From: Hexactinellida sp. DTS-2022
Taxonomy: Eukaryota > Porifera > Hexactinellida
Direction of reading: 5' to 3'
DNA: 64,000 nt
NCBI GenBank assembly: GCA_028753945.1
Contig: JAPNXP010000001.1
Span: 1,516,001 to 1,580,000, forward strand
This document shows positions 1 to 64,000 of this stretch, piece after piece. Position numbers and translations under genes: made by a program. Numbering within the stretch: the first letter of the stretch is position 1; every line of letters begins with the position of its first letter. The notes below the pieces were generated by a model. The model did no database searches, was not told the origin of the DNA, and worked only from the letters and a program-made list of their open reading frames with translations.

Positions 1-1
1 T

Positions 2-88
2 AGAGACACTTATCTCCAGATGGAAGATGTATACTATGGTGATGATCTGTCTGAAGTTGTTACGACATCAAATGAGTCGATTTTTTAG
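2..88 (+). CDS. possible 3' end of an unidentified CDS (partial)
   Basis: From the window edge an open frame of 28 codons runs to a TAG at 86-88. Its composition (acidic, containing MEDVYYGDDLSEVV and ending NESIF) looks like a protein C-terminus rather than AT-rich noise. It is followed by an (AT)n run near 117-130. Nothing identifies the protein, and the upstream part lies outside the window, so this could be a chance frame. Confidence 0.3.
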   Translation, partial: RDTYLQMEDVYYGDDLSEVVTTSNESIF

Positions 89-693
89 AAGATTTTTTAT
101 CTATTTATTTTTGTATATATATATATATATAGCATGGATATCAGTGACAAATATTTACATATTTCTGGAGGTTTGTTTTATCATTACAATCATATAACTT
201 ATATTAGTTTTTCAATCTATTGGAGAAGGCGGGCCTGTTGGGGGGCACAGGCGACGATAATTTTAAACTTTGGAATAAATTATTTAATTTGACTTTTACC
301 CCCCGATATACCTTTGCCGGGCTGTGAGGACCAACAATACAACTTTATATAATTTTGGACTGAAGTGTAATGAATGCACAAATTATTTAACCTTCTCTGT
401 GTCAAGATAGTAGGTTTCATAATTCAAATGAATTAGGTTTGTGATAATGAGGTGAAAACGCCCAAATATTTACAAACCTTTCTTGTGAACTCGCAATTTT
501 CTTGATTAATTAATTAATTATTTTAGGACTTAGTTTGCATTTTAAAATTAGAATTATATTGTATTGTATATTTCCGGATTAGGCTACTAGTAGTCCAGAA
601 ATGTATTTTCTATACAAATCTACCTCTTGGGCTGAGACTCAATGGTGGCCTCTCCCCTAATGCTTTCTTTATTCCTATGTAGCTAGGTACGAG
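89..693. other. AT-rich intergenic region upstream of SZT2
   Basis: No supported gene. There is a short AT dinucleotide run at about 117-130. Around 236-300 a short frame reads GGTGDDNFKLWN, which resembles one WD-repeat blade, but it meets stops within about 30 codons. At most it is a decayed WD40 fragment. The SZT2 promoter and 5' UTR presumably lie in the last few hundred bases, with no recognisable element. Confidence 0.4.
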
Positions 694-3600
694 ATGACAG
701 CTCTATCAGAGCCGACAGAGTTTGTGTATTATCCAGGAGACAGTGCTGAGGTGCTCTGTTGGTCTGAACCCGCTACGGTTAGGGAATTAGTTCTATTTAT
801 ATCTCATCTCTCTCAAACCCAGTCAGATAAAGGGTGCGTGGAAAAACTTAACTTTCCTTCTTCTTACTACCTCGTACACACTAAGTGTAGTTTGGTGGTT
901 GCACTAGACCTCAGCAGTTATATGTTTGTTCTGTTACGTAACCAGTCGAGCTATCTGTTGCTCTCACTTCTCCAGCGCCTGACTCACGTCCTGAAACAGC
1001 TCTGCGAGAACACCCTAATCGGATCTGAGGAGAGAGAACCTGTTATTGTACTCACTTTCATTATCTTCTCATTCGACAGGTCGAACACTGGGTTATTCTC
1101 CAAGGTTTTATTCCAGAAACTTGAACTGAGACAGAATACGGTAACCGAGTTAAGCGAGGAGATATATTCCGCAGTTTTGAGTTTTTATGGAAGTATGGAA
1201 TGCAGATCCCTTGAAACTTCGAACTCTCCGACTGCACAGAGCTCACTAGCAGACGTCCTGCAGCTGTGCATATACTCGTTTAACTTCCTTCCCTCTAATC
1301 AACACAGACACATACTCATGGCCTCACTGCCCATCATAGACTTCCCAGACATGCCAGCTAAGAACTACATCGTGACTCAGCTCCTGGAGAACCGTATCTC
1401 CTGTTCCTTTCTCTCCCCCCAGCCCTCCCAAGAGCTAGCCAGTCTCGGGTATTTGCCAAACTATTCTGCCATTCGATTCGTAGCGCGAGTCTCGCAAGGA
1501 GCTGTGTTCCATCCTGAAACTCAACCTTCAAGTTATTCTATTTCTGCCGATTCTAATAGTATATTGAATATTTTCCAAAAGTTGATTCTCACTACTTACT
1601 TCCAAACAAAGTGTGACAAGAATTACCTGATTGAATCTATATCTAGCAACAGTTATCCGCTCTACTCTAACAAGAGCGCATCATCCAAACCTGATGTGTT
1701 GCAGGTGTGCACACCTGCATCCCACCTGCTCACCTCTCTATTCCAGATCGGGTTCTGTTTGGATCCTGACGCATGCGACACTGTAGCTATCCAGCTGTCG
1801 AGACCATGGGATGAATCTACAGTGATATACATACAGCTTTCTGAGTTTAATTCTCAGGCAAAATCGCTTCCCTTGGAAGTGTACATTTCCTATTCTACTA
1901 ACCAACTTAGGCTGTTGGATATACAAGATTACTGTGTAGACTCTCGTAATAGAGATACGCTGACGTTTAGAACACAGCAAGTCGAAGTGTTTAGACAGTT
2001 CTACAAAGAATTGAGGCACAGGATTACTATTCTAGACCGTATCTACAATTCTAATTTAACTGTCGATGCTCACTCCTCTCTTATCGATGACTCCGTGACT
2101 GATCAACAGGAGCATTCTAAGAGACATCACCAATTCGGCCCTCTTAAATTGAAAGCGATCCTTCAGAACAAAGTTCAGCAGTGGCACACCTGGATGACCT
2201 CTTGTGTATTTCACCTCTCTCTGCAGACCCCCGGAGACAGCGACTTTATACACACAGCCCTGATTAAGTGGGGAGGCATTGAGGTAGGGGGCAGAGACTT
2301 CTACGTTGTTCAGTTCGAAGAGAATGAGAATTTCTGCTTTGTATCACTCGATGTTTCTTGTCCCCCCTTACTGAATCTTTATTTTGGTTTTCATTTCTCT
2401 CTCAGTAGAACCGAAATTAATGTAAAACTCGACACCTTTGTACAGAATATTCGAAATTATTTTAACGTACTAACCCCTAAAAGAAAACGTTCCAAATCAT
2501 ATCCCGATTCCCCCTTTGCTTTCAAGATTCCTTACCAGTTCCATACACGTGATATAGCAGATATTTTCCGTTTCAATTTCAAGAGAAATGGATTCATATC
2601 CTATGACATTATAAAGTGTTACTTTATTTCTCGATGTTTCTCTTTCCCTATGAATCCTGTAGGAGAAGAAGATCGCAAACTATTGCTACAAGTGGCTAAG
2701 CTATTCGTTATGAATAAAGTTAATGAAGGCTGGTCTGTTTTCAAATCCAATAGCTATACAACATTGTTCCAACAGTTGACAATCAAGAGTAGTATGAACT
2801 CACAGCACAAGGCTCTAGCATGTTATTTCCTATACCTTGAACAGGTTAAGTACACGTGGCAGCTAAAAGTTGATTTTTTTCTCGAACCGATAAAGGAATC
2901 TATATTCTCCAATAATCTCGATTTAAACAAAACGTCTACGATGGAACTTTTTGATGAGGTGGCTACTGTAGATATGAAAATGTTGGAGTGTGCATTGAAC
3001 TTCTCTACCATAGGATTTGGTTGCCAGACGAGTTTCGTTCCTAACTTGGAATGTTTACTTAGCAATTGTTCTACTCTCATATTTGACGCGCCGCTCTTTC
3101 TCGAGCAGGGCCCTCTCGAGGAGAGTCACAGGTTTAACGACCAGATAGTTAGCAGACTCATTGGCAAGCTGACCGACTCGTCCTGTCTGCAAACCAAGAT
3201 TGACGTCACTCTCATGACACTACCGATTTATAACACCATTTCCGAGACAGACCACTACCTAACGAATCTAATTTGTTTCTTCAAAGAACACACAGATATT
3301 CTGAACCGATTATTAATACATAAACTTGAGTTCAGATTTCTATATAAGATTGAGATAGATAGCTCCGAAGCTTATTTTATCGCAATGCCTACCTGCACAC
3401 AGAGCTTATCCCAGCACCTGAAAGATATGCCTAATTACTTCCCACTTCCCGACGTACAAACCTTTCCTATCATTATATACTACGTGGCAGTCGATAGAGT
3501 ATATGAGATACCTTCGTGCTATTTCTATGGAGCTAATAACGGGATGTACGGGCATCCTAGCATGCCGGTTCCGCTCAAGCATTTCCTTACTTACATTCAG

Positions 3601-6600
3601 GGAGAGTTTAACAAGAGTTTCGTAGATGTTGTGCTGTCCTATATTGCTGAGCGTTTGCCTATTGCGCCCACTGTTTTCCAAACCTGTCTCGATTACTGCA
3701 ATCAAGAAAGGTTCCATTCTTCCCTCGACTTAACAACTACGTTAAAGACGCTTTCTACTGTAACGGCTCTGAGGCCCTCTGTTTCTCTCAGTCTGGACAG
3801 ATTCCTCAAAGCCAAGTTGCCCTACTTCATTCCCTGCTCGCAAAAGAAGGGACTGTATTATTTCTCCATTGAGAAATTTGAAAAAATGTGCGAAAGCAAT
3901 ATGAAGTTGCGCGAAAAGATTTCCGTTACAGCTGACGTGAAGATATTTATCCAGCTAAGAACGAGCCTACTGCTTGAGTCCGGCCTGTGCGAGGACATGC
4001 TCCTGGAGGACCTCACTCTCCAGCAACGCTTTCTGCAAGAGGAAAACCCCATCCAGTCCGCTGTCCTGGGAATCGACTGCTACACATTTGATACTCAGCC
4101 TACTGAGTTCTCTATTATAGAGCGAGACAGCGAGAGAGCCTCTTCTTCCGGCAACAAGCAGACGAGTGAGCCGTACCTCTCCCTGCCCATCTCGCACTCC
4201 CGCACCAGCAGCCTCGACAGACGGGACCTCGCGAGGGAGAGTCTGCTCCCCGCGGACGCAGTGGAGGCTCAGATTCTCGTTAAGCTCATCAAGACCAACA
4301 ACAATACCAACTTTAACAACCAAATGTTGGACTTTACTCTGACGCATGACAGCCTGCTGACACATCTATTGGAGGAGACGCAGTGGCAAATAAATGACCT
4401 GACTGTCGCTGCTCTTTCCAACAATCTAACTTCCACTGCTCTCCTCCTGGAGATCGTAGACCACATAAAGCAGGGCGAGGAGCTGGGTAAGCTGACCTGC
4501 ACTATATACTGTCTCCACGAGAATATCACCTACTCGATGCTGGCACTCACGCCAGGAACGAAGGAGAGATTCATGGGGGAGCTGGACAACGGGATTCCGG
4601 GGTTTCGAGCTGACAAGTACGACTCGTACTACAACCTTAAGCTCATGGACGAGTCCTATGCCAGTCTAAGCTACTGGATTGTTATGGAGGTTTGCACCGA
4701 GCTGCCTAAAATAACTTTCTACATCCATTACAACAGCACTGACAGACAGGATTCTGGCCTCTCTTCTCGCTGGCTGTTCGAGCAGGGCAACCGAGCCGTG
4801 GAGTCGGTATGCAGGAAGGTGTTCCAGATCCTGCTCCTGCATGACCTGTACAGCAACAGGATTATGTACTCCCAGCTGTCTGTGGACTACCATCCCCTGG
4901 AGCTGGAGGAGGACGCCCTCTGCTTCTTCCAGTCCAACCTGGCCTGTCCGCACCAGTTCCAGTACTACATACCGGTGCATTGGCGGCTCGGACGCCAGGT
5001 CGCGCAGTCGCTCGCCAAAAAGTATTTGGAGTCCCTCAAGTGCAAGAATGCTAACTCTATTTACATTCTTGAAGAAGACATCGCCACTGATAGGATATAC
5101 TACATGTACATTAACACTGTTGATAAGGACACCGTGGGGACTGTGCTTAGTCTGCTTGAGAGCCGACTGGGCAGGGCCGAGGACGTTCTTCTGAGATTCG
5201 ATGTCTACGGGGTCCACACGCCAAGCAAACGCTACCAGGAATTAGTATTCAACAATATAGAAGATAAAATGTATAACGAGATCCTAACTAAGCTGTGTGA
5301 CTCGTTTAGCCAACAAGCAAATATCCAATTATTCGCGCAAGACGTGACCTTCCTACAGCCAGAGGCTAAAGTGGACAAACCAGAGGAAACTGCCACATTC
5401 TTTCTGCCCACTTTTGTTGAATTGAACCTGAGTAGCTTTGTGTACTATCTATTTCAGTATATTCACTCCACGTGCACACGTCTGAAGAAGAAGTGCTTTG
5501 CTCATGACGTATTCTTTCAACTCCCCTCCAACTATCCAGAGTGCAATTTAGTAGACTTAAGCGAGAATTTTTTCATTTCCGCTGAGCGGCCTATTCAGAC
5601 TCGTAGCATTATTCTAATAGGCGTTATCCTGGTTGAGAGTGCGAGTAGCAAGCCTCTCTCATTCAAGCAAGCCTTAGGGATAAAGCCTCAATCTTCCCCT
5701 TCAACATTTGATGCCGTTCTATCGGAGCTAGCGGGTTCTAGAGAGTTCGATAGCCGCTATAAAATCAGTGTTATGATGTGGCAACACGGAAATGCTGATT
5801 GCGAGAAGATGCGCGATAAAATCCTCAGTCATTGCTCTGCCGCCCTCTTTGATTTTGTTGTTGAGTATTACTTTCTGAGAATACCTTACTCGCCTAGATT
5901 TGAGTGTTATTGTGAAGTGCTGATTAAGACCAGCCTTGAGGCATCGCCAGTTGTTCACAAGGAACAGAGGACGAAGTCTACTTCAATGGGGGCTGTACAA
6001 CCCGACTCCAGAGACGATACTCCGTATGTGGACTTGCTGCTAAGCTACTGCTCTGGCGACTCCGCACAAGACAAATATGCCAATCCACTTGATCAAGAGT
6101 TCATAAAGGGCATTGAGTATTTCACTATCCACACTAGTAACTATAATACATCAACATTAAAGCGTTTGACAGGTGATCTACCTGGTACATTCACAGTCTC
6201 GCGGTTTTTCTCACTCCTCTTGAAACATTTGAACCCAATCTGTCGCTCTTTTGAATTCACTCAAGATCTCTTCCAGCAAGAATCAGAAGAAATCAATCGT
6301 TATTATAAAATAAATATTAATTCTATGTTAACCGATCCTCAGTCTATTTTCCCTACTAATCGATTCATTTTGATAATGCGTAGTCCTTACCATTGGTTAC
6401 AATGTAATAATACAATCGGAGAAGCGCGAGGCAAAAGAATTATTTCCAAGAAGATAGCTCACTTATCTTCTCACTCAACAGTTCTCAAGTACCCACTTGA
6501 TCCAAACAGTGAGAACCTTTCCCGTGATGAGCCATTCTTCGACACATTCAGGCAGTATAATTCTGATGACGTCATACCGCGACAATCCTTTATTTTATTC

Positions 6601-8493
6601 AGTGTTTGTGATAAGACTGTGGCTTGTTGTTCTTATAATTGCTCCAAGACTATCACAACTCAGCTAACTGATACCTTTCATTCAATTCTAACTCTGATAA
6701 GACAAGAAGTGATTATTTGGAATTCTATCATTGAGCTGAAGGAAGTTAGGTGTATTCGGGAGTTTGTAATGTCTGAAGAAGTGAGGCACGCTTTCCTAAC
6801 TGTTTTCAAGCAAACTGTCCACTCTTTTTCTATTGAAGAACTTCTTGAAAAGCTAAATCTAAATCGAATCAGTACTAATATCTGCGACTTTCGTCACTTC
6901 TCTGCTGACCTAAATCTTATGATTATTCAATACCTGAACATCCTCAGAAGAAACTATGTTCTCACTTTTCTGAATAAATCTAAGATTCCACTGGGAATGG
7001 AAATGAAAGATATCGAAAATATCCTCTCTAGTTCCACCTGTATATACCATACTGCAGGAGATCTACAAATTGTTCAGTACATCAGAAAGAGAAACTTTGA
7101 ATTTACCTGTCCACATGTCTTCTATAGATCTGTGTCCATCTTCCCTACCTGCCACAAGAAGAATTCTCAGCTCAACCATTCATTCCTCTACAGCTATGTG
7201 ACTCAGCTCAGCCTGTCCGGGTTCATTCTCATTCTCGTTAACGCCGCAGTCGAAAATCAATATGAACTGTATTTGTATTTTAATCTCGAATATACGGGTG
7301 TTGTTTTAAAACTCTGTTTAGAACAAACTCATTTCAGTATACAGCTGTTCGCTACTTCTTTGGTGATGTTAGATGAAATGATTGCTGAATCCCTCAGGCA
7401 CGTTCTACCTACTATCTCTATTCTGTCTTTCGAGAAAGATTTCTTTCTTGGTTACGTACACTCTCTGTTAGCTATTTCCAATAACAACCAATCGGTATGT
7501 TTAATTGCAGTCATAAATTCAATCATTTGCAATTCTCTGGATCGATTTGGGTTCCATTCAGTTCAAAAACTTAACGTTTCTTCAAAAAATACACATATTG
7601 TTGACACTATTGAATATATTATCAAACACGCCTCAGATTTTGGAGTATGTCATCTCTTGTGTACCAAATGCAACCAGTCCTTGTTAGTATATTCCCTCTC
7701 GGACAATCCCAGCCAATCTAACCAATATTTACATTTATTCAATTCATTCCCTCAACTGAAGTGCTTTTTAATAGAATATGAGATATCTTTTATTTTTGAC
7801 TTAAAAACTTTAAATAAACAATCCCTAAATACTCGCACATTCGATGTTTACGTCGTAATAATAAACAAAAAGAGTCTTACAACAAATTATTTCAATTCTT
7901 CTCCTCTCTATGCGCACTCTATGTCGTCTGATAAATGTAGCCTTGAGTTCGATTTTCAATTGTGTTGTCAAATATTTATCGATTGTCTCCTTGAGCTGGC
8001 GAATTTGCAACAGAAGAAAGAAGTTGTCTTTCAATTGTTTATTTCTAACATCAAGATTACAGGTCGCCGTGGGAAATTAAATCATCATGATATTTCAATC
8101 TTTGAACAGTCCATACATTCCTACCCGATCATGGATATATTGCCTTCGAACATTGATATCAAACTGACAGCAAAAAGGGGAAGATTAACAGATTTTTTGA
8201 AGAGAAAAGACCCCTCGCTCCCTGGCTTATTTGTAACCAGTAGTCAGAAAAATGACTTTTCAATTTATCTATTCATTTCATCCCGAGATGAACGTGCTAA
8301 TAATTTTTTGATTTGTTTCTTTTCAACTTTAAACGGATTCAATGAAGGGATTAAGCTTTTTCATCACTTCTTGCATCAATCTAATTCTCTGAACGAACAA
8401 CAAATTCAGGTTGTGCTTTTTAATTATTTCAATAACGAATTAGAAATATTTGTGAAAGCCTTTAAAATCTTCACATCACATATATTCAAATAA
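694..8493 (+). CDS. SZT2: KICSTOR complex subunit SZT2-like, single exon
   Basis: A 2599-aa uninterrupted frame. SZT2 is the large scaffold of KICSTOR, which holds GATOR1 on the lysosome so that mTORC1 is shut off when amino acids are scarce. The N-terminal 280 residues follow the SZT2 order: a segment on keeping to ELDLS-type strands (VALDLSSYMF), then LPSNQHRHIL, then SCSFL and LGYLPN before a FVARVSQG strand, matching the vertebrate LPSNSSAGII / ACSFVQVGG / FGHVPN region. A later conserved block around residues 1200-1290 (HLLEETQWQINDL) corresponds to the NEIRWLLEDEM region. It is shorter than the roughly 3400 aa of vertebrate SZT2, with less low-complexity linker. The start is the first ATG after in-frame stops. 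The protein is divergent but reads cleanly to its stop. No introns are visible, which is remarkable for this gene. Confidence 0.8.
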   Translation: MTALSEPTEFVYYPGDSAEVLCWSEPATVRELVLFISHLSQTQSDKGCVEKLNFPSSYYLVHTKCSLVVALDLSSYMFVLLRNQSSYLLLSLLQRLTHVLKQLCENTLIGSEEREPVIVLTFIIFSFDRSNTGLFSKVLFQKLELRQNTVTELSEEIYSAVLSFYGSMECRSLETSNSPTAQSSLADVLQLCIYSFNFLPSNQHRHILMASLPIIDFPDMPAKNYIVTQLLENRISCSFLSPQPSQELASLGYLPNYSAIRFVARVSQGAVFHPETQPSSYSISADSNSILNIFQKLILTTYFQTKCDKNYLIESISSNSYPLYSNKSASSKPDVLQVCTPASHLLTSLFQIGFCLDPDACDTVAIQLSRPWDESTVIYIQLSEFNSQAKSLPLEVYISYSTNQLRLLDIQDYCVDSRNRDTLTFRTQQVEVFRQFYKELRHRITILDRIYNSNLTVDAHSSLIDDSVTDQQEHSKRHHQFGPLKLKAILQNKVQQWHTWMTSCVFHLSLQTPGDSDFIHTALIKWGGIEVGGRDFYVVQFEENENFCFVSLDVSCPPLLNLYFGFHFSLSRTEINVKLDTFVQNIRNYFNVLTPKRKRSKSYPDSPFAFKIPYQFHTRDIADIFRFNFKRNGFISYDIIKCYFISRCFSFPMNPVGEEDRKLLLQVAKLFVMNKVNEGWSVFKSNSYTTLFQQLTIKSSMNSQHKALACYFLYLEQVKYTWQLKVDFFLEPIKESIFSNNLDLNKTSTMELFDEVATVDMKMLECALNFSTIGFGCQTSFVPNLECLLSNCSTLIFDAPLFLEQGPLEESHRFNDQIVSRLIGKLTDSSCLQTKIDVTLMTLPIYNTISETDHYLTNLICFFKEHTDILNRLLIHKLEFRFLYKIEIDSSEAYFIAMPTCTQSLSQHLKDMPNYFPLPDVQTFPIIIYYVAVDRVYEIPSCYFYGANNGMYGHPSMPVPLKHFLTYIQGEFNKSFVDVVLSYIAERLPIAPTVFQTCLDYCNQERFHSSLDLTTTLKTLSTVTALRPSVSLSLDRFLKAKLPYFIPCSQKKGLYYFSIEKFEKMCESNMKLREKISVTADVKIFIQLRTSLLLESGLCEDMLLEDLTLQQRFLQEENPIQSAVLGIDCYTFDTQPTEFSIIERDSERASSSGNKQTSEPYLSLPISHSRTSSLDRRDLARESLLPADAVEAQILVKLIKTNNNTNFNNQMLDFTLTHDSLLTHLLEETQWQINDLTVAALSNNLTSTALLLEIVDHIKQGEELGKLTCTIYCLHENITYSMLALTPGTKERFMGELDNGIPGFRADKYDSYYNLKLMDESYASLSYWIVMEVCTELPKITFYIHYNSTDRQDSGLSSRWLFEQGNRAVESVCRKVFQILLLHDLYSNRIMYSQLSVDYHPLELEEDALCFFQSNLACPHQFQYYIPVHWRLGRQVAQSLAKKYLESLKCKNANSIYILEEDIATDRIYYMYINTVDKDTVGTVLSLLESRLGRAEDVLLRFDVYGVHTPSKRYQELVFNNIEDKMYNEILTKLCDSFSQQANIQLFAQDVTFLQPEAKVDKPEETATFFLPTFVELNLSSFVYYLFQYIHSTCTRLKKKCFAHDVFFQLPSNYPECNLVDLSENFFISAERPIQTRSIILIGVILVESASSKPLSFKQALGIKPQSSPSTFDAVLSELAGSREFDSRYKISVMMWQHGNADCEKMRDKILSHCSAALFDFVVEYYFLRIPYSPRFECYCEVLIKTSLEASPVVHKEQRTKSTSMGAVQPDSRDDTPYVDLLLSYCSGDSAQDKYANPLDQEFIKGIEYFTIHTSNYNTSTLKRLTGDLPGTFTVSRFFSLLLKHLNPICRSFEFTQDLFQQESEEINRYYKININSMLTDPQSIFPTNRFILIMRSPYHWLQCNNTIGEARGKRIISKKIAHLSSHSTVLKYPLDPNSENLSRDEPFFDTFRQYNSDDVIPRQSFILFSVCDKTVACCSYNCSKTITTQLTDTFHSILTLIRQEVIIWNSIIELKEVRCIREFVMSEEVRHAFLTVFKQTVHSFSIEELLEKLNLNRISTNICDFRHFSADLNLMIIQYLNILRRNYVLTFLNKSKIPLGMEMKDIENILSSSTCIYHTAGDLQIVQYIRKRNFEFTCPHVFYRSVSIFPTCHKKNSQLNHSFLYSYVTQLSLSGFILILVNAAVENQYELYLYFNLEYTGVVLKLCLEQTHFSIQLFATSLVMLDEMIAESLRHVLPTISILSFEKDFFLGYVHSLLAISNNNQSVCLIAVINSIICNSLDRFGFHSVQKLNVSSKNTHIVDTIEYIIKHASDFGVCHLLCTKCNQSLLVYSLSDNPSQSNQYLHLFNSFPQLKCFLIEYEISFIFDLKTLNKQSLNTRTFDVYVVIINKKSLTTNYFNSSPLYAHSMSSDKCSLEFDFQLCCQIFIDCLLELANLQQKKEVVFQLFISNIKITGRRGKLNHHDISIFEQSIHSYPIMDILPSNIDIKLTAKRGRLTDFLKRKDPSLPGLFVTSSQKNDFSIYLFISSRDERANNFLICFFSTLNGFNEGIKLFHHFLHQSNSLNEQQIQVVLFNYFNNELEIFVKAFKIFTSHIFK

Positions 8494-8882
8494 TAATTAT
8501 TAGAATAGTTGCTCCTCAAATATTTTAGTTTTAACTTTTCAAGTTGCCTCGAAGAAACAGATTCAAGACTAGTAGCATTTATTTATTGATTGGTTTTATT
8601 TTATCTGCTTAAATATATTCTGAATTGAAAGTTACATTAAGATTAAAGAATTTATCAAATCTTTATGAAGTTATTTACATTCTCGCTTGTGTACAGTGCA
8701 CCCTCTTTAAATTTATAATCCATATTCCAAATACGTAGTACAATATTTGTGTCTTGAACGTGAACGAAGGATTCAGAACAATTTAATACGCACATATATT
8801 TGCACGAACTATAACAAATTCTCCAATTAAATTAATGGACTACTAATTTATTTAATAATGAATAACATATTTGGCAATTAGA

Positions 8883-9173
8883 ATGTCAAAGGGTATCCAG
8901 GCTATACAGATGGCGCTTAGGAATGCACGAGAACTTCGACTGCACATGTGTCAGACCTCTCCTCAGAGTGAAGGTGTGAGGAAGTTCGTTCGAGATTTCT
9001 ATTTGGAGCTGAAGCTCCGTCATCCTAACTTTCCCATTCTTATCAGAGAATGCGAAGGCACTCCGGCCAGAGTCTACATCAGATTTGACAAGGGCGTGGA
9101 GAAGTCGGCCTCGCTTGACAGCCAGAACAAAGACCAAGTTGTTGTTAGCATAGAACAACTGCTTTCTAGTTGA
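8883..9173 (+). CDS. NDUFA2: NADH dehydrogenase 1 alpha subcomplex subunit 2 (complex I B8)
   Basis: A 96-aa protein with the thioredoxin-fold (L51/S25/CI-B8) domain. It is a nuclear-encoded accessory subunit of mitochondrial complex I, on the matrix arm. Diagnostic stretches are ELRLHMCQTSPQSEGVRKF near the N-terminus and PILIRECEG in the middle, matching the animal IHLCQRSPGSQGVRDF and PILIRECS blocks. Length is normal for the family (about 99 aa). The reading frame extends four codons upstream only through a TTG, so the ATG at 8883 is taken as the start. The gene lies about 390 bp downstream of SZT2 on the same strand. An AATAAA polyadenylation signal lies at 9276-9281, about 100 bp after the stop. 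There is no intron. Confidence 0.93.
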   Translation: MSKGIQAIQMALRNARELRLHMCQTSPQSEGVRKFVRDFYLELKLRHPNFPILIRECEGTPARVYIRFDKGVEKSASLDSQNKDQVVVSIEQLLSS

Positions 9174-9275
9174 CTTTCTTATTTGCTTGGTTTACATTCA
9201 TACATGTTTATTGATTAAGTTATTGAGATAATCAATAGTGGGAAATTGTGTTCCACTTTTTTAGCATATTAACTT

Positions 9276-9281
9276 AATAAA
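9276..9281 (+). promoter_or_regulatory. polyadenylation signal of NDUFA2
   Basis: AATAAA about 103 bp downstream of the NDUFA2 stop, at a suitable distance for 3' end formation. Confidence 0.5.
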
Positions 9282-9590
9282 CCTAATAGCATTAGTCTAT
9301 TAGCATGCGGATTTAGAACTTGTTCCAATCCATTATTTCAGTAGTATACCTCTAATAACAAAAGTCGATGTGCTGTTAATTAAGTGCCCCTATTGAGACT
9401 CGTTAGAACGAACATAGTTAATTATTATGGAGCGACTGTCCCAATGGGTGTGGACATATCTCCAGGGAGGAAACTTGCAGTGCTGTTATATACGTATGCT
9501 AATTTTAGAACCTTGTTGTTACAAACTGGGTAGCCACTTTTCTTAAGCAAAATTGATATTCATTGTATTTACAAAAAGCGAAAAGATTAC

Positions 9591-9594
9591 ATGT
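9591..9594. repeat. target-site duplication ATGT, left copy
   Basis: ATGT immediately precedes the left TIR (CACGGG...). The same four bases follow the right TIR at 13262-13265. The 4-bp duplication fits Chapaev-type transposition. Confidence 0.75.
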
Positions 9595-9954
9595 CACGGG
9601 TGTAATTTCTTTACGAAAAAAATGAAAAAATTATCAACGCATAAGAGTCATTGAACTATGTAATGCAATGTTCAGTATGTAAGAAAATGCAATTTACTAA
9701 TCCCTGTGACGTCAGGAAAAAATTGCCCATAATATTTAATTTATGCCACTTTTTATTAGTATATAGTTTGGCAAACTAGCCAAAAAATGCTAATTTGTAT
9801 TCAAACATTGGGTTTTTAAACTTTATTATATCGATACCATATACGGTGTCAATGAGTGGATAAATTTATTCAATCTAACATACCATTTCAAAAAATATAC
9901 TAATTTATTTCTCAATGTCGGACGTTTTTGAACGTCCCCCTCTTTATTTTATTT
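9595..9954 (+). repeat. left terminal inverted repeat of the RAG1-N-like transposon
   Basis: 360 bp, starting CACGGGTGTAATTTCTTT. Positions 1-7 (CACGGGT), an 11-bp spacer and an A-rich ACGAAAAAA resemble a recombination-signal heptamer/12-spacer/nonamer layout. Near the inner edge is a short hairpin, GGACGTTTTTGAACGTCC, mirrored in the other TIR. Confidence 0.85.
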
Positions 9955-10383
9955 TTTCTGAATAGTTATTATATATCATTAACTGTAATATTTAAAACGT
10001 TATTATCGAATAGAAAGCCATGTATTTATATACTGTACGTACCCAGTGCTAAACTTTGATTGTGTATTCTGGTAAACATAACTCTCGAAATTTATATTTA
10101 TTATCCATTTCTATTATTGTTTACAATTACAAAGTAGTGTATAAGGAATCGTACATGTGAATCCATTGAACTAGAAACTGTAATATAATATTATTTACCT
10201 GAAAACTAAAAATTTACATCGCTCTATTCTCTATATCATGCTTATGATTACTGATTATAATTGACAATTCAACCATTTGAAATACATACTGCTTTTTGAT
10301 TATTCTAGATATAACGGTAATACAACATACATATATTGATATTTCGACATTCAGTCTTAATTATTATTTCTGAATTTTTCCAT

Positions 10384-12627
10384 ATGGCCATACCAAATGA
10401 AGTATCAAATCTTTATGATAATTATCATCTTGATAACCTATATCGAATTTGTCGATTTTGCTACAATCGACTTACTTCCAAAACTCTGCCCAGGGAATCT
10501 CTTCGACAACCACCTTCGCAAATGATTTCTAAAAGAGCTCAGAAGTTCTACCAAATAAACTTTGGATCAGAGATAGCTGATCTAAATAAGCCTAAAGTTA
10601 TTTGTAGCCTTTGTCGGGCTCGATTATCTAACTTGGAAACAGGCAAATTAACTCTTGACAAATGGGAAAAAGATCGCCCAAATGTTGAGTTTCTACTAAC
10701 CATCGAAGAAAACCTATGTACTACTCGGAGTACTTTGGGATGTAATTCAGAAAATCGATGTCAAATTTGCCAAATATTTGGTTCTTCCCTCAATAATTAC
10801 ATCCTCAAGCATAAAAAACAAGCTCCTAGACCTGGTAGACCTTTAGAACAGTCACCATGTAGACCCATGTGTAGTAAATGTGGAAGATATATGGATAATC
10901 ACTCAGATAAATTTTGTCAAAGCATAATGTTGCATCCCCAAAGCTCTTCAACCGCGGGCGCACTTTTTGCGGATAGAGTAGAAGCTCGAGGTTTCACAAG
11001 TTCGGTTGCTGTAAAACACATTAAAAACACACTAATGCAAAAAGAGACTGCTCAGTTCCCAATTATTTTGAACCATCCTTATGATTCCAACCACGGAATT
11101 GTAGTATCTACAGTTGGGTATGAAGGGAGGGAATGTGTCAACAAAAAATTGAGCGTTGAAGCTGCTCGAGATATTCAGAGATTAGGCCATCTAGGTCTTG
11201 GCAAGCATTCATACTGGGAATTAGGACGAATTCTGCGTCGAGAAGGAATTACGTTTCCTACTGGTGGAATTAAAGGGGCCTGGGATGAAAAATGGTCCAT
11301 TTTTGGAATTATTTTTACTCCAGTTACTCTTCAGATACACCGCGAGAATATGATTATTCCACCAGAGCCGACACCATTTGGTTTTTGCACAGACAACGAA
11401 TATCTTTTAAATATCGTCACCCACAATCAATTGAATCGAATTTGTCGTTTGAAGTTACATATTGATGGAGGAAAAGATTTCTTAAAAATTTCTCTAAATA
11501 TTATTTCGATGAAGCCTGGAAGCTTATATTTCCCCACTCCTAATAGTGTCCTAACTAACTTTGTCATTGCCATGGGAAAGGGCCCTGAGAATTATCATAA
11601 TTTGAAACAGTTGCTTACATACCCATCAGTAAGTAGATTATTCGCACTAGATTTCGCCATCCAAATTGCTTGTGATTTCAAAGTTGCAGCTCTGCTTGTC
11701 GGAATTCAACAAGCTTCAAGTAACTTCCCCTGTCCTTTCTGTCTATGGCGTAATCGTACATTATGTACCGGTATACCTGCAGCATCGAGGAAGCATGAAG
11801 AAATGATGACAGATCTTTCTAAAAAGCATCATAATGTCGTCAATGAACCGATTATTAGTTGGAATTATTCAGTAATGGAAAAAATTGCTCTCGCTCCATT
11901 ACATATTCTTTTGGGATTGGTGAATAAATTATACAGTGATGCAAGGCCTAGTGAGAGTTCATCGAGTCGAAATGAGCGCAATCTCTACAAACTTCATTGT
12001 GCAGCACTACATAAGTTTAAAGTATTCAGATCAGAATATTGGAACGGTACTCTGGAGGGTAATTCATGTTCAAGGCTCTTAGACAATTTGGAAAAGATCC
12101 CATTTCCAAAGAATTCAACGAAATTCTTAAGTGCATTAATTGCTTTAAAGCATGTGAAAGATATGTGTCTAGGTACTGTAAGAAAATTAGGATGGCAAGA
12201 CAGCATTATAAATTTTCGGGGGGCATGGCATGATACAGGTTTGGCATGGTCTCTGAAATCACATATTCTCTCAGACCATTATGAGGAGTATTTCTACCAC
12301 TATGAAAGTATTAGTGGTGCAGGAGCTGCTATTAGTTCAGAGCAAAGTGGTGAAATGCTCCATTCTCGATTACAAAGGGTATGGGATCTTCGCTTCAAGA
12401 CGAGAGAAGACAATTCTCTATACCCCCAACGTCTTGTTGATTGTATGGTCACATACAATTATAACCTAAAGTGGGATAGGGCTGTGAGATCAAACACAGA
12501 AAATTTAGAAAAAGAAATTCAGGAAATTGATTTCGACAACGAACCGATTGAGGATGACGAAGAGAGAGTAGAACTACGCAATTGGGTAACTGATTCTGAA
12601 AACTCAGATTTAAGCGATTCAGATTGA
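10384..12627 (+). CDS. transposase with RAG1-N-like zinc-binding region
   Basis: 747 aa from the first ATG (the open frame runs 16 codons further upstream, but only to a TTG). N-terminal Cys pairs occur at C23/C26 (RICRFC), C74/C77 (ICSLC) and C126/C129 (CQIC), then C159/C163/C166-H173-C178. The spacing resembles the CRIC...CHNCW...CDIC pattern of the RAG1 N-terminal dimerisation region. The central part has HIDGGKDFLKIS (D361), ACDFKVAALLVGIQ (D431), a CPFC zinc knuckle (C450/C453), LAPLHILLGLVNKLY and SSEQSGEMLH (E653/E657). These are candidate acidic catalytic residues of an RNase-H-type transposase, an inference only. The C-terminus is acidic. The frame has no stops or frameshifts, so it may be functional. 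It presumably cuts at the TIRs and reinserts the element. Confidence is high for transposase, moderate for the RAG1-N relation. Confidence 0.75.
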   Translation: MAIPNEVSNLYDNYHLDNLYRICRFCYNRLTSKTLPRESLRQPPSQMISKRAQKFYQINFGSEIADLNKPKVICSLCRARLSNLETGKLTLDKWEKDRPNVEFLLTIEENLCTTRSTLGCNSENRCQICQIFGSSLNNYILKHKKQAPRPGRPLEQSPCRPMCSKCGRYMDNHSDKFCQSIMLHPQSSSTAGALFADRVEARGFTSSVAVKHIKNTLMQKETAQFPIILNHPYDSNHGIVVSTVGYEGRECVNKKLSVEAARDIQRLGHLGLGKHSYWELGRILRREGITFPTGGIKGAWDEKWSIFGIIFTPVTLQIHRENMIIPPEPTPFGFCTDNEYLLNIVTHNQLNRICRLKLHIDGGKDFLKISLNIISMKPGSLYFPTPNSVLTNFVIAMGKGPENYHNLKQLLTYPSVSRLFALDFAIQIACDFKVAALLVGIQQASSNFPCPFCLWRNRTLCTGIPAASRKHEEMMTDLSKKHHNVVNEPIISWNYSVMEKIALAPLHILLGLVNKLYSDARPSESSSSRNERNLYKLHCAALHKFKVFRSEYWNGTLEGNSCSRLLDNLEKIPFPKNSTKFLSALIALKHVKDMCLGTVRKLGWQDSIINFRGAWHDTGLAWSLKSHILSDHYEEYFYHYESISGAGAAISSEQSGEMLHSRLQRVWDLRFKTREDNSLYPQRLVDCMVTYNYNLKWDRAVRSNTENLEKEIQEIDFDNEPIEDDEERVELRNWVTDSENSDLSDSD

Positions 12628-12901
12628 TTAAATAGTCGCATAAACCAACTACATATACTTACTACTTTATCTGAATTACATTGTAATCATTATTATATTT
12701 ATTAGAACGCTGTTAAAACTTCTTTTACATTTGGGGTATGATGGATTGGTACTATACGAAATAACATTTAAAACAACATTTTTATCAGATACTTCCATAA
12801 TTATCATAAATCACATAGGAAACGACATGTTTTTCAATAATAATGCATTGAATATTACAGTTAATGATCTATAGTAACTATTCCAGTGATATCGGAAAAA
12901 A

Positions 12902-13261
12902 CTAAAATAAAGAGGGGGACGTTCAAAAAACGTCCGACATTGAGAAATGAGATGGGATATTTCTGAAGTGATATGTTAGATAGGAATAAATGTATTCAGT
13001 AATTGACACCTTATATATTATCGATATAATAAAGTTTAAACCCCCCATGTTTGATTACTAATTAGCATTTTTTGGCTAGTTTGCCAAACTATACACTAAT
13101 AAAACGTGTCATAAATTAAAAGTTATTGATAATCTTTTCCCTGACGTCACAGGGATTAGTAAATTGCATATTCTTAAATACTGAACATTGCATTACACAG
13201 TCCAGTGACTCTTTTGCGTTGATAATTTTTTCATTTTTTTCGTAAGGAAATTACACCCGTG
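12902..13261 (-). repeat. right terminal inverted repeat of the RAG1-N-like transposon
   Basis: Reverse complement of 9595-9954 with scattered differences and no net length change. Ends ...AAATTACACCCGTG. The outermost 14 bases are identical to the left end. Confidence 0.85.
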
Positions 13262-13265
13262 ATGT
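13262..13265. repeat. target-site duplication ATGT, right copy
   Basis: Matches 9591-9594 exactly, marking the edge of the transposon insertion. Confidence 0.75.
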
Positions 13266-13659
13266 TAATCCTATAGAATAATTTGTCATAATATTGCTGA
13301 ATTAGAATAGAATTATCAACACGTTTATTCCGTCTCTTTGGAATCTCAAAAGTTAATTTATTGGAAAAGTTATTGCTTGTTTATCTGTTAACAAAAACTA
13401 GTGTATTCTTACAAATACGGAAAAACAGATTGCTATTTTGCATCGAATTATCATTTTGTTTAGTTTAGAATCAAAGTAACAATTGTAATTTATAGTTTAC
13501 TATAGTAACAGTTGTCTACTACAATTAGTGTATGTTCTCATTTCTACCAGTTAGTATTGATTTCCGAAATTTGACTGCATTAATTTTCTACCAAAATTTA
13601 TTTCCGATACAAATTCGTAGAGCATATATTAGAATTGTGGAATTAGTTAATATTACTGA
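13266..13659. other. intergenic region upstream of SS18
   Basis: 394 bp of AT-rich sequence with no recognisable gene or repeat; likely holds the SS18 promoter. The transposon sits immediately upstream of it. Confidence 0.4.
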
Positions 13660-14502
13660 ATGTTCCATCCTCAACAAGCACACTCTCCTTTCCCAAAGGA
13701 GAACATGTACGCTGTGGAGATACAGCGTGTCCTGGACTGCAACGCTTCTATAATACATCTCATTATTGATAGTCAGCACAAGGGTAAGACTGACAACCTA
13801 ATCCAATACATGGGACAGTTGCATGCTAACCTCATGTGGCTCACCAAACAGGCATCAATTAATTACCAAATGGAACACGGGGGTGCCCCTCCCCCCAACC
13901 CCCAGTTCTCTCCCGCCCAAGCAATGCCGAAGTCTCACCCAATGCACCCTTCCTCTGTCCCTGTCGCTGCCCCTCAGGCCGGGAACCCGCAGAGCGCCAT
14001 ATCATTCGCCGCCGCGCAGACCCCCGCCCTCCCGCACGCCCAGTCCATGGCCGCCGGGGCGAGCGTGCACCCGACACAAACCTGGGAGCGGCCCACCAGC
14101 CCCTCCCCTCTCGCCAGCGGCCACAACCCCTTCGACTTCTCCCCTCAGTGGACCGGCTCAGGCTCAGACGGGTACTCCCAGCGGGCCAGGGCTCCCTCCT
14201 ACATGCAGCACCAGGACGGGGTCGCGTTTCCAAACCAGCACAGGGGCATTAACCCGATGGACAGCATGGGGACACCTCAGCGACAGATGACCCCGTCCCT
14301 GCCCGCCAATATGTACAAGCCGTACAGCGCTGGCAACTACTCCGCTCAGACAATGGGCTCTCAGCCGAGACACAGCGGGCAGGTCGCCAACAGCACCGCT
14401 CTCTCGGCAGCCCCGCCCTACACACCCAGCCAAATGGGGCACTCGGGGCTCGCTCAGATGCAGGCGCAGGCGCAGGGGAGAATAAACCAACAGTACATGT
14501 AA
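13660..14502 (+). CDS. SS18: SS18/SSXT-like BAF complex subunit
   Basis: 280 aa. The first 65 residues form the SNH domain of the SS18/SS18L1/GIF family (AVEIQRVLDCNASIIHLI, DSQHKGKT, LHANLMWLTKQA), which in vertebrates anchors SS18 to the BRG1 ATPase of the BAF chromatin-remodelling complex. The rest is a Pro/Gln/Met/Ser-rich low-complexity tail, like the QPGY activation region of SS18 but with less Gly-Tyr. The start is the first ATG; a second in-frame Met (residue 16) lies just before the domain. The coding sequence is very GC-rich compared with its surroundings. AATAAA follows at 14586-14591. Single exon, whereas SS18 usually has many. Confidence 0.88.
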   Translation: MFHPQQAHSPFPKENMYAVEIQRVLDCNASIIHLIIDSQHKGKTDNLIQYMGQLHANLMWLTKQASINYQMEHGGAPPPNPQFSPAQAMPKSHPMHPSSVPVAAPQAGNPQSAISFAAAQTPALPHAQSMAAGASVHPTQTWERPTSPSPLASGHNPFDFSPQWTGSGSDGYSQRARAPSYMQHQDGVAFPNQHRGINPMDSMGTPQRQMTPSLPANMYKPYSAGNYSAQTMGSQPRHSGQVANSTALSAAPPYTPSQMGHSGLAQMQAQAQGRINQQYM

Positions 14503-14585
14503 CAGCTGTCTCTTTTAACTGTTTCTATTAGCTCGTACCTGTCAGATCATAATTAATCCACAAAACGCATCTATTTCCCTTTTTG

Positions 14586-14591
14586 AATAAA
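14586..14591 (+). promoter_or_regulatory. polyadenylation signal of SS18
   Basis: AATAAA 84 bp after the SS18 stop codon. Confidence 0.55.
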
Positions 14592-15153
14592 GACGATATG
14601 CTATGGAGATTTCATATTAATATTAAGTTTAATTAACAAGCAAATTTCGTGCAAAATGCGACTCGCTATTACTTCAACAAGACAATTTACTAAATTATAA
14701 TGTAAATACAATAGTTCCCGCGCCAGGGACTATTTAATTTGCAAAATTTATAATGAGCGAACAATAAGAATAAAATAACAAGAAGTTGAATAAGAATCGA
14801 AGATGTACCCATGTACTAACAATGTAGTATACCGAATTTTCTCATAAGTATCCCAAACAATCGCCCTCACTCGAATAATTTGTAGTCTAATTATTCACTG
14901 GTACGGGTGATTACAATACATGTGGTTATTATTCAGTGCTTTACCAAGGTTGCTAAAACTAAATGTCCTATGAAATAGCCTGCACCCTAAGGGTGCTAAA
15001 AATCACTAATAGTTTCTGGCTATAACATAATTTTGTATGTCTTAATAAGCGATTGGGGACTGAAAAAATTGCTAATAGACCAATTTAGAATATTGCTATT
15101 GCTATTAGGCTAGCACTACTGTAACATTTGTATACGTATATGTTTATAATAAA
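14592..15153. other. intergenic region
   Basis: AT-rich; no gene or repeat recognised before the Helitron-like element begins at 15154. Confidence 0.4.
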
Positions 15154-15288
15154 CGAGCCCTTCGGTCTCGGTCGCTTTGCGACAGATCGGTGCTACGCAC
15201 CTCAAGTTAACGGCCGCTATGCGGCCTTACTCCTCACATTTTCTACCATGGAAATGGTAGATAGGGACGTTATGATTTTGATTTTGAT

Positions 15289-15975
15289 TAATTTGTTTAC
15301 CTATTTGTGTAAAGAACAACAACAACAAAGACTCATATTAGAATTTTATAAATGCGAAATTCGTGTTCAGCACACTTGTTTACTTATAATACCTATTGAA
15401 AGTTAACTTCTAGGTTGATTTTGAATTTTCATTAAATTGTTTAGCTATTTTGAGTAAACAACAACAACAACAACAACAAATATTCATATTATAAAATTTA
15501 AACGCGAAATTCGTGTTCAGCATACTTGTTTGCCTACAATACCCGTTGAAAGCTAACTTCTAGGTTGATTTTGAATTTTAATTAATTTGTTTACCTATTT
15601 TGTGTAAACAACAACAACAAATATTAATATGAGAAATTTAAAAACGCGAAATTCGTGTTCGGCATACTTGTTTACCTATAATACCCGTTGGAAGCTAACT
15701 TCTAGGTTGATTTTGAATTTTAATTAATTTGTTTACCTATTTTGTGTAAACAACAACAACAAATATTAATATGAGAAATTTATAAACGCGAAATTCGTGT
15801 TCGGCATACTTGTTTACCTATAATACCCGTTGAAAGCAAACTTCTAGGTTGATTTTGAATTTTCATTAATTTGTTTACCTATTTTGTGTAAACAACAACA
15901 ACAAATATTAATATGAGAAATTTATAAACGCGAAATTCGTGTTCAGCATACTTGTTTACCTATTATAACATTTGA
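15289..15975. repeat. minisatellite of about five units of roughly 135 bp
   Basis: Each unit carries AATTTGTTTACCTATTTTGT, a run of ACA triplets, a GCGAAATTCGTGTTC block, and CTTGTTTACCTATAATACC. Units differ by small indels and by the number of CAA triplets. It is internal to the Helitron-like element; single-unit versions are found in the other copies. Confidence 0.8.
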
Positions 15976-16040
15976 AAGTTAGTTTATATCCCAATATTAA
16001 TTGCGGTTTCTATTCCCCCATCACTTTAATATAATCCGGA

Positions 16041-16042
<2 letters not shown>

Positions 16043-16073
<31 letters not shown>
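16043..16073. repeat. (CA)n microsatellite
   Basis: About 15 CA dinucleotides near the end of the Helitron-like element; the equivalent position in other copies holds GTTT or GT repeats. Confidence 0.9.
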
Positions 16074-16075
<2 letters not shown>

Positions 16076-16166
16076 CAATCGAGATTTAATAATATAGATG
16101 TATACTTGTTGCATTCTGGATTTATTAATATTTCCTTATAGCTTGTTACCAGATCACTTCATTGGA

Positions 16167-18110
16167 ATGTTTCCTTTGTATATATTTACACTTCTACTCT
16201 TACCGCTATCAGCCGCTTCAGCCATTTGTGAACCAAATATTATAGAAAATTTGTCACCTACTAAACAAGCACTTTTCGTATCCACTCATCTTCTGAACAA
16301 TGGTTCTTCTGATGATATCTATGTCGGCTTGCGGTTGCTGACAACTTCAATTGAGTTAGAATACTTGGCTGATTCTCTGCTACGAAATGCTATCGTGGAC
16401 GCTATGGATTCTCTAAATTCATACACTTTTGTTTCACAAATAAATGCTACTCTCTTTCCTTACTTTAAAGCTCTTCTATACTCTTTCAATTCTCAATTTG
16501 TTCTCCGCTCCTTAGAATCTTCCCCTCTACCATCTACGCTTTCTACCAATGCGTATTCAGTCTCTCTGCTAGGGTACAAGCTCACTGGGTGGAGGTTCTC
16601 TGGGTTGCACCTCGCATACACCAAATCTGTTAATCACTCGATAGCTGTCACAGAAGGCTATTATCCACAGCTACAAGATGCTAATGTAGTAGCTACAGTC
16701 TCTATATCTGCTAGTGTTATTCCAAGTAGCGGAGATACATACACACTATCTGTTCAATTCATTCATTCGGGGAACTTTGCTTTTATTCAACAAGCCCAAT
16801 TGTCTCATATATTTAGTATTTCCCTAAATGGACAGTTTGTCTCGACTTCTACTCCTCTATATTACTCGCTTTGTACTCCAGTTCATAATACGACTGTGGT
16901 AACAAGATGTGTTCGGTACAGTCAAGAGACTGATCAATGGTTGCAAACTGGTTGTTGGAAAACTGCCTCTAATCGACTCAATACAAACGAATCCTGTATC
17001 ATTAGTCATTGCGCGTGTTCACACATGTCTTCCCTATCTGTACAGGTGTCTCAATCTGTGTACACGCCGGACTATAAAGTATTAGTTCCAGCATGCCTAG
17101 CGTCTGTTTCGGTTGCTACCCTGCTTGTACTGATTATTTGTATTTTGTCAAGAGAGAATACGCGTTCAATGATTTTTATGCAAGTTTACATAAATCAAGC
17201 TTTCTCTCTATTGCTAACTTCAATTGTATTCATTCTTGCTTTACTTTCACGTTGGTATGGATTTCAAACAGACAATTTTACGCTTCGCCTGGTGTGCAGA
17301 GTTCTGGAACAGCTGTTTTACTACACCTGCATGTCTAGTATCACATGGATGTTGGTAACCTCAGTCCATCTCTATATTATGTTAACACATTTTATTCCTA
17401 AAACTGAATGGTTGTTCTTTAAGTACTCGCTTGCAGCTTGGGGCATTCCTCTCGTGCTTGAGATTCCTCTGTTCGTAACAGACCGAGTGTGGGTAACCAA
17501 GGATAGAATATTCTCTCTGAATGATCCTTTAACTGATGGCTACTTCAGATTTCTCCAGAAAGAAGCTTTCTTGGGAGGTTGGTTAGCACCAGGAATTATT
17601 ATTTATGTTATCATAGGAATAATATTGATAGTTTCTACATTTAAATACCATAAGCATGAGCATCAAGATGTTCTCGTTCATCGGAGCTCAATCAACTCCA
17701 CTCTCCGTCTGTTGGTGGGAGTGCTGGTTATAATCGCTGCTCCCTGGTGTATCAAATTGGCTTATTTATTCACTTCTCTTCCAATATTGCAGTTTCTGTT
17801 CTTTATTTCTCTTGCTTTGCAAGGGATCCTGTTTGTGTGTTTCAGTGCTCTTAATCATCCAGTATTTTTGAAAGCTATAACTTCGTGCTTTTGCTATTTT
17901 CCCAAGAAAGTTCGTTTAAGAATCAGGACGACTAAGTTGACTGGTTCTAGCAAGTCGCGTGCCACGCGTAGCACGGGCCTGCAGAGCAACGAGTCTCTTA
18001 ACGTGATCAGCAACACAGCTGGAGTGCAAGAGTTATACAAATGGAAGAGTCGACCGTCAGACAGGATAAAGATACATAAAAAGAGAGATCCTACAATTCG
18101 AGTTTACTGA
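16167..18110 (+). CDS. adhesion-family G-protein-coupled receptor
   Basis: 647 aa from the chosen start. Residues 1-19 (MFPLYIFTLLLLPLSAASA) are a good signal peptide, so the ATG at 16167 is preferred over an in-frame ATG at 16098 that straddles the end of the upstream Helitron-like repeat. The extracellular part of about 300 residues ends in a GPS motif within a GAIN-type domain: W-x3-GCW, then CACSHMSSLSV, where HM/S replaces the usual HL/T autoproteolysis site. Seven hydrophobic helices follow, starting VLVPACLASVSVATLLVL and ending LQFLFFISLALQGILFVCF, as in class B2 receptors. The cytoplasmic tail is basic and Ser/Thr-rich. No other ectodomain module is recognised, so ligand and subgroup are unknown. 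Single exon. Confidence 0.85.
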   Translation: MFPLYIFTLLLLPLSAASAICEPNIIENLSPTKQALFVSTHLLNNGSSDDIYVGLRLLTTSIELEYLADSLLRNAIVDAMDSLNSYTFVSQINATLFPYFKALLYSFNSQFVLRSLESSPLPSTLSTNAYSVSLLGYKLTGWRFSGLHLAYTKSVNHSIAVTEGYYPQLQDANVVATVSISASVIPSSGDTYTLSVQFIHSGNFAFIQQAQLSHIFSISLNGQFVSTSTPLYYSLCTPVHNTTVVTRCVRYSQETDQWLQTGCWKTASNRLNTNESCIISHCACSHMSSLSVQVSQSVYTPDYKVLVPACLASVSVATLLVLIICILSRENTRSMIFMQVYINQAFSLLLTSIVFILALLSRWYGFQTDNFTLRLVCRVLEQLFYYTCMSSITWMLVTSVHLYIMLTHFIPKTEWLFFKYSLAAWGIPLVLEIPLFVTDRVWVTKDRIFSLNDPLTDGYFRFLQKEAFLGGWLAPGIIIYVIIGIILIVSTFKYHKHEHQDVLVHRSSINSTLRLLVGVLVIIAAPWCIKLAYLFTSLPILQFLFFISLALQGILFVCFSALNHPVFLKAITSCFCYFPKKVRLRIRTTKLTGSSKSRATRSTGLQSNESLNVISNTAGVQELYKWKSRPSDRIKIHKKRDPTIRVY

Positions 18111-18544
18111 CATTAAATAGTATAACTTATAAAATATTAGACTACGTATTTATACTTTAATATAATGTCTTTATACATATTTTAATTGTTATAACGAGCG
18201 GATATATCGGGTGAGAATGTCTGTCGGTATTTTATGTAAATATCTTCACTGCCTTCAGATACAGTTTACAACCAATGGAGTTGTTTCAGAAATATTTGTT
18301 TGCGTGGATTGTCAACAATCAAGAAAATCCAGGCTTAAAATTAATCTCCGTTAAATGTTTAGCATGAAAGTTTATACAATTTTTGTTTTAGGCACGCTTA
18401 AGATTGAATTAATGATGTCCAATATAATTAAATCCTTGGAGACCTTAAAATATATTGTATAAAATGAGCAGTCGAAGTCAACTGAATTATTGTTTAATTT
18501 AGTATCGCTTTAGTTCACACTTGTAAATTGAAACAGACCGTGGA
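18111..18544. other. intergenic region between GPCR and SDR genes
   Basis: 434 bp, AT-rich; no gene or repeat recognised. Holds the GPCR 3' UTR and presumably the SDR promoter. Confidence 0.4.
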
Positions 18545-19540
18545 ATGTTTCTTGCAATACTTGTAATACTTGCTGTTTCACTGCTGTGTTGCTTCCTATT
18601 CTTGAGATACGCGATTGACTTAACATTAATCTCGGGGGTGTGTGTCTCGAAGCGTCGCCTGGATGGCAAGACTGCGATAATAACAGGCGCTAATGCGGGG
18701 CTGGGGTACGCAACTGCGGTTGACCTTGCATTGCGGGGTGCCCGCGTGATCCTAGCGTGCCGAGACGAGGCCAAAGGGATCAGCGCGGAAAGGGGCATTC
18801 GAGAGGAAGCTAAGAGTGCCGAGGTGTTCTACCAACACCTCGACTTAGCCTCCCTCAGGTCGGTGTGCGAGTTCTGCAGACAGGTCAACGAGTCCCCTCA
18901 CGGACTGGACATTCTCATCAACAACGCGGGCGTTATGGGCTGTCCCTTGGCCTACAGCGAAGACGGATTTGAAATGCATTTTGCTACAAACCATTTCGGC
19001 CATTTCCTACTAACAAACCTCCTGCTAGACAAACTGAAGGCGGCGCCTGAGGGGAGGATCGTAAACGTCTCTTCGCTCGGCGCTAAATCTGTTCTCTGGT
19101 TTGATTTTGAGAATATAACTCCTAAAAATCCCAGGAAATACACGTCATTGTCGAGCTATACACAAAGTAAACTGGCCAATGTACTATTCACGATACATCT
19201 GGCAGAGTTGCTCAGGGGAACCAAGGTTACCTGCAACTGTCTGAATCCTGGAGTCGTCAATACAGAGCTCGTAAGGCACTTTCTGATACGAATTCGAAAA
19301 ATCTGGTTTGGTGGGATATTGGCTGGCATATTTGATCAGTTAACTTACTACTTTTTAAAAGACAGTAAACTAGGCGCTCAGACTCAGATCCACTGTGCGG
19401 TGAGTGAGGAGCTAACTGGCGTCACCGGCCAGTACTTCAGTGACTGCGTAGTGTGTCCTATGAGACCCAACTGGACGAAGAATAATGCTAAGAGACTATG
19501 GGAGATCAGCGAGCAAATGGTTAGTGTTAATTCCAATTGA
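18545..19540 (+). CDS. short-chain dehydrogenase, retinol-dehydrogenase (RDH11-14) type
   Basis: 331 aa. The N-terminal hydrophobic segment (about residues 2-28) should anchor it in the ER or another membrane. A Rossmann fold follows: TGANAGLG is the cofactor-binding TGxxxGxG motif, then ARVILACRD (the Arg after the second strand favours NADP(H)), NNAGV, a VNVSS strand with the catalytic Ser region, and the catalytic YTQSK (Y-x3-K). LNPGVVNTEL matches the post-catalytic loop of RDH11/12/13-type enzymes, which interconvert retinol/retinal or related aldehydes and alcohols. Length and domain order are normal. The exact substrate cannot be read from sequence. No intron. The first ATG is used. 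Confidence 0.88.
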   Translation: MFLAILVILAVSLLCCFLFLRYAIDLTLISGVCVSKRRLDGKTAIITGANAGLGYATAVDLALRGARVILACRDEAKGISAERGIREEAKSAEVFYQHLDLASLRSVCEFCRQVNESPHGLDILINNAGVMGCPLAYSEDGFEMHFATNHFGHFLLTNLLLDKLKAAPEGRIVNVSSLGAKSVLWFDFENITPKNPRKYTSLSSYTQSKLANVLFTIHLAELLRGTKVTCNCLNPGVVNTELVRHFLIRIRKIWFGGILAGIFDQLTYYFLKDSKLGAQTQIHCAVSEELTGVTGQYFSDCVVCPMRPNWTKNNAKRLWEISEQMVSVNSN

Positions 19541-20408
19541 ATTTTAGACAGTTGTAAAAAAGCGAATTCTGATATGAAATTATTATTGTTTATTAGTGCA
19601 TTTGTTGCATTTGTAATTTTACAACATTGTTTTGTGCGTATTTGGACACGTTCGTTTGGTATTTTATTTCTTTGTTTGTGGCCCTGCGAACATAATTTAT
19701 TTTTAACTTTCCAGTTAATTCAATTCACGAACAAGCGTGTTATTTAATATTTATAGTATTTTATAATCTGGAATAAGTTACCAAATAGAGCTTTGTTATT
19801 CCCATTTGAACGTTTTGCAACCGATTAATTCGTCACTTTAATCCAACAATCTCTTGGTTTGAATATTTCGTAGCCATTTATAGGAATTATTACTTGGCCA
19901 AATAACCTTTGTGATTTTTTATCTGAGTGGTATTGCATTTAAAGGATTTGAATAATCATAATTTTGAGGAGTGCAGGAAATGCTTCAGACAGTATGTTAA
20001 CGAATGTATATAAACAAAGATTCAACCTGGGTATTTATTAAATCATTTGAACATATAAATACTGACTTGAGCTGTGAATTCTAAGTGTCACAATTACCTT
20101 AGTTGCCATTTTTTATAATTACCTTTATTTCCTATTAAAAACAGCCACCTTTAAATTTGTGCCACTTATGCAACATGTGGCACATGGCAGGGACACATAC
20201 ATATACTACGTACTACTACAAAGATATCGACATAACATGACCTGAACAACCAGGTTTTCAAATTTATAACAGTATTATATCTTTTCAGATTACACGAATA
20301 TCAATGAATGTAGAACATTTCTGTCCCTGTCAAATGAGCCACTTGTGACACAAAAGTTATGTTGTTCAAATAATTTGGCCACGTAGAGTACATTAGTGGA
20401 ATATTAAT
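19541..20408. other. intergenic region
   Basis: 868 bp, AT-rich, no gene recognised. Around 20160-20350 the words GCCACTTATGCAACATGTGGC and GAGCCACTTGTGACAC look like decayed short inverted repeats, possibly a MITE remnant; unsupported beyond that. Confidence 0.35.
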
Positions 20409-21515
20409 ATGCTTCTGAAACAGAGGTTTATTGGTAACCTTCCTCTCCTGCTCCTCTCCTTGAGAGTCCTGGGATTAGTTATTTTCTACTACTCATTCTC
20501 GATATCACTAACATTCTATAACAAATGGATTCTGACAGACTTCCCATTTCCGCTATCGGCTACTCTCTTCCAGTTCTTGCTTACATTCGTATTTTGTTCT
20601 ATTTTGAGGGAGTGTACCTCTCTCTACACAGGCGTGGCGCCTGTTAAAGTTAGCGCTATTCCTTACCTGAAGAACGTGGTTCCTACAAGTATAGCGGCTG
20701 CCTACGATATAGGACTCTCTAATTGGAGTTTCCAGTTCATAACAGTGTCCCTGTACACCATGTGCAAAACATCTGCAGTGGTGTTCATTCTATTTTTCGC
20801 GATATTGTTCAGACTGGAGAAGTTCCGCCTTAAGCTGGTAGGCGTTGTTCTGCTCATTTGTATAGGTTTATTTATGTTTACTTTCAAATACACATTTTTC
20901 AACTTGACCGGGTTTTCGCTTGTACTTTTCGCCTCGCTACTGAGCGGCATTAGGTGGAACACGGCTCAGCTGTTGGTGCAGAGGTCTCAGCTGGGACTGG
21001 AGAACCCAATAGACATTCTATACCACGTCATCCCTGTGATGTCGCTATGCATATTCCCAATGGCGATGGTGTTCGAGGGAGTCGGTCTGTCCACCTCTCT
21101 GGTTGCATTCCGCGCCAGCTCCTCGGAAGCTGCTCTCCTCTCGGTTGGCCTAATCGTGTGCTCAGCGCTGCTCGCTCTGGGGCTCGGGTTCTCCGAGTAT
21201 CTCCTCGTGCAGCAGACCTCCTCCCTCACCCTCTCCATCTCCTCCATCCTGAAGGAAGTCATCACGCTCTACATAGCCGTCACCTGGTTCCACCCCACCG
21301 AGACGCTGTCTCCCCTCAACGTCACCGGGATGCTCCTCTGTCTGCTGGGCATCCTACTGCATGTCTGGAACAAAGCGCTGCTCCATAGAGCCAGACTGAG
21401 AGAGGAGTCTGCTCGCGAGGAGCGAGTGGAGATGCAACTCCTGGTGAGAGAAGACGACCTCATTTCAGAGGACCTGGGAGTGCGGCTCTCTGACAGCGAC
21501 TCTATAGAATACTGA
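20409..21515 (+). CDS. SLC35C2: nucleotide-sugar/triose-phosphate-type transporter, SLC35C2-like
   Basis: 368 aa with about ten hydrophobic helices, as in the drug/metabolite transporter (TPT/EamA) fold. FYNKWILTDFPFPL in the first helix-loop is characteristic of the SLC35C2 family, and SILKEVITLYIAV and GMLLCLLGILLHVWNK match the C-terminal helices. In vertebrates SLC35C2 sits in the Golgi/ERGIC and promotes Notch fucosylation. The C-terminal tail is charged (EE, SDSDSIEY) and cytosolic. AATAAA follows at 21608-21613. Single exon. The assignment to C2 rather than another SLC35C/E member rests on the N-terminal motif. Confidence 0.85.
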   Translation: MLLKQRFIGNLPLLLLSLRVLGLVIFYYSFSISLTFYNKWILTDFPFPLSATLFQFLLTFVFCSILRECTSLYTGVAPVKVSAIPYLKNVVPTSIAAAYDIGLSNWSFQFITVSLYTMCKTSAVVFILFFAILFRLEKFRLKLVGVVLLICIGLFMFTFKYTFFNLTGFSLVLFASLLSGIRWNTAQLLVQRSQLGLENPIDILYHVIPVMSLCIFPMAMVFEGVGLSTSLVAFRASSSEAALLSVGLIVCSALLALGLGFSEYLLVQQTSSLTLSISSILKEVITLYIAVTWFHPTETLSPLNVTGMLLCLLGILLHVWNKALLHRARLREESAREERVEMQLLVREDDLISEDLGVRLSDSDSIEY

Positions 21516-21607
21516 AGCACTGCGTCACTCTCGCTAGGTCTACCATACTCAATATCATTTAACTAATGCAATGCGGTATATATTTATATATTGCAGATCT
21601 GTATATT

Positions 21608-21613
21608 AATAAA
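21608..21613 (+). promoter_or_regulatory. polyadenylation signal of SLC35C2
   Basis: AATAAA 93 bp after the stop codon. Confidence 0.55.
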
Positions 21614-21740
21614 GCACAATTATTTTGTTTTACCAGTTGTACATTATTTTAATAAACACAGTTTAATTAAACAGAAATGTGTGCCTACCGTTTCACCAAA
21701 AAGCTACCTAGCGTGTGAAGACGGTATTCAGCACCCATTT

Positions 21741-22613
21741 ATCCCTCCATAGAGGATGCAACATTGTGAATTGTGTATGTTGAGTTTATCATGCAAATTT
21801 GTTGTATGAAGCTTGTCTCATGGAAAAATAAGTGTTCTTTTCTCGTGCAACCTGTTGCATGAAAAATGGAATGTATTACATCTAAGATTTTCAATTCCGG
21901 ACCCTCAATCCCGAATTTCACTTTAATACATACGTACTAAATCTTCAATTATTTCATTATTTTTTAACATTATATTATTTGAATTATGATTTATAAATAA
22001 ATAAATCCAAATCAATAGCTGATAAAATGTCATCAAAAAGTTTTCATTGTTATTCCAAATTGCCAATGCTTACTCCTAATATTATAAGCAAAGATTATCG
22101 AGAGTACTGTCGCTTAACCTAGGTCTAAATTTATCACATAGGCAGATGATGTAAACACTCGCTCAGCTTATACAGAGTAAGAGGAATACCTGTCTGTTCA
22201 GTAATAGACAATTGCCATTGATAAATCTACGTATAAGGGAACTTCAAGCTCTATCTTGAAGATCCCTTATAGATTGATCGATGGCTAATTGTAGCTTCAT
22301 TTGAGATAGGTAAATCATCCGTGTTCGAGTGAGTTTGTTAACTTGATTACTCGATAGTATTATTTCCGGTAACAAGTTTCCTTTCTCATCCACTTTCTGG
22401 TCAGATCGCACATTATGACCCAAAGGATTCGCATCAATGAATAGCGGTTAGCATTTATCAATAAGAAATCAATCAGATTTCCTGAATTATACTCATTCCC
22501 GAATAACAATGCACGGGATCCAGGGATTGAAAACAATAATTGCATGCAACATTGTTGCACCGTATACTATGTTTCTTAGTTGCATGCAATAGTTGCAGCT
22601 TGTATGGTGGTTT
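21741..22613. mobile_element. degraded PIF/Harbinger-like MITE (copy 2 of the TTGCATGCAAC family)
   Basis: The right end GTATGGTGGTTTTAA and the left end CCCTCCATAGAGGATGCAAC are decayed versions of the TIR seen intact at 49447-50499. Both ends carry several GCATGCAAC/GTTGCATGC palindromes. No transposase frame is visible between them. Confidence 0.5.
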
Positions 22614-22842
22614 TAAGAGTCTCAATACTGTTTAATTAATTATAATATATCACTAATCCTGCATCCCTAATCTCCAATTGACTATTCACCTTTGAATACC
22701 TGTTCTCAAAACATAATTAGAACCTTCAACTTCGTATTCACAGTGTGTATTATCATTGTAATAGTGTCCCTATTGGGCTTACTAATATATCCAACACCTT
22801 TTCAATATTAACACCCAGCTTCTCAAAGGTGAATTCTTGTTG
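22614..22842. other. intergenic region
   Basis: AT-rich, nothing recognised. Confidence 0.3.
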
Positions 22843-23267
22843 CAAGGGTGGATTTGGTTAACCGGTTAACCGGTTAACGGTTGCTAATATTGGTTAACAG
22901 TTATAGATTTTATTGACCAGTAATTTAAATATCAGCAGTGTTATTGGGAAATTAGTGTATAAATTATTAAAATTGCCTAAATTTTGTTAGAATATTATAG
23001 TCAAGACTCATAAATAAATATATTTCCTACCAGATAATAAATTTTCTGTAACAACTTTGTTTCGAGGTTACCTAAAGTACAAAGTGTACGAGTCAATATA
23101 CTTATGGGGTAGTCTTTAATGTCATAAGTTATTCTGTAGTGTAGTATAATCAATTTGTTGGATAAGATAATATGTACTGAGTAGGATGGGCGGTTAACCG
23201 GTTTTAACCGTGGCGAGAAATCGAATTGTAGCCATAGCCTCAGAACTGTTAACCAACCCCACCCCTG
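22843..23267 (+). mobile_element. hAT-like MITE of the GGTTAACCGG family (copy 1)
   Basis: Starts CAAGGGTGGATTTGGTTAAC and ends AACCAACCCCACCCCTG, with repeated GGTTAACCGGTTAACC palindromes inside both ends. Two other copies lie at 24667-25075 (inverted) and 54385-54805. The termini resemble hAT (CAGGGGTG); no clear 8-bp duplication remains here. Confidence 0.65.
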
Positions 23268-23704
23268 CAGTTGATGTAACAATACCTTTCTACTACCTGA
23301 AAATTACATTAGAAAAGTGTTGGCCGATGTACAAGTTTTCCGAACAATTTAAATTATTTTGCTAGTTATTATATTTCCAATTAATCTTTTGTTATTCAAA
23401 AAAGCAAATATGTATCATGCCTTTGTGTTTCATAAATATCCTAACCATTTAATTAATATTATTTTATAATAGTACATAATAAATTTATAATTATCCCAAT
23501 AATTCCTTTGTAGAGATGTATGTGTATTGTATTGCTTTTTAACAAGTCAGATAATAATATTGTTAACTTGTTAATTCAGATGTTTTCTTGACAATCGTTG
23601 GAGTAGTACAGCAACTGTTTCTAAAGTTATTATAATCTATTTACTTAGCTTTTGGGAAAAGATAACTAATGTTTGAGCAGCCTTAAGTTAATTAATTAAT
23701 TATT
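23268..23704. other. AT-rich region downstream of the Maf-like gene
   Basis: About 437 bp, very AT-rich, presumably the 3' UTR and flank of the minus-strand bZIP gene. No repeat recognised. Confidence 0.35.
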
Positions 23705-24034
23705 CTAATTAGTTTTAGAGAGATCATCTTTTAGCTGTTTGATCTCATTTTCTAGTTCATTCTGTTGTTGCAGTAAATCGTTCTTTATTTCTTCCAATTC
23801 CTTAAGCTGCAGAATTTTCTTTCCTCTACTCATACTTGAGTATATTCGAGAACGCAATTTACGACGATAACCTTTTATTTCTTCAAAAGTATTTTCACTC
23901 AAATTATTATTATCTCTAATCTTCAAAAGCTCGGAGAATGGCATATCTCGTAACTGGTCTTCACTCTCAAAGTGTATCAAAAACTTTATAGGATCGATTT
24001 TTTCACTTATATTCAAAATAATTCTGTCTGCCAT
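23705..24034 (-). CDS. small-Maf-like bZIP transcription factor
   Basis: 109 aa. Residues about 24-55 (SEDQLRDMPFSELLK... then LSENTFEEIK) match the Maf extended homology region. The basic region is YRRKLRSRIYSSMSR (56-70). The zipper has leucines exactly seven apart at 80, 87, 94 and 101. Tyr65 is the Maf hallmark (NRGYAxxCR), while other bZIPs have Ala there. The protein ends soon after the zipper, as in small Mafs, which lack an activation domain and pair with CNC or Fos-type partners at antioxidant-response-type sites. It is odd that the otherwise near-invariant basic-region Asn is Ser62 and the Cys is Ser69. The gene lies on the minus strand between two inverted hAT-like MITEs. The start ATG is the first in frame. 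The codon usage is AT-rich, unlike SAXO or SS18. Confidence 0.7.
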   Translation of the reverse strand: MADRIILNISEKIDPIKFLIHFESEDQLRDMPFSELLKIRDNNNLSENTFEEIKGYRRKLRSRIYSSMSRGKKILQLKELEEIKNDLLQQQNELENEIKQLKDDLSKTN

Positions 24035-24666
24035 TTCAAATTTCGCCTTTTTATTCCAATTTAATTCGAATCTTATTTATAGGTATATTTTCGAAGTGTC
24101 GGTGTTGTTGTTTTAATAAAATTTATTTAATCTATCTTTCGAATTTTTTTATAGGTATTAGTTAATAATATACTCCCTAACAATAATTGAATGTATGAGC
24201 ATTGGGCAACGAAAATGTAAGCCAAGTAATCTCTACTAAATTGTGGAAAACATCTCGTGCACAAGAGATGCTTTCAAACGATTACAACCGTTTCGTTTTA
24301 CAATATACGTAGATTCAACCTAATCATTTCATAGTTTCCTAAAAATGATAACATAAGCTAAGATAGTAGTAATAGTTCAAATCGTTTAGTTAATTAATTG
24401 ATTAAAATCTGGAAATGTTATTACAGATTATTCACTAAAGATATGGCAAACAAATGCAATACCAGAATAAGTTGTGAAGAATCTCGTCGATAATTATAGA
24501 ATTATTTAGGGTTCTAGAACTTTGAGAGCAGAATATTCTCATTTGTGACAACTCAGTTGTTAGATAAAATAAAATAAGTATATCCTCAAGAAAGCGCTCC
24601 CGCTCGATTGCTTGCAAAATGTTTGTTAGAAATATGAGAACAATGTTCTCTTTTATCAAAAATTTT
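24035..24666. other. upstream region of the Maf-like gene
   Basis: 632 bp of AT-rich sequence; no other gene supported. Probably contains the minus-strand promoter of the Maf-like gene. Confidence 0.35.
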
Positions 24667-25075
24667 CAGGGGAGAGGTTGGTTAACCGTTCTGAGGCTAC
24701 GGTTTAGATTCGATTTCTCGCCACGATTAACCGGTTAACGGACCATCCTACTCAGTACATATTTTCGTATCGACCTTTTGATTATACTACAGAATAAGAC
24801 TCAACATTAATAAGTAGATTAACTGCTACATTTTGTACTTTAGGTAGCTTATAGAAACAAAGTTGTTACAAAAAATTTATTATGTAGTGATGGGAAATTG
24901 ATTTTTGTATCATACTCAAACAAAATTCAGATAGTTTTAATATTTTATATAATAATTTCCCAACACTGTGATATTCAACAGACCAGCAAACTTGTTCGTG
25001 AAATATTTATGAATTAAAACCGTTTAACAGATATTAGCAACAGTTAACCTGTCAACTAGTCCGAATCCAGCCTTG
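24667..25075 (-). mobile_element. hAT-like MITE of the GGTTAACCGG family (copy 2, inverted)
   Basis: Reverse-orientation copy of 22843-23267: starts CAGGGGAGAGGTTGGTTAAC, includes CTGAGGCTACGG and TTTCTCGCCACG shared with the other copies, and ends CCAGCCTTG. More diverged than the copy at 54385. Confidence 0.6.
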
Positions 25076-25443
25076 AGATCAAATTTCTGCGATTTCTCTA
25101 TTCTACAACTTTCGTATTAATTTTACAGTTTATGGACGTGCCTGGTGTATCCGCGTGCACACCAGGACTTTCCATAAACTGCAACATTAATATAGAACAC
25201 ATTTCATTTTTTGTTCAGTATTTCATTCATAGTGGAATAATCAGATCTCATATGGAACGAGATTGCCTATCTATAGGTAGTCCGCTTTCTAAAGTAGCAC
25301 TTGTTTCGTTTTCCATTACTTGAAGCAATTATAGTTATATTATTATGTGTACAAACAACTGGTAATACTAATAGACTGTTGTTTTTCTAATGCAACCCGA
25401 TAATATAAGCCTCGAAGTTGAGGAGTATTATATTATCACATTA

Positions 25444-25630
25444 CAGTCGAAATCGGGTTTTTTTGCCACGGGTTTTTTGCCTTATCGGGTTATTTTGCCT
25501 CCTTGCTTCTCCTTGTTTCTTCATAACCTCATAGAATTGTATATTGTTAAATACAGGTTTTTTTGCGTATCGGGTTTTTTTGCCTCTTTTTCCATGCATT
25601 TAGGGGGGCAAAAAAACCCAGTTTCGACTG
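25444..25630. mobile_element. mariner/pogo-type MITE with TA duplication, 187 bp
   Basis: TIRs CAGTCGAAATCGGGTTTTTT and its complement AAAAAACCCAGTTTCGACTG, with TA at 25442-25443 and 25631-25632. The body repeats a GGGTTTTTTTGCC word several times. No coding capacity. Confidence 0.75.
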
Positions 25631-25675
25631 TATTAAATAATTCTACATTAATTAATTAAAAACTTAGGAATATCG

Positions 25676-26992
25676 ATGTCTGCTCGCGTTGCGACCGCTC
25701 TCTCCCCATTCAAGCCCAACCACGAGAGTCTACACTGGGCCAGATGGGAGAAGGATACTTCCGAGTTCTCTTCTTCCTTCTCTGCCCAGGATACTCTCCC
25801 AAAGAATACACCACAGCATCCGTCCATGGTCCGGAGCCTACGGCGCACTGATCCGGACCCGAAGTCTCGAGTCGGCACCTCAACGCACCGAGACTTCCAG
25901 CCGCACTCCCACCAGCTGGAGCAGGTGCATGCTGTGAACACGCGAGAGTCGGCCATGAGTCATCTCGACCCTTCAAAGACATTCACAAACGTTACGAACC
26001 CGGACGAGGTGTATCGCTCTGAGAAGGATACCAAGTTCCGCGCCTCAGACGGCCCCCCCTCCCGCCCCCTGCTCCTGCCCCCCTCCCGCATATTCCCCAC
26101 TCGCGAGTTCCACGACCGCACCACCAGTCGCGACTACCAAGCGTACGACCTGGCCTCCGCTTCGCCCGCCCGCGCGGCGCCCCGCGGGAAAGAGGGGTCC
26201 GCGCGGAGGGGGGGCGAGTTCGAGGGCGTGTCCAGCTCCCAGCGGGACTACCCGCCCCACTGGTCCCAGCCGGTGCGCAGACAGGTCGCGCAGCCGCCCC
26301 CAGTCAGTCTCGGCGCCGGGCCCCTCGTGGACGCCACTCTCCACCGACAGTTCTTCATCCCGCACACCCCCTCTCCCCCCGCTGCCATCGTCCCCCCAGG
26401 CTACAAGAAGGAGCCTCTGGAATTTGGGGAGGATACTTCCTACAACACATTCTTCCGGGGACACAGACTGGTGGCGAGGGCTCCTCGCTACGAGCCGATC
26501 AACGGGAAGCTGTTCTCCTCTCTCCCGCCCGACATGAACACACAGACAGCGATGCACTTCCCGCCGAAAAGCGCCAAGCCCTACTTCGCGCCGGTGCCAC
26601 TCACCTACCGGCCTCCTGACGGACCTCTTGTCGACCACACTTCTCAGAGAATTGACTTCCCAGGCTACTCCGAGCCGCGCCCTGCGGCCAGCGCCAAGCC
26701 AGCGCACAGGCCCCTCACCGGGGACTTCCTGTCCTCCCGCACTCACGATGACACGTTCAAACCGCTCCCTGTCAGCGGGAGACCCCCCGCGGCAGTGGAC
26801 AAGCACGGAATTTCCCTGCCGCAGTGCCGCTTCTCAGCTGAGAGCACCGCTAAGTCTGCTTACACCGGCTCCAGCACTGAGGCCCCCCGTCCGGTCATTC
26901 CTATTCCCGCGCAGCATCGCTATGCAGCCTCTCTCGAGCACTCTACCATCTACAAGTCCTCATACAACAGCGGCGGAGTCGGGGCTAAGTAA
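25676..26992 (+). CDS. SAXO-like stabiliser of axonemal microtubules
   Basis: 438 aa, Pro/Ser/Arg-rich, with spaced short motifs of the SAXO (FAM154) / STOP-like microtubule-binding type. Examples: EDTSYNTFF...YEPINGKLFSS, MNTQTAMHFPPKSAKPYFAPVP, YRPPDGPLVDHTSQRIDFPGY, FLSSRTHDDTFKPLP. These follow the Mn-module pattern of a small-residue/Thr-rich turn, then aromatic-Asp/His, then a basic-Pro segment. SAXO proteins bind and stabilise ciliary, flagellar and basal-body microtubules. The N-terminal Cys-rich signature of SAXO1/2 is not obvious, so this is called SAXO-like. The coding sequence is strongly GC-rich in an AT-rich setting. The first ATG is used; single exon. The stop is TAA at 26990. 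Confidence 0.72.
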   Translation: MSARVATALSPFKPNHESLHWARWEKDTSEFSSSFSAQDTLPKNTPQHPSMVRSLRRTDPDPKSRVGTSTHRDFQPHSHQLEQVHAVNTRESAMSHLDPSKTFTNVTNPDEVYRSEKDTKFRASDGPPSRPLLLPPSRIFPTREFHDRTTSRDYQAYDLASASPARAAPRGKEGSARRGGEFEGVSSSQRDYPPHWSQPVRRQVAQPPPVSLGAGPLVDATLHRQFFIPHTPSPPAAIVPPGYKKEPLEFGEDTSYNTFFRGHRLVARAPRYEPINGKLFSSLPPDMNTQTAMHFPPKSAKPYFAPVPLTYRPPDGPLVDHTSQRIDFPGYSEPRPAASAKPAHRPLTGDFLSSRTHDDTFKPLPVSGRPPAAVDKHGISLPQCRFSAESTAKSAYTGSSTEAPRPVIPIPAQHRYAASLEHSTIYKSSYNSGGVGAK

Positions 26993-28389
26993 TAGTAATT
27001 ATTTATATACTCACTGGCTACATCACTTGTGTATTCAATTATTTGTATCCCTCCGCTGTAACAATTGCATATGATTATGTTCGTTGTTGTGTTGTTGTTT
27101 GCTAGGACATGTAAACAATTGATAAGTGGAATTAATTGTTAAACAATAATATCGTAGTTGGAAGCAAAGGTAATAAGAGTAAAATTATTTCGTTTTAGTC
27201 TTGTTCTAGTTTTGTTACTAATTGACTGTAGTGCACTAACAAACAAAATTGAATTTTCTAGGGCTGAACGAATATTCGAAATGTAATGAACGAACGACTT
27301 GGAGTAATCTTTCGTTTTGATGACTAAGCATTAAATCAAATTCAAGATTCAAATGCAGTGGAAAATATAATTGTTACAATAATTTAATCATACTTACAGT
27401 GTGTTAGACAAAAATTAGGTATTAATCAGCTAGTTTAGATATAAATATATATTTACAATCTCTCCAATCTATACAAAAATCTTGTTGTTTGTCCAAAAAT
27501 ATTTATTTACACATTTATCTTCCTGCGGCTCCTGATAGCATAAATTTTTAAATTTATTGAATTTACAGTCTATGATATGGGTTTTTCGCGAGACTCAGAT
27601 TTAAACCATTTGGCTTATTTGCAGTATTAACAAATTTGGATTTTATCAATTAGGTTTATGTCCATCAGTTTACTGTAGTTTTACGAGCATTCCGTTTGTT
27701 AAACATTGTACGATTCTGTATCTTAATTAACTAACTAGGGATAGAACCAGAAATGACCCAGTTTTAATTTATTATATTTTATGTAAACAAATTATTCTGC
27801 TGAATTTACAATTAATCCCTGATATGCAATCGCACAATATCTCCTCAAAGTTCAATTAAATTGTCCTACCTTGGAAATTATATATATTTCATATTTGTAT
27901 ATTTACTTGCACTATTTGTAAGCATACAATTGAGTCATGAATTAAGAAATATAACCGAATAAAAAGCATGGGAAATGCAAATGTTCTATTTATTAGTATT
28001 GCAAATTATGGGTTAGAAGAGCACATTGATTTAGAAACGTACTTCTATGCTCCCAAATCCACTGTACAAATATTAATTAACTAATTAAACAAGTTTCGAA
28101 ATTACTGTGTGTTCCCACTCATTAACCGAATTCTACTTCAATAAGTTTAACAAGTATATATTTCAAAACAAGGTTAATTAGCACGTGCATGGTATATGGA
28201 GGAAATATTATGTATCTTGTTACTAAAAGCTCTAGGATAAAATTGATTATTTACTGCACTATGAAATGTTGCAAAGTTTTGCGTATTACAAGTTTGCCAA
28301 ATGACTCCATATTTACATCCCATATTCGAGACATGCAGTTTCTCTCCTAGAAAAGAAAACTGCAATCTAAAGACAAACTTAGTGAAGTA
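26993..28389. other. gene-poor AT-rich region
   Basis: About 1.4 kb with no supported gene, RNA or clear repeat. Begins with the SAXO 3' UTR. Confidence 0.35.
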
Positions 28390-28460
28390 CAGTCAACTCC
28401 CGTTATCCGAAGTACTCGGCACCGTAGTTTCATTCAAAATAATACAGTCCCTAGAATTTT
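28390..28460 (+). mobile_element. left end of a pogo/Tigger-like element
   Basis: CAGTCAACTCCCGTTATCCG after a TA. It matches, inverted, the terminus at 30738-30758. The two may bound one 2.4-kb insertion or be separate remnants; no transposase is recognised between them, only an NHL pseudogene. Confidence 0.45.
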
Positions 28461-29287
28461 AGAAGAATATAATTTCGAGGTTCGTTTTGTGATATGCACA
28501 CAGTCAAAATGGTACCACTCTTGGCAGCCATCGCATGCAATCATTCTTCCCCCCTCCTATGTTCGACATCTGCAGAATATTCGCATTCTTTCTCTTCTAT
28601 TATTTGGTGGTTATTTATTCACTCTTTTGCATGAAAATGGTTTCATTTTTTCTTTCTCTAAACATGTAGGGAGATGAGACCTCAGCGAACATTGTTCGAA
28701 ATGTAGAAATTTTGGATCTTCTCCTGCACATAACGCTGTGACGAATACTAGGGCAGAGAGTCCGCAACTCATCCGTTTGTTTGTCTTAGTACATCTATCT
28801 ACATAAATAAGGTTGATATCAGTTTGCTTGCACATTAGCAATGCACATATTTGTATTTGTTGTTTTGTGTACGAGAGAATTTCAGAATAAAGACTGTCAT
28901 ACCTTTACTGTAGATGATGGACAGCCAACAGTAGGAACAGTTACCCAATGGTTACCACCATAGTGTAACACTTGTGCAAATTCATCCCCCATCACCTTAA
29001 AGTTTAGAGTTTGACCTAATAATGTATCTTGAAGGCCTGGCATTGGATACTTTATCCGTAATAACGCCTGATAGCTTAATGATATTGTCCGTCAGCCACT
29101 CTGATTTGTTCCAATACATTCCTAGGAAAGTCCGAATTACATGTGATTGAGAATAGAATGCTTGCAATAAAGTCTATGAAATGCGGAACAGTATTTCCTA
29201 TGGAATTATGTTAGGGGAACAAATAGATGGGGGAACAGGATCTACTATGACACTGGTACAAAAAGTGAAACGGTATTATTAAGCCTA

Positions 29288-30075
29288 TTGTACCGGACTA
29301 CAAGGCCAAACAGCTGCCTACTGCCTATAGGCTATAGCTGTAAGAAGTCATCGAATACGAAAGCTCCAGGAGAATTGAATTGTCCTAGAGGCATAGCCTT
29401 GCATTACGAAACCGGACACATTTATGTAGCAGGCGAGAGCAACAACAGAGTACAGGCATTCTCTGGTAGCGGAGACTATCTGTTTATGTTCTCCGAGAAA
29501 AACAAATGTCCGCGTAGCATTTGTGTAACCAGGGGTAAGGTGTTAGTGCCACAACAGACTGGTCATTGTGTGAATATGTACTCGCTAGTGTGTAGGCACA
29601 AATGGGACTGCAGAGAGAACTAAGTTTATGTTTGTGAGTAAAATAACAACAGAGTACAAGTATTAACTGAGGATCTTAAGTTCCATTCCATGCTAGGAAT
29701 TGGCTTATTTAAGGAGCCACGTGATTTCAAGGTTACTCGAAACAGGATACTGGTAGTAAAGGAAAATGATCCGTGAATGTTTATCTTCAGTTCAGATATT
29801 CTTATTATAAACCGGATAATAACACGGGGTAGTGGTAAACAAACGTACAATTCATCGTTCTTCGACATAGACAAGACTATAACAATGTTATGAGTGGCTA
29901 CAACAATGTGTCCTATTCAATTATGAAGGAGAGGAGATATACAAGATTGGGAAGAGAGGACGGTATTGGGAAACTAATTCTCCTTTTGGTGTAGCAATAT
30001 ATTACACAGGGCGTGTTGTTGTTGTTGTTGTTGTTGTGTGCAACAAGGATACTCCATGTCTACAGATATTCTAAC
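29288..30075 (+). pseudogene. NHL-repeat protein fragment, broken
   Basis: The first 111 codons are open and read as NHL beta-propeller blades: LNCPRGIALHYETGHIYVAG, NNRVQAFSGSGDYLFMF, CPRSICV. A further NNRVQVL blade follows after 29624, then a KEND stretch, then a TGA inside IFSSD-type sequence. Later blades (GEEIYKIG, NSPFGVAIYYTG) fall in shifted frames. The final blade is interrupted by a GTT microsatellite at about 30014-30036 that encodes a run of Val. With at least two stops and one or more frameshifts this is a decayed gene piece, like the TRIM/tripartite or other NHL proteins, which are abundant in animals. The original start and any N-terminal RING/B-box domains are missing. Confidence 0.65.
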
Positions 30076-30574
30076 TTGTTTCCTCTATTCGAACTCATTT
30101 ATTATTTTAGTATTCTTGTATTTGTTTATTGTTTATCTCCTTTGTTTATACATAATTTTATACTACCCCATATACATTATTTCGCTAAATATTGCCGGGT
30201 CAATAGAAACGGCATTTGTATGATAGAATTAATACCCAATAGTTGATAACTGAAGTGTAATTACATTGATTTATGCAATTTCGGTATTTTACTGTCGCTG
30301 AGAATGAGAACCATTAGAATTCATGTTGCAGTGTAAACAATACATAGTATTAAAAATTATTTTAATTATAAAATCACATGACAACTCTTAAATAATTAAA
30401 GTAATGCTCTAAAATACAAGACCTATTAATTAAAAATTGATACATTAGGAGTAATTTGTTTTTAACTAATATTTTATACGTTTATGTTCGTAAAATAATA
30501 ATAAAATATACCGGACGGAAGGTAAAAATTGGGACGGACGGGGATGATGGGAGTTATTTATTTAATATGACCTT
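30076..30574. other. AT-rich intergenic region
   Basis: No feature recognised. Confidence 0.3.
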
Positions 30575-30758
30575 AGATGCTATTTGGGAAATAAATAAAT
30601 GATTTCGTTATAAGCGGAATTTCGTTTTAACCATTTCGTTTTAACCATTTCGTTGTACACGAAGTTTTAATATTGTAATATGATAGAAGGATTTCCGTAC
30701 CATTGAATGACTTCGTTATAGCAGGTTATATCCAACTTGGCTATAACGGGAGTTGACT
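30575..30758 (-). mobile_element. right end of a pogo/Tigger-like element
   Basis: Contains repeated CATTTCGTTTTAACCATTTC words and ends GGCTATAACGGGAGTTGACT, the inverted counterpart of the end at 28390. Confidence 0.5.
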
Positions 30759-30885
30759 ATGTGCTAATGATAAATTGATGTGTCTCTGTGTCGAAATAAC
30801 CGCTGCAATTTTGATTGGAGTTACATTTTTAATAGGATTGGAATTGACAAATTATACACAGTCACACCGATCCATACTCCTAGCC

Positions 30886-31083
30886 CAGGGTTTTTTAAGG
30901 CCGATCTTGGTGTAAAATTTGCACCAAGATTTTTTGGAGTTACACCACGATTCGGGTCGGCCTGGGCCTGTGCAGTGTTGAGTTACACCACGATTATGGG
31001 TCGGCTATGGCCACTGCAGTTTTGAGTTATACCAAGGCCGCGCTGAGTTACATCAAGGTCTCAACCTTAAAAAAAAAACCCTG
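30886..31083. mobile_element. hAT-type MITE, 198 bp
   Basis: Ends CAGGGTTTTTTAAGG and CCTTAAAAAAAAACCCTG. Flanking octamers TCCTAGCC (30878-30885) and TCCTAGGC (31084-31091) match in 7 of 8 positions. The body has repeated GAGTTACACCACGAT words. Non-coding. Confidence 0.7.
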
Positions 31084-31091
31084 TCCTAGGC

Positions 31092-31790
31092 TCCTAGCCT
31101 CCTACCCAAGTTGCACTTTCCATTACTTCTTTTGTGTTTCATACACCTTCCCTTATTTTATTCCAATTTTGCAGCTCAATAGCTTTTTCTACATTATGTT
31201 CTTTGTTCTTCTATCGATACTGACTCGGTATTTAGCAGCTAGGTACTTGAACCATTTTTCCATAGCACTCCTCAAATGTGATTTGTTTAACCCTGTAGTT
31301 CCTATTTGTGTTTTCTGTTCGACTCTCTACAGCTTTATTTTATTGGTGTCCAATCCTCCAGTATAGTAAATTGGGTGGTTCTGTTGAGAGGTTACATTAT
31401 TCTCAATCGGGTGTTTAGATCCACCTTAGGGAGATTCGGTTCCATTAGACAGATAATATTTAGTATACGGACAGGCGTATGCATACAACTCATATAATTT
31501 GTTTGGTAGAGTTTTCACTTTTCTGGCTCGTAGTCTGCAAGTATTCTTTTGATTTATCATATAAAACTGCCTAATATACAACCTCCCCTACAAGAAGACA
31601 TAGTTGAACACTTTGTTCTATCGTTAAACACCTTACTCTTCTTTGTGTATTGTCTCTCAAGTTCTTTCCCCTCGTTTTATCGAACAATCTTTGCTTTATT
31701 TAGAGATTACGTTAATTAAGAAATGCAGATCTCGTCATTACGTATTTAGGTACAACTATGCTAATACGCAACCCCTGATAGGAGTCGCTA
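31092..31790. other. intergenic region, no gene supported
   Basis: Two overlapping open frames of 119 and 63 codons occur here but have low-complexity, hydrophobic translations typical of T-rich DNA. Confidence 0.35.
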
Positions 31791-32038
31791 ATCTATATTA
31801 TTTAAACTCGATTGTTATTAGTGTGTGTGTGTGTGGTGTGTATGTGTGTGTGTGCAGGGGCGTCGGAACCCAATATAAAGTGGGGGGGGGGGGGGGGGGG
31901 GGGCAGTGTGTGTGTTCGTTTGTTTGTCCGGATTGTATTAAATTGACGGGGGAATAGAAACCGCATATGTATTTATTATTAAGAAAGAGATTAACTTCAA
32001 AATGTTAAAATAGGTAAACAAGTATAGTAACAAATTTT
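31791..32038 (+). mobile_element. Helitron-like element, 5' fragment (copy 2)
   Basis: Begins ATCTATATTATTTAAACTCG, then GT repeats, GTTTGTTTGTCCGGATTGTA and GGGGGAATAGAAACCGCA, as in the other copies; the hairpin end is missing. A CAGGGGCGTCGG sequence plus a G-run (about 31854-31904) interrupts it and looks like the broken end of a hAT MITE. Confidence 0.6.
31880..31904. repeat. poly-G run
   Basis: About 22 consecutive G, ending in GGGGGGCAG. It could form a G-quadruplex and is a likely site of assembly error. Confidence 0.85.
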
Positions 32039-32531
32039 ACAATAAAACTTAACATAAAAGCTCAGTACGTGTAATTGTTTTCATCGATCAAAACTCGTAA
32101 AAACTTTGTTGATTAAATCAGCCAAAGATTTTCATTAGAAAGTGTACTATAAATTACACTATCAACCTCTATTTACAAACGAGAGACCACTAAGTACAAA
32201 AATAGACATAGTAAATTAAATAGTGTACACTTGAAATTCAAAAACACGCAGTGTCTATTAATAGTATACGCTAAATTATAGCGTGTGTTTTATTGAATTA
32301 AAGTGATGATCTCTGGATGATATATCGTATTGCATGACCGTGGGTCATTGCTCTACTGGTATTCATTATTTTAAAACTTGAGTCACGCTTACAATTAGAT
32401 TGACTAGAATATGGGCGCGGGCGTATCTAAAGAAAGAAAGAAAGAACCTTGTTATTTATTCTACAGTTCGATTTTGAGACATTCTTTTCAATACGAGCAA
32501 TTCTATTTTAAACTGTAAATTTTATTTGGTA

Positions 32532-32719
32532 CAGTAAACCCTTTAGAAAGTGAACACCCTGGGGACCAGCCAAAACGTTCACTTTTGAGAGGTGTTCACT
32601 TTTCATGATTTATCATAACGTGTGTCAAAAGCAATGGGGAAAATTTGGGACCGAGAAAAAATGATCATATTTTGAAGTTGTTCATTTCTTGGAGGTGTTC
32701 ACTTTTGGAGGTTTTACTG
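32532..32719. mobile_element. mariner-type MITE, 188 bp
   Basis: TIRs CAGTAAACCC...AAAGTGAACACC and GGTGTTCACTTTTGGAGG...TTTTACTG, with TA on both sides. Non-coding. Confidence 0.7.
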
Positions 32720-32890
32720 TAGTTATTATACTATAACAGAGAATGCTATTATGAAACTGAAGTTCTGGTAACAGAGGACTTTATTTATATTTATCAACTA
32801 GTAGCCAGTGGTTCTATTAAAGTGAACATTCTCCTAACAGGGTAGTTCAGTTAGTTCCTGGTTTGTAAAAAGTTATCTAATAGTCAAGTC

Positions 32891-33242
32891 CATCCTCCCA
32901 ACCTATTTAAGACCTATCCCTGTACGAGGGTCCTATTTCCCCCTGTATATTGGCCAAAATCCCTGTACACTCCCAAAAAATCTTTCTTGTAAAGGTGAAA
33001 ACATTAATTAATATAGACTGCACAGGGAATCCCTGTATGCTCGAATAGGAACAGATTATTTACACAAAACAAAATGCTATATTTTAGATGGTTTAGACAT
33101 GTTTAGTTATTAATAGTCTCACAATCAATAAATTTTTCCTAGCTAAATTCCCTGGACAGATTAAAAAATCCCTGTACGGTCCAGCCAAAATGGTCAAAAT
33201 CCCTGTACTGTACAGGGAATCCCTGTACGGTTGGCAGGTATG
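32891..33242. mobile_element. MITE with CATACCTGCCAACC-type ends and 6-bp duplication (copy 1)
   Basis: Starts CATCCTCCCAACCTATTTAA and ends GGTTGGCAGGTATG. The flanking hexamer CAAGTC is exact on both sides (32885-32890, 33243-33248). The body is full of ATCCCTGTAC words. A sister copy lies at 37060-37390. Six-bp duplications suggest Dada-like or another minor superfamily; the class is not settled. Confidence 0.75.
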
Positions 33243-33248
33243 CAAGTC

Positions 33249-34049
33249 AGGTCAGCTCAGAATTGATGCAAATCTTATTTTCAGGTTTTCAGGTCCAGAT
33301 CCATGTCTTTTCAGCTTCATACTCTGAATATAAGGCTCTTAAACAAATTCCCTAGAAGTTGTACACTTATTCTCGATGTCCAGGATTTATTGATAATTTA
33401 GAATACCCCCTCAACAAATTTGACATACAGGGCAGAGATGGAACCGGTCGGGATTTTCATGACCCGACCCGACCGGTGCAGTTGGAAATTTGACCCGACC
33501 CGACCGGCCGGTCGACCGGTCAATCATAGCAAGCCTAGCCACGCCTCTAGTTGCAACTTGGTCCTGCCGTGCGGCCCGGAGGGCTTAAGCGGAGTGACCC
33601 GTTGATGCCCGGCCTTTCTCGGATTTACTAAATAATACTTTGCATTGAGTGGCCGGTCCGAACTACTACCCTCAAGCAGTGGGCACAGCCTAAACAATAT
33701 TGACTCTCGGATTTACAACGCCTGTACTGATTGAACTAGCCCCTTAATTTTTAATAGTATGTACCCATGTTTCTAGAAACAAATAGCCATGGACACATCA
33801 ATGACATAATGCGAAATCTCGTTTCTAACTTGAATGAAACGACAGATGGAGAAGGTTAAATATAATCCTTCTTATCTGAAAATAAAATTGATTAGAATAA
33901 AATGATTTAATTTTGAATTAATCTGGGATCTATGAATTATTTATTATAAATGATCAGAAAATGATTTGAAAATGATCTGAAAGTTCTAAACATGATATTA
34001 AACTGAATCATCAGAAATTGATCTGAATAATTTAAAATATATTTACAAA
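33249..34049. other. intergenic region with a GC-rich repeat-like patch
   Basis: About 33430-33620 contains CCGACCCGACCGG words and GGCCGGTCGACCGGTC palindromes, unlike the surrounding AT-rich DNA. It is probably a decayed hAT-type MITE (CAGGGCAGAGATGG near 33427). A 61-codon open frame there is not convincing. Confidence 0.4.
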
Positions 34050-34189
34050 CGATCCCTTTGGTCTCGGTCGCTTCGCAACGGATAACTCAACTACCACGCG
34101 GTCTCGCATGGTCGATAAAATTCTAACAATACTCAATGTTTTTCAAAATTTCCAAATTTACTCAACTATACTCAACTAATTTGTAAATA

Positions 34190-34373
34190 CAGTCGACTCC
34201 ACTTAATAGAGTCACCTCGGGACCAGGTTACTTTGACCCGATTAAGCGGAGAAATCTATTAACCGAAATTTTTTTAAGCCAACTATCATTCCGTCCTATA
34301 AATCCTATGATATTTTGACCCAATTAAGCGGAGAAATCTATTAACCGGTGGCTCTATTAAGCGGAGTCGACTG
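34190..34373. mobile_element. pogo/mariner MITE, TA duplication, 184 bp
   Basis: Near-perfect TIRs CAGTCGACTCCACTTAATAG and CTATTAAGCGGAGTCGACTG, flanked by TA on both sides. Related copies: 39018-39173, 44018-44112 and 49261-49404. Confidence 0.8.
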
Positions 34374-34415
34374 TATACTCAAGTTTTTTCAAATTTACTC
34401 AAATTTATTGGATTT

Positions 34416-34692
34416 CAGTACACCCTCGCTAGTCCGAACAGGAGATCCAAACTATTTTCACATAATTTTGGGGAAAAAATCCTAAATATTTGTATATTGC
34501 AATGGAATTATTGAAAAATCAGTCTCAGACAAGTATTTAGGTAGTATACTATATGTTGAACTTGTTTTAAATAGGTTGGACAAATTTGATTCGGATTATA
34601 GGGGTCTCATTTTATAGAGGCCAATAGAATTCACTAATCGGAACAGAATTTTTTGATCTGAACACATCTGTTCGGATTAGCGATGTGTACTG
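34416..34692. mobile_element. MITE with CAGTACACCCTCGCTA ends
   Basis: Starts CAGTACACCCTCGCTAGTCC and ends GGATTAGCGATGTGTACTG. Fragments of the same family lie at 52916-52982 and 53670-53873. Probably pogo/mariner related, though the TA duplication is not intact on the left. Confidence 0.6.
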
Positions 34693-35384
34693 TATTCCAA
34701 AGTTTTATTGGGTTAGTGAAACTTGGTGTTCCAACCACATTTATTTTTTAGTATAGGCCAAATATAGACTTTCTACAACTAGAGTAGATTTAGAATTTCT
34801 TGACAAAAACTTGAGCAGAATTGGAATTATTTTGTAAAACTTTAGTAGATTCGGAAAGATCTAGTTTTATATTTGAGTGTCAATAAAAAGTTGGAATCTT
34901 TAAATATCTAGAGTATTTTTGGAATTTCCATTAGTAATCCATTAAAAAATAGATTTCTAACAATCATACTTGTTTACCTAGAGTACACGTTGGAAACTAC
35001 CCTCTAGGTTAATTTGAAATTTTTAATAATTTGTTTACCTATCTTTGCAAACAACACAATAAATATTCATATTATGAATTCCTGAATGCAAATTCGAATT
35101 CAGCATGGTTGTTTACCTATAATACCCTTTGGAAGCTAGCTCCTGGTTTATTTTGAATTTTCATGAATTCGTTTATCTTTTTGGTAAACAACAACAACAA
35201 TAAATATTCATATCAGAAATTGATAAATGCGAAATTCGAAATCAGCATAAGTTACTTGTTATCTATTATAACATTTTGAAGTTACTCTTTTCTCATTTTA
35301 ATTTCGGTTTATTTTCCCCCATCTCTTTTATACAACCCGGACAAACAAACAAACAAACAACAATCGAGTTTTTATAATATAGAT

Positions 35385-37053
35385 TACTGTCTTCACTACT
35401 GTCTTACTGCAGTATATCTTTTTATAAAACCCTCCAGTGATTATGTGGTAATGGTTTGAGGTGTGATCTAAGTATTATCACGCTTTATATATTCCTGTAT
35501 ACGGTATACCCCTACCTTAAGAAGCAGCTTGCAATCCCCTATCATCTAACTTCACCGGTCATTAATTAATGTAATTATATATTAGGATGTATAATCAAGT
35601 AAATACTGGGGCTCTCTCAGATTCTGATTCAATCATTCCTAATTATCGTCTATGGAGAATAGTGATTTCATATGGTAGTGAAGTTATTATATGATTTAAC
35701 TCTTTGTAAAATGTAACTATTAATTTTGTGATCTTCACTTAGCTATGCATTATTTTTGTCTCCCGAATTTTTTGAACTTTGATTAAACTTGTATGAACCA
35801 ACATAAACTTGTATGCAATCAATAATTATACAACAAAACCTGTTTACTGATTACATTATAATATTATAATTCCCTATCAGATATTTTATACATTATTTTC
35901 ATTATGAGATTCGTAATATTTATGAGTAACAACGAAATTGACATTTTAGGAAATGCAGATGTAATCTTAGCTTAGATATTTAGTCTAAGAATCAGTTTAT
36001 AAATTTATGAAAAGTGATATTTATTCTGAAATATTTATTTGCAAATCAGAAAATATACTACAATTATTTTTAGTTTTTTAGTTTATTTGTTAGCAAAACC
36101 AGCGAAGTTTTCCATGTATGTAGTATATTTCTTCATATATTAATAATTTATTTCAACAATATACTAATTCAACTTACGAAAGCTTTGGTTGCTTACCGAT
36201 ATTAATCTTTTATATGAATTTTGGACAAATTCACTAGTCATATTTTATAATAATAAAAATCAATTTTGAAATTATTAATGTATTGATAGCATGATTTATT
36301 CTTGTTGTTTATCCACGATTTTTTATTCTTAAAATATCTCTTCCCATGATTTGTACTTAAAAATTTTTTTTCAACGAACTTACTAAATACTGACAATGCA
36401 ATATCTACCTTAATATTTATAAAAGGATCTCAAAAGGATGGTGATCGGATCGTAGATCCTTTTAGAAAGTAGAATCAGAACCGGGGTCGACTAATGTCAT
36501 AGTTTTTGAGCAAATACTTTAATTATAACAGTAAATAATGAACTTATCGCACCCACACTATAATATAATTATTTGAATTTACAGTTATACTATTGCAAGT
36601 TCCGTGCTATTCGTGCTGTCACAATTGAGGCTTTCTACCCTCACTTGTACTTCCAAGGTAATTTCTTTTTAGGGATTTATACTAGTTGCATTTAAGAACA
36701 AAATATAAATACTGTAGTAAGCAGGCTTTCATCCAGGCAAATTTATCTGTGCCTTGATATAGTTTGAGCTCGCTCACACTCGCCTAAAATAATTATTTGT
36801 ATTGCGTCTATCGGAGCATCTCTTGATCTTTGCGCACTAGACAAGTTTCATTTGAAAACTACGCACCATGAGGCGCGTTGCACACACCTGACTTATCGCA
36901 ATTGTTGTAGAATTTGATATTTATTAGTTACCAGATCGGCACAATGGAAAGTAAAATATGTGGTTAGATAGGGGCAAATCAATATTTATTTTTAAACACG
37001 TATATTATTTACTAGAATAGCAATTTATCATTATCTTCACAGTTTTGCTACAT
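35385..37053. other. gene-poor AT-rich region
   Basis: About 1.7 kb without supported features. A less AT-rich patch at about 36760-36900 has TGAGCTCGCTCACACTCGCC and GCGCGTTGCACAC words but no open frame or RNA fold I can name. Confidence 0.35.
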
Positions 37054-37059
37054 AAAATA

Positions 37060-37390
37060 CATACCTGCCAACCTATTTGAGTCGTATCCCTGTACGGACC
37101 TCCAATTTTCCCCTGTACATTGGCAAAAATCCCTGTACACCCGAAATTTTTAATCTCGCTCATGTAGGGAAATTTCCCTACATGAGCGAGACAAACACTA
37201 TACGCTGATTAGGAATTGTTAAAATGCTACATTTTGAGAGTAAAGACCTTTTTTTAGTGTATTATCCTACAATCATTAATTTTGTCCCAACTTAAATCCC
37301 TGTACAAATGTAATAATTCCCTGTACAGAACAGCAAAATGGCTAAAATCCCTGTACCGTACAGGGAATCCCTGTACGGTTGGCAGGTATG
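37060..37390. mobile_element. MITE with CATACCTGCCAACC ends and 6-bp duplication (copy 2)
   Basis: Perfect TIRs CATACCTGCCAACC / GGTTGGCAGGTATG. The hexamer AAAATA is exact at 37054-37059 and 37391-37396. An internal palindrome centred near 37172 (GAAATTTC, flanked by GTAGG and CGCTCAT arms) folds tightly. The same ATCCCTGTAC body words as copy 1 occur throughout. Confidence 0.8.
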
Positions 37391-37396
37391 AAAATA

Positions 37397-39017
37397 ACAA
37401 ATTTATTTTCAATAAATGGCATTCATTGTAGGAATAATTATACCAAAGATATTATATATATCCTTAGTTCCTTTCTACCAAAAATCATTATCTGAACTTA
37501 TTTAATTAGCTTTTGAATTCATCTTTCTGCTCTTTAATTAATTAATCATGATTGCACATGTAAGCTTCTAATAATGTTAGACTTACGTATTAGAGAACAT
37601 GGACTATTAAAGTGTTTATCCTTATGTAACATCAAATACTATATAATAATATCGATGCTATTAAAATAATCTGGAATATACAGTATCTAAATTATTATAA
37701 ACACGATATGAAAAGTAACCTATTACTGATTAGTCTATTAGAAAGTGTAATACTTGATCTAAAACTATATAAGGAAACGCGTATAAGATCATAATTCTGA
37801 ATATGATTGTGCAACAAAACTCAGGCGGACAAATAGAGAAGTGGACTGATTGTATATATAAGTAATCCCCTGTTTGGTTGCAAGATAATAATAGAACCCT
37901 TTTGAATAAATATTTACCAGATGTCCATCGAGAGTATTATCATTATCTTTGAATTATTGTAATTTGAATATTTCTAAAAGGATATGTTTGTAGTCACAAA
38001 CTTACTGAGAACTATTACTCAATGTATTTAATTAAATACACTTATTTTGATTTTTGTTATTGTGCAATGTTATTAACCTTCACGAACTGGAAATTACAGA
38101 AAATTTAGATTTAATTTAACTAGAGGTAATGAAACACTGAAGTGCTATTACATCTACTGCTTGGATAGCTTCCTGTTGTACATGATTGTGATAACAATTA
38201 TTTTAGAGCATCCTACATATAAGAGATCTCATTATTTTATTATCATTCATATATACATTTATAAATGTAAGATTTTCATATATTTTTAGAGAAATACAGT
38301 GGTAGTGGTGCCCGTTATAAGAACATCGTCAGGAGTAGAAGATGTTCTTATAAGCGGCAGTAAATATATAATTAATCGTTTTAAGGATATATCATATCTA
38401 TATCACATGTTATAAGAACTTTTACTGTGCGATAATTTATGAACATATGTACAATATTATCACACAAAAAGCTGGTTGAACCTTCGCTTTATCGCCATAT
38501 TATAAAATGACTTCGCTCTAGTCGTTTTTATACATGTTGACTGCCTAGGATATAAATTAAATACATTGATTTGCGATTGTGATATGTCAATATACTGGAT
38601 CTCAGTTAGTGATTATATTATTAGGACGCTAGAATAAATTTCTTAATCGAATACTTGACTGAACAATCCATTCAGACAATATCCATGAACCCATGTGAAC
38701 CAAAAATGCTGTTTACACTCCGTTAATCGGCATGGAACATATCACAATTAAATGCAATCTGCTTTTGAGGCTAAATTTAAAACATCTTGAGCAGTGTTTC
38801 ACATACTGGCAAGTTTTAATTCTCCAAAAATTGATGACATCCTTAGAAATGTCTACTCACTCTCCTTCCTAAAATGAAATAAATCTTGTTGTAATTTGCT
38901 CTAGCACAAAAATAATTTAGCAACCAATTAGTTCTAAGCTATTTTCAAAAGTAATCATATTAGTTCTAAATATAATTTCTTAAATTAGATTTCCTCTACC
39001 TTTTATGTTTTTAGATA
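37397..39017. other. gene-poor AT-rich region
   Basis: No gene supported. Around 38290-38360 is an inverted repeat (CCGTTATAAGAACATC with GATGTTCTTATAAGCGG), probably half of a mariner-type MITE. Confidence 0.4.
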
Positions 39018-39173
39018 CAGTATACTCTGCTTAATAAAGCCACCAGTTAATCGATTTCTCCGCTTTATGGGATCAAAATTTCATAGGATTTATAGGACGG
39101 AATTACAGTTTGACTCAAAATATTTTGGGTTATTAGATTCCTCTGCTTAATCGGGTCAAAGAGGAGTCAACCG
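39018..39173. mobile_element. pogo/mariner MITE (SSGACTC family, diverged)
   Basis: Starts after TA with CAGTATACTCTGCTTAATAA and ends AGAGGAGTCAACCG before TA. Same family as 34190-34373. Confidence 0.65.
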
Positions 39174-39175
39174 TA

Positions 39176-40060
39176 TTTTCAAAGAAATTAAAAAAATTCT
39201 TGCTATCTTTCTACTTCTATGTTAATTAGAAATAATGCTCTATGTTTATAAGTCCCGTTATCATATGCCTGCTTCGGATATTATCTACCATTTTTTCTAC
39301 TCAAAGGCGAATAACCTTAGAAATTCATTTCATTCTATGTTTTAGCTGTCTTCTCATTATTAGAACTTGCTATTATGTAATAGTACATTCAGTTATACAG
39401 TATCAGTAAATTACCCATCGCTATAGTATTATTATCAAATTATACGTAAATAAATTAGATATGTGCATTATGCGATAGTATTGTACTTTGTGCATTATTA
39501 TAATCATGCTTCTAACTCTGAATATTCATTTTAAACTGAGATGGCACAACTTGGCTCAGTTCTAATGTGATCATAGACTAGGTGTTTAAAAATGACGATT
39601 ACTTATTGGGCCAAATCACTTTAACTTTTTGCAATATCTTTGGAATTAATGTATGTATTATTAATTCTCTTCAATAATACTCTTCAATAGGAGAGTATAT
39701 TTGAATATATTATGCTTTGATTATTTACCAAGTTTGAATAGATTTGACGTAACTAGTGTGTTCTGATCGTATCATCATCTCACAAGGAATGCATTACAGA
39801 ACAATTAGATATGAATCCCTGATTGAACCAGACCATATTACTTCTATTACTGCAACGAACTAGTAATGGAGTATAAAAGGAAATTGAATAGAGCCAACTC
39901 TTCATAAAATCTACTACACGTTTCGCCTACGATTGGTTTCAATACAGTCAACTAATCTTTCAGTAAGTATCTGGGCTACAGAAGTGTATAAATACTTAGA
40001 TAGAGCTCAAACTGCAAATTATTTGGACAATTAGTAGGTTCACTAGAAATATTATTCTTT
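39176..40060. other. upstream region of the ankyrin gene
   Basis: AT-rich, no repeat recognised. The sequence AGTATAAAAGG near 39869-39880 is a plausible TATA box, about 180 bp upstream of the start codon. Confidence 0.35.
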
Positions 40061-42238
40061 ATGGCTGAACGTAATTTTTACGGACTAAAAGACACAATCC
40101 GCTTGAAAATCACAAACCAACGCAACCGACCGAAGAATACAAAAGACCAATTGTACAAGCTTATTGATGATGCCAAGATAGATGACTTTTTTGGGACAAT
40201 GACCAGTTGGTATTTCAACAACAGACGGCATTACAAACTCGTATTCTTTTATGGAATCGGACCTCCCGCAGAAGACCAATCTGTTTGGATCAAACTGATA
40301 AAGAGCAATCGAATTAGCTGGATGAAAGATCTGCTAGCCAGTAACTTGATGTTTGACCTAAAACCTATAATGGTCTGTCTTTCGAATAACACGCCGATAT
40401 CGTCACTCAACTACGCGATTGAGCACAAGAATGCCTCCGCAGTGAAGTGCATGCTCGAATTGCAATCGAGGTACTTCGATGGCAAAATTGAAAATACTCC
40501 TTTCTGTCCTCCTCTGATAAAGTGTGTGAAGCATTGGGATATAGAAGTTGCCAAAATTTTGATTGAGTACGAATTTGATGTCAATCAAACGACCAAAGCT
40601 GGTAACACTGGACTACACTTCGCGTCAGAAAAGAACAACTTGATCGCTGTCGAGTTTCTCATCGAACAAGGAGCAGATGTAAATGTTCAAAATCATAAAG
40701 GAAAGTCTCCGCTCCACCTCGCGGTCAATGCTGAGCTAAAGCCTATTGCGAAGAAGCTGATGGATGCGGGCGCTGTTCTCTTGAAGGATAAACTGAACCA
40801 CACGCCACTCTTCTACGCAGTCCTCATAGACAACAAGCGAAGCGAGCCTAATCCGGTCAATGAACTCTCCCGCTACAATAGGCGCAGACAAATGCTCACT
40901 CAGGTCAGCATCAACCTGTCGAAGGAGCTGTGTCAGAACACAGACCTGATCATTTCTGACGTCGTGTCGATGCTCTCCATGAACCTGGTGCCTCTTCACG
41001 ACAGCGAGCGTTACTGTCGGTCGATGCGGCACTCAATGCTGGTACACACCAAGCATGGCATCAAGCCGATCCTCAACTCCCAGTTCGTAAAGTACCCCGA
41101 GGCCAGGAACATCTCGCAAGCCGAGAAAGTAGACGAGAATCCGATTCTCCAAGTCCTGTACTCCTCAGTGGTGTGGACCTCCTCCCATCGCACCAGCATC
41201 AACAGCAACACGATGCGGTCGCGCCTGCTGCTCTACCTGACCATCCTCCTCAACAGCTCCAGCCTAGACCAGTGCTACCGCAGACACCTGAGGACTCTCA
41301 TTACTTTGGCGTTTCAATGTTTCCAACAGCCCTTCTCTTCCGTCGCTAAGAGCTCCTCGGGCGATGAGTACCTGAACAAATCACTGCGACAAGCCTGGAA
41401 AGAGTTCACCTGTCTCATAATGCTGGTTCAGCATTTCGAAATGCCTATAAAACAGGTGTATTTGGAGCAGCTCGAGACCTACTTAACCACCAACATTAAG
41501 CCGCTATTCAAGATTATCGAACGAATGGAAGACACTGAATCTCTGTTCATCTCCCTACAGCTCGTTTGTATTCCCATTCATCTCTTCCTGTATCTCTGGT
41601 GGCAGACGACACACTGCCCGTCAGACCATTATTTCAAGAACTTCATCCGGATCAAGAACTATATTGACTACTTCTATCCGTATTACCTCATACACCACGA
41701 TGTCCTCACTGCCATTGTCTCCATCACTTGTTACGATTCCCACAAGCTCCATCTCAACGCGACGCTGCACAAAGAAGTGGGTCACGAGCTGGGGAACTTC
41801 GCAATGATTGAGAATAACTCTTTTGATGTCAAGATCACCGATATGATCGACTTTTTGGTCGATTTACAAATTGATATGAACTTCCGGTCTCCGACTACTG
41901 GCAACTCAGGTCTCCATGTTGCGGCCAAGGAAGTTCTGTCGAACGAACTGCTCCATCTACTCGACGTTGGTACCTACCCGCTAACACTTGACAAAATAGG
42001 GAACACTTTTTACCAGTATGCTCATGAGAATCCTAATTCTTTTCAAGAAAATGAGCGAAAAATGATTCTCTCACATCCGTCCATCGAGGGGCTGGCTCCA
42101 CCAAAACTAGAGACCTTATGTGCATTGGCCATCACAAAGAACACAGATCTCTGTCAATACGCCCTAGACTCTCTTCCCAATACGAGATATTCAAAGTTAA
42201 TTTACTTGCATCTTCCTTCCAACTGCTATTCCTTTTAA
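40061..42238 (+). CDS. ankyrin-repeat protein, possibly a divergent FEM1
   Basis: 725 aa. Ankyrin repeats are clear at about residues 145-265: NTGLHFASEKNNLIAVEFLIEQGADVN, then KSPLHLAVNAELKPIAKKLM, then HTPLFYAV. After a long helical middle (about 280-600) come SGLHVAAKEVLSNELLHLLD and a short tail with LETLCALAI...LHLPSN. The ankyrin - helical (TPR-like) - two C-terminal ankyrins - LQCLAARVI tail order is that of FEM1, the substrate receptor of CUL2 E3 ligases that reads C-terminal degrons. The N-terminal ankyrins that bind the degron in FEM1 are fewer and poorly conserved here, so the FEM1 relation is tentative. The middle is GC-richer. Single exon. Confidence 0.6.
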   Translation: MAERNFYGLKDTIRLKITNQRNRPKNTKDQLYKLIDDAKIDDFFGTMTSWYFNNRRHYKLVFFYGIGPPAEDQSVWIKLIKSNRISWMKDLLASNLMFDLKPIMVCLSNNTPISSLNYAIEHKNASAVKCMLELQSRYFDGKIENTPFCPPLIKCVKHWDIEVAKILIEYEFDVNQTTKAGNTGLHFASEKNNLIAVEFLIEQGADVNVQNHKGKSPLHLAVNAELKPIAKKLMDAGAVLLKDKLNHTPLFYAVLIDNKRSEPNPVNELSRYNRRRQMLTQVSINLSKELCQNTDLIISDVVSMLSMNLVPLHDSERYCRSMRHSMLVHTKHGIKPILNSQFVKYPEARNISQAEKVDENPILQVLYSSVVWTSSHRTSINSNTMRSRLLLYLTILLNSSSLDQCYRRHLRTLITLAFQCFQQPFSSVAKSSSGDEYLNKSLRQAWKEFTCLIMLVQHFEMPIKQVYLEQLETYLTTNIKPLFKIIERMEDTESLFISLQLVCIPIHLFLYLWWQTTHCPSDHYFKNFIRIKNYIDYFYPYYLIHHDVLTAIVSITCYDSHKLHLNATLHKEVGHELGNFAMIENNSFDVKITDMIDFLVDLQIDMNFRSPTTGNSGLHVAAKEVLSNELLHLLDVGTYPLTLDKIGNTFYQYAHENPNSFQENERKMILSHPSIEGLAPPKLETLCALAITKNTDLCQYALDSLPNTRYSKLIYLHLPSNCYSF

Positions 42239-44017
42239 GAAAATACTTTCTGCGCAACCTTATGATTGCAATGTCCTTTTTTGGACATTTTTATCGCTAA
42301 CTTATAAATTTAATGAGACTATAGTCCCTAAAGAAATACTCAATATTTGTGTATCACTTTTCAAGTCTGGCTTTTACCACTCTTTTAATCCAATGCAATG
42401 AATCTATTTGTGGCACGCTCTAACAATATTACGTATAGTAGACAGGTTTTATCTTTGAACGTGTTAATTGAAATAGTATCGCTTTTATTTTAAATCTATC
42501 TTTTGATTCAAGAATGGTTGTTTATTATAGTTATTTTGTTCTTTCCTAATAGCATATATAGTTTAATATATTATTGATATTTTGTTTCATTGATTGTTCC
42601 ATTGAATGTCTATAGACGTAGTCATTTATTATGACCCTAATTTGCAGTTGGTTAATAGTGATACAAAATGTCTTTATGAATCCATACTAATCGGTTCATA
42701 GGTTCCTCCTTCGCCCCTCCTACTAGCCACAAAATTTATTAGAACAGAGTGAACACCAGTAGCGTAGGCATTCCGAAAGTTCTAGATTGTCTGTAACTAC
42801 TTTATAGGTTATAATCGTATTTCATTAAATCAATGCCTATTCCATTAATATTAGGTTAAACTTGTTATTAGAGCGCCCGCTTGTGGCCATTGTTGTAATA
42901 ATTTATTAGTAAAAGATACTTTCCCACCAAACTAGAAAGTAAATTCCTTCGAATCAAACTAAATGTATTAGTTTTTTGCGGCGTGTCACAGTAGGATAGG
43001 ATTTGTGATAGCGTATATAAGTTGTAAGCGAAATATATATTAACATTCTTTTGATACCAGGAGTTTCGTTTGATATAAACAGAAAATATAACTATCACTT
43101 TTTCAATATTTTCACTGCAATCAATGATGGTTGAATTTCCATAATGTGACTTTCCTGGCCAGTTTACAGTTTCTACTCTGGATAAATTCGATTGGTTAGA
43201 TATTATGTTCAGAGGTACTTTTTGTTGTTAAATATTAATGTTAATTAATTATACAAACCTTCAAGGCATTATATCATTTTATGGCTGTTCTTTACCTTAA
43301 TTACCTATAAACTTGTTGTCTCTTCCAAAGTATTTTAATATTACCAAGCTAGCTAATACAATAGCAACTAGGAAGTATTCTAAACTAATGACAACATATT
43401 GTTAAGCAATACTGTTTCCCAACATGAATGATTCCATCTAATTCTCAAGCTCTCTATTCTATAAGAAAACTTATGTAGCATCGAATGCCTTAAAATTAGA
43501 TAATTAATTATATATCTTCTCTCTGTTTTCTCTCTATGAGTCAAAAGAATGTTGATATCAGAGTATTTTAAAATACGGAATTACTAACTCTTTGATATAT
43601 GTACGAAACTTGATTAGACATTAATTAATATTCAAAATAATGGCAAGACATTTGCTCTACTTTAAGAAGTAACAACATTGCTTTGGCTTGTGTAACACGT
43701 ACTTTTTCTTGAATTAACACATTCCATTAGTATATTAGTAAAGAGCAGAGTTCAAATTGTCTATTTTTGGAACTTAATTAACTTAAACGACAATCTTTTG
43801 AGTTGATTAATCCAATCTTTCTGCAGCAAGTTCGTTCTTCGTTTAGTTTTTGCACTAAAAATTACTATGGCAATTTGAGTCAGAATATATTGATGAATAG
43901 TGATAATTTACTAGAATTTAACCTGTAGGTAAAGAATAAAACGATTTGAATTTGCTGCGATATACATAAGTAGGTGTGCCATAATGAATTTAGCACTGTT
44001 TTAGTGGTGAGGTATAT
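42239..44017. other. gene-poor AT-rich region
   Basis: About 1.8 kb downstream of the ankyrin gene; no gene, RNA or clear repeat found. Confidence 0.35.
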
Positions 44018-44112
44018 CAGTATACTCCGCTTAATAGAGCCACCGGTTATTAGATTTCTCCGCTAATTGGATCTACCCTAGAACAAAACTGACCCTATTA
44101 AGCGAAGTCAAC
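44018..44112. mobile_element. short pogo/mariner MITE of the 34190 family
   Basis: CAGTATACTCCGCTTAATAG at the left and CTATTAAGCGAAGTCAAC at the right, internally deleted to about 95 bp. Confidence 0.65.
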
Positions 44113-45018
44113 TATAAGTAGTAAATTGTTGTTAACAAATATTTTATAAAAATTCTTCAAATTCTGTCATTAAAGTTCCAATCTCACTGCAATTCATATA
44201 TATTACAGTCAATGTATTATGTGTCAAATTAGACAATTTAGAAAATGACTGAAACTTTTAGGCAATTTGTAAAATGACTAATTCACTTAATCAATTTGTA
44301 AATCACTGAAATTCCTAGACAATGTATAAAATGCCTAAAGTTTTAGACTTAAATTTGACAAATTTCCTGAAATTTATTCATTAATCAAACTGCTCTACAT
44401 ACTCCTTAAGTTTCTCACTATAATGTGTGGATAATAATAAGGTCAAACAAAATTATTAGATTGAGGATTATAAGTTACAATAATTTTAAAAGATAATAAA
44501 TATGTCACATGTTTTTGCAGGTTAGGCTTGAATGGCACCTACAATTGCAAATAAGTCGGGCTTTGAAACACTTACCACGGTTAGTCTTACATCCTTTTCC
44601 AGTTATTGCACAATTACATTTTGTAAAACCTTGACCACCATAATTCGATTCTTGGTGCACAGTCTCACGAATTCCAACCTTCTTTTCTTGACTTATATCC
44701 TCGTAGACGTAGTTGTTAAGTTTTTGTAGACAAAGATCAAAACGATTCCTCGCGAAACGTCCTTAAAATATCCCCGAGCGAACTGCTATGCGATGTAATT
44801 CTCTCTCATCTCGATCTAAAATAATACCCATTATGTTGCGTGGGTCACATTTACCAGGATCGACCAAAGGTTTCTGAATACTGCATCACCAGCACTTGTT
44901 CAAGTCGACTGCTTTGAACCATACGTTGACTCTGTACTACCAAGCCATCTCCAGCTCGATTACGTTGAATATTAATATTTTGAAGCATTCTTCGAGATTA
45001 CCTGTTATTTTATCCTGT

Positions 45019-45168
45019 CAGGGGCGTACTGGCCATGCATGGCAGGCGGGAATCCCGCCCGGACCACCCGGAAAGTTGCTTACCGTGGGCCCGTAGGCCC
45101 CACGAAAAAATTTCGGGCCCTTTTGGAAGATAATCCCGCCTGGGCCCCTTGGACCCAGCACGCCTCAG
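45019..45168. mobile_element. hAT MITE with exact 8-bp duplication, 150 bp
   Basis: Starts CAGGGGCGTACTGGCC. TATCCTGT flanks it exactly at 45011-45018 and 45169-45176. GC-rich body with GGGCCC words. Inserted in the integrase pseudogene; related to 54011-54143. Confidence 0.85.
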
Positions 45169-45489
45169 TATCCTGTGAATCAGTCAAAGGCTGAGATATT
45201 TTGTGACCACGGTACTGTCATGTCATCCCGAATAGTAATATTTTATTTGACTCAATAGGAGAATACGCTGCATACAATTGTTCCTCGGATTCCATGAATT
45301 TTATTCCCTCCAAGGTGAGTGTATTTGAACGTAGTCAATTCGTGGTTCTGATTCAAACCGGGCCATGTATGGTGATTGTTTAATTCTTGAATGGTTACTA
45401 CTGTATTTCTGAAATTGGACGAACCGAAGACCATTAGGCCAGTCTTTGGTGTGATTGTCGCCAAGCCATGCGATTAAAATGTCTTTAAC

Positions 45490-45619
45490 CAGGGGTGGCG
45501 CCAGGATTTCGCCGACAGGGGGCTAAGATCCCCGACGGGGGGGGGCTAAATAGAGGGACGCGATCAGCTGCCCCGTATAAAGGTTCCCCGATGGCTGCCT
45601 CCCCCTAGCGCCACCCCTG
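45490..45619. mobile_element. hAT MITE with exact 8-bp duplication, 130 bp
   Basis: TIRs CAGGGGTGGCGCCAGG / CTAGCGCCACCCCTG. TCTTTAAC is repeated exactly at 45482-45489 and 45620-45627. It interrupts the integrase pseudogene just after the RSVERLN segment. Confidence 0.88.
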
Positions 45620-46725
45620 TCTTTAACGTCACAATTAAGGCGTTCAACTGACCTCTGACTTTGTGGATGTATTGGTCTGACATGAACCATCAACAGATCA
45701 GGCCATAACACATAGTTTTAAGTTCACCAATGACATGTGCAGTGAATTCAGATCCGTTGTCACTCTGCAATATCTGTGGCGCACCAAAAAGCATAAATAT
45801 ATCAATAAATTTATATGTTACTCCTGCTGCTCGTTTCGATGTTAACGGTCATAAAACGCAGTAGTACTTGGGATGGTGATTTTGATAAACCAGGATCCAC
45901 TTATTAGATTCATAAGACATACATTGCATATCAATCAGATCTACTTGACAACATGATGAAAAGTCTTTAGACAATTGGCCTCTCTACTACCACTTTAATG
46001 TTGGACGTTTTCTCTTTTCTGACATTCAGCACATAAAGATTTGTATATTTCAATTGATTATCTCGTTTGAATATGAGCACGTTTGATAATGTCAAACATT
46101 TCATTCATAGGAGCAAATATGTTGGGTACTCAGAATTATCCTTACGTTTATAAATTAACTTATCAACATCACCACTATTAAGCATTTCGTAGTGACCAAG
46201 AATATAATATTCGCTGTTAGACGATATAAATGCTTCCTTTAATTAACTGATTAATTCATAATATTGTACCTTACTCAACAACAAATACTATAACTCAGAG
46301 ATTTTTCGAATTAACATTTCTCTAAAACGAATCTCCAAAAGGAATATCACATGTAGTATTATCTATGTTGCAGATTTTTCTTTGAAATTCCTAATTCAAA
46401 TATTATACCCCAAATTCAATTTTAAATGGGATTAGACTAATATTTGTTATCAATTGATTATTATGTATCATCAATTTTAACAAAGAATAATCGATTTTGT
46501 GATCTAATTGCATATGGAATAGATGTTTTCTTTTTATACTCAAGGTTTCTGATATAATTAGACATTTAGACAATCTGTCATATTTCAGGCATTTTATAAC
46601 TTGTCTAGGAATTTCAGTCATTTTACAAATTGCCTAAAGGTTTCAGTCATTTTATAAATTGTATATTTTACACATTAACTGTGACATATATACTACATTT
46701 TGTGCCTTATTTCTATCATTGATAA

Positions 46726-47081
46726 ATCTATATTATTAAATTTCGTTTGTTGTTTGTTTGTGTGTGTGTTTGTTTGTCCGGATTGTATTAAAGTAATTGG
46801 GGGAATAGAAACCTAAATTAATATTTGGGTATAAACTAACTTTCAAATGTTATAATAGGTAAACAAGCATGCTGAACGAATTTCGCATTTATAAATTTAT
46901 CATATTAATATTTGTTGTTGTTTACACAAATAGGTAAACAAATTAATGAAAATTCAAAATCATAACGTCCCTTTCTACCATTTCCGTGGTAGAAAGTGTG
47001 AGGAGTAAGACCGCACAGCGGCCGTAAACTTCAGGTGCGTAGCACCAATCTGTCGCAAAGCGACCGAGACCGAAGGGCTCG
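46726..47081 (+). mobile_element. Helitron-like element, compact copy (copy 4)
   Basis: Begins ATCTATATTATTAAATTTCG, GTTTGTTTG repeats, GTCCGGATTGTATTAAAG, GGGGAATAGAAACC; one minisatellite unit; then TTTCTACCATTTCCGTGG (hairpin with GGTAGAAA), and ends with the hairpin chain GCACAGCGGC, GGTGCGTAGCACC, GTCGCAAAGCGAC, GAGACCGAAGGGCTCG. At about 356 bp it shows the minimal layout of the family. Confidence 0.65.
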
Positions 47082-49258
47082 TATTTAATTAATTCCGAAT
47101 GTTTCCAATTACTAACATTTTTCTTGCTCTAATACATAATTTAAATAATGGCATAATATACAATCTACCACAACTTTCTGCTAATATCATTCTCTGAGTC
47201 ATGTCCTCTAGTTACTAACAAGTATCAAGCTGTTCTCATTAATCTATTTACCAAGTACCAGAGTTTTGGAGCAAAAACAGTTGCGATATTATTAGATAAG
47301 ATACTTTATTGGTCGATACATAACTTAGATTGATTAATTCTCATTCATCTTAACCATTGTCGGTAATAAATGCAAACATATACCACAGTTGATGTTGAGG
47401 TTAGCATGGCTTCGTTGTGGCTGATGGATAATGATTTAATCACACAACATTTGTTGGCTGCTGAAACTGAATAATTGTTTTGATTAGAACAACCCATTTT
47501 TATCCAATTCTCTATTTAGTGCTATATATTATATCTGCTTCCGGATACCAATGTACTGACCTGTATAAAGGAATAGGAAACCAATCTACTCACGTATCGT
47601 TATTGTTCTTTTCGATTTTTAATTTTTCATATTATGCATCATTCTATTTCTTGCATACCAGACAATATCTACACACATCAGTTATTTAATCAAATTTTGG
47701 AACAAGTTAGTTTAATTAAAAGTATTCGACAGTATTCAGTCTATTTAACTGAGTAGATAAGGCTTTCTAAATTTACATACAGGTGTAAATGTACTATGGT
47801 GCTTCTATGCAGTAAATCTGATTATCATTATTCATATATGAGAATCTATTATATGGCAGTTGCTATGTTTCCAAACCTATCGGGCTTACAAATATAGGCA
47901 ACTCGTACATTAATAACAAGCAGAAAGGTTTCTAACATCATATATATTAATAGCACAGCCATATGGACTAAAGTGTTGACTTAATACTACGCGACGGAAT
48001 CAATTTTAGTTATCAGAGCTGTTCGTTGGTCTTCACAATGACATATTACTTTGTTGTGTGAGATTACAACCATTGGGTAGATTTGAATATTAAGCAGTGA
48101 ACCACTCTTGCACAGTACACAGTATAAGCGGTTAATTACTACATACCTGATATCAATTGAAACTATTTCAATGGATATAATTATGAGAAGTGCCTTTGAA
48201 ACAATTGAACTTACCACAATACTAATCAGCAAGTCATTTTATCTTCGTGCAAGACAGAATCATCTGATTTATTGCTAAAGTTTGTTAATTCACGTATTGA
48301 AAGAGATTACATGGTTGATAAAATTATTGTTTAGACTTGTATCTAATTCTTATTGCTTTACCTCAATTACATTGGTTCCGTTAATCTTTTATCCAAATCA
48401 GATGGCCACATATGTAGTCATTTGTGGAGGGTTCTTCCGAGTCTATAGTTTGTAATTCTATCCCAAATTAGATAGTACAATCAGTTTTGATCTGCTCACT
48501 ACTTACTGAATATTGTTAACTTGTTGTTCTCATAAACACTACTGGGAGTAACGTTGTGAACAGCAGTATTGACAGCTATTTTTACCAGTCAATAAGGATT
48601 ACCCTAAGAAAATGAATGTTTTTAATGATATAAATACTATAGCCTTCTCACTATCCGATCACCTCTGTTATTCTCCAAGAAATTTATATTCCAGCAAGTC
48701 GTTAATGTGTGGAAAACTGGAAAACTGAAAAAAAATTCCGATTCTGAAAATAATTAGGTTAAGTTCGAAATTAGTGACTCAATCGAATATGTATGTGAAT
48801 TATCGAAACATAAATAAGTATATGGTATTCTGATGACTGAGATGCCTTGTATTAGTTAGAAATCGGTCTTCACTATCAGCCATTTTGGATTTAATATAAA
48901 AAATTTAATAAACTAAAATACGGAACTAAGCAAATTATTTCGTAAAATTTTAGTAAAATTGTTAAATCCTCCGAGTCCAAACGGGAATTTATTTACTATC
49001 TGAAATCAGCTAAAACTAATTTCGGTATATTATTTTAATCCAGACTAATATTCGTTGATGTTGCATGTGAAAATATTGCAAAAGTAAGACTAAAACTGGA
49101 TACAAATACTGATTATCCGGCGTTTTATTTTCGAAAGAAAAACTGCTGTTGTTAATAGATGGACTTTACGTTAACTAATTAAAATTACTGTTAAAAAAGT
49201 TTCCTTTTTATTTGTAAATGATTTATTAACCAACTATGTTTATTTGCGTAAAATTATT
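47082..49258. other. gene-poor AT-rich region
   Basis: About 2.2 kb, no gene, RNA or repeat family recognised; open frames of up to 81 codons look random. Confidence 0.35.
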
Positions 49259-49260
49259 TA

Positions 49261-49404
49261 CAGTTGACTGTCTCACTTTTGACCCAATTAACCGAAAAAT
49301 ATTTCAAGCCAAACTGTAATTCAGTCCCTTAAATCCTGTGGAATGTTGGGCTAATTAAGCTGAGAACCCAATTAACCGATGACTCAATTAAGCGGTGTCT
49401 ATTG
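49261..49404. mobile_element. pogo/mariner MITE of the 34190 family (diverged)
   Basis: CAGTTGACTGTCTCACTTTT at the left after TA; ACTCAATTAAGCGGTGTCTA...TTG at the right before TA. Confidence 0.6.
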
Positions 49405-49446
49405 TACGTTATTTTTAATAATTACTATAACGATACTATTTTGTAA

Positions 49447-50499
49447 AGCCCACCATACACTTGTTGCATGCAACTTAGTTGCATCGTGTATGTTGAAATG
49501 TTGAGTGCAACTTTGTTGCATGCAACAAAGTTGCACCGTGTATGTTGACTGTTGCACGCAATATTGTTGCACGAAAATATGGAAATTCAGTACATATTTT
49601 CAGATTATTTTCGTTTGCATTTTTTCACCTACTCAAAACAATTGAAAAATTCACATGTTCTTTCTAGTGTACCTATTTAATTTACTACTTACTCTCACTA
49701 CCCTTAATCAAGCCACCTATGATGCGAACACAAATGTATATATTAGAAATTTGAGCACGGTTTTAAAAACACTGATCGTATTGCTGCATATTCTTTCCTA
49801 GAAATACTACACATCTAAATTATCCAGACCCGTTAACGACGTTTTTTGATTTTGAATGAATCTAGAAAATATGGATTAGACACTTAGGGATTGACATATA
49901 CTAGCCATTGTAACTCTAAGACCCGGGTTAATTCTAGTTATGGGCAGCCTCCGGACGACACTGCCCGGATAATGGAAGTTTGGATGTACGTACACGTATA
50001 TATAAATATCCAGTTCTAACTAAGTATACCAAAATGGCTATACCTTATCCTGGACAGACGATCCTTCCTTACGAAATTTCTATAACTGGATGTGTCAACT
50101 AAAAAATTTATTTCATCAATAGATGAAATGCACTTTGCGTCTCTCGATTTTGATCCAAGCCTTAACCCATGAGATCTCAATTTGCGTTGACGGGTCAATT
50201 GCAATTTCCTCCGGCGAAGTATAATAAATTGGAATGCGGAACTACAACGTGTTTTATCCACAATAATGAATTGGGAAATAACAAATCCATTGGGATTATA
50301 CGTATAGTACTGATTTAAAATAATATTTTTACCACGTGTAATAGAGTAATTTCCATGCAACGATGTTGCACGAAAATAAGTGTTGCATGCAACTTGTCGC
50401 ACGAAAATTGAGTTGCATGCAACATTTTGCTTGCAACATTGTTGTACCGTGTATGTTACCTTGTTGCATGCAACAATGTTGCATCGTGTATGGTGGGCT
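49447..50499. mobile_element. PIF/Harbinger-like MITE, 1053 bp, TAA duplication
   Basis: Perfect 14-bp TIRs AGCCCACCATACAC / GTGTATGGTGGGCT with TAA at 49444-49446 and 50500-50502. The subterminal 100-150 bp of each end is built from TTGCATGCAAC palindromes separated by GTGTATG. A 128-codon minus-strand frame inside (50016-50402) has no recognised homology, so no transposase is claimed. The TAA duplication fits the TWA preference of PIF/Harbinger. Confidence 0.75.
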
Positions 50500-50502
50500 T
50501 AA

Positions 50503-51430
50503 GATAAATCAAATAATTCAGCAGTATTTAATTACTCAAATTGTAACCCCCAATTAAACTAACTACTGGGTGGGGGGGATCACACATCTACTACTAATAA
50601 TAGTTTGTTCGCTTTCTTAGGTCTCAGTTGTCCGTTTCTCGGAGCCTGTAGGCGCCGTTATAGGAGACTGTTTGGAATTGAATTAGTTCAGCTGCCTCAA
50701 GTAAGGGGATATTATTGGAGGGAATAAGACGCACTGTATTAGTTCGAATTTATTGAACTGTCGTTTTTTCGAATTGATTTCAAGAGTACTGTCATTAGAC
50801 CGAATCGAATACCTCGAAATAGAACCAATATTAGTTCTAATTTTTATAAATCCCCAAACGTAAATAATTTATTCTTATTTGTATACAAAGGGAGCAATAA
50901 TTTGCAACTAGTTTATAGCTTCAATACAAATCTTATACAATAACTTAAAGCAGCGATTCCCAGGCTTTTTCAACCCTTTCGGCCCCTGTCACCTAAAAGA
51001 TTTTCGGTTCACCACCATTGCCTACCTAAGTTTAAGTAATAATTAAGCTAAAGGACTTTTATCATTAAATATCAGTTGTAGAGTAGGAAAATGATACTCA
51101 CAGAACTAATATACCAAAAATTCTTCAATCACTACTGCGAAATTCGTCAACTGAAAAAATCACGTAAATCAACTAAATCCCTTGTTATTTAACATATTTC
51201 TCTATTTAATTATCTATCACGAAGTCAGATAGATTTGCTCGATTTTTCTTCTGTTTATCCGGAAGTAAACCAACCCTATAACTAGCTTTGGTGTATCAGG
51301 ACTATTCCACAAAATTTGTACGATTTATGTCGCTTAGAAGCAGAAGAAGTAATCGAGGCTATAAATTTTTGATAATATTTTGCAATCAGACAATGTGATA
51401 TAATTTGATATAATTTAATAATTCTCTATT
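50503..51430. other. intergenic region
   Basis: No gene supported. A G-run (GGGTGGGGGGG) lies near 50570. Confidence 0.3.
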
Positions 51431-52143
51431 ATTCCAGCTTATCAGTGGAAAATGGCCATCAACTAAAATCACACTCGCCAAGCCGCGTCATCCTGATTTC
51501 TGATCCCAGGGTTCGGTCGAAACAGCCCCAATGAAGTTATTAAAAAACATTTTACCACAATGGGTCTAAAAATGATGATTAGTACCAATTGGTATAATTA
51601 TTTACGTTAGTTCGATACAAAAGAACCTAAATTTTCATTCAACAATCGGAATTACTTCTTTAAAAGGAAGCCTCCAAATGGTTTGACTGAGCTTGGCATT
51701 CCAATTGAACTAATTGATGACATCTTTATGAAAAGATCTATTCAAAACAATATAAATATATAATTAAAGCGACATCCATTTAAACATGAATCGGATGAAT
51801 ATCGCTCACCTCAAAAATTGTATTCTATTATTGAGACGAAATATCTCAACCCTTTAGGATATTATACCTGTGTTCAATGACTTCATGATTTGTCTTCGTT
51901 CCCTAAGTTATTGGTATACGTATAATTCCTTCAATTCCAACTCCCCCCACAACAAGAAGATAACAACTCGGTTATTCCAGAACTAGTGGAATCTCACTCT
52001 ATAGTTGAACTGTGTGTGCTGTTTGCGACAGAGAAAGATGAAAAGCACACACATGTCTAGAATGTTTCAGTTATACTCACGCTATTTGCAGCAGAAGTAA
52101 AGGTGAAGAGGGATATGGAACTTCGGCATTGTCATCGTGTGAT
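51431..52143 (+). pseudogene. second integrase relic (KRBA2-like), heavily decayed
   Basis: In the plus direction KPRHP, then a stop, then SQGSVE matches the integrase KPRHPQSQGSVE core. Downstream are GLTELGIPIELIDDI and a Cys-poor remnant with GYGTSALSSC near 52105-52145, in the order expected for the C-terminal part of such integrases. Many stops and frameshifts. It is distinct from the minus-strand relic at 44505-46220. Only the order and short matches support it. Confidence 0.4.
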
Positions 52144-52712
52144 CAGGCTTGTCAAAAGTTCCCTAATTGTTAATTCAGGTCACGTCATGTCTTAAAAAAA
52201 TTGTTCTGGTCAGATCAGTTCCGGTCCTTTGGAAAATATTTGAACCAGGTCCTTTTCAGGTCTTTTCAGGTTCATTTCAGGTCTTTTCAGATCATTTTGA
52301 CTCCTTTTCTTGTCATTTCAGATCTTCTTCACGTCATTTCAAGTCTTTTTAGATCATTCAGATCATTCATGTTATTTAGGTATTCAAGTGTGTGATAAAC
52401 TTAGTTCTGTTTTGTTTCACATAAATTAACATGATTTTCCATAACGTGTAATAGAAATTCATCTAAATTATGATAACACCAGGGGGTAATACGGAAATGT
52501 TTCGATTTTTTCAAAATAAGAAATAGTTCGACTTTCATTTTTGTATTGTTGGACCATGGAAAATTCGAACTATTTCCTATTTTGGTTTTTCGAACAATTA
52601 TTTCCGGTTTTGGTTTTTCGAAACATTTCCAGCATACCCACCAGGGTGTCAAAAGTTACCTAATTGTTAACTCAGGTCAGTTCAGGTAATGACCTAACTT
52701 TTGACAAGCCTG
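52144..52712. mobile_element. MITE with CAGGCTTGTCAAAAGTT ends, 569 bp
   Basis: TIRs CAGGCTTGTCAAAAGTT / AACTTTTGACAAGCCTG. The left half is a degenerate tandem array of CAGGTC/TTTTCAGGTC words and the right half is a different AT-rich segment with internal inverted repeats. Open frames of 60-80 codons here are products of the repeat. Confidence 0.65.
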
Positions 52713-52915
52713 GTGACAACATACTACTATTACCAATAACCAAACCAGATTATATAACATTCGGCAACAAAATCATGATTGGAGTCGTAATGGATAAATA
52801 GGCTAGCACATATCTATCTAGTATGGAATACTAGATAATAATTTAAAATCAATTCGGTGAGTATGAGAGTGTATTTGCCAATAGAAAAAGTAATAGTTCA
52901 CAAATCCAAGCGAAT

Positions 52916-52982
52916 TCACTAATCTTAACAGAATTTTATATATCGGAACACATCTGTTCGGATTAGCGAGGTGTACTGAATT
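52916..52982. mobile_element. end fragment of the CAGTACACC MITE family
   Basis: ACACATCTGTTCGGATTAGC and AGGTGTACTG, as at 34650-34692. Confidence 0.55.
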
Positions 52983-53068
52983 CTAATTGCTATTCAGTCA
53001 GAAAGCATTGAAACGGCTCAATTGCTAAAATATTTGATTTTGATTGATTTTTTATTAATTAATTAATA

Positions 53069-53501
53069 CGAGCCCTTCGGTCTTGGTCGCTTTGCGACGG
53101 ATCGGTACTACGCACCTCAAGTTAACGGCCGCTATGCGGCCTTACTCCTCACCCTTTCTACCATGGAAAATGGTAGTGGATGTTATATACAACTCTTTAT
53201 ACCATTTTCCATAGTTTTAACTTGTTTACCAATAATACCCGTTAGAAGCTAACAACTAGGTTGATTTTGAATTTTCATTAATTTGTTTACCTATTGTGTA
53301 AACAACAATAACAAATATTCATATAATGAATGAATATAGAAATTCGAAATTCGTGTCCAGCATACTTGTTTACCTATTATAACATTCGGAAGTTAGTTTA
53401 TATCTCATAGTATAAATGCGGTTTCTATTCCCCATCATTTTTATACAATCCGGACTAACACACAAATAAGCAAACAACAATCGAGATTTAATAATATAGA
53501 T
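53069..53501 (-). mobile_element. Helitron-like element (copy 5)
   Basis: Plus-strand left edge CGAGCCCTTCGGTCTTGGTC with the GTCGC, GGCCGC hairpins and TTTCTACCATGGAAAATGG; one and a half minisatellite units; right edge CAATCGAGATTTAATAATATAGAT. Confidence 0.65.
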
Positions 53502-53669
53502 GTAGTGGCGTAGCCAGGGTGTTTCGGACCACCTCAGATGGTACGCATTACTTACTAATGCACCCTGAAATAGTGAATACCAAATACTAATGTACAACTT
53601 GAGGTGTGGGTTAGTTAACAATTGTAAGATTTTTCTACCAGATTTAAAGTCAATTAATAGGCCTCTATA

Positions 53670-53873
53670 AACGAGACTCCGATAATCCGAACCAAACTTG
53701 TCAAACCTTTAAAATCCAAACTAAACATATAGTATACTAGACTCCCTAATACTTGTCTGATAATTAGTTTTTTATAATTCCATTGTAATATACTATTATT
53801 TAAGATTTTCCCCCAAATTTATACGAAAAATAGTTTTCGATCTCCTTTTCGGATTAGCGAGGGTGTACTTTAG
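53670..53873. mobile_element. diverged CAGTACACC-type MITE
   Basis: GAGACTCCGATAATCCGAAC at the left and TTTCGGATTAGCGAGGGTGTA at the right as inverted ends. Confidence 0.45.
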
Positions 53874-54010
53874 CTTGTTTGAAGTATCCACCATCCCACT
53901 CAAATTAAGTTAACGATATTTATCATAAATACCATGTTGATACCGTTTGAAAATTAATAATCAGCCATTTTGTAATATAATAGAATACTTCGCAGTTATG
54001 CAAGATGGCT

Positions 54011-54143
54011 CAGGGGCGTGCTGGGGTTGGGGGGACCATGCGGGGTTCCATTCAGAAAGGATTCGCTGTGGGGCCCTAAGGCGGCCTTCAAAGGGGGGCC
54101 CGAGCGGGAATCCCGCATCGATTGTATGGCCAGCACGCCCCTG
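54011..54143. mobile_element. hAT MITE with exact 8-bp duplication, 133 bp
   Basis: CAGGGGCGTGCTGG at the left and GGCCAGCACGCCCCTG at the right; AGATGGCT repeated exactly at 54003-54010 and 54144-54151. GC-rich body. Same family as 45019-45168. Confidence 0.88.
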
Positions 54144-54384
54144 AGATGGCTTGCCCCAACACGAATTGACCAGTGTATTCGCAACATAAATTGTATATAC
54201 ATAGTATACGTATATATTAGATTTATATATACATAGTGTATAGAATGTGACACTATGTTGCACATGTGTATAACTAGCTTCCGGAAGCTGAGTAGAGTTG
54301 AATAAGGGGTCACTCGATAAGGTAAGGACAATGTGTGTTAAATTCTTACAACATTCCTGCGTCGTCAAGGAAATTTTGTCTCAA

Positions 54385-54805
54385 CAAGGCTGGATTCGGT
54401 TAACCGGCTAACCGGTTAACCGTTGCTGACATCGGTTAACGGTTAGAGATTTTATTAACCAGTTAACCGGTCTGTTGAATATCAGCAGAGTTATTGGGAA
54501 ATTAATGTATAAAGTATTAAAAAAAATTAATTTTAGCAGAATATGTAGTCCTAATGCATTTCTCATCACCACTTAATATATTTTCTTAGACAACATTGAT
54601 TTAATTTTACCTAAAGCACGAAATGTACCAGTTAATATACGTATCATGTCGTTATACTTTATACAGCTGAGTCTTATTCTGTAGTATAATCAAATTTTTA
54701 TAAAGGATTTATTGTATTGAGTAGTATGGGCGGTTAACCGGTTAACCGTGGTGAGAAATCGAATTGTAACCGTAGCCTCAGATCGGTTAACCAACCCCAC
54801 CCTTG
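54385..54805 (+). mobile_element. hAT MITE of the GGTTAACCGG family (copy 3)
   Basis: Starts CAAGGCTGGATTCGGTTAAC and ends GGTTAACCAACCCCACCCTTG. GTCTCAA is repeated at 54378-54384 and 54806-54812. The best-preserved copy of this family in the window. Confidence 0.75.
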
Positions 54806-54813
54806 GTCTCAAG

Positions 54814-55399
54814 CAGTGTTGTAAATCAAATCAAATATTTCAAATATTTGATTTGATTTGATTTGATTTAAGAGAATTTGAATTCTCAAATGATTTGATT
54901 TGATTTGATTTGAAATTATTTGAATCCTCAAATGATTTGATTTGATTTGATTTGAAAATATTTGAATTCTCAAATGATTTGATTTGATTTGATTTGAAAT
55001 TATTTCAAATCATTTTCAAATCATTTTCGAATCATTTTTCAAATCATTTTCAGATCATTTTCAAATAATATTCGGTAAATCATTTTCAAATCGTTTCCAA
55101 ATCGCTTTAGTATAATTTCACGTCATTTTCAATTCAATTTCAAATATTTAAGATCATTTTCAAAATTTCTATACGTTTTGACAGTGATTCAGAAATGATT
55201 TGAAAGTTTCAAATATTTCAAATATTTGATTTGATTTGATTTGAAATTATTTGAAATTTCAAATATTTGATTTGATTTGATTTGAAATGATTTGAAATCT
55301 CTAATGATTTGAAATGATTTGATTTGAAATAATTTTAAATCTAAAATGATTTGATTTGATTTGATTTGAGAAAAAAAAAATGATTTATTTACAACCCTG
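54814..55399. mobile_element. hAT MITE made of (TTTGA)n blocks, 586 bp
   Basis: Ends CAGTGTTGTAAATC and AAATGATTTATTTACAACCCTG. The exact octamer GTCTCAAG flanks it at 54806-54813 and 55400-55407. The body alternates ATTTGATTTGATTTG blocks with ATTTGAA and CAAATCATTTTC blocks, so it is a long self-complementary, low-complexity structure. It inserted directly against the right end of copy 3 above. Confidence 0.8.
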
Positions 55400-55615
55400 G
55401 TCTCAAGTGACCACTTAAACGACAATGGATGTAATGTTGATTACGAATATCAGCATACAATTGCATTGGTAAACACAACACCTTCAAAATGTCTAACACC
55501 TTCAAAATGTCTCCCTTAGGCGGTCAATTCTAGCCGACACATTGAATTTTGGAGTTGGCACTTTATCCAAAAAGCAAACTATTTGCATTGAAGAACAGAC
55601 CTACAAAATTTGCAA

Positions 55616-56118
55616 ATCTATATTATTAAATCTCGATTGTTGTTTGTTTGTTTGTGCGGATTGTATTAAACTTATTAAAGTGATGGGGGAATAGAAACCG
55701 CATTTATATATGAGATATAAACTAACTTTCAAATCTTATAATTGGTAAACAAATATTATAATAGGTAAACAATTATATGCTAATTTCGAATTTGGCATTT
55801 ATAAATTTAGAATATGGATATTTATTGTTGTTGTTTGCAAAATAGGTAAACAAATTGATGAAATTCCAAATCAACCTAGAAGTTAGCTTTCAACAGGTAT
55901 TATAGGAAAACAAGTATGCTGTACACAAATTTCACATTTATAAATTTAGAATATGAAAAACAAGTTAAAAAAATGGAAATCTTATAAAGGGATCTATATA
56001 ACGTCCCTTTCTACCATTTTCCATGGCAGAAAGGGTGAGGAGTAAGGCCGCATAGCGGTCGTTAACTTGAGGTGCGTAGCACCGATCTGTCGCATAGTGA
56101 CCGAGACCGAAGGGCTCG
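55616..56118 (+). mobile_element. Helitron-like element (copy 6)
   Basis: Starts ATCTATATTATTAAATCTCG; two partial minisatellite units; ends CGGTCGTTAACTTGAGGTGC, GCACCGATCTGTCGCATAG, CGAAGGGCTCG. Same family and order as the others. Confidence 0.65.
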
Positions 56119-57316
56119 TTTTAAATAATACACAATTAATCTTGCAATCGGCCGATCTATATTCTATTATTTCAACTTTGTAACTATGTATATTGTTTCA
56201 ACTTATGAATTTTTCTTGGCTTCATTCAAATAAATGATTTGGATACAATGGATTAAAACAAACTAAATTAGTCAGAAGAATATAACTTGAGAATTTAACA
56301 AATTAACTGATTAATTGGTGTGAAAAATATTAATTACATTACATCAAAATTAATACTCATTTAATAATGTTATATATCTCAGAAATGATGCCTTGTCATA
56401 ACGAACATCGTAAGGACCAGTGAAATGCGGAGATGGACCCTTAATTGTCTTTCGACTAGACTTAACTCTGTTTTTGTTTCTTCTAGCGAGCTCAGAGAGA
56501 ATTTTCTTTATTTAGTTGAGTTATTCCAGCTAGTATTCTGTCCCGACGAAAGGTCTGACCAGCTGACCATGGTGTAGCACAGTCCTTATGGGGGGTCTGA
56601 AGCTACAGAAATTGCCTCTACGAATCAGTGCAAATTGGCACCATAAGCAGGTCCATAAATACGCAACACTTAGTGGGCCATTGAAAAACATTACCTTTGG
56701 AACACAATGAGCTCTATAGATCCAAGACCTCGACCTGTAAATTCGTGTATGAATTATTATACTACCACGGTCTCCCTAAGTCCCTATCCCTAGATCAATT
56801 GAAATTGATATCAAATGGGCCGAACAATTCAAAGCCAAGTAGTTTTGGTTATATGTGTGGAATTTTTCTGTCATTTCTTTAAAATATCTTTTTTGACAGA
56901 TTTCGATGTCTGTTGCGAAAAAGGAAATTCACATGAGTCCACGAATAAGATTATCAATCATTACTAGACTAGCATACTGGTGGAGCTGCTATTCGTTTGA
57001 AATCGGTGAAGTGGTGTTGCCAAGCTCGGAGACAATAATAATTCTGGCATACACCAGTACGTACTATATAGTAGTAGTAAGACCAACAAACAAAGATACA
57101 CAGCTCGAAGAATACCCTGTAACGAACCAAAGATACAATAAAATTATGATAGATACACACACATTAGACACAACATTCTCGAACACTCAGGAAACTTTGA
57201 TCTGAACTAATCTTATTCCAACAGGAAAAATTCAAGAAAATGAATCTCAATGGGAAGTACTACATCCCAATCACATACGTTTCCTGTAAGAGGATACTTA
57301 ATTAAAAGACTCGATA
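56119..57316. other. intergenic region, possible retroelement debris
   Basis: No intact gene. The frame around 56700-56880 has CKFVYELLYYHGLPKSLS..., vaguely like an integrase or RT relic, but it cannot be assigned. A polypurine-rich patch is absent. Confidence 0.3.
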
Positions 57317-57357
57317 TCTATACTATTAAAACACAAACCTTTATGTGTGTCTATGCT

Positions 57358-57806
57358 ATGTCGATTTTGTCAAATGTTGATTTATAAAATCAACATATCG
57401 ATTTTGTAAAATTAACATACAAACTGAACTTAATTTGTAAAGTCGATATGTTGATTTTGTAAAATCAACTATCTTCAGAATGTCGATTTTGTAAAATCAA
57501 CATATTTTATTAGTTGATTTTGTAAAATCGACATTTCAGAATGTCGATTTTACAAAATCAACTAATTAAATATGTTGAATTTATAAATCGACATATTTTA
57601 TTTGTTGAATTTGTAAACCCACACTTAAATGGCCCGAGCGTTTCAAATAACCATACAAGACACTTTGTTTAAAGCCTGGTTCTTTTATCTTGTTATGTGC
57701 TACATGCTTACTCAGTTTAGCATGGCTTTGACCCTCATTCCACACCTTGACAGAGAATGTTGATCAATGTTGATTTTGTAAAATCAACATTTGACAAAAT
57801 CGACAT
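57358..57806. mobile_element. palindrome-array element with ATGTCGATTTTGTCAAATG ends
   Basis: Outer inverted ends ATGTCGATTTTGTCAAATG / CATTTGACAAAATCGACAT. Inside, GTTGATTTTGTAAAATCAAC-type palindromes, each about 20 bp, recur at irregular spacing in both orientations. Just upstream (57317-57332) is TCTATACTATTAAAACACAA, a Helitron-like 5' end. Non-coding. Confidence 0.55.
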
Positions 57807-58469
57807 AACATATACGTACATATACTAGATATAGACAGTATATATACGTATATTTGTTTGTATGCTCCGAGTTGATTGAAGAAATTGGACAGTTTTCAAA
57901 ACTGATATTTTGCATAAGGGATAACTTTTGTTTTCCACTCGAAATTTCCAACTCCTCGCCGAGTTATGACGTCATTCTCTCATTTCCATAAACATGGAAA
58001 TTCATTTAATTGTGCGATATAGGGATCCCAGTCCCGGGAAGAAATTGCAACTTTTCCCCGTCCCGGCTCGGCTAAAAGTACCTAAACTATCCGGGCCGTA
58101 TTTTGAATCGAAATGCACTTGTTAAACCTTATTTACGAAGATAAATAAGTTCTGCCTCAATGACAAATCGTTAAAGGAGCGCGCTCCTTTTTAAAATTTC
58201 ACTAATCCAATACAAAATTACCTAAATAATAGAGTAATCATGAAACATCGATAGATGTGATAATTACAGCAGGCAGAACGTACAAATTTTTTAGAATAAA
58301 ATCAAAATCAAAATCAATTGATTTAAAGTTGATTTTTACTATTTGAAAATGGTGAAACCTATTTCAAACGTAGTTATTTCGACGTAATATTATAAAGTAT
58401 ACTTACTGCGAAATTCGAAATTGTATACCTATTATCTAATTTGAGTTATGTTAATACCATAGACTACTT
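57807..58469. other. intergenic region
   Basis: Contains a possible Helitron-like fragment near 57860-57900 (GCTCCGAGTTGATTGAAGAA) similar to 62390, otherwise nothing recognised. Confidence 0.3.
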
Positions 58470-60400
58470 TAAAGGACTGTAGGCTGCCAGCTCGGCTCCT
58501 GGAACTTGGGTCCATTGTGTCTTATTGATATCTCGTAATCCGCTAATGCTAGACACAGGAAATGTATTATTGTCATATAGGAAGTCATATCTTGGGAGTC
58601 CATTGGTCATATTGCCTAATCTCAAATATTTGTGGAATGTGAGTTTCTCGGTTTTCACACCTTTCCCATATATGGTAATAATCTCAAATTCTCGACTTCA
58701 GTTAGAGTTAGACATAAGAAATGTATTATTGTCGAATAGGAAGTCACATGTAAGGAAGATATTGGCATATTGACTATCACTAATTAGTAGTGCTCGACAA
58801 ATTAGGTGGTTTGTTGGCGTTAGCCACCAAAAATCTTTCTTAAGCCACCAAATTTTGCCTTTGGAGGCTTAACTAATCCACCATAACTGTGGATTATTTG
58901 ACCATGTGTAGATTATATTTTTTGTTGCATTATTTGTTATTAATATTAGTGTTGTTTTACGGAATCAGAAGTTTGTTATCCCATCAGTGGTTTGTTAAAC
59001 CAGCCATTGTTTACCGATTTAAATCGGTAGGAGGTCCAACTGGCTGCTTTCCACCTTTCACACAGTCACCCAAACACATTCGAAATGTGATTCACGCAAA
59101 AAGATTTCTCTTCGATCATTTAGACTCCCTGGATTATTTGGTATTGCCTCAATCCACCTATTCCGTTCATTTTAATCAACTGTATGAAAACGGAGTATAA
59201 ACTATTGCCCACCTATCCTATTATACCCTGCACAATGCTTTTGGCATTTCAAGTTGCGTGAATGCAACTGATAAACAAAATAATATTATAAAGAGCTGAG
59301 CTATTAATAATAAAAGGTGGTTCAACAAATGTCAATAGATCAGTATTAGTAAAAATCCATAACTAACATAATTTCCTAAATTTACACATCGATGCTAAAT
59401 AATCATTCTAGCTCTTTTATAATCTCTACTCATAACATATGTATACTATACTAACAATAAATTTAACCATATAAATACTATAATTTGTACACTCTTCGAT
59501 TTATCCTCTTAAGTAGCGGATCTAGAAGTGGGCAGGCACCCTCCCTAAGCCCCTCTGTATGTCTTCTCACAAGAATTTGTAGATACTAGTAGGTTGGTTT
59601 TGTAAAGATACAACAAACAGAATGATGATCGCAATTGAACATTCTAAGTTTATGCTAACTATGAATCTGTATGAATCTGAATCACTAATTATCTCTAACT
59701 CGTTACACTGGGCAAAAAATAACTTTGATGATATCTGGAGTTGTAATATAAGTAGGTAAACTATAATACTAGGAGTTATTAAACTAATTAATGCAGTGCT
59801 CGACAAAATGTAATTTTAATGGTGACTAATTAAGCCACCACCTCACTTTTTATGGTGGCTAAAGAATAAACAATGGCTGGTTTAACAAACCACTGATGGG
59901 ATAACAAACTTCTGATTCCGTAAAACAACACTAATATTAATAACAAATAATGCAACAAAAAATATAATCTACACAAGGTCAAATAATCCACAGTCATGGT
60001 GGATTAGTTAAGCCTCCAAAGGCAAAGATTTTTGGTGGCTAACGCCAACAAACCACCTAATTTGTCGAGCACTACTAATTAGTGATAGTCAATATGCCAA
60101 TATCTTCCTTACATGAGACTTCCTATTCGACAATAATACATTTCTTATGTCTAACTCTAACTGAAGTCGAGAATTTGAGATTATTACCATATATGGGAAA
60201 GGTGTGAAAACCGAGAAACTCACATTCCACAAATATTTGAGATTAGGCAATATGACCAATGGACTCCCAAGATATGACTTCCTATATGACAATAATACAT
60301 TTCCTGTGTCTAGCATTAGCGGATTAAGAGATATCAATAAGACACAATGGACCCAAGTTCCAGGACCCGAGCTGGCAGCCTACAGTCCTTTATTAAAGTA
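58470..60400. repeat. long inverted repeat, arms about 540 bp, spacer about 850 bp
   Basis: 58470-59013 is the reverse complement of about 59868-60400. The outer tips read TACTTTAAAGGACTGTAGG and its complement, with a 2-base insertion on the right. The arms are nearly identical apart from single-base changes and an 18-base block (58843-58860) missing from the right arm. The matching 82-codon open frames in each arm (58525-58773 plus, 60089-60337 minus) are the same sequence in mirror image and are not claimed as genes. A transcript through it would form a long double-stranded hairpin. Confidence 0.85.
59797..60073. mobile_element. hAT-like MITE with AGTGCTCGACAAA ends, about 277 bp
   Basis: AGTGCTCGACAAA at the left and TTTGTCGAGCACT at the right. 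The body has GGTGGCT words in both orientations. A matching end occurs in the left arm of the long inverted repeat at 58790, so the inverted repeat includes part of the MITE. Confidence 0.6.
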
Positions 60401-60710
60401 GCCTGGTTAATACAAATCAATGATTTAAATTTCCCAAAAATTCAAATAAATCATAAATTTTCCTAGCCTGCGGTACAATTACATTATATAAATAGGACTT
60501 GTATAATTTGGTACTTAAATATTTATAGATAATGTAATAAATTAATAATATGAATGTTGTGAATGAGCATCACTATGACCTTCGGGAGTACCTAGGGTTG
60601 GCGAGCCTTGGGTAGGTGGCAGTACGGGCTGACCATGACAACGGGTCTTGGTATTCACTAGCCGGCAGTACGACTGGTAACGGAACTAGGTTGCCGCGAG
60701 GAGCAATAAG

Positions 60711-60762
60711 AGTGGTCGAGGCTTACCCTCCTGATGAGTCCCTGCAATGGGACGAAACCACT
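60711..60762 (+). ncRNA. hammerhead ribozyme, type III topology
   Basis: All parts of the hammerhead fold are present. Helix III is AGTGG (60711-60715) with CCACT (60758-60762). TC precedes the predicted cleavage point after C60717. Helix I is GAGG (60718-60721) and CCTC (60727-60730) closed by CTTAC. The core CTGATGA occupies 60731-60737. Helix II is GTCCC (60738-60742) and GGGAC (60749-60753) closed by TGCAAT. The core GAAA is at 60754-60757. Both core segments are perfect and all three helices pair without mismatch. Helix III is the open one, making it type III. Self-cleavage would process transcripts of the element into unit-length RNA. Confidence 0.88.
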
Positions 60763-60802
60763 GACATAACATCCCTATGAGGTGGGGACCTATGGTACGA
60801 TT

Positions 60803-60906
60803 AGTCTTCATACTACGACGTGGTCCCATCTCATAACATCTGTACTCCCTCATTAATGAAGGGGTACAGATGTTATGAGATGGGACCACGTCGTAGTATG
60901 AAGACT
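60803..60906. repeat. 104-bp near-perfect palindrome
   Basis: AGTCTTCATACTACGACG at the left mirrors CGTCGTAGTATGAAGACT at the right, centred on CATTAATG; only about two mismatches. It is the centre of the foldback element and would form a very stable hairpin or cruciform. Confidence 0.9.
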
Positions 60907-61076
60907 ACACGTCCAATAGGCCTCCACCTCATAGGGATGTTATGACCAACCTAGTGTAGATACCAGTTGTACTGCCGGCATGTGAATACTAAGACCCGTA
61001 GTCATAGTCTGCCCGTACTGCCACCTACCCAAGGCTCGCCAATCCTAGGTACTCCCGAAGGTCATAGTGATGCTCA

Positions 61077-61602
61077 GTCGCAACATGAACCGAACTAAGT
61101 TTCCATGAGGTTTCCGCATTGTATAAAATGCATAAACAGTGGGATTGTATCTCCTTTCCCTGCCAGTACGCGCGGGTTACGTACAGGTAAGCTTCCACAA
61201 TCCCGCCACTATACAGTTGATCTGAGCTGTGACTGTAACCTACCCGAGTTTGCATATAATATTACACCAAAAGGAAATGCCATTACACTTGTGATATAAT
61301 GCGAAAGGTTCACCATGTGGTTTCATAACCATTGTTTTTGCCTTTCAGATACATCAGTAGATGGAGTCTTTCTATGCAGATCTTGTTCTAATAAAGTCAT
61401 TTTACAATATTAATAATACAGTATTAACTACTTACGATGGATTTAAGACTGCTCTGAATCTAGATTATTGATAGACATTACGATGTGTAGTCTTAGTATA
61501 TATCAAATAATAACAATACATTATGTTGCATTAAATTATCTATACTAATAATATTAAGAAATAATCTTTACTAACTGCAATGATCTGTAACTATTATCAA
61601 TG
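61077..61602. other. possible retroelement tail and AT-rich region
   Basis: 61077-61260 is less AT-rich and continues the right-arm copy of the foldback element; a minus-strand frame of 76 codons crosses the junction but is not identified. The rest is AT-rich with nothing recognised. Confidence 0.35.
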
Positions 61603-62022
61603 CAGGGGTGGTGAATCTGCTGTTAACAGCCATTTTGGCTGTTTGCTGTTAACAGCTAAGAATTCGTCCCCAATTGACATTAAACCTTAATTGCATTTAA
61701 GTCGCCTTTAAGTTGTTAATTAACGCCAATTTAAGCTGTTAACAGCCAATATGAGCTGTTAACAGCCAATTCTAGCTGTTAATAGCCAATTCAAGCTGTT
61801 CAAATTCAATAATTGTATCAGTAAAATTAAGGAAATGGGACAAGCAAAGAAAATTATTCTCAAAAATGTTTAAATTCGAATTGTATATCGTAATTACCAA
61901 ACAGTGAAATTTGAAACTAAATGATTATATAATAATATTTCAATTATTGCATTGGTCAGCATCTAGCTGTTAACAGCTTCGATTTTCATTTGCTGTTAAC
62001 AGCTCGGCTGTTTCCATCCCTG
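61603..62022. mobile_element. hAT-like MITE with GCTGTTAACAGC clusters, 420 bp
   Basis: Left end CAGGGGTGGTGAATC, right end GGCTGTTTCCATCCCTG. The 12-bp palindrome GCTGTTAACAGC is repeated near both ends and in the middle. Flanks ATTATCA match at 61593 and 62023, but offset, so the duplication is not certain. Confidence 0.55.
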
Positions 62023-62057
62023 ATTATCATTCTTTTGATTATACATGGTTAAATTAA

Positions 62058-63375
62058 CGGGAAAATTCCAAAAATACTCAAGTTTTTTAAAAATTTCCAA
62101 ATATACTCAACTTTTTACTGATACTCAAATATAAAACTAGATCTTTCCGAATCTACTCAAGTTTTTCAAAATAATTCCAAATCTACTCAAGTTTTTCAAA
62201 ATAATTCCAAATCTACTCAAGTTTTTCAGAATAATTCCAATTCTGCTCAAGTTTTTTCAATAAATTCCAAATCTACTCAACTTTTCAGTAAATTCACAGA
62301 TCTACTCAAGTTTAGAAAGGCTATATTTAGTCTATCTTATATATTAAATCACAATGTTTTTGTGTTTGTTTGTTTGTGTGTTTGTTCAGAATTGATTGAG
62401 GAACTGGTAAAAGCTACAGACCTAAAATTTGGCAGTGGGGTGGGGAATACTAGTATTGTATGTACAAATAAGTTCAATATCTAAAAAGATATTCAAATCT
62501 TCCATCACAAAAGGTGTCAAAACCTTTAGCCAATTAAATTCGAGGGGTGTTCCAGTATGGATTAGCAGCTAGCATTTCAATTAGTATAATCGAATGCTTT
62601 AGTGTCTGTCAAATGTTAAGTATGCATTATGGAATACTGAGAAAGTAATCTAATTGATCGAGAGGAAGTTCAGGCATTTAATCAGTTATTTGTGTTCTGT
62701 CTGTCTAGCCATACATTTATAACATTCCATTGTGTTATTTGTTATCAAATTATTATCAATCAATACAATAACTTCTCCACGTCCCAAAGTTAGGGGTCCA
62801 CTGGTACAGTTTCTTAGTGATATTTAATTATATATTTGGAATTGGTATATTATTATACATGGACAAGCTCATATATCTAGAAAATTATCTGTTCAAATTT
62901 GCATAAATATCCAAATTACTTAATCTATCCTTATAGAAACCTGTAGCTAGGATGAACGGATATAAATAGACAGCTAGCGGCCAACCATCAAGAACGACAT
63001 TTAATTTGAAAAGGAGATGCTTTAAATACAAGCGAGGGCCGTAGGCCCGAGTACAAGTTGTAAGGACGCGCGTAGAGCAGACGAGCAGATTGTACTAATA
63101 AATATTTTTTGTGGTTGGGATCTCCATACTAGTTTCAATAATCCAATAAAACTTGAGTATATTCGGAATAATCCAATAAAACTTGAGTATATTTGGAATA
63201 ATCCAATAAAACTTGAGTATATTTGGAATAATCCAATAAAACTTGAGTATATTAGGAATAATCCGGTAAAACTTGAGTATATTTGGAAAAACTTGATTAT
63301 ATTTACAAATTAGTTGAGTATTGTTGAGTATATTTGGAAATTTTTAAAAAACTTGAGTATTTTTGGAATTTTCCC
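62058..63375. mobile_element. TTAA-flanked element with tandem-repeat TIRs, about 1.3 kb
   Basis: TTAA at 62054-62057 and 63376-63379. Ends GGGAAAATTCCAAAAATACT and its complement AGTATTTTTGGAATTTTCCC, extended inward by tandem units of about 34 bp (CCAAATCTACTCAAGTTTTT at the left; AAACTTGAGTATATTTGG at the right, five or more units each). TTAA targets suggest Kolobok or piggyBac. The centre is another repeat (62331-63100), not a transposase. Scattered copies of the unit also occur at 34130-34930. Confidence 0.65.
62331..63100 (+). mobile_element. Helitron-like repeat nested in the TTAA element
   Basis: Begins TCTATCTTATATATTAAATC followed by GTTTGTTTGTTTGTGTG and CAGAATTGATTGAGGAACTG. Near the end are GCGAGGGCCGTAGGCCCGAG and GGACGCGCGTAG hairpins. 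A different family from the one at 15154; the boundaries are approximate. Confidence 0.4.
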
Positions 63376-63379
63376 TTAA

Positions 63380-64000
63380 ATTAACTCATAATTTTGAAAT
63401 CCACTGTTTTTAGCTTATTCCAACAAGCTAAAAAATATCTTGTATTGAAAAAGAAATTGTCTATTCGCATATATGCAATTTGTGTTGAGATGCGTCTTAA
63501 TGCAGAGAATAATTGCTCGAAAATTTGAGAATTAGTCTTTCCAATTTATATACATAGTAATTGGTTTATTAATGTTAAATTTTATCTGAAACTAACCTTG
63601 ATTCCATTTATAATCTTCAAAGATGACCGCGTTTGATTGAGATAGATTAAAAAATAAGGAATCCTTTTAGAGGAGGCTTATATATTGATCAAGGATTGAT
63701 ATTTCAACGCTAGCTAAACCATGTTAATCTTGGCAGTCATCTTCAAAGGTCGTCTGTAATAATTCTATTCTTGCTAATTCTGTGGAAATGTCAGTTGAAG
63801 TCGGATAGCATAACGAATTCAATTTAGTCCAAGATTGGCCTTGCGAAGAATTTGGTGTTGGTAAATGTGATATCTGTATCGAACCAACATCAATTGATTG
63901 TATTTGGGAAATGTTGTCTGTTGAACGAGTTTACGTTTCTTGTGGGTTGGATGTATGTACTGTTGAGAATTGTTGAAACATTTTTTGAAAGATATTTACA
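63380..64000. other. AT-rich region to window end
   Basis: No gene supported. A short frame at about 63805-63920 (NEFNLVQDWPCEEFGVGKCDICIEPTSIDC) is not long enough to call; it could be an exon or an integrase/RT remnant. Confidence 0.3.

Follow-up and report, generated by a model that had tools for sequence, protein, structure and literature searches.

An intact Chapaev-type transposon in a hexactinellid sponge genome with an N-terminal zinc region resembling that of RAG1

An open frame with paired cysteine motifs, lying between matched inverted repeats in the genome of Hexactinellida sp. DTS-2022, raises the question of whether a transposon at this locus carries a zinc region related to the N-terminus of RAG1 (RAG1-N), what kind of transposase accompanies that region, and whether the combination is new. 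The window, which is the whole stretch of 64,000 nucleotides that was analysed (C1:1516001-1580000), was compared with the genome of 112.4 Mb in 18 contigs. Judged from sequence, a cut-and-paste transposon of a known type, Chapaev, occupies positions 9595-13261 of the window; it is complete and fairly young. We give a probability of about 0.72 to its being autonomous as well as complete, a member of the Chapaev group within the CACTA-Mirage-Chapaev-Transib clade, and equipped with an N-terminal 'Chapa' zinc region related to RAG1-N.

The intact 747-codon frame, the matched terminal inverted repeats and the exact ATGT duplication reported in the earlier note were all confirmed (Table 1). The frame has no internal stop, no second gene such as RAG2 was seen among the frames of the element, and an Rfam scan across the element gave nothing at E <= 0.1. 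The inverted repeats align over approximately 360 bp with single-base gaps or approximately 415 bp with larger gaps, with 87% identity between the right and left ends across 401 bases. Identical 4-bp flanks are found at eight of the ten loci that have exact ends on both sides: ATGT (window), TTAT, AACT, TACT, AACT, GATT, TACG and TACT; the flanks of the other two (CTAT/AGCT at L012, AGGC/TAGG at L039) have no exact match. Addition of the L050 family, which starts with CACGGTTCG and has GACT flanks on both sides, brings the count to nine of eleven. When an empty site was sought in the same genome, the joined flanks matched the window's own two flanks alone.

Table 1. Features of the transposon (window positions; row counts refer to the family alignment A2)
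Feature	Position	Strand	Remarks
Element	9595-13261		3,667 bp; termini CACGGGTG...CACCCGTG, ATGT on both sides
Left target-site duplication ATGT	9591..9594	.	flank of the terminus at 9595
Left terminal inverted repeat	9595..9995	+	starts CACGGGTG
Single-exon transposase frame	10384..12627	+	747 codons plus stop
First zinc module, C23xxC26 ... C74xxC77	10450..10614	+	RAG1-N ('Chapa') / ZAD-like
Third Cys pair, C126xxC129	10759..10770	+	CxxC, 9/9 rows
Zinc-knuckle-like cluster, C163xxC166 ... C178	10870..10917	+	CxxC, 9/9 rows
Catalytic core, residues 240-706	11101..12501	+	RAG1/Transib-like predicted fold
D361, proposed first catalytic Asp	11464..11466	+	11/11 rows with the column
D431, proposed second catalytic Asp	11674..11676	+	11/11 rows
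C450-P-F-C453, C(2)C motif	11731..11742	+	11/11 rows
L506-H507, LH motif	11899..11904	+	11/12 each
H627-x4-H632, H(4)H motif	12262..12279	+	12/12
E653-QSG-E657, one being the proposed catalytic Glu	12340..12354	+	both 12/12; helix 654-671 in the model
Right terminal inverted repeat	12848..13261	-	terminates in CACCCGTG
Right target-site duplication ATGT	13262..13265	.	flank of the terminus at 13261

The protein contains five CxxC pairs (C23/C26, C74/C77, C126/C129, C163/C166 and C450/C453), of which the first four belong to the N-terminal region. Alignment A2 has 14 rows, several of them partial, and nine of these, the window's included, have the N region. All nine retain C74, C77, C126, C129, C163, C166 and C178, with C26 kept in eight and C23 in seven, so that the first three pairs noticed earlier are borne out. 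The C-C-C-H-C cluster proposed to follow them stands only as C163-x2-C166...C178, since C159 is present in three of the nine rows and the position of the His shifts (H173 in six); C112 is kept in one. No RING family exceeds its cut-off after the zinc region, the best being zf-RING_4 (E 0.093 over 13 residues).

Among PDB chains, the top matches of the N region are RAG1-N and ZAD (zinc finger associated domain) chains. With pooled N profiles, none of 100 shuffles that preserve Cys and His reaches the score against RAG1, and 0 to 1 of 100 reaches the score against ZAD. Narrower queries do less well against RAG1-N: the score is reached by 5 of 100 shuffles for the profile of the window subfamily, 57 of 100 for the diverged subfamily P0002, 56 of 100 for the P0002-like group, and 10 of 100, which is not significant, for the stretch after the second Cys pair (the third pair) alone. 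Only one of the four N profiles used for PDB searches, A3, ranks RAG1-N first; RAG1 is not listed for A4, A5 or A6. By these comparisons, the strength of the RAG1-N signal varies with the choice of pooled relatives, and ZAD competes with it. The Pfam RAG1-N model (PF12560), which scores 407.5 bits against human RAG1 as a positive control, matches neither the window protein nor its relatives, and its one weak match in the genome lies elsewhere than in the element. Foldseek with a model of the N domain (confidence 63.8) returned three matches, none significant; 21wb (RAG1-N), which may be absent from the fold library searched, is not among them, and one listed entry, a weak fold match, is a ZAD.

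These results leave room for the alternative that the N region is of ZAD type (zf-AD), or a generic treble-clef, attached to a Chapaev core, its likeness to RAG1-N reflecting a wider zinc fold. The region shares with insect ZAD its two CxxC pairs and their CRxC ... P-x3-C-x2-C spacing, and profile A6 gives ZAD the higher z (5.7 versus 4.7 for RAG1). We nevertheless consider this alternative unlikely, because the raw scores of both pooled profiles favour RAG1 over ZAD (36.8 versus 27.2; 31.2 versus 28.7) and do so over more aligned columns (108-110 versus 59-80), profile A2 gives RAG1 a z of 8.2 versus 5.1 for ZAD, and a zinc module joined to a core of RAG1 fold is the architecture of RAG1 itself. 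In addition, Pfam scans of window-family proteins do not list zf-AD (PF07776) at E <= 10, although HMMER filters may hide weak matches, and no match in the family exceeds the Pfam cut-off. ZAD transcription factors are not known to have a catalytic core. The relation to RAG1-N that the earlier note had drawn from pattern is upheld by the pooled profiles and the A3 ranking, but not by PF12560 or by profiles A4, A5 and A6, and ZAD fits about equally; on balance there is moderate evidence from profile comparison that the N-terminal zinc region is related to the N-terminus of RAG1. Its designation as 'Chapa' follows our own profile and shuffle tests, which are mostly positive with ZAD about equal, and it was set beside the published Chapa domain by description.

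A tentative reading, which we regard as doubtful, treats the first zinc module in Chapaev transposases, the N-terminal one in RAG1 and the ZAD dimerisation domain found in insect zinc-finger proteins as homologous and as having spread from CMC-type transposases. It draws support from the joint appearance of RAG1-N and ZAD as top PDB matches, both above shuffles, from the ZAD entry listed for the N-domain model, and from the finding that, of five zf-AD matches in the genome, the strongest (E 0.06, under the cut-off) falls at the front of a related transposase locus, L062 (L062:196-1886, + strand). This locus consists of two frames approximately 140 bases apart, the second of which is homologous to the core of the window protein (score 124, 0 of 100 shuffles). 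The front itself scores 35.2 against profile A6 (0 of 100 shuffles) and E 0.0011, below the cut-off, against PF07776; it is not significant against the A2 profile (8 of 100), RAG1 (7 of 100) or 7pok (17 of 100). Direct comparison of RAG1-N with two ZAD chains is not significant either (19 and 18 of 100 shuffles). In the literature searched, no paper naming RAG1 together with ZAD in both full and abbreviated form came up. If the reading were true, the V(D)J recombinase and a large class of insect transcription factors would both carry the front domain of a transposase.

The remainder of the protein is a Chapaev-type core with a predicted RAG1-like fold. The published Chapaev signature is present (D361, D431, C450xxC453, L506-H507, H627x4H632 and E653/E657), as are the CAC...GTG termini; excerpts of PMC4079192 give 3-4-bp duplications, CAC/GTG ends and the C(2)C, LH and H(4)H motifs as Chapaev hallmarks. 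According to PMC3985635, the Pfam family DUF1280 represents Chapaev transposases and shares a clade with RAG1. No Pfam family scores better than E 0.14 with the window protein; DUF1280 (PF06918) is absent from its listing at E <= 10, RAG1_imp_bd does not match it either, and its tie to DUF1280 runs via L050, a relative in the genome, and the copies of L050 alone. The L050 protein itself reaches 21.8 bits against DUF1280 (E 1.6e-4), under the cut-off of 25, and its C15 copy taken as a single protein reaches 22.5 bits, also under 25; in a six-frame search, the C1:1335762 and C15 copies exceed the cut-off (27.3 and 25.6 bits, frame neighbours included). L050 is linked in turn to the window family by core profiles (probability 99.3 to 99.9) and by a six-frame genome search (E 5e-11). 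The motifs, the 4-bp duplications and this link support the Chapaev/CMC-type core proposed in the earlier note, and its description of the core as not that of RAG1 is right as to type but does not make the core foreign to RAG1: the predicted fold matches RAG1 and Transib ahead of all other PDB matches listed, at 10-15% identity in structural alignments and with modest model confidence (pLDDT 64.6, pTM 0.52). Comparison with the RAG1 core by sequence is weak (score 22.4, probability 0.8), and PDB sequence searches with whole proteins or a whole-family profile gave no useful match. D431 and C450 are 19 residues apart, the same spacing as from D708 to C727 of RAG1. Relatives were sought in GTDB genome contigs, IMG/VR viral contigs and phage records, and none were found.

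The fold match to HzTransib and RAG1 could also be taken to place the element in the Transib/RAG line proper rather than in Chapaev. The PDB listings contain no Chapaev structure, so this top match does not discriminate, and the Chapaev motifs, the DUF1280 link and the prevalence of 4-bp rather than 5-bp duplications make such a placement very improbable. The RAG1-core family PF12940, moreover, is not listed for the window protein, yet matches 68 other places in the genome; Pfam scans of the window protein and its relatives found no RAG1 family except in a separate element, L054.

The element is more than a chance arrangement, as its repetition elsewhere in the genome and the flanks described above show. 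DNA searches with its left end give 16 matches genome-wide, right ends and partial ends counted in, and its protein matches at least 68 stretches. The nearest copy found, on C11, is 99.3% identical (10 mismatches in 3,668 alignment columns) and carries its own TTAT duplication at a different place, bearing out the youth that the earlier note had attributed to the element. The copies on C4, C10 and C1:6443077 are, in their main pieces, 96.6-98.0% identical to the window element. All four nearest copies have shifted or stopped frames in their protein rows; among the five near-full copies, the window's alone is intact. Between the window and these four copies, corresponding ends differ by 1-6%, whereas left and right ends differ by 13-14%, so the split between the two ends predates the spread of these copies. 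Alongside the window's own subfamily, the genome contains the diverged subfamilies L012, L016, P0002, L050 and L062, several with long open frames (756 codons in L012, 754 in L016, 678 in P0002, and 709 from ATG in L050, which has two near-identical copies). The P0002 element (L039:2244-6298) has very long inverted ends: downstream of its gene, part of its own N-terminal coding sequence (residues 1-118) recurs in inverted orientation at 96%. Comparison of the window with L012 gives a dN of 0.229 and a dS of 1.83 for the whole protein, 0.277 and 1.55 for residues 1-190, and 0.212 and 1.95 for the remainder. The ratios are rough, since dS is near saturation for L012 and beyond it for L016 and P0002, but constraint has acted on both halves of the protein. 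The intact frame and purifying selection between subfamilies might equally suit a domesticated host gene, a reading made scarcely credible by the inverted repeats, the exact duplication, the 99.3% identical copy elsewhere with a duplication of its own, and the decayed sister copies.

The combination of a RAG1-N-like finger with a Chapaev transposase is not new, having been published by 2015 or earlier. According to Kapitonov and Koonin 2015 (PMC4411706), a complex zinc finger resembling a truncated RAG1-N and named Chapa is found in the transposases of Chapaev and Chapaev3; a RING follows it in two subgroups, and no other known transposable elements encode it except the RAG-related ones described there. 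The present genome also holds further open full-length frames. The element fits the published Chapa-bearing Chapaev, minus the RING. With Chapaev it has in common the ends, the 4-bp duplication, the N-terminal zinc region, relatives that match DUF1280, and a DDE core bearing the C(2)C, LH and H(4)H motifs. Divergence, however, puts the window protein beyond the reach of Pfam DUF1280, and no RING was found in it, unlike the two subgroups. Chapaev3 has the same core motifs and ends, but its duplications are described in part of PMC4079192 as 3-bp TWA. RAG1, ProtoRAG and Transib resemble the element in predicted core fold and, in the case of RAG1, in the N-terminal zinc module; they differ in their low structural-alignment identity and 5-bp duplications, and the element has no RING found and no RAG2-like second gene seen. 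N-RAG-TP of Aplysia, compared by description, is likewise a transposon with a RAG1-N-like protein (extracts of PMC8355894 and PMC2996935), but is said in the former to consist wholly of RAG1-N-like sequence.

By the Chapaev-group reading, the 747-aa protein would dimerise and bind the CAC...GTG inverted repeats, and cleavage would be carried out by the metal site D361-D431-E653/E657 in the RNase H-like core, which a zinc site formed by C450/C453 and H627/H632 may brace. The RAG1 core is braced by a comparable zinc site. Insertion would then proceed through cuts staggered by 4 bp. By analogy with RAG1 and ZAD, the N-terminal zinc module most likely serves in dimerisation or in contact with ends or partners.

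The present analysis adds a young, unbroken copy with several divergent subfamilies beside it, together with a testable hint that ZAD joins the same zinc family. The element lends itself to testing by how much the RAG1 architecture is older than the RAG line and what part the RAG1 N-terminal zinc module plays in a transposase, and several diverged subfamilies in one genome offer a richer comparison than one copy.

Some further features of the genome and window are of separate interest. The 68 places that match PF12940 were found at E <= 1, and 15 of them are above the cut-off; the best, at C2:3229569, is L054 (L054:982-3066, + strand), whose 695-aa product matches RAG1 (E 1.5e-9) and DUF1280 (E 2e-4) in a frame without the N-terminal Cys module. 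In the window, the transposon is preceded by a CI-B8-domain frame (8871-9173) and followed by an SSXT-domain frame (13660-14502); another neighbouring gene encodes a secretin-type receptor, which together with the SSXT-domain protein points to an animal genome. A single uninterrupted frame at positions 694-8493 (+) encodes 2,599 aa, a great length for an animal gene without splicing, and has no Pfam match at E 0.001. A tandem array occupies positions 15273-15978 with a period of 142 bp (94% matches) or 284 bp (88%), and a Type III hammerhead ribozyme that completes its model (54.7 bits) is present at 60710-60763 (+).
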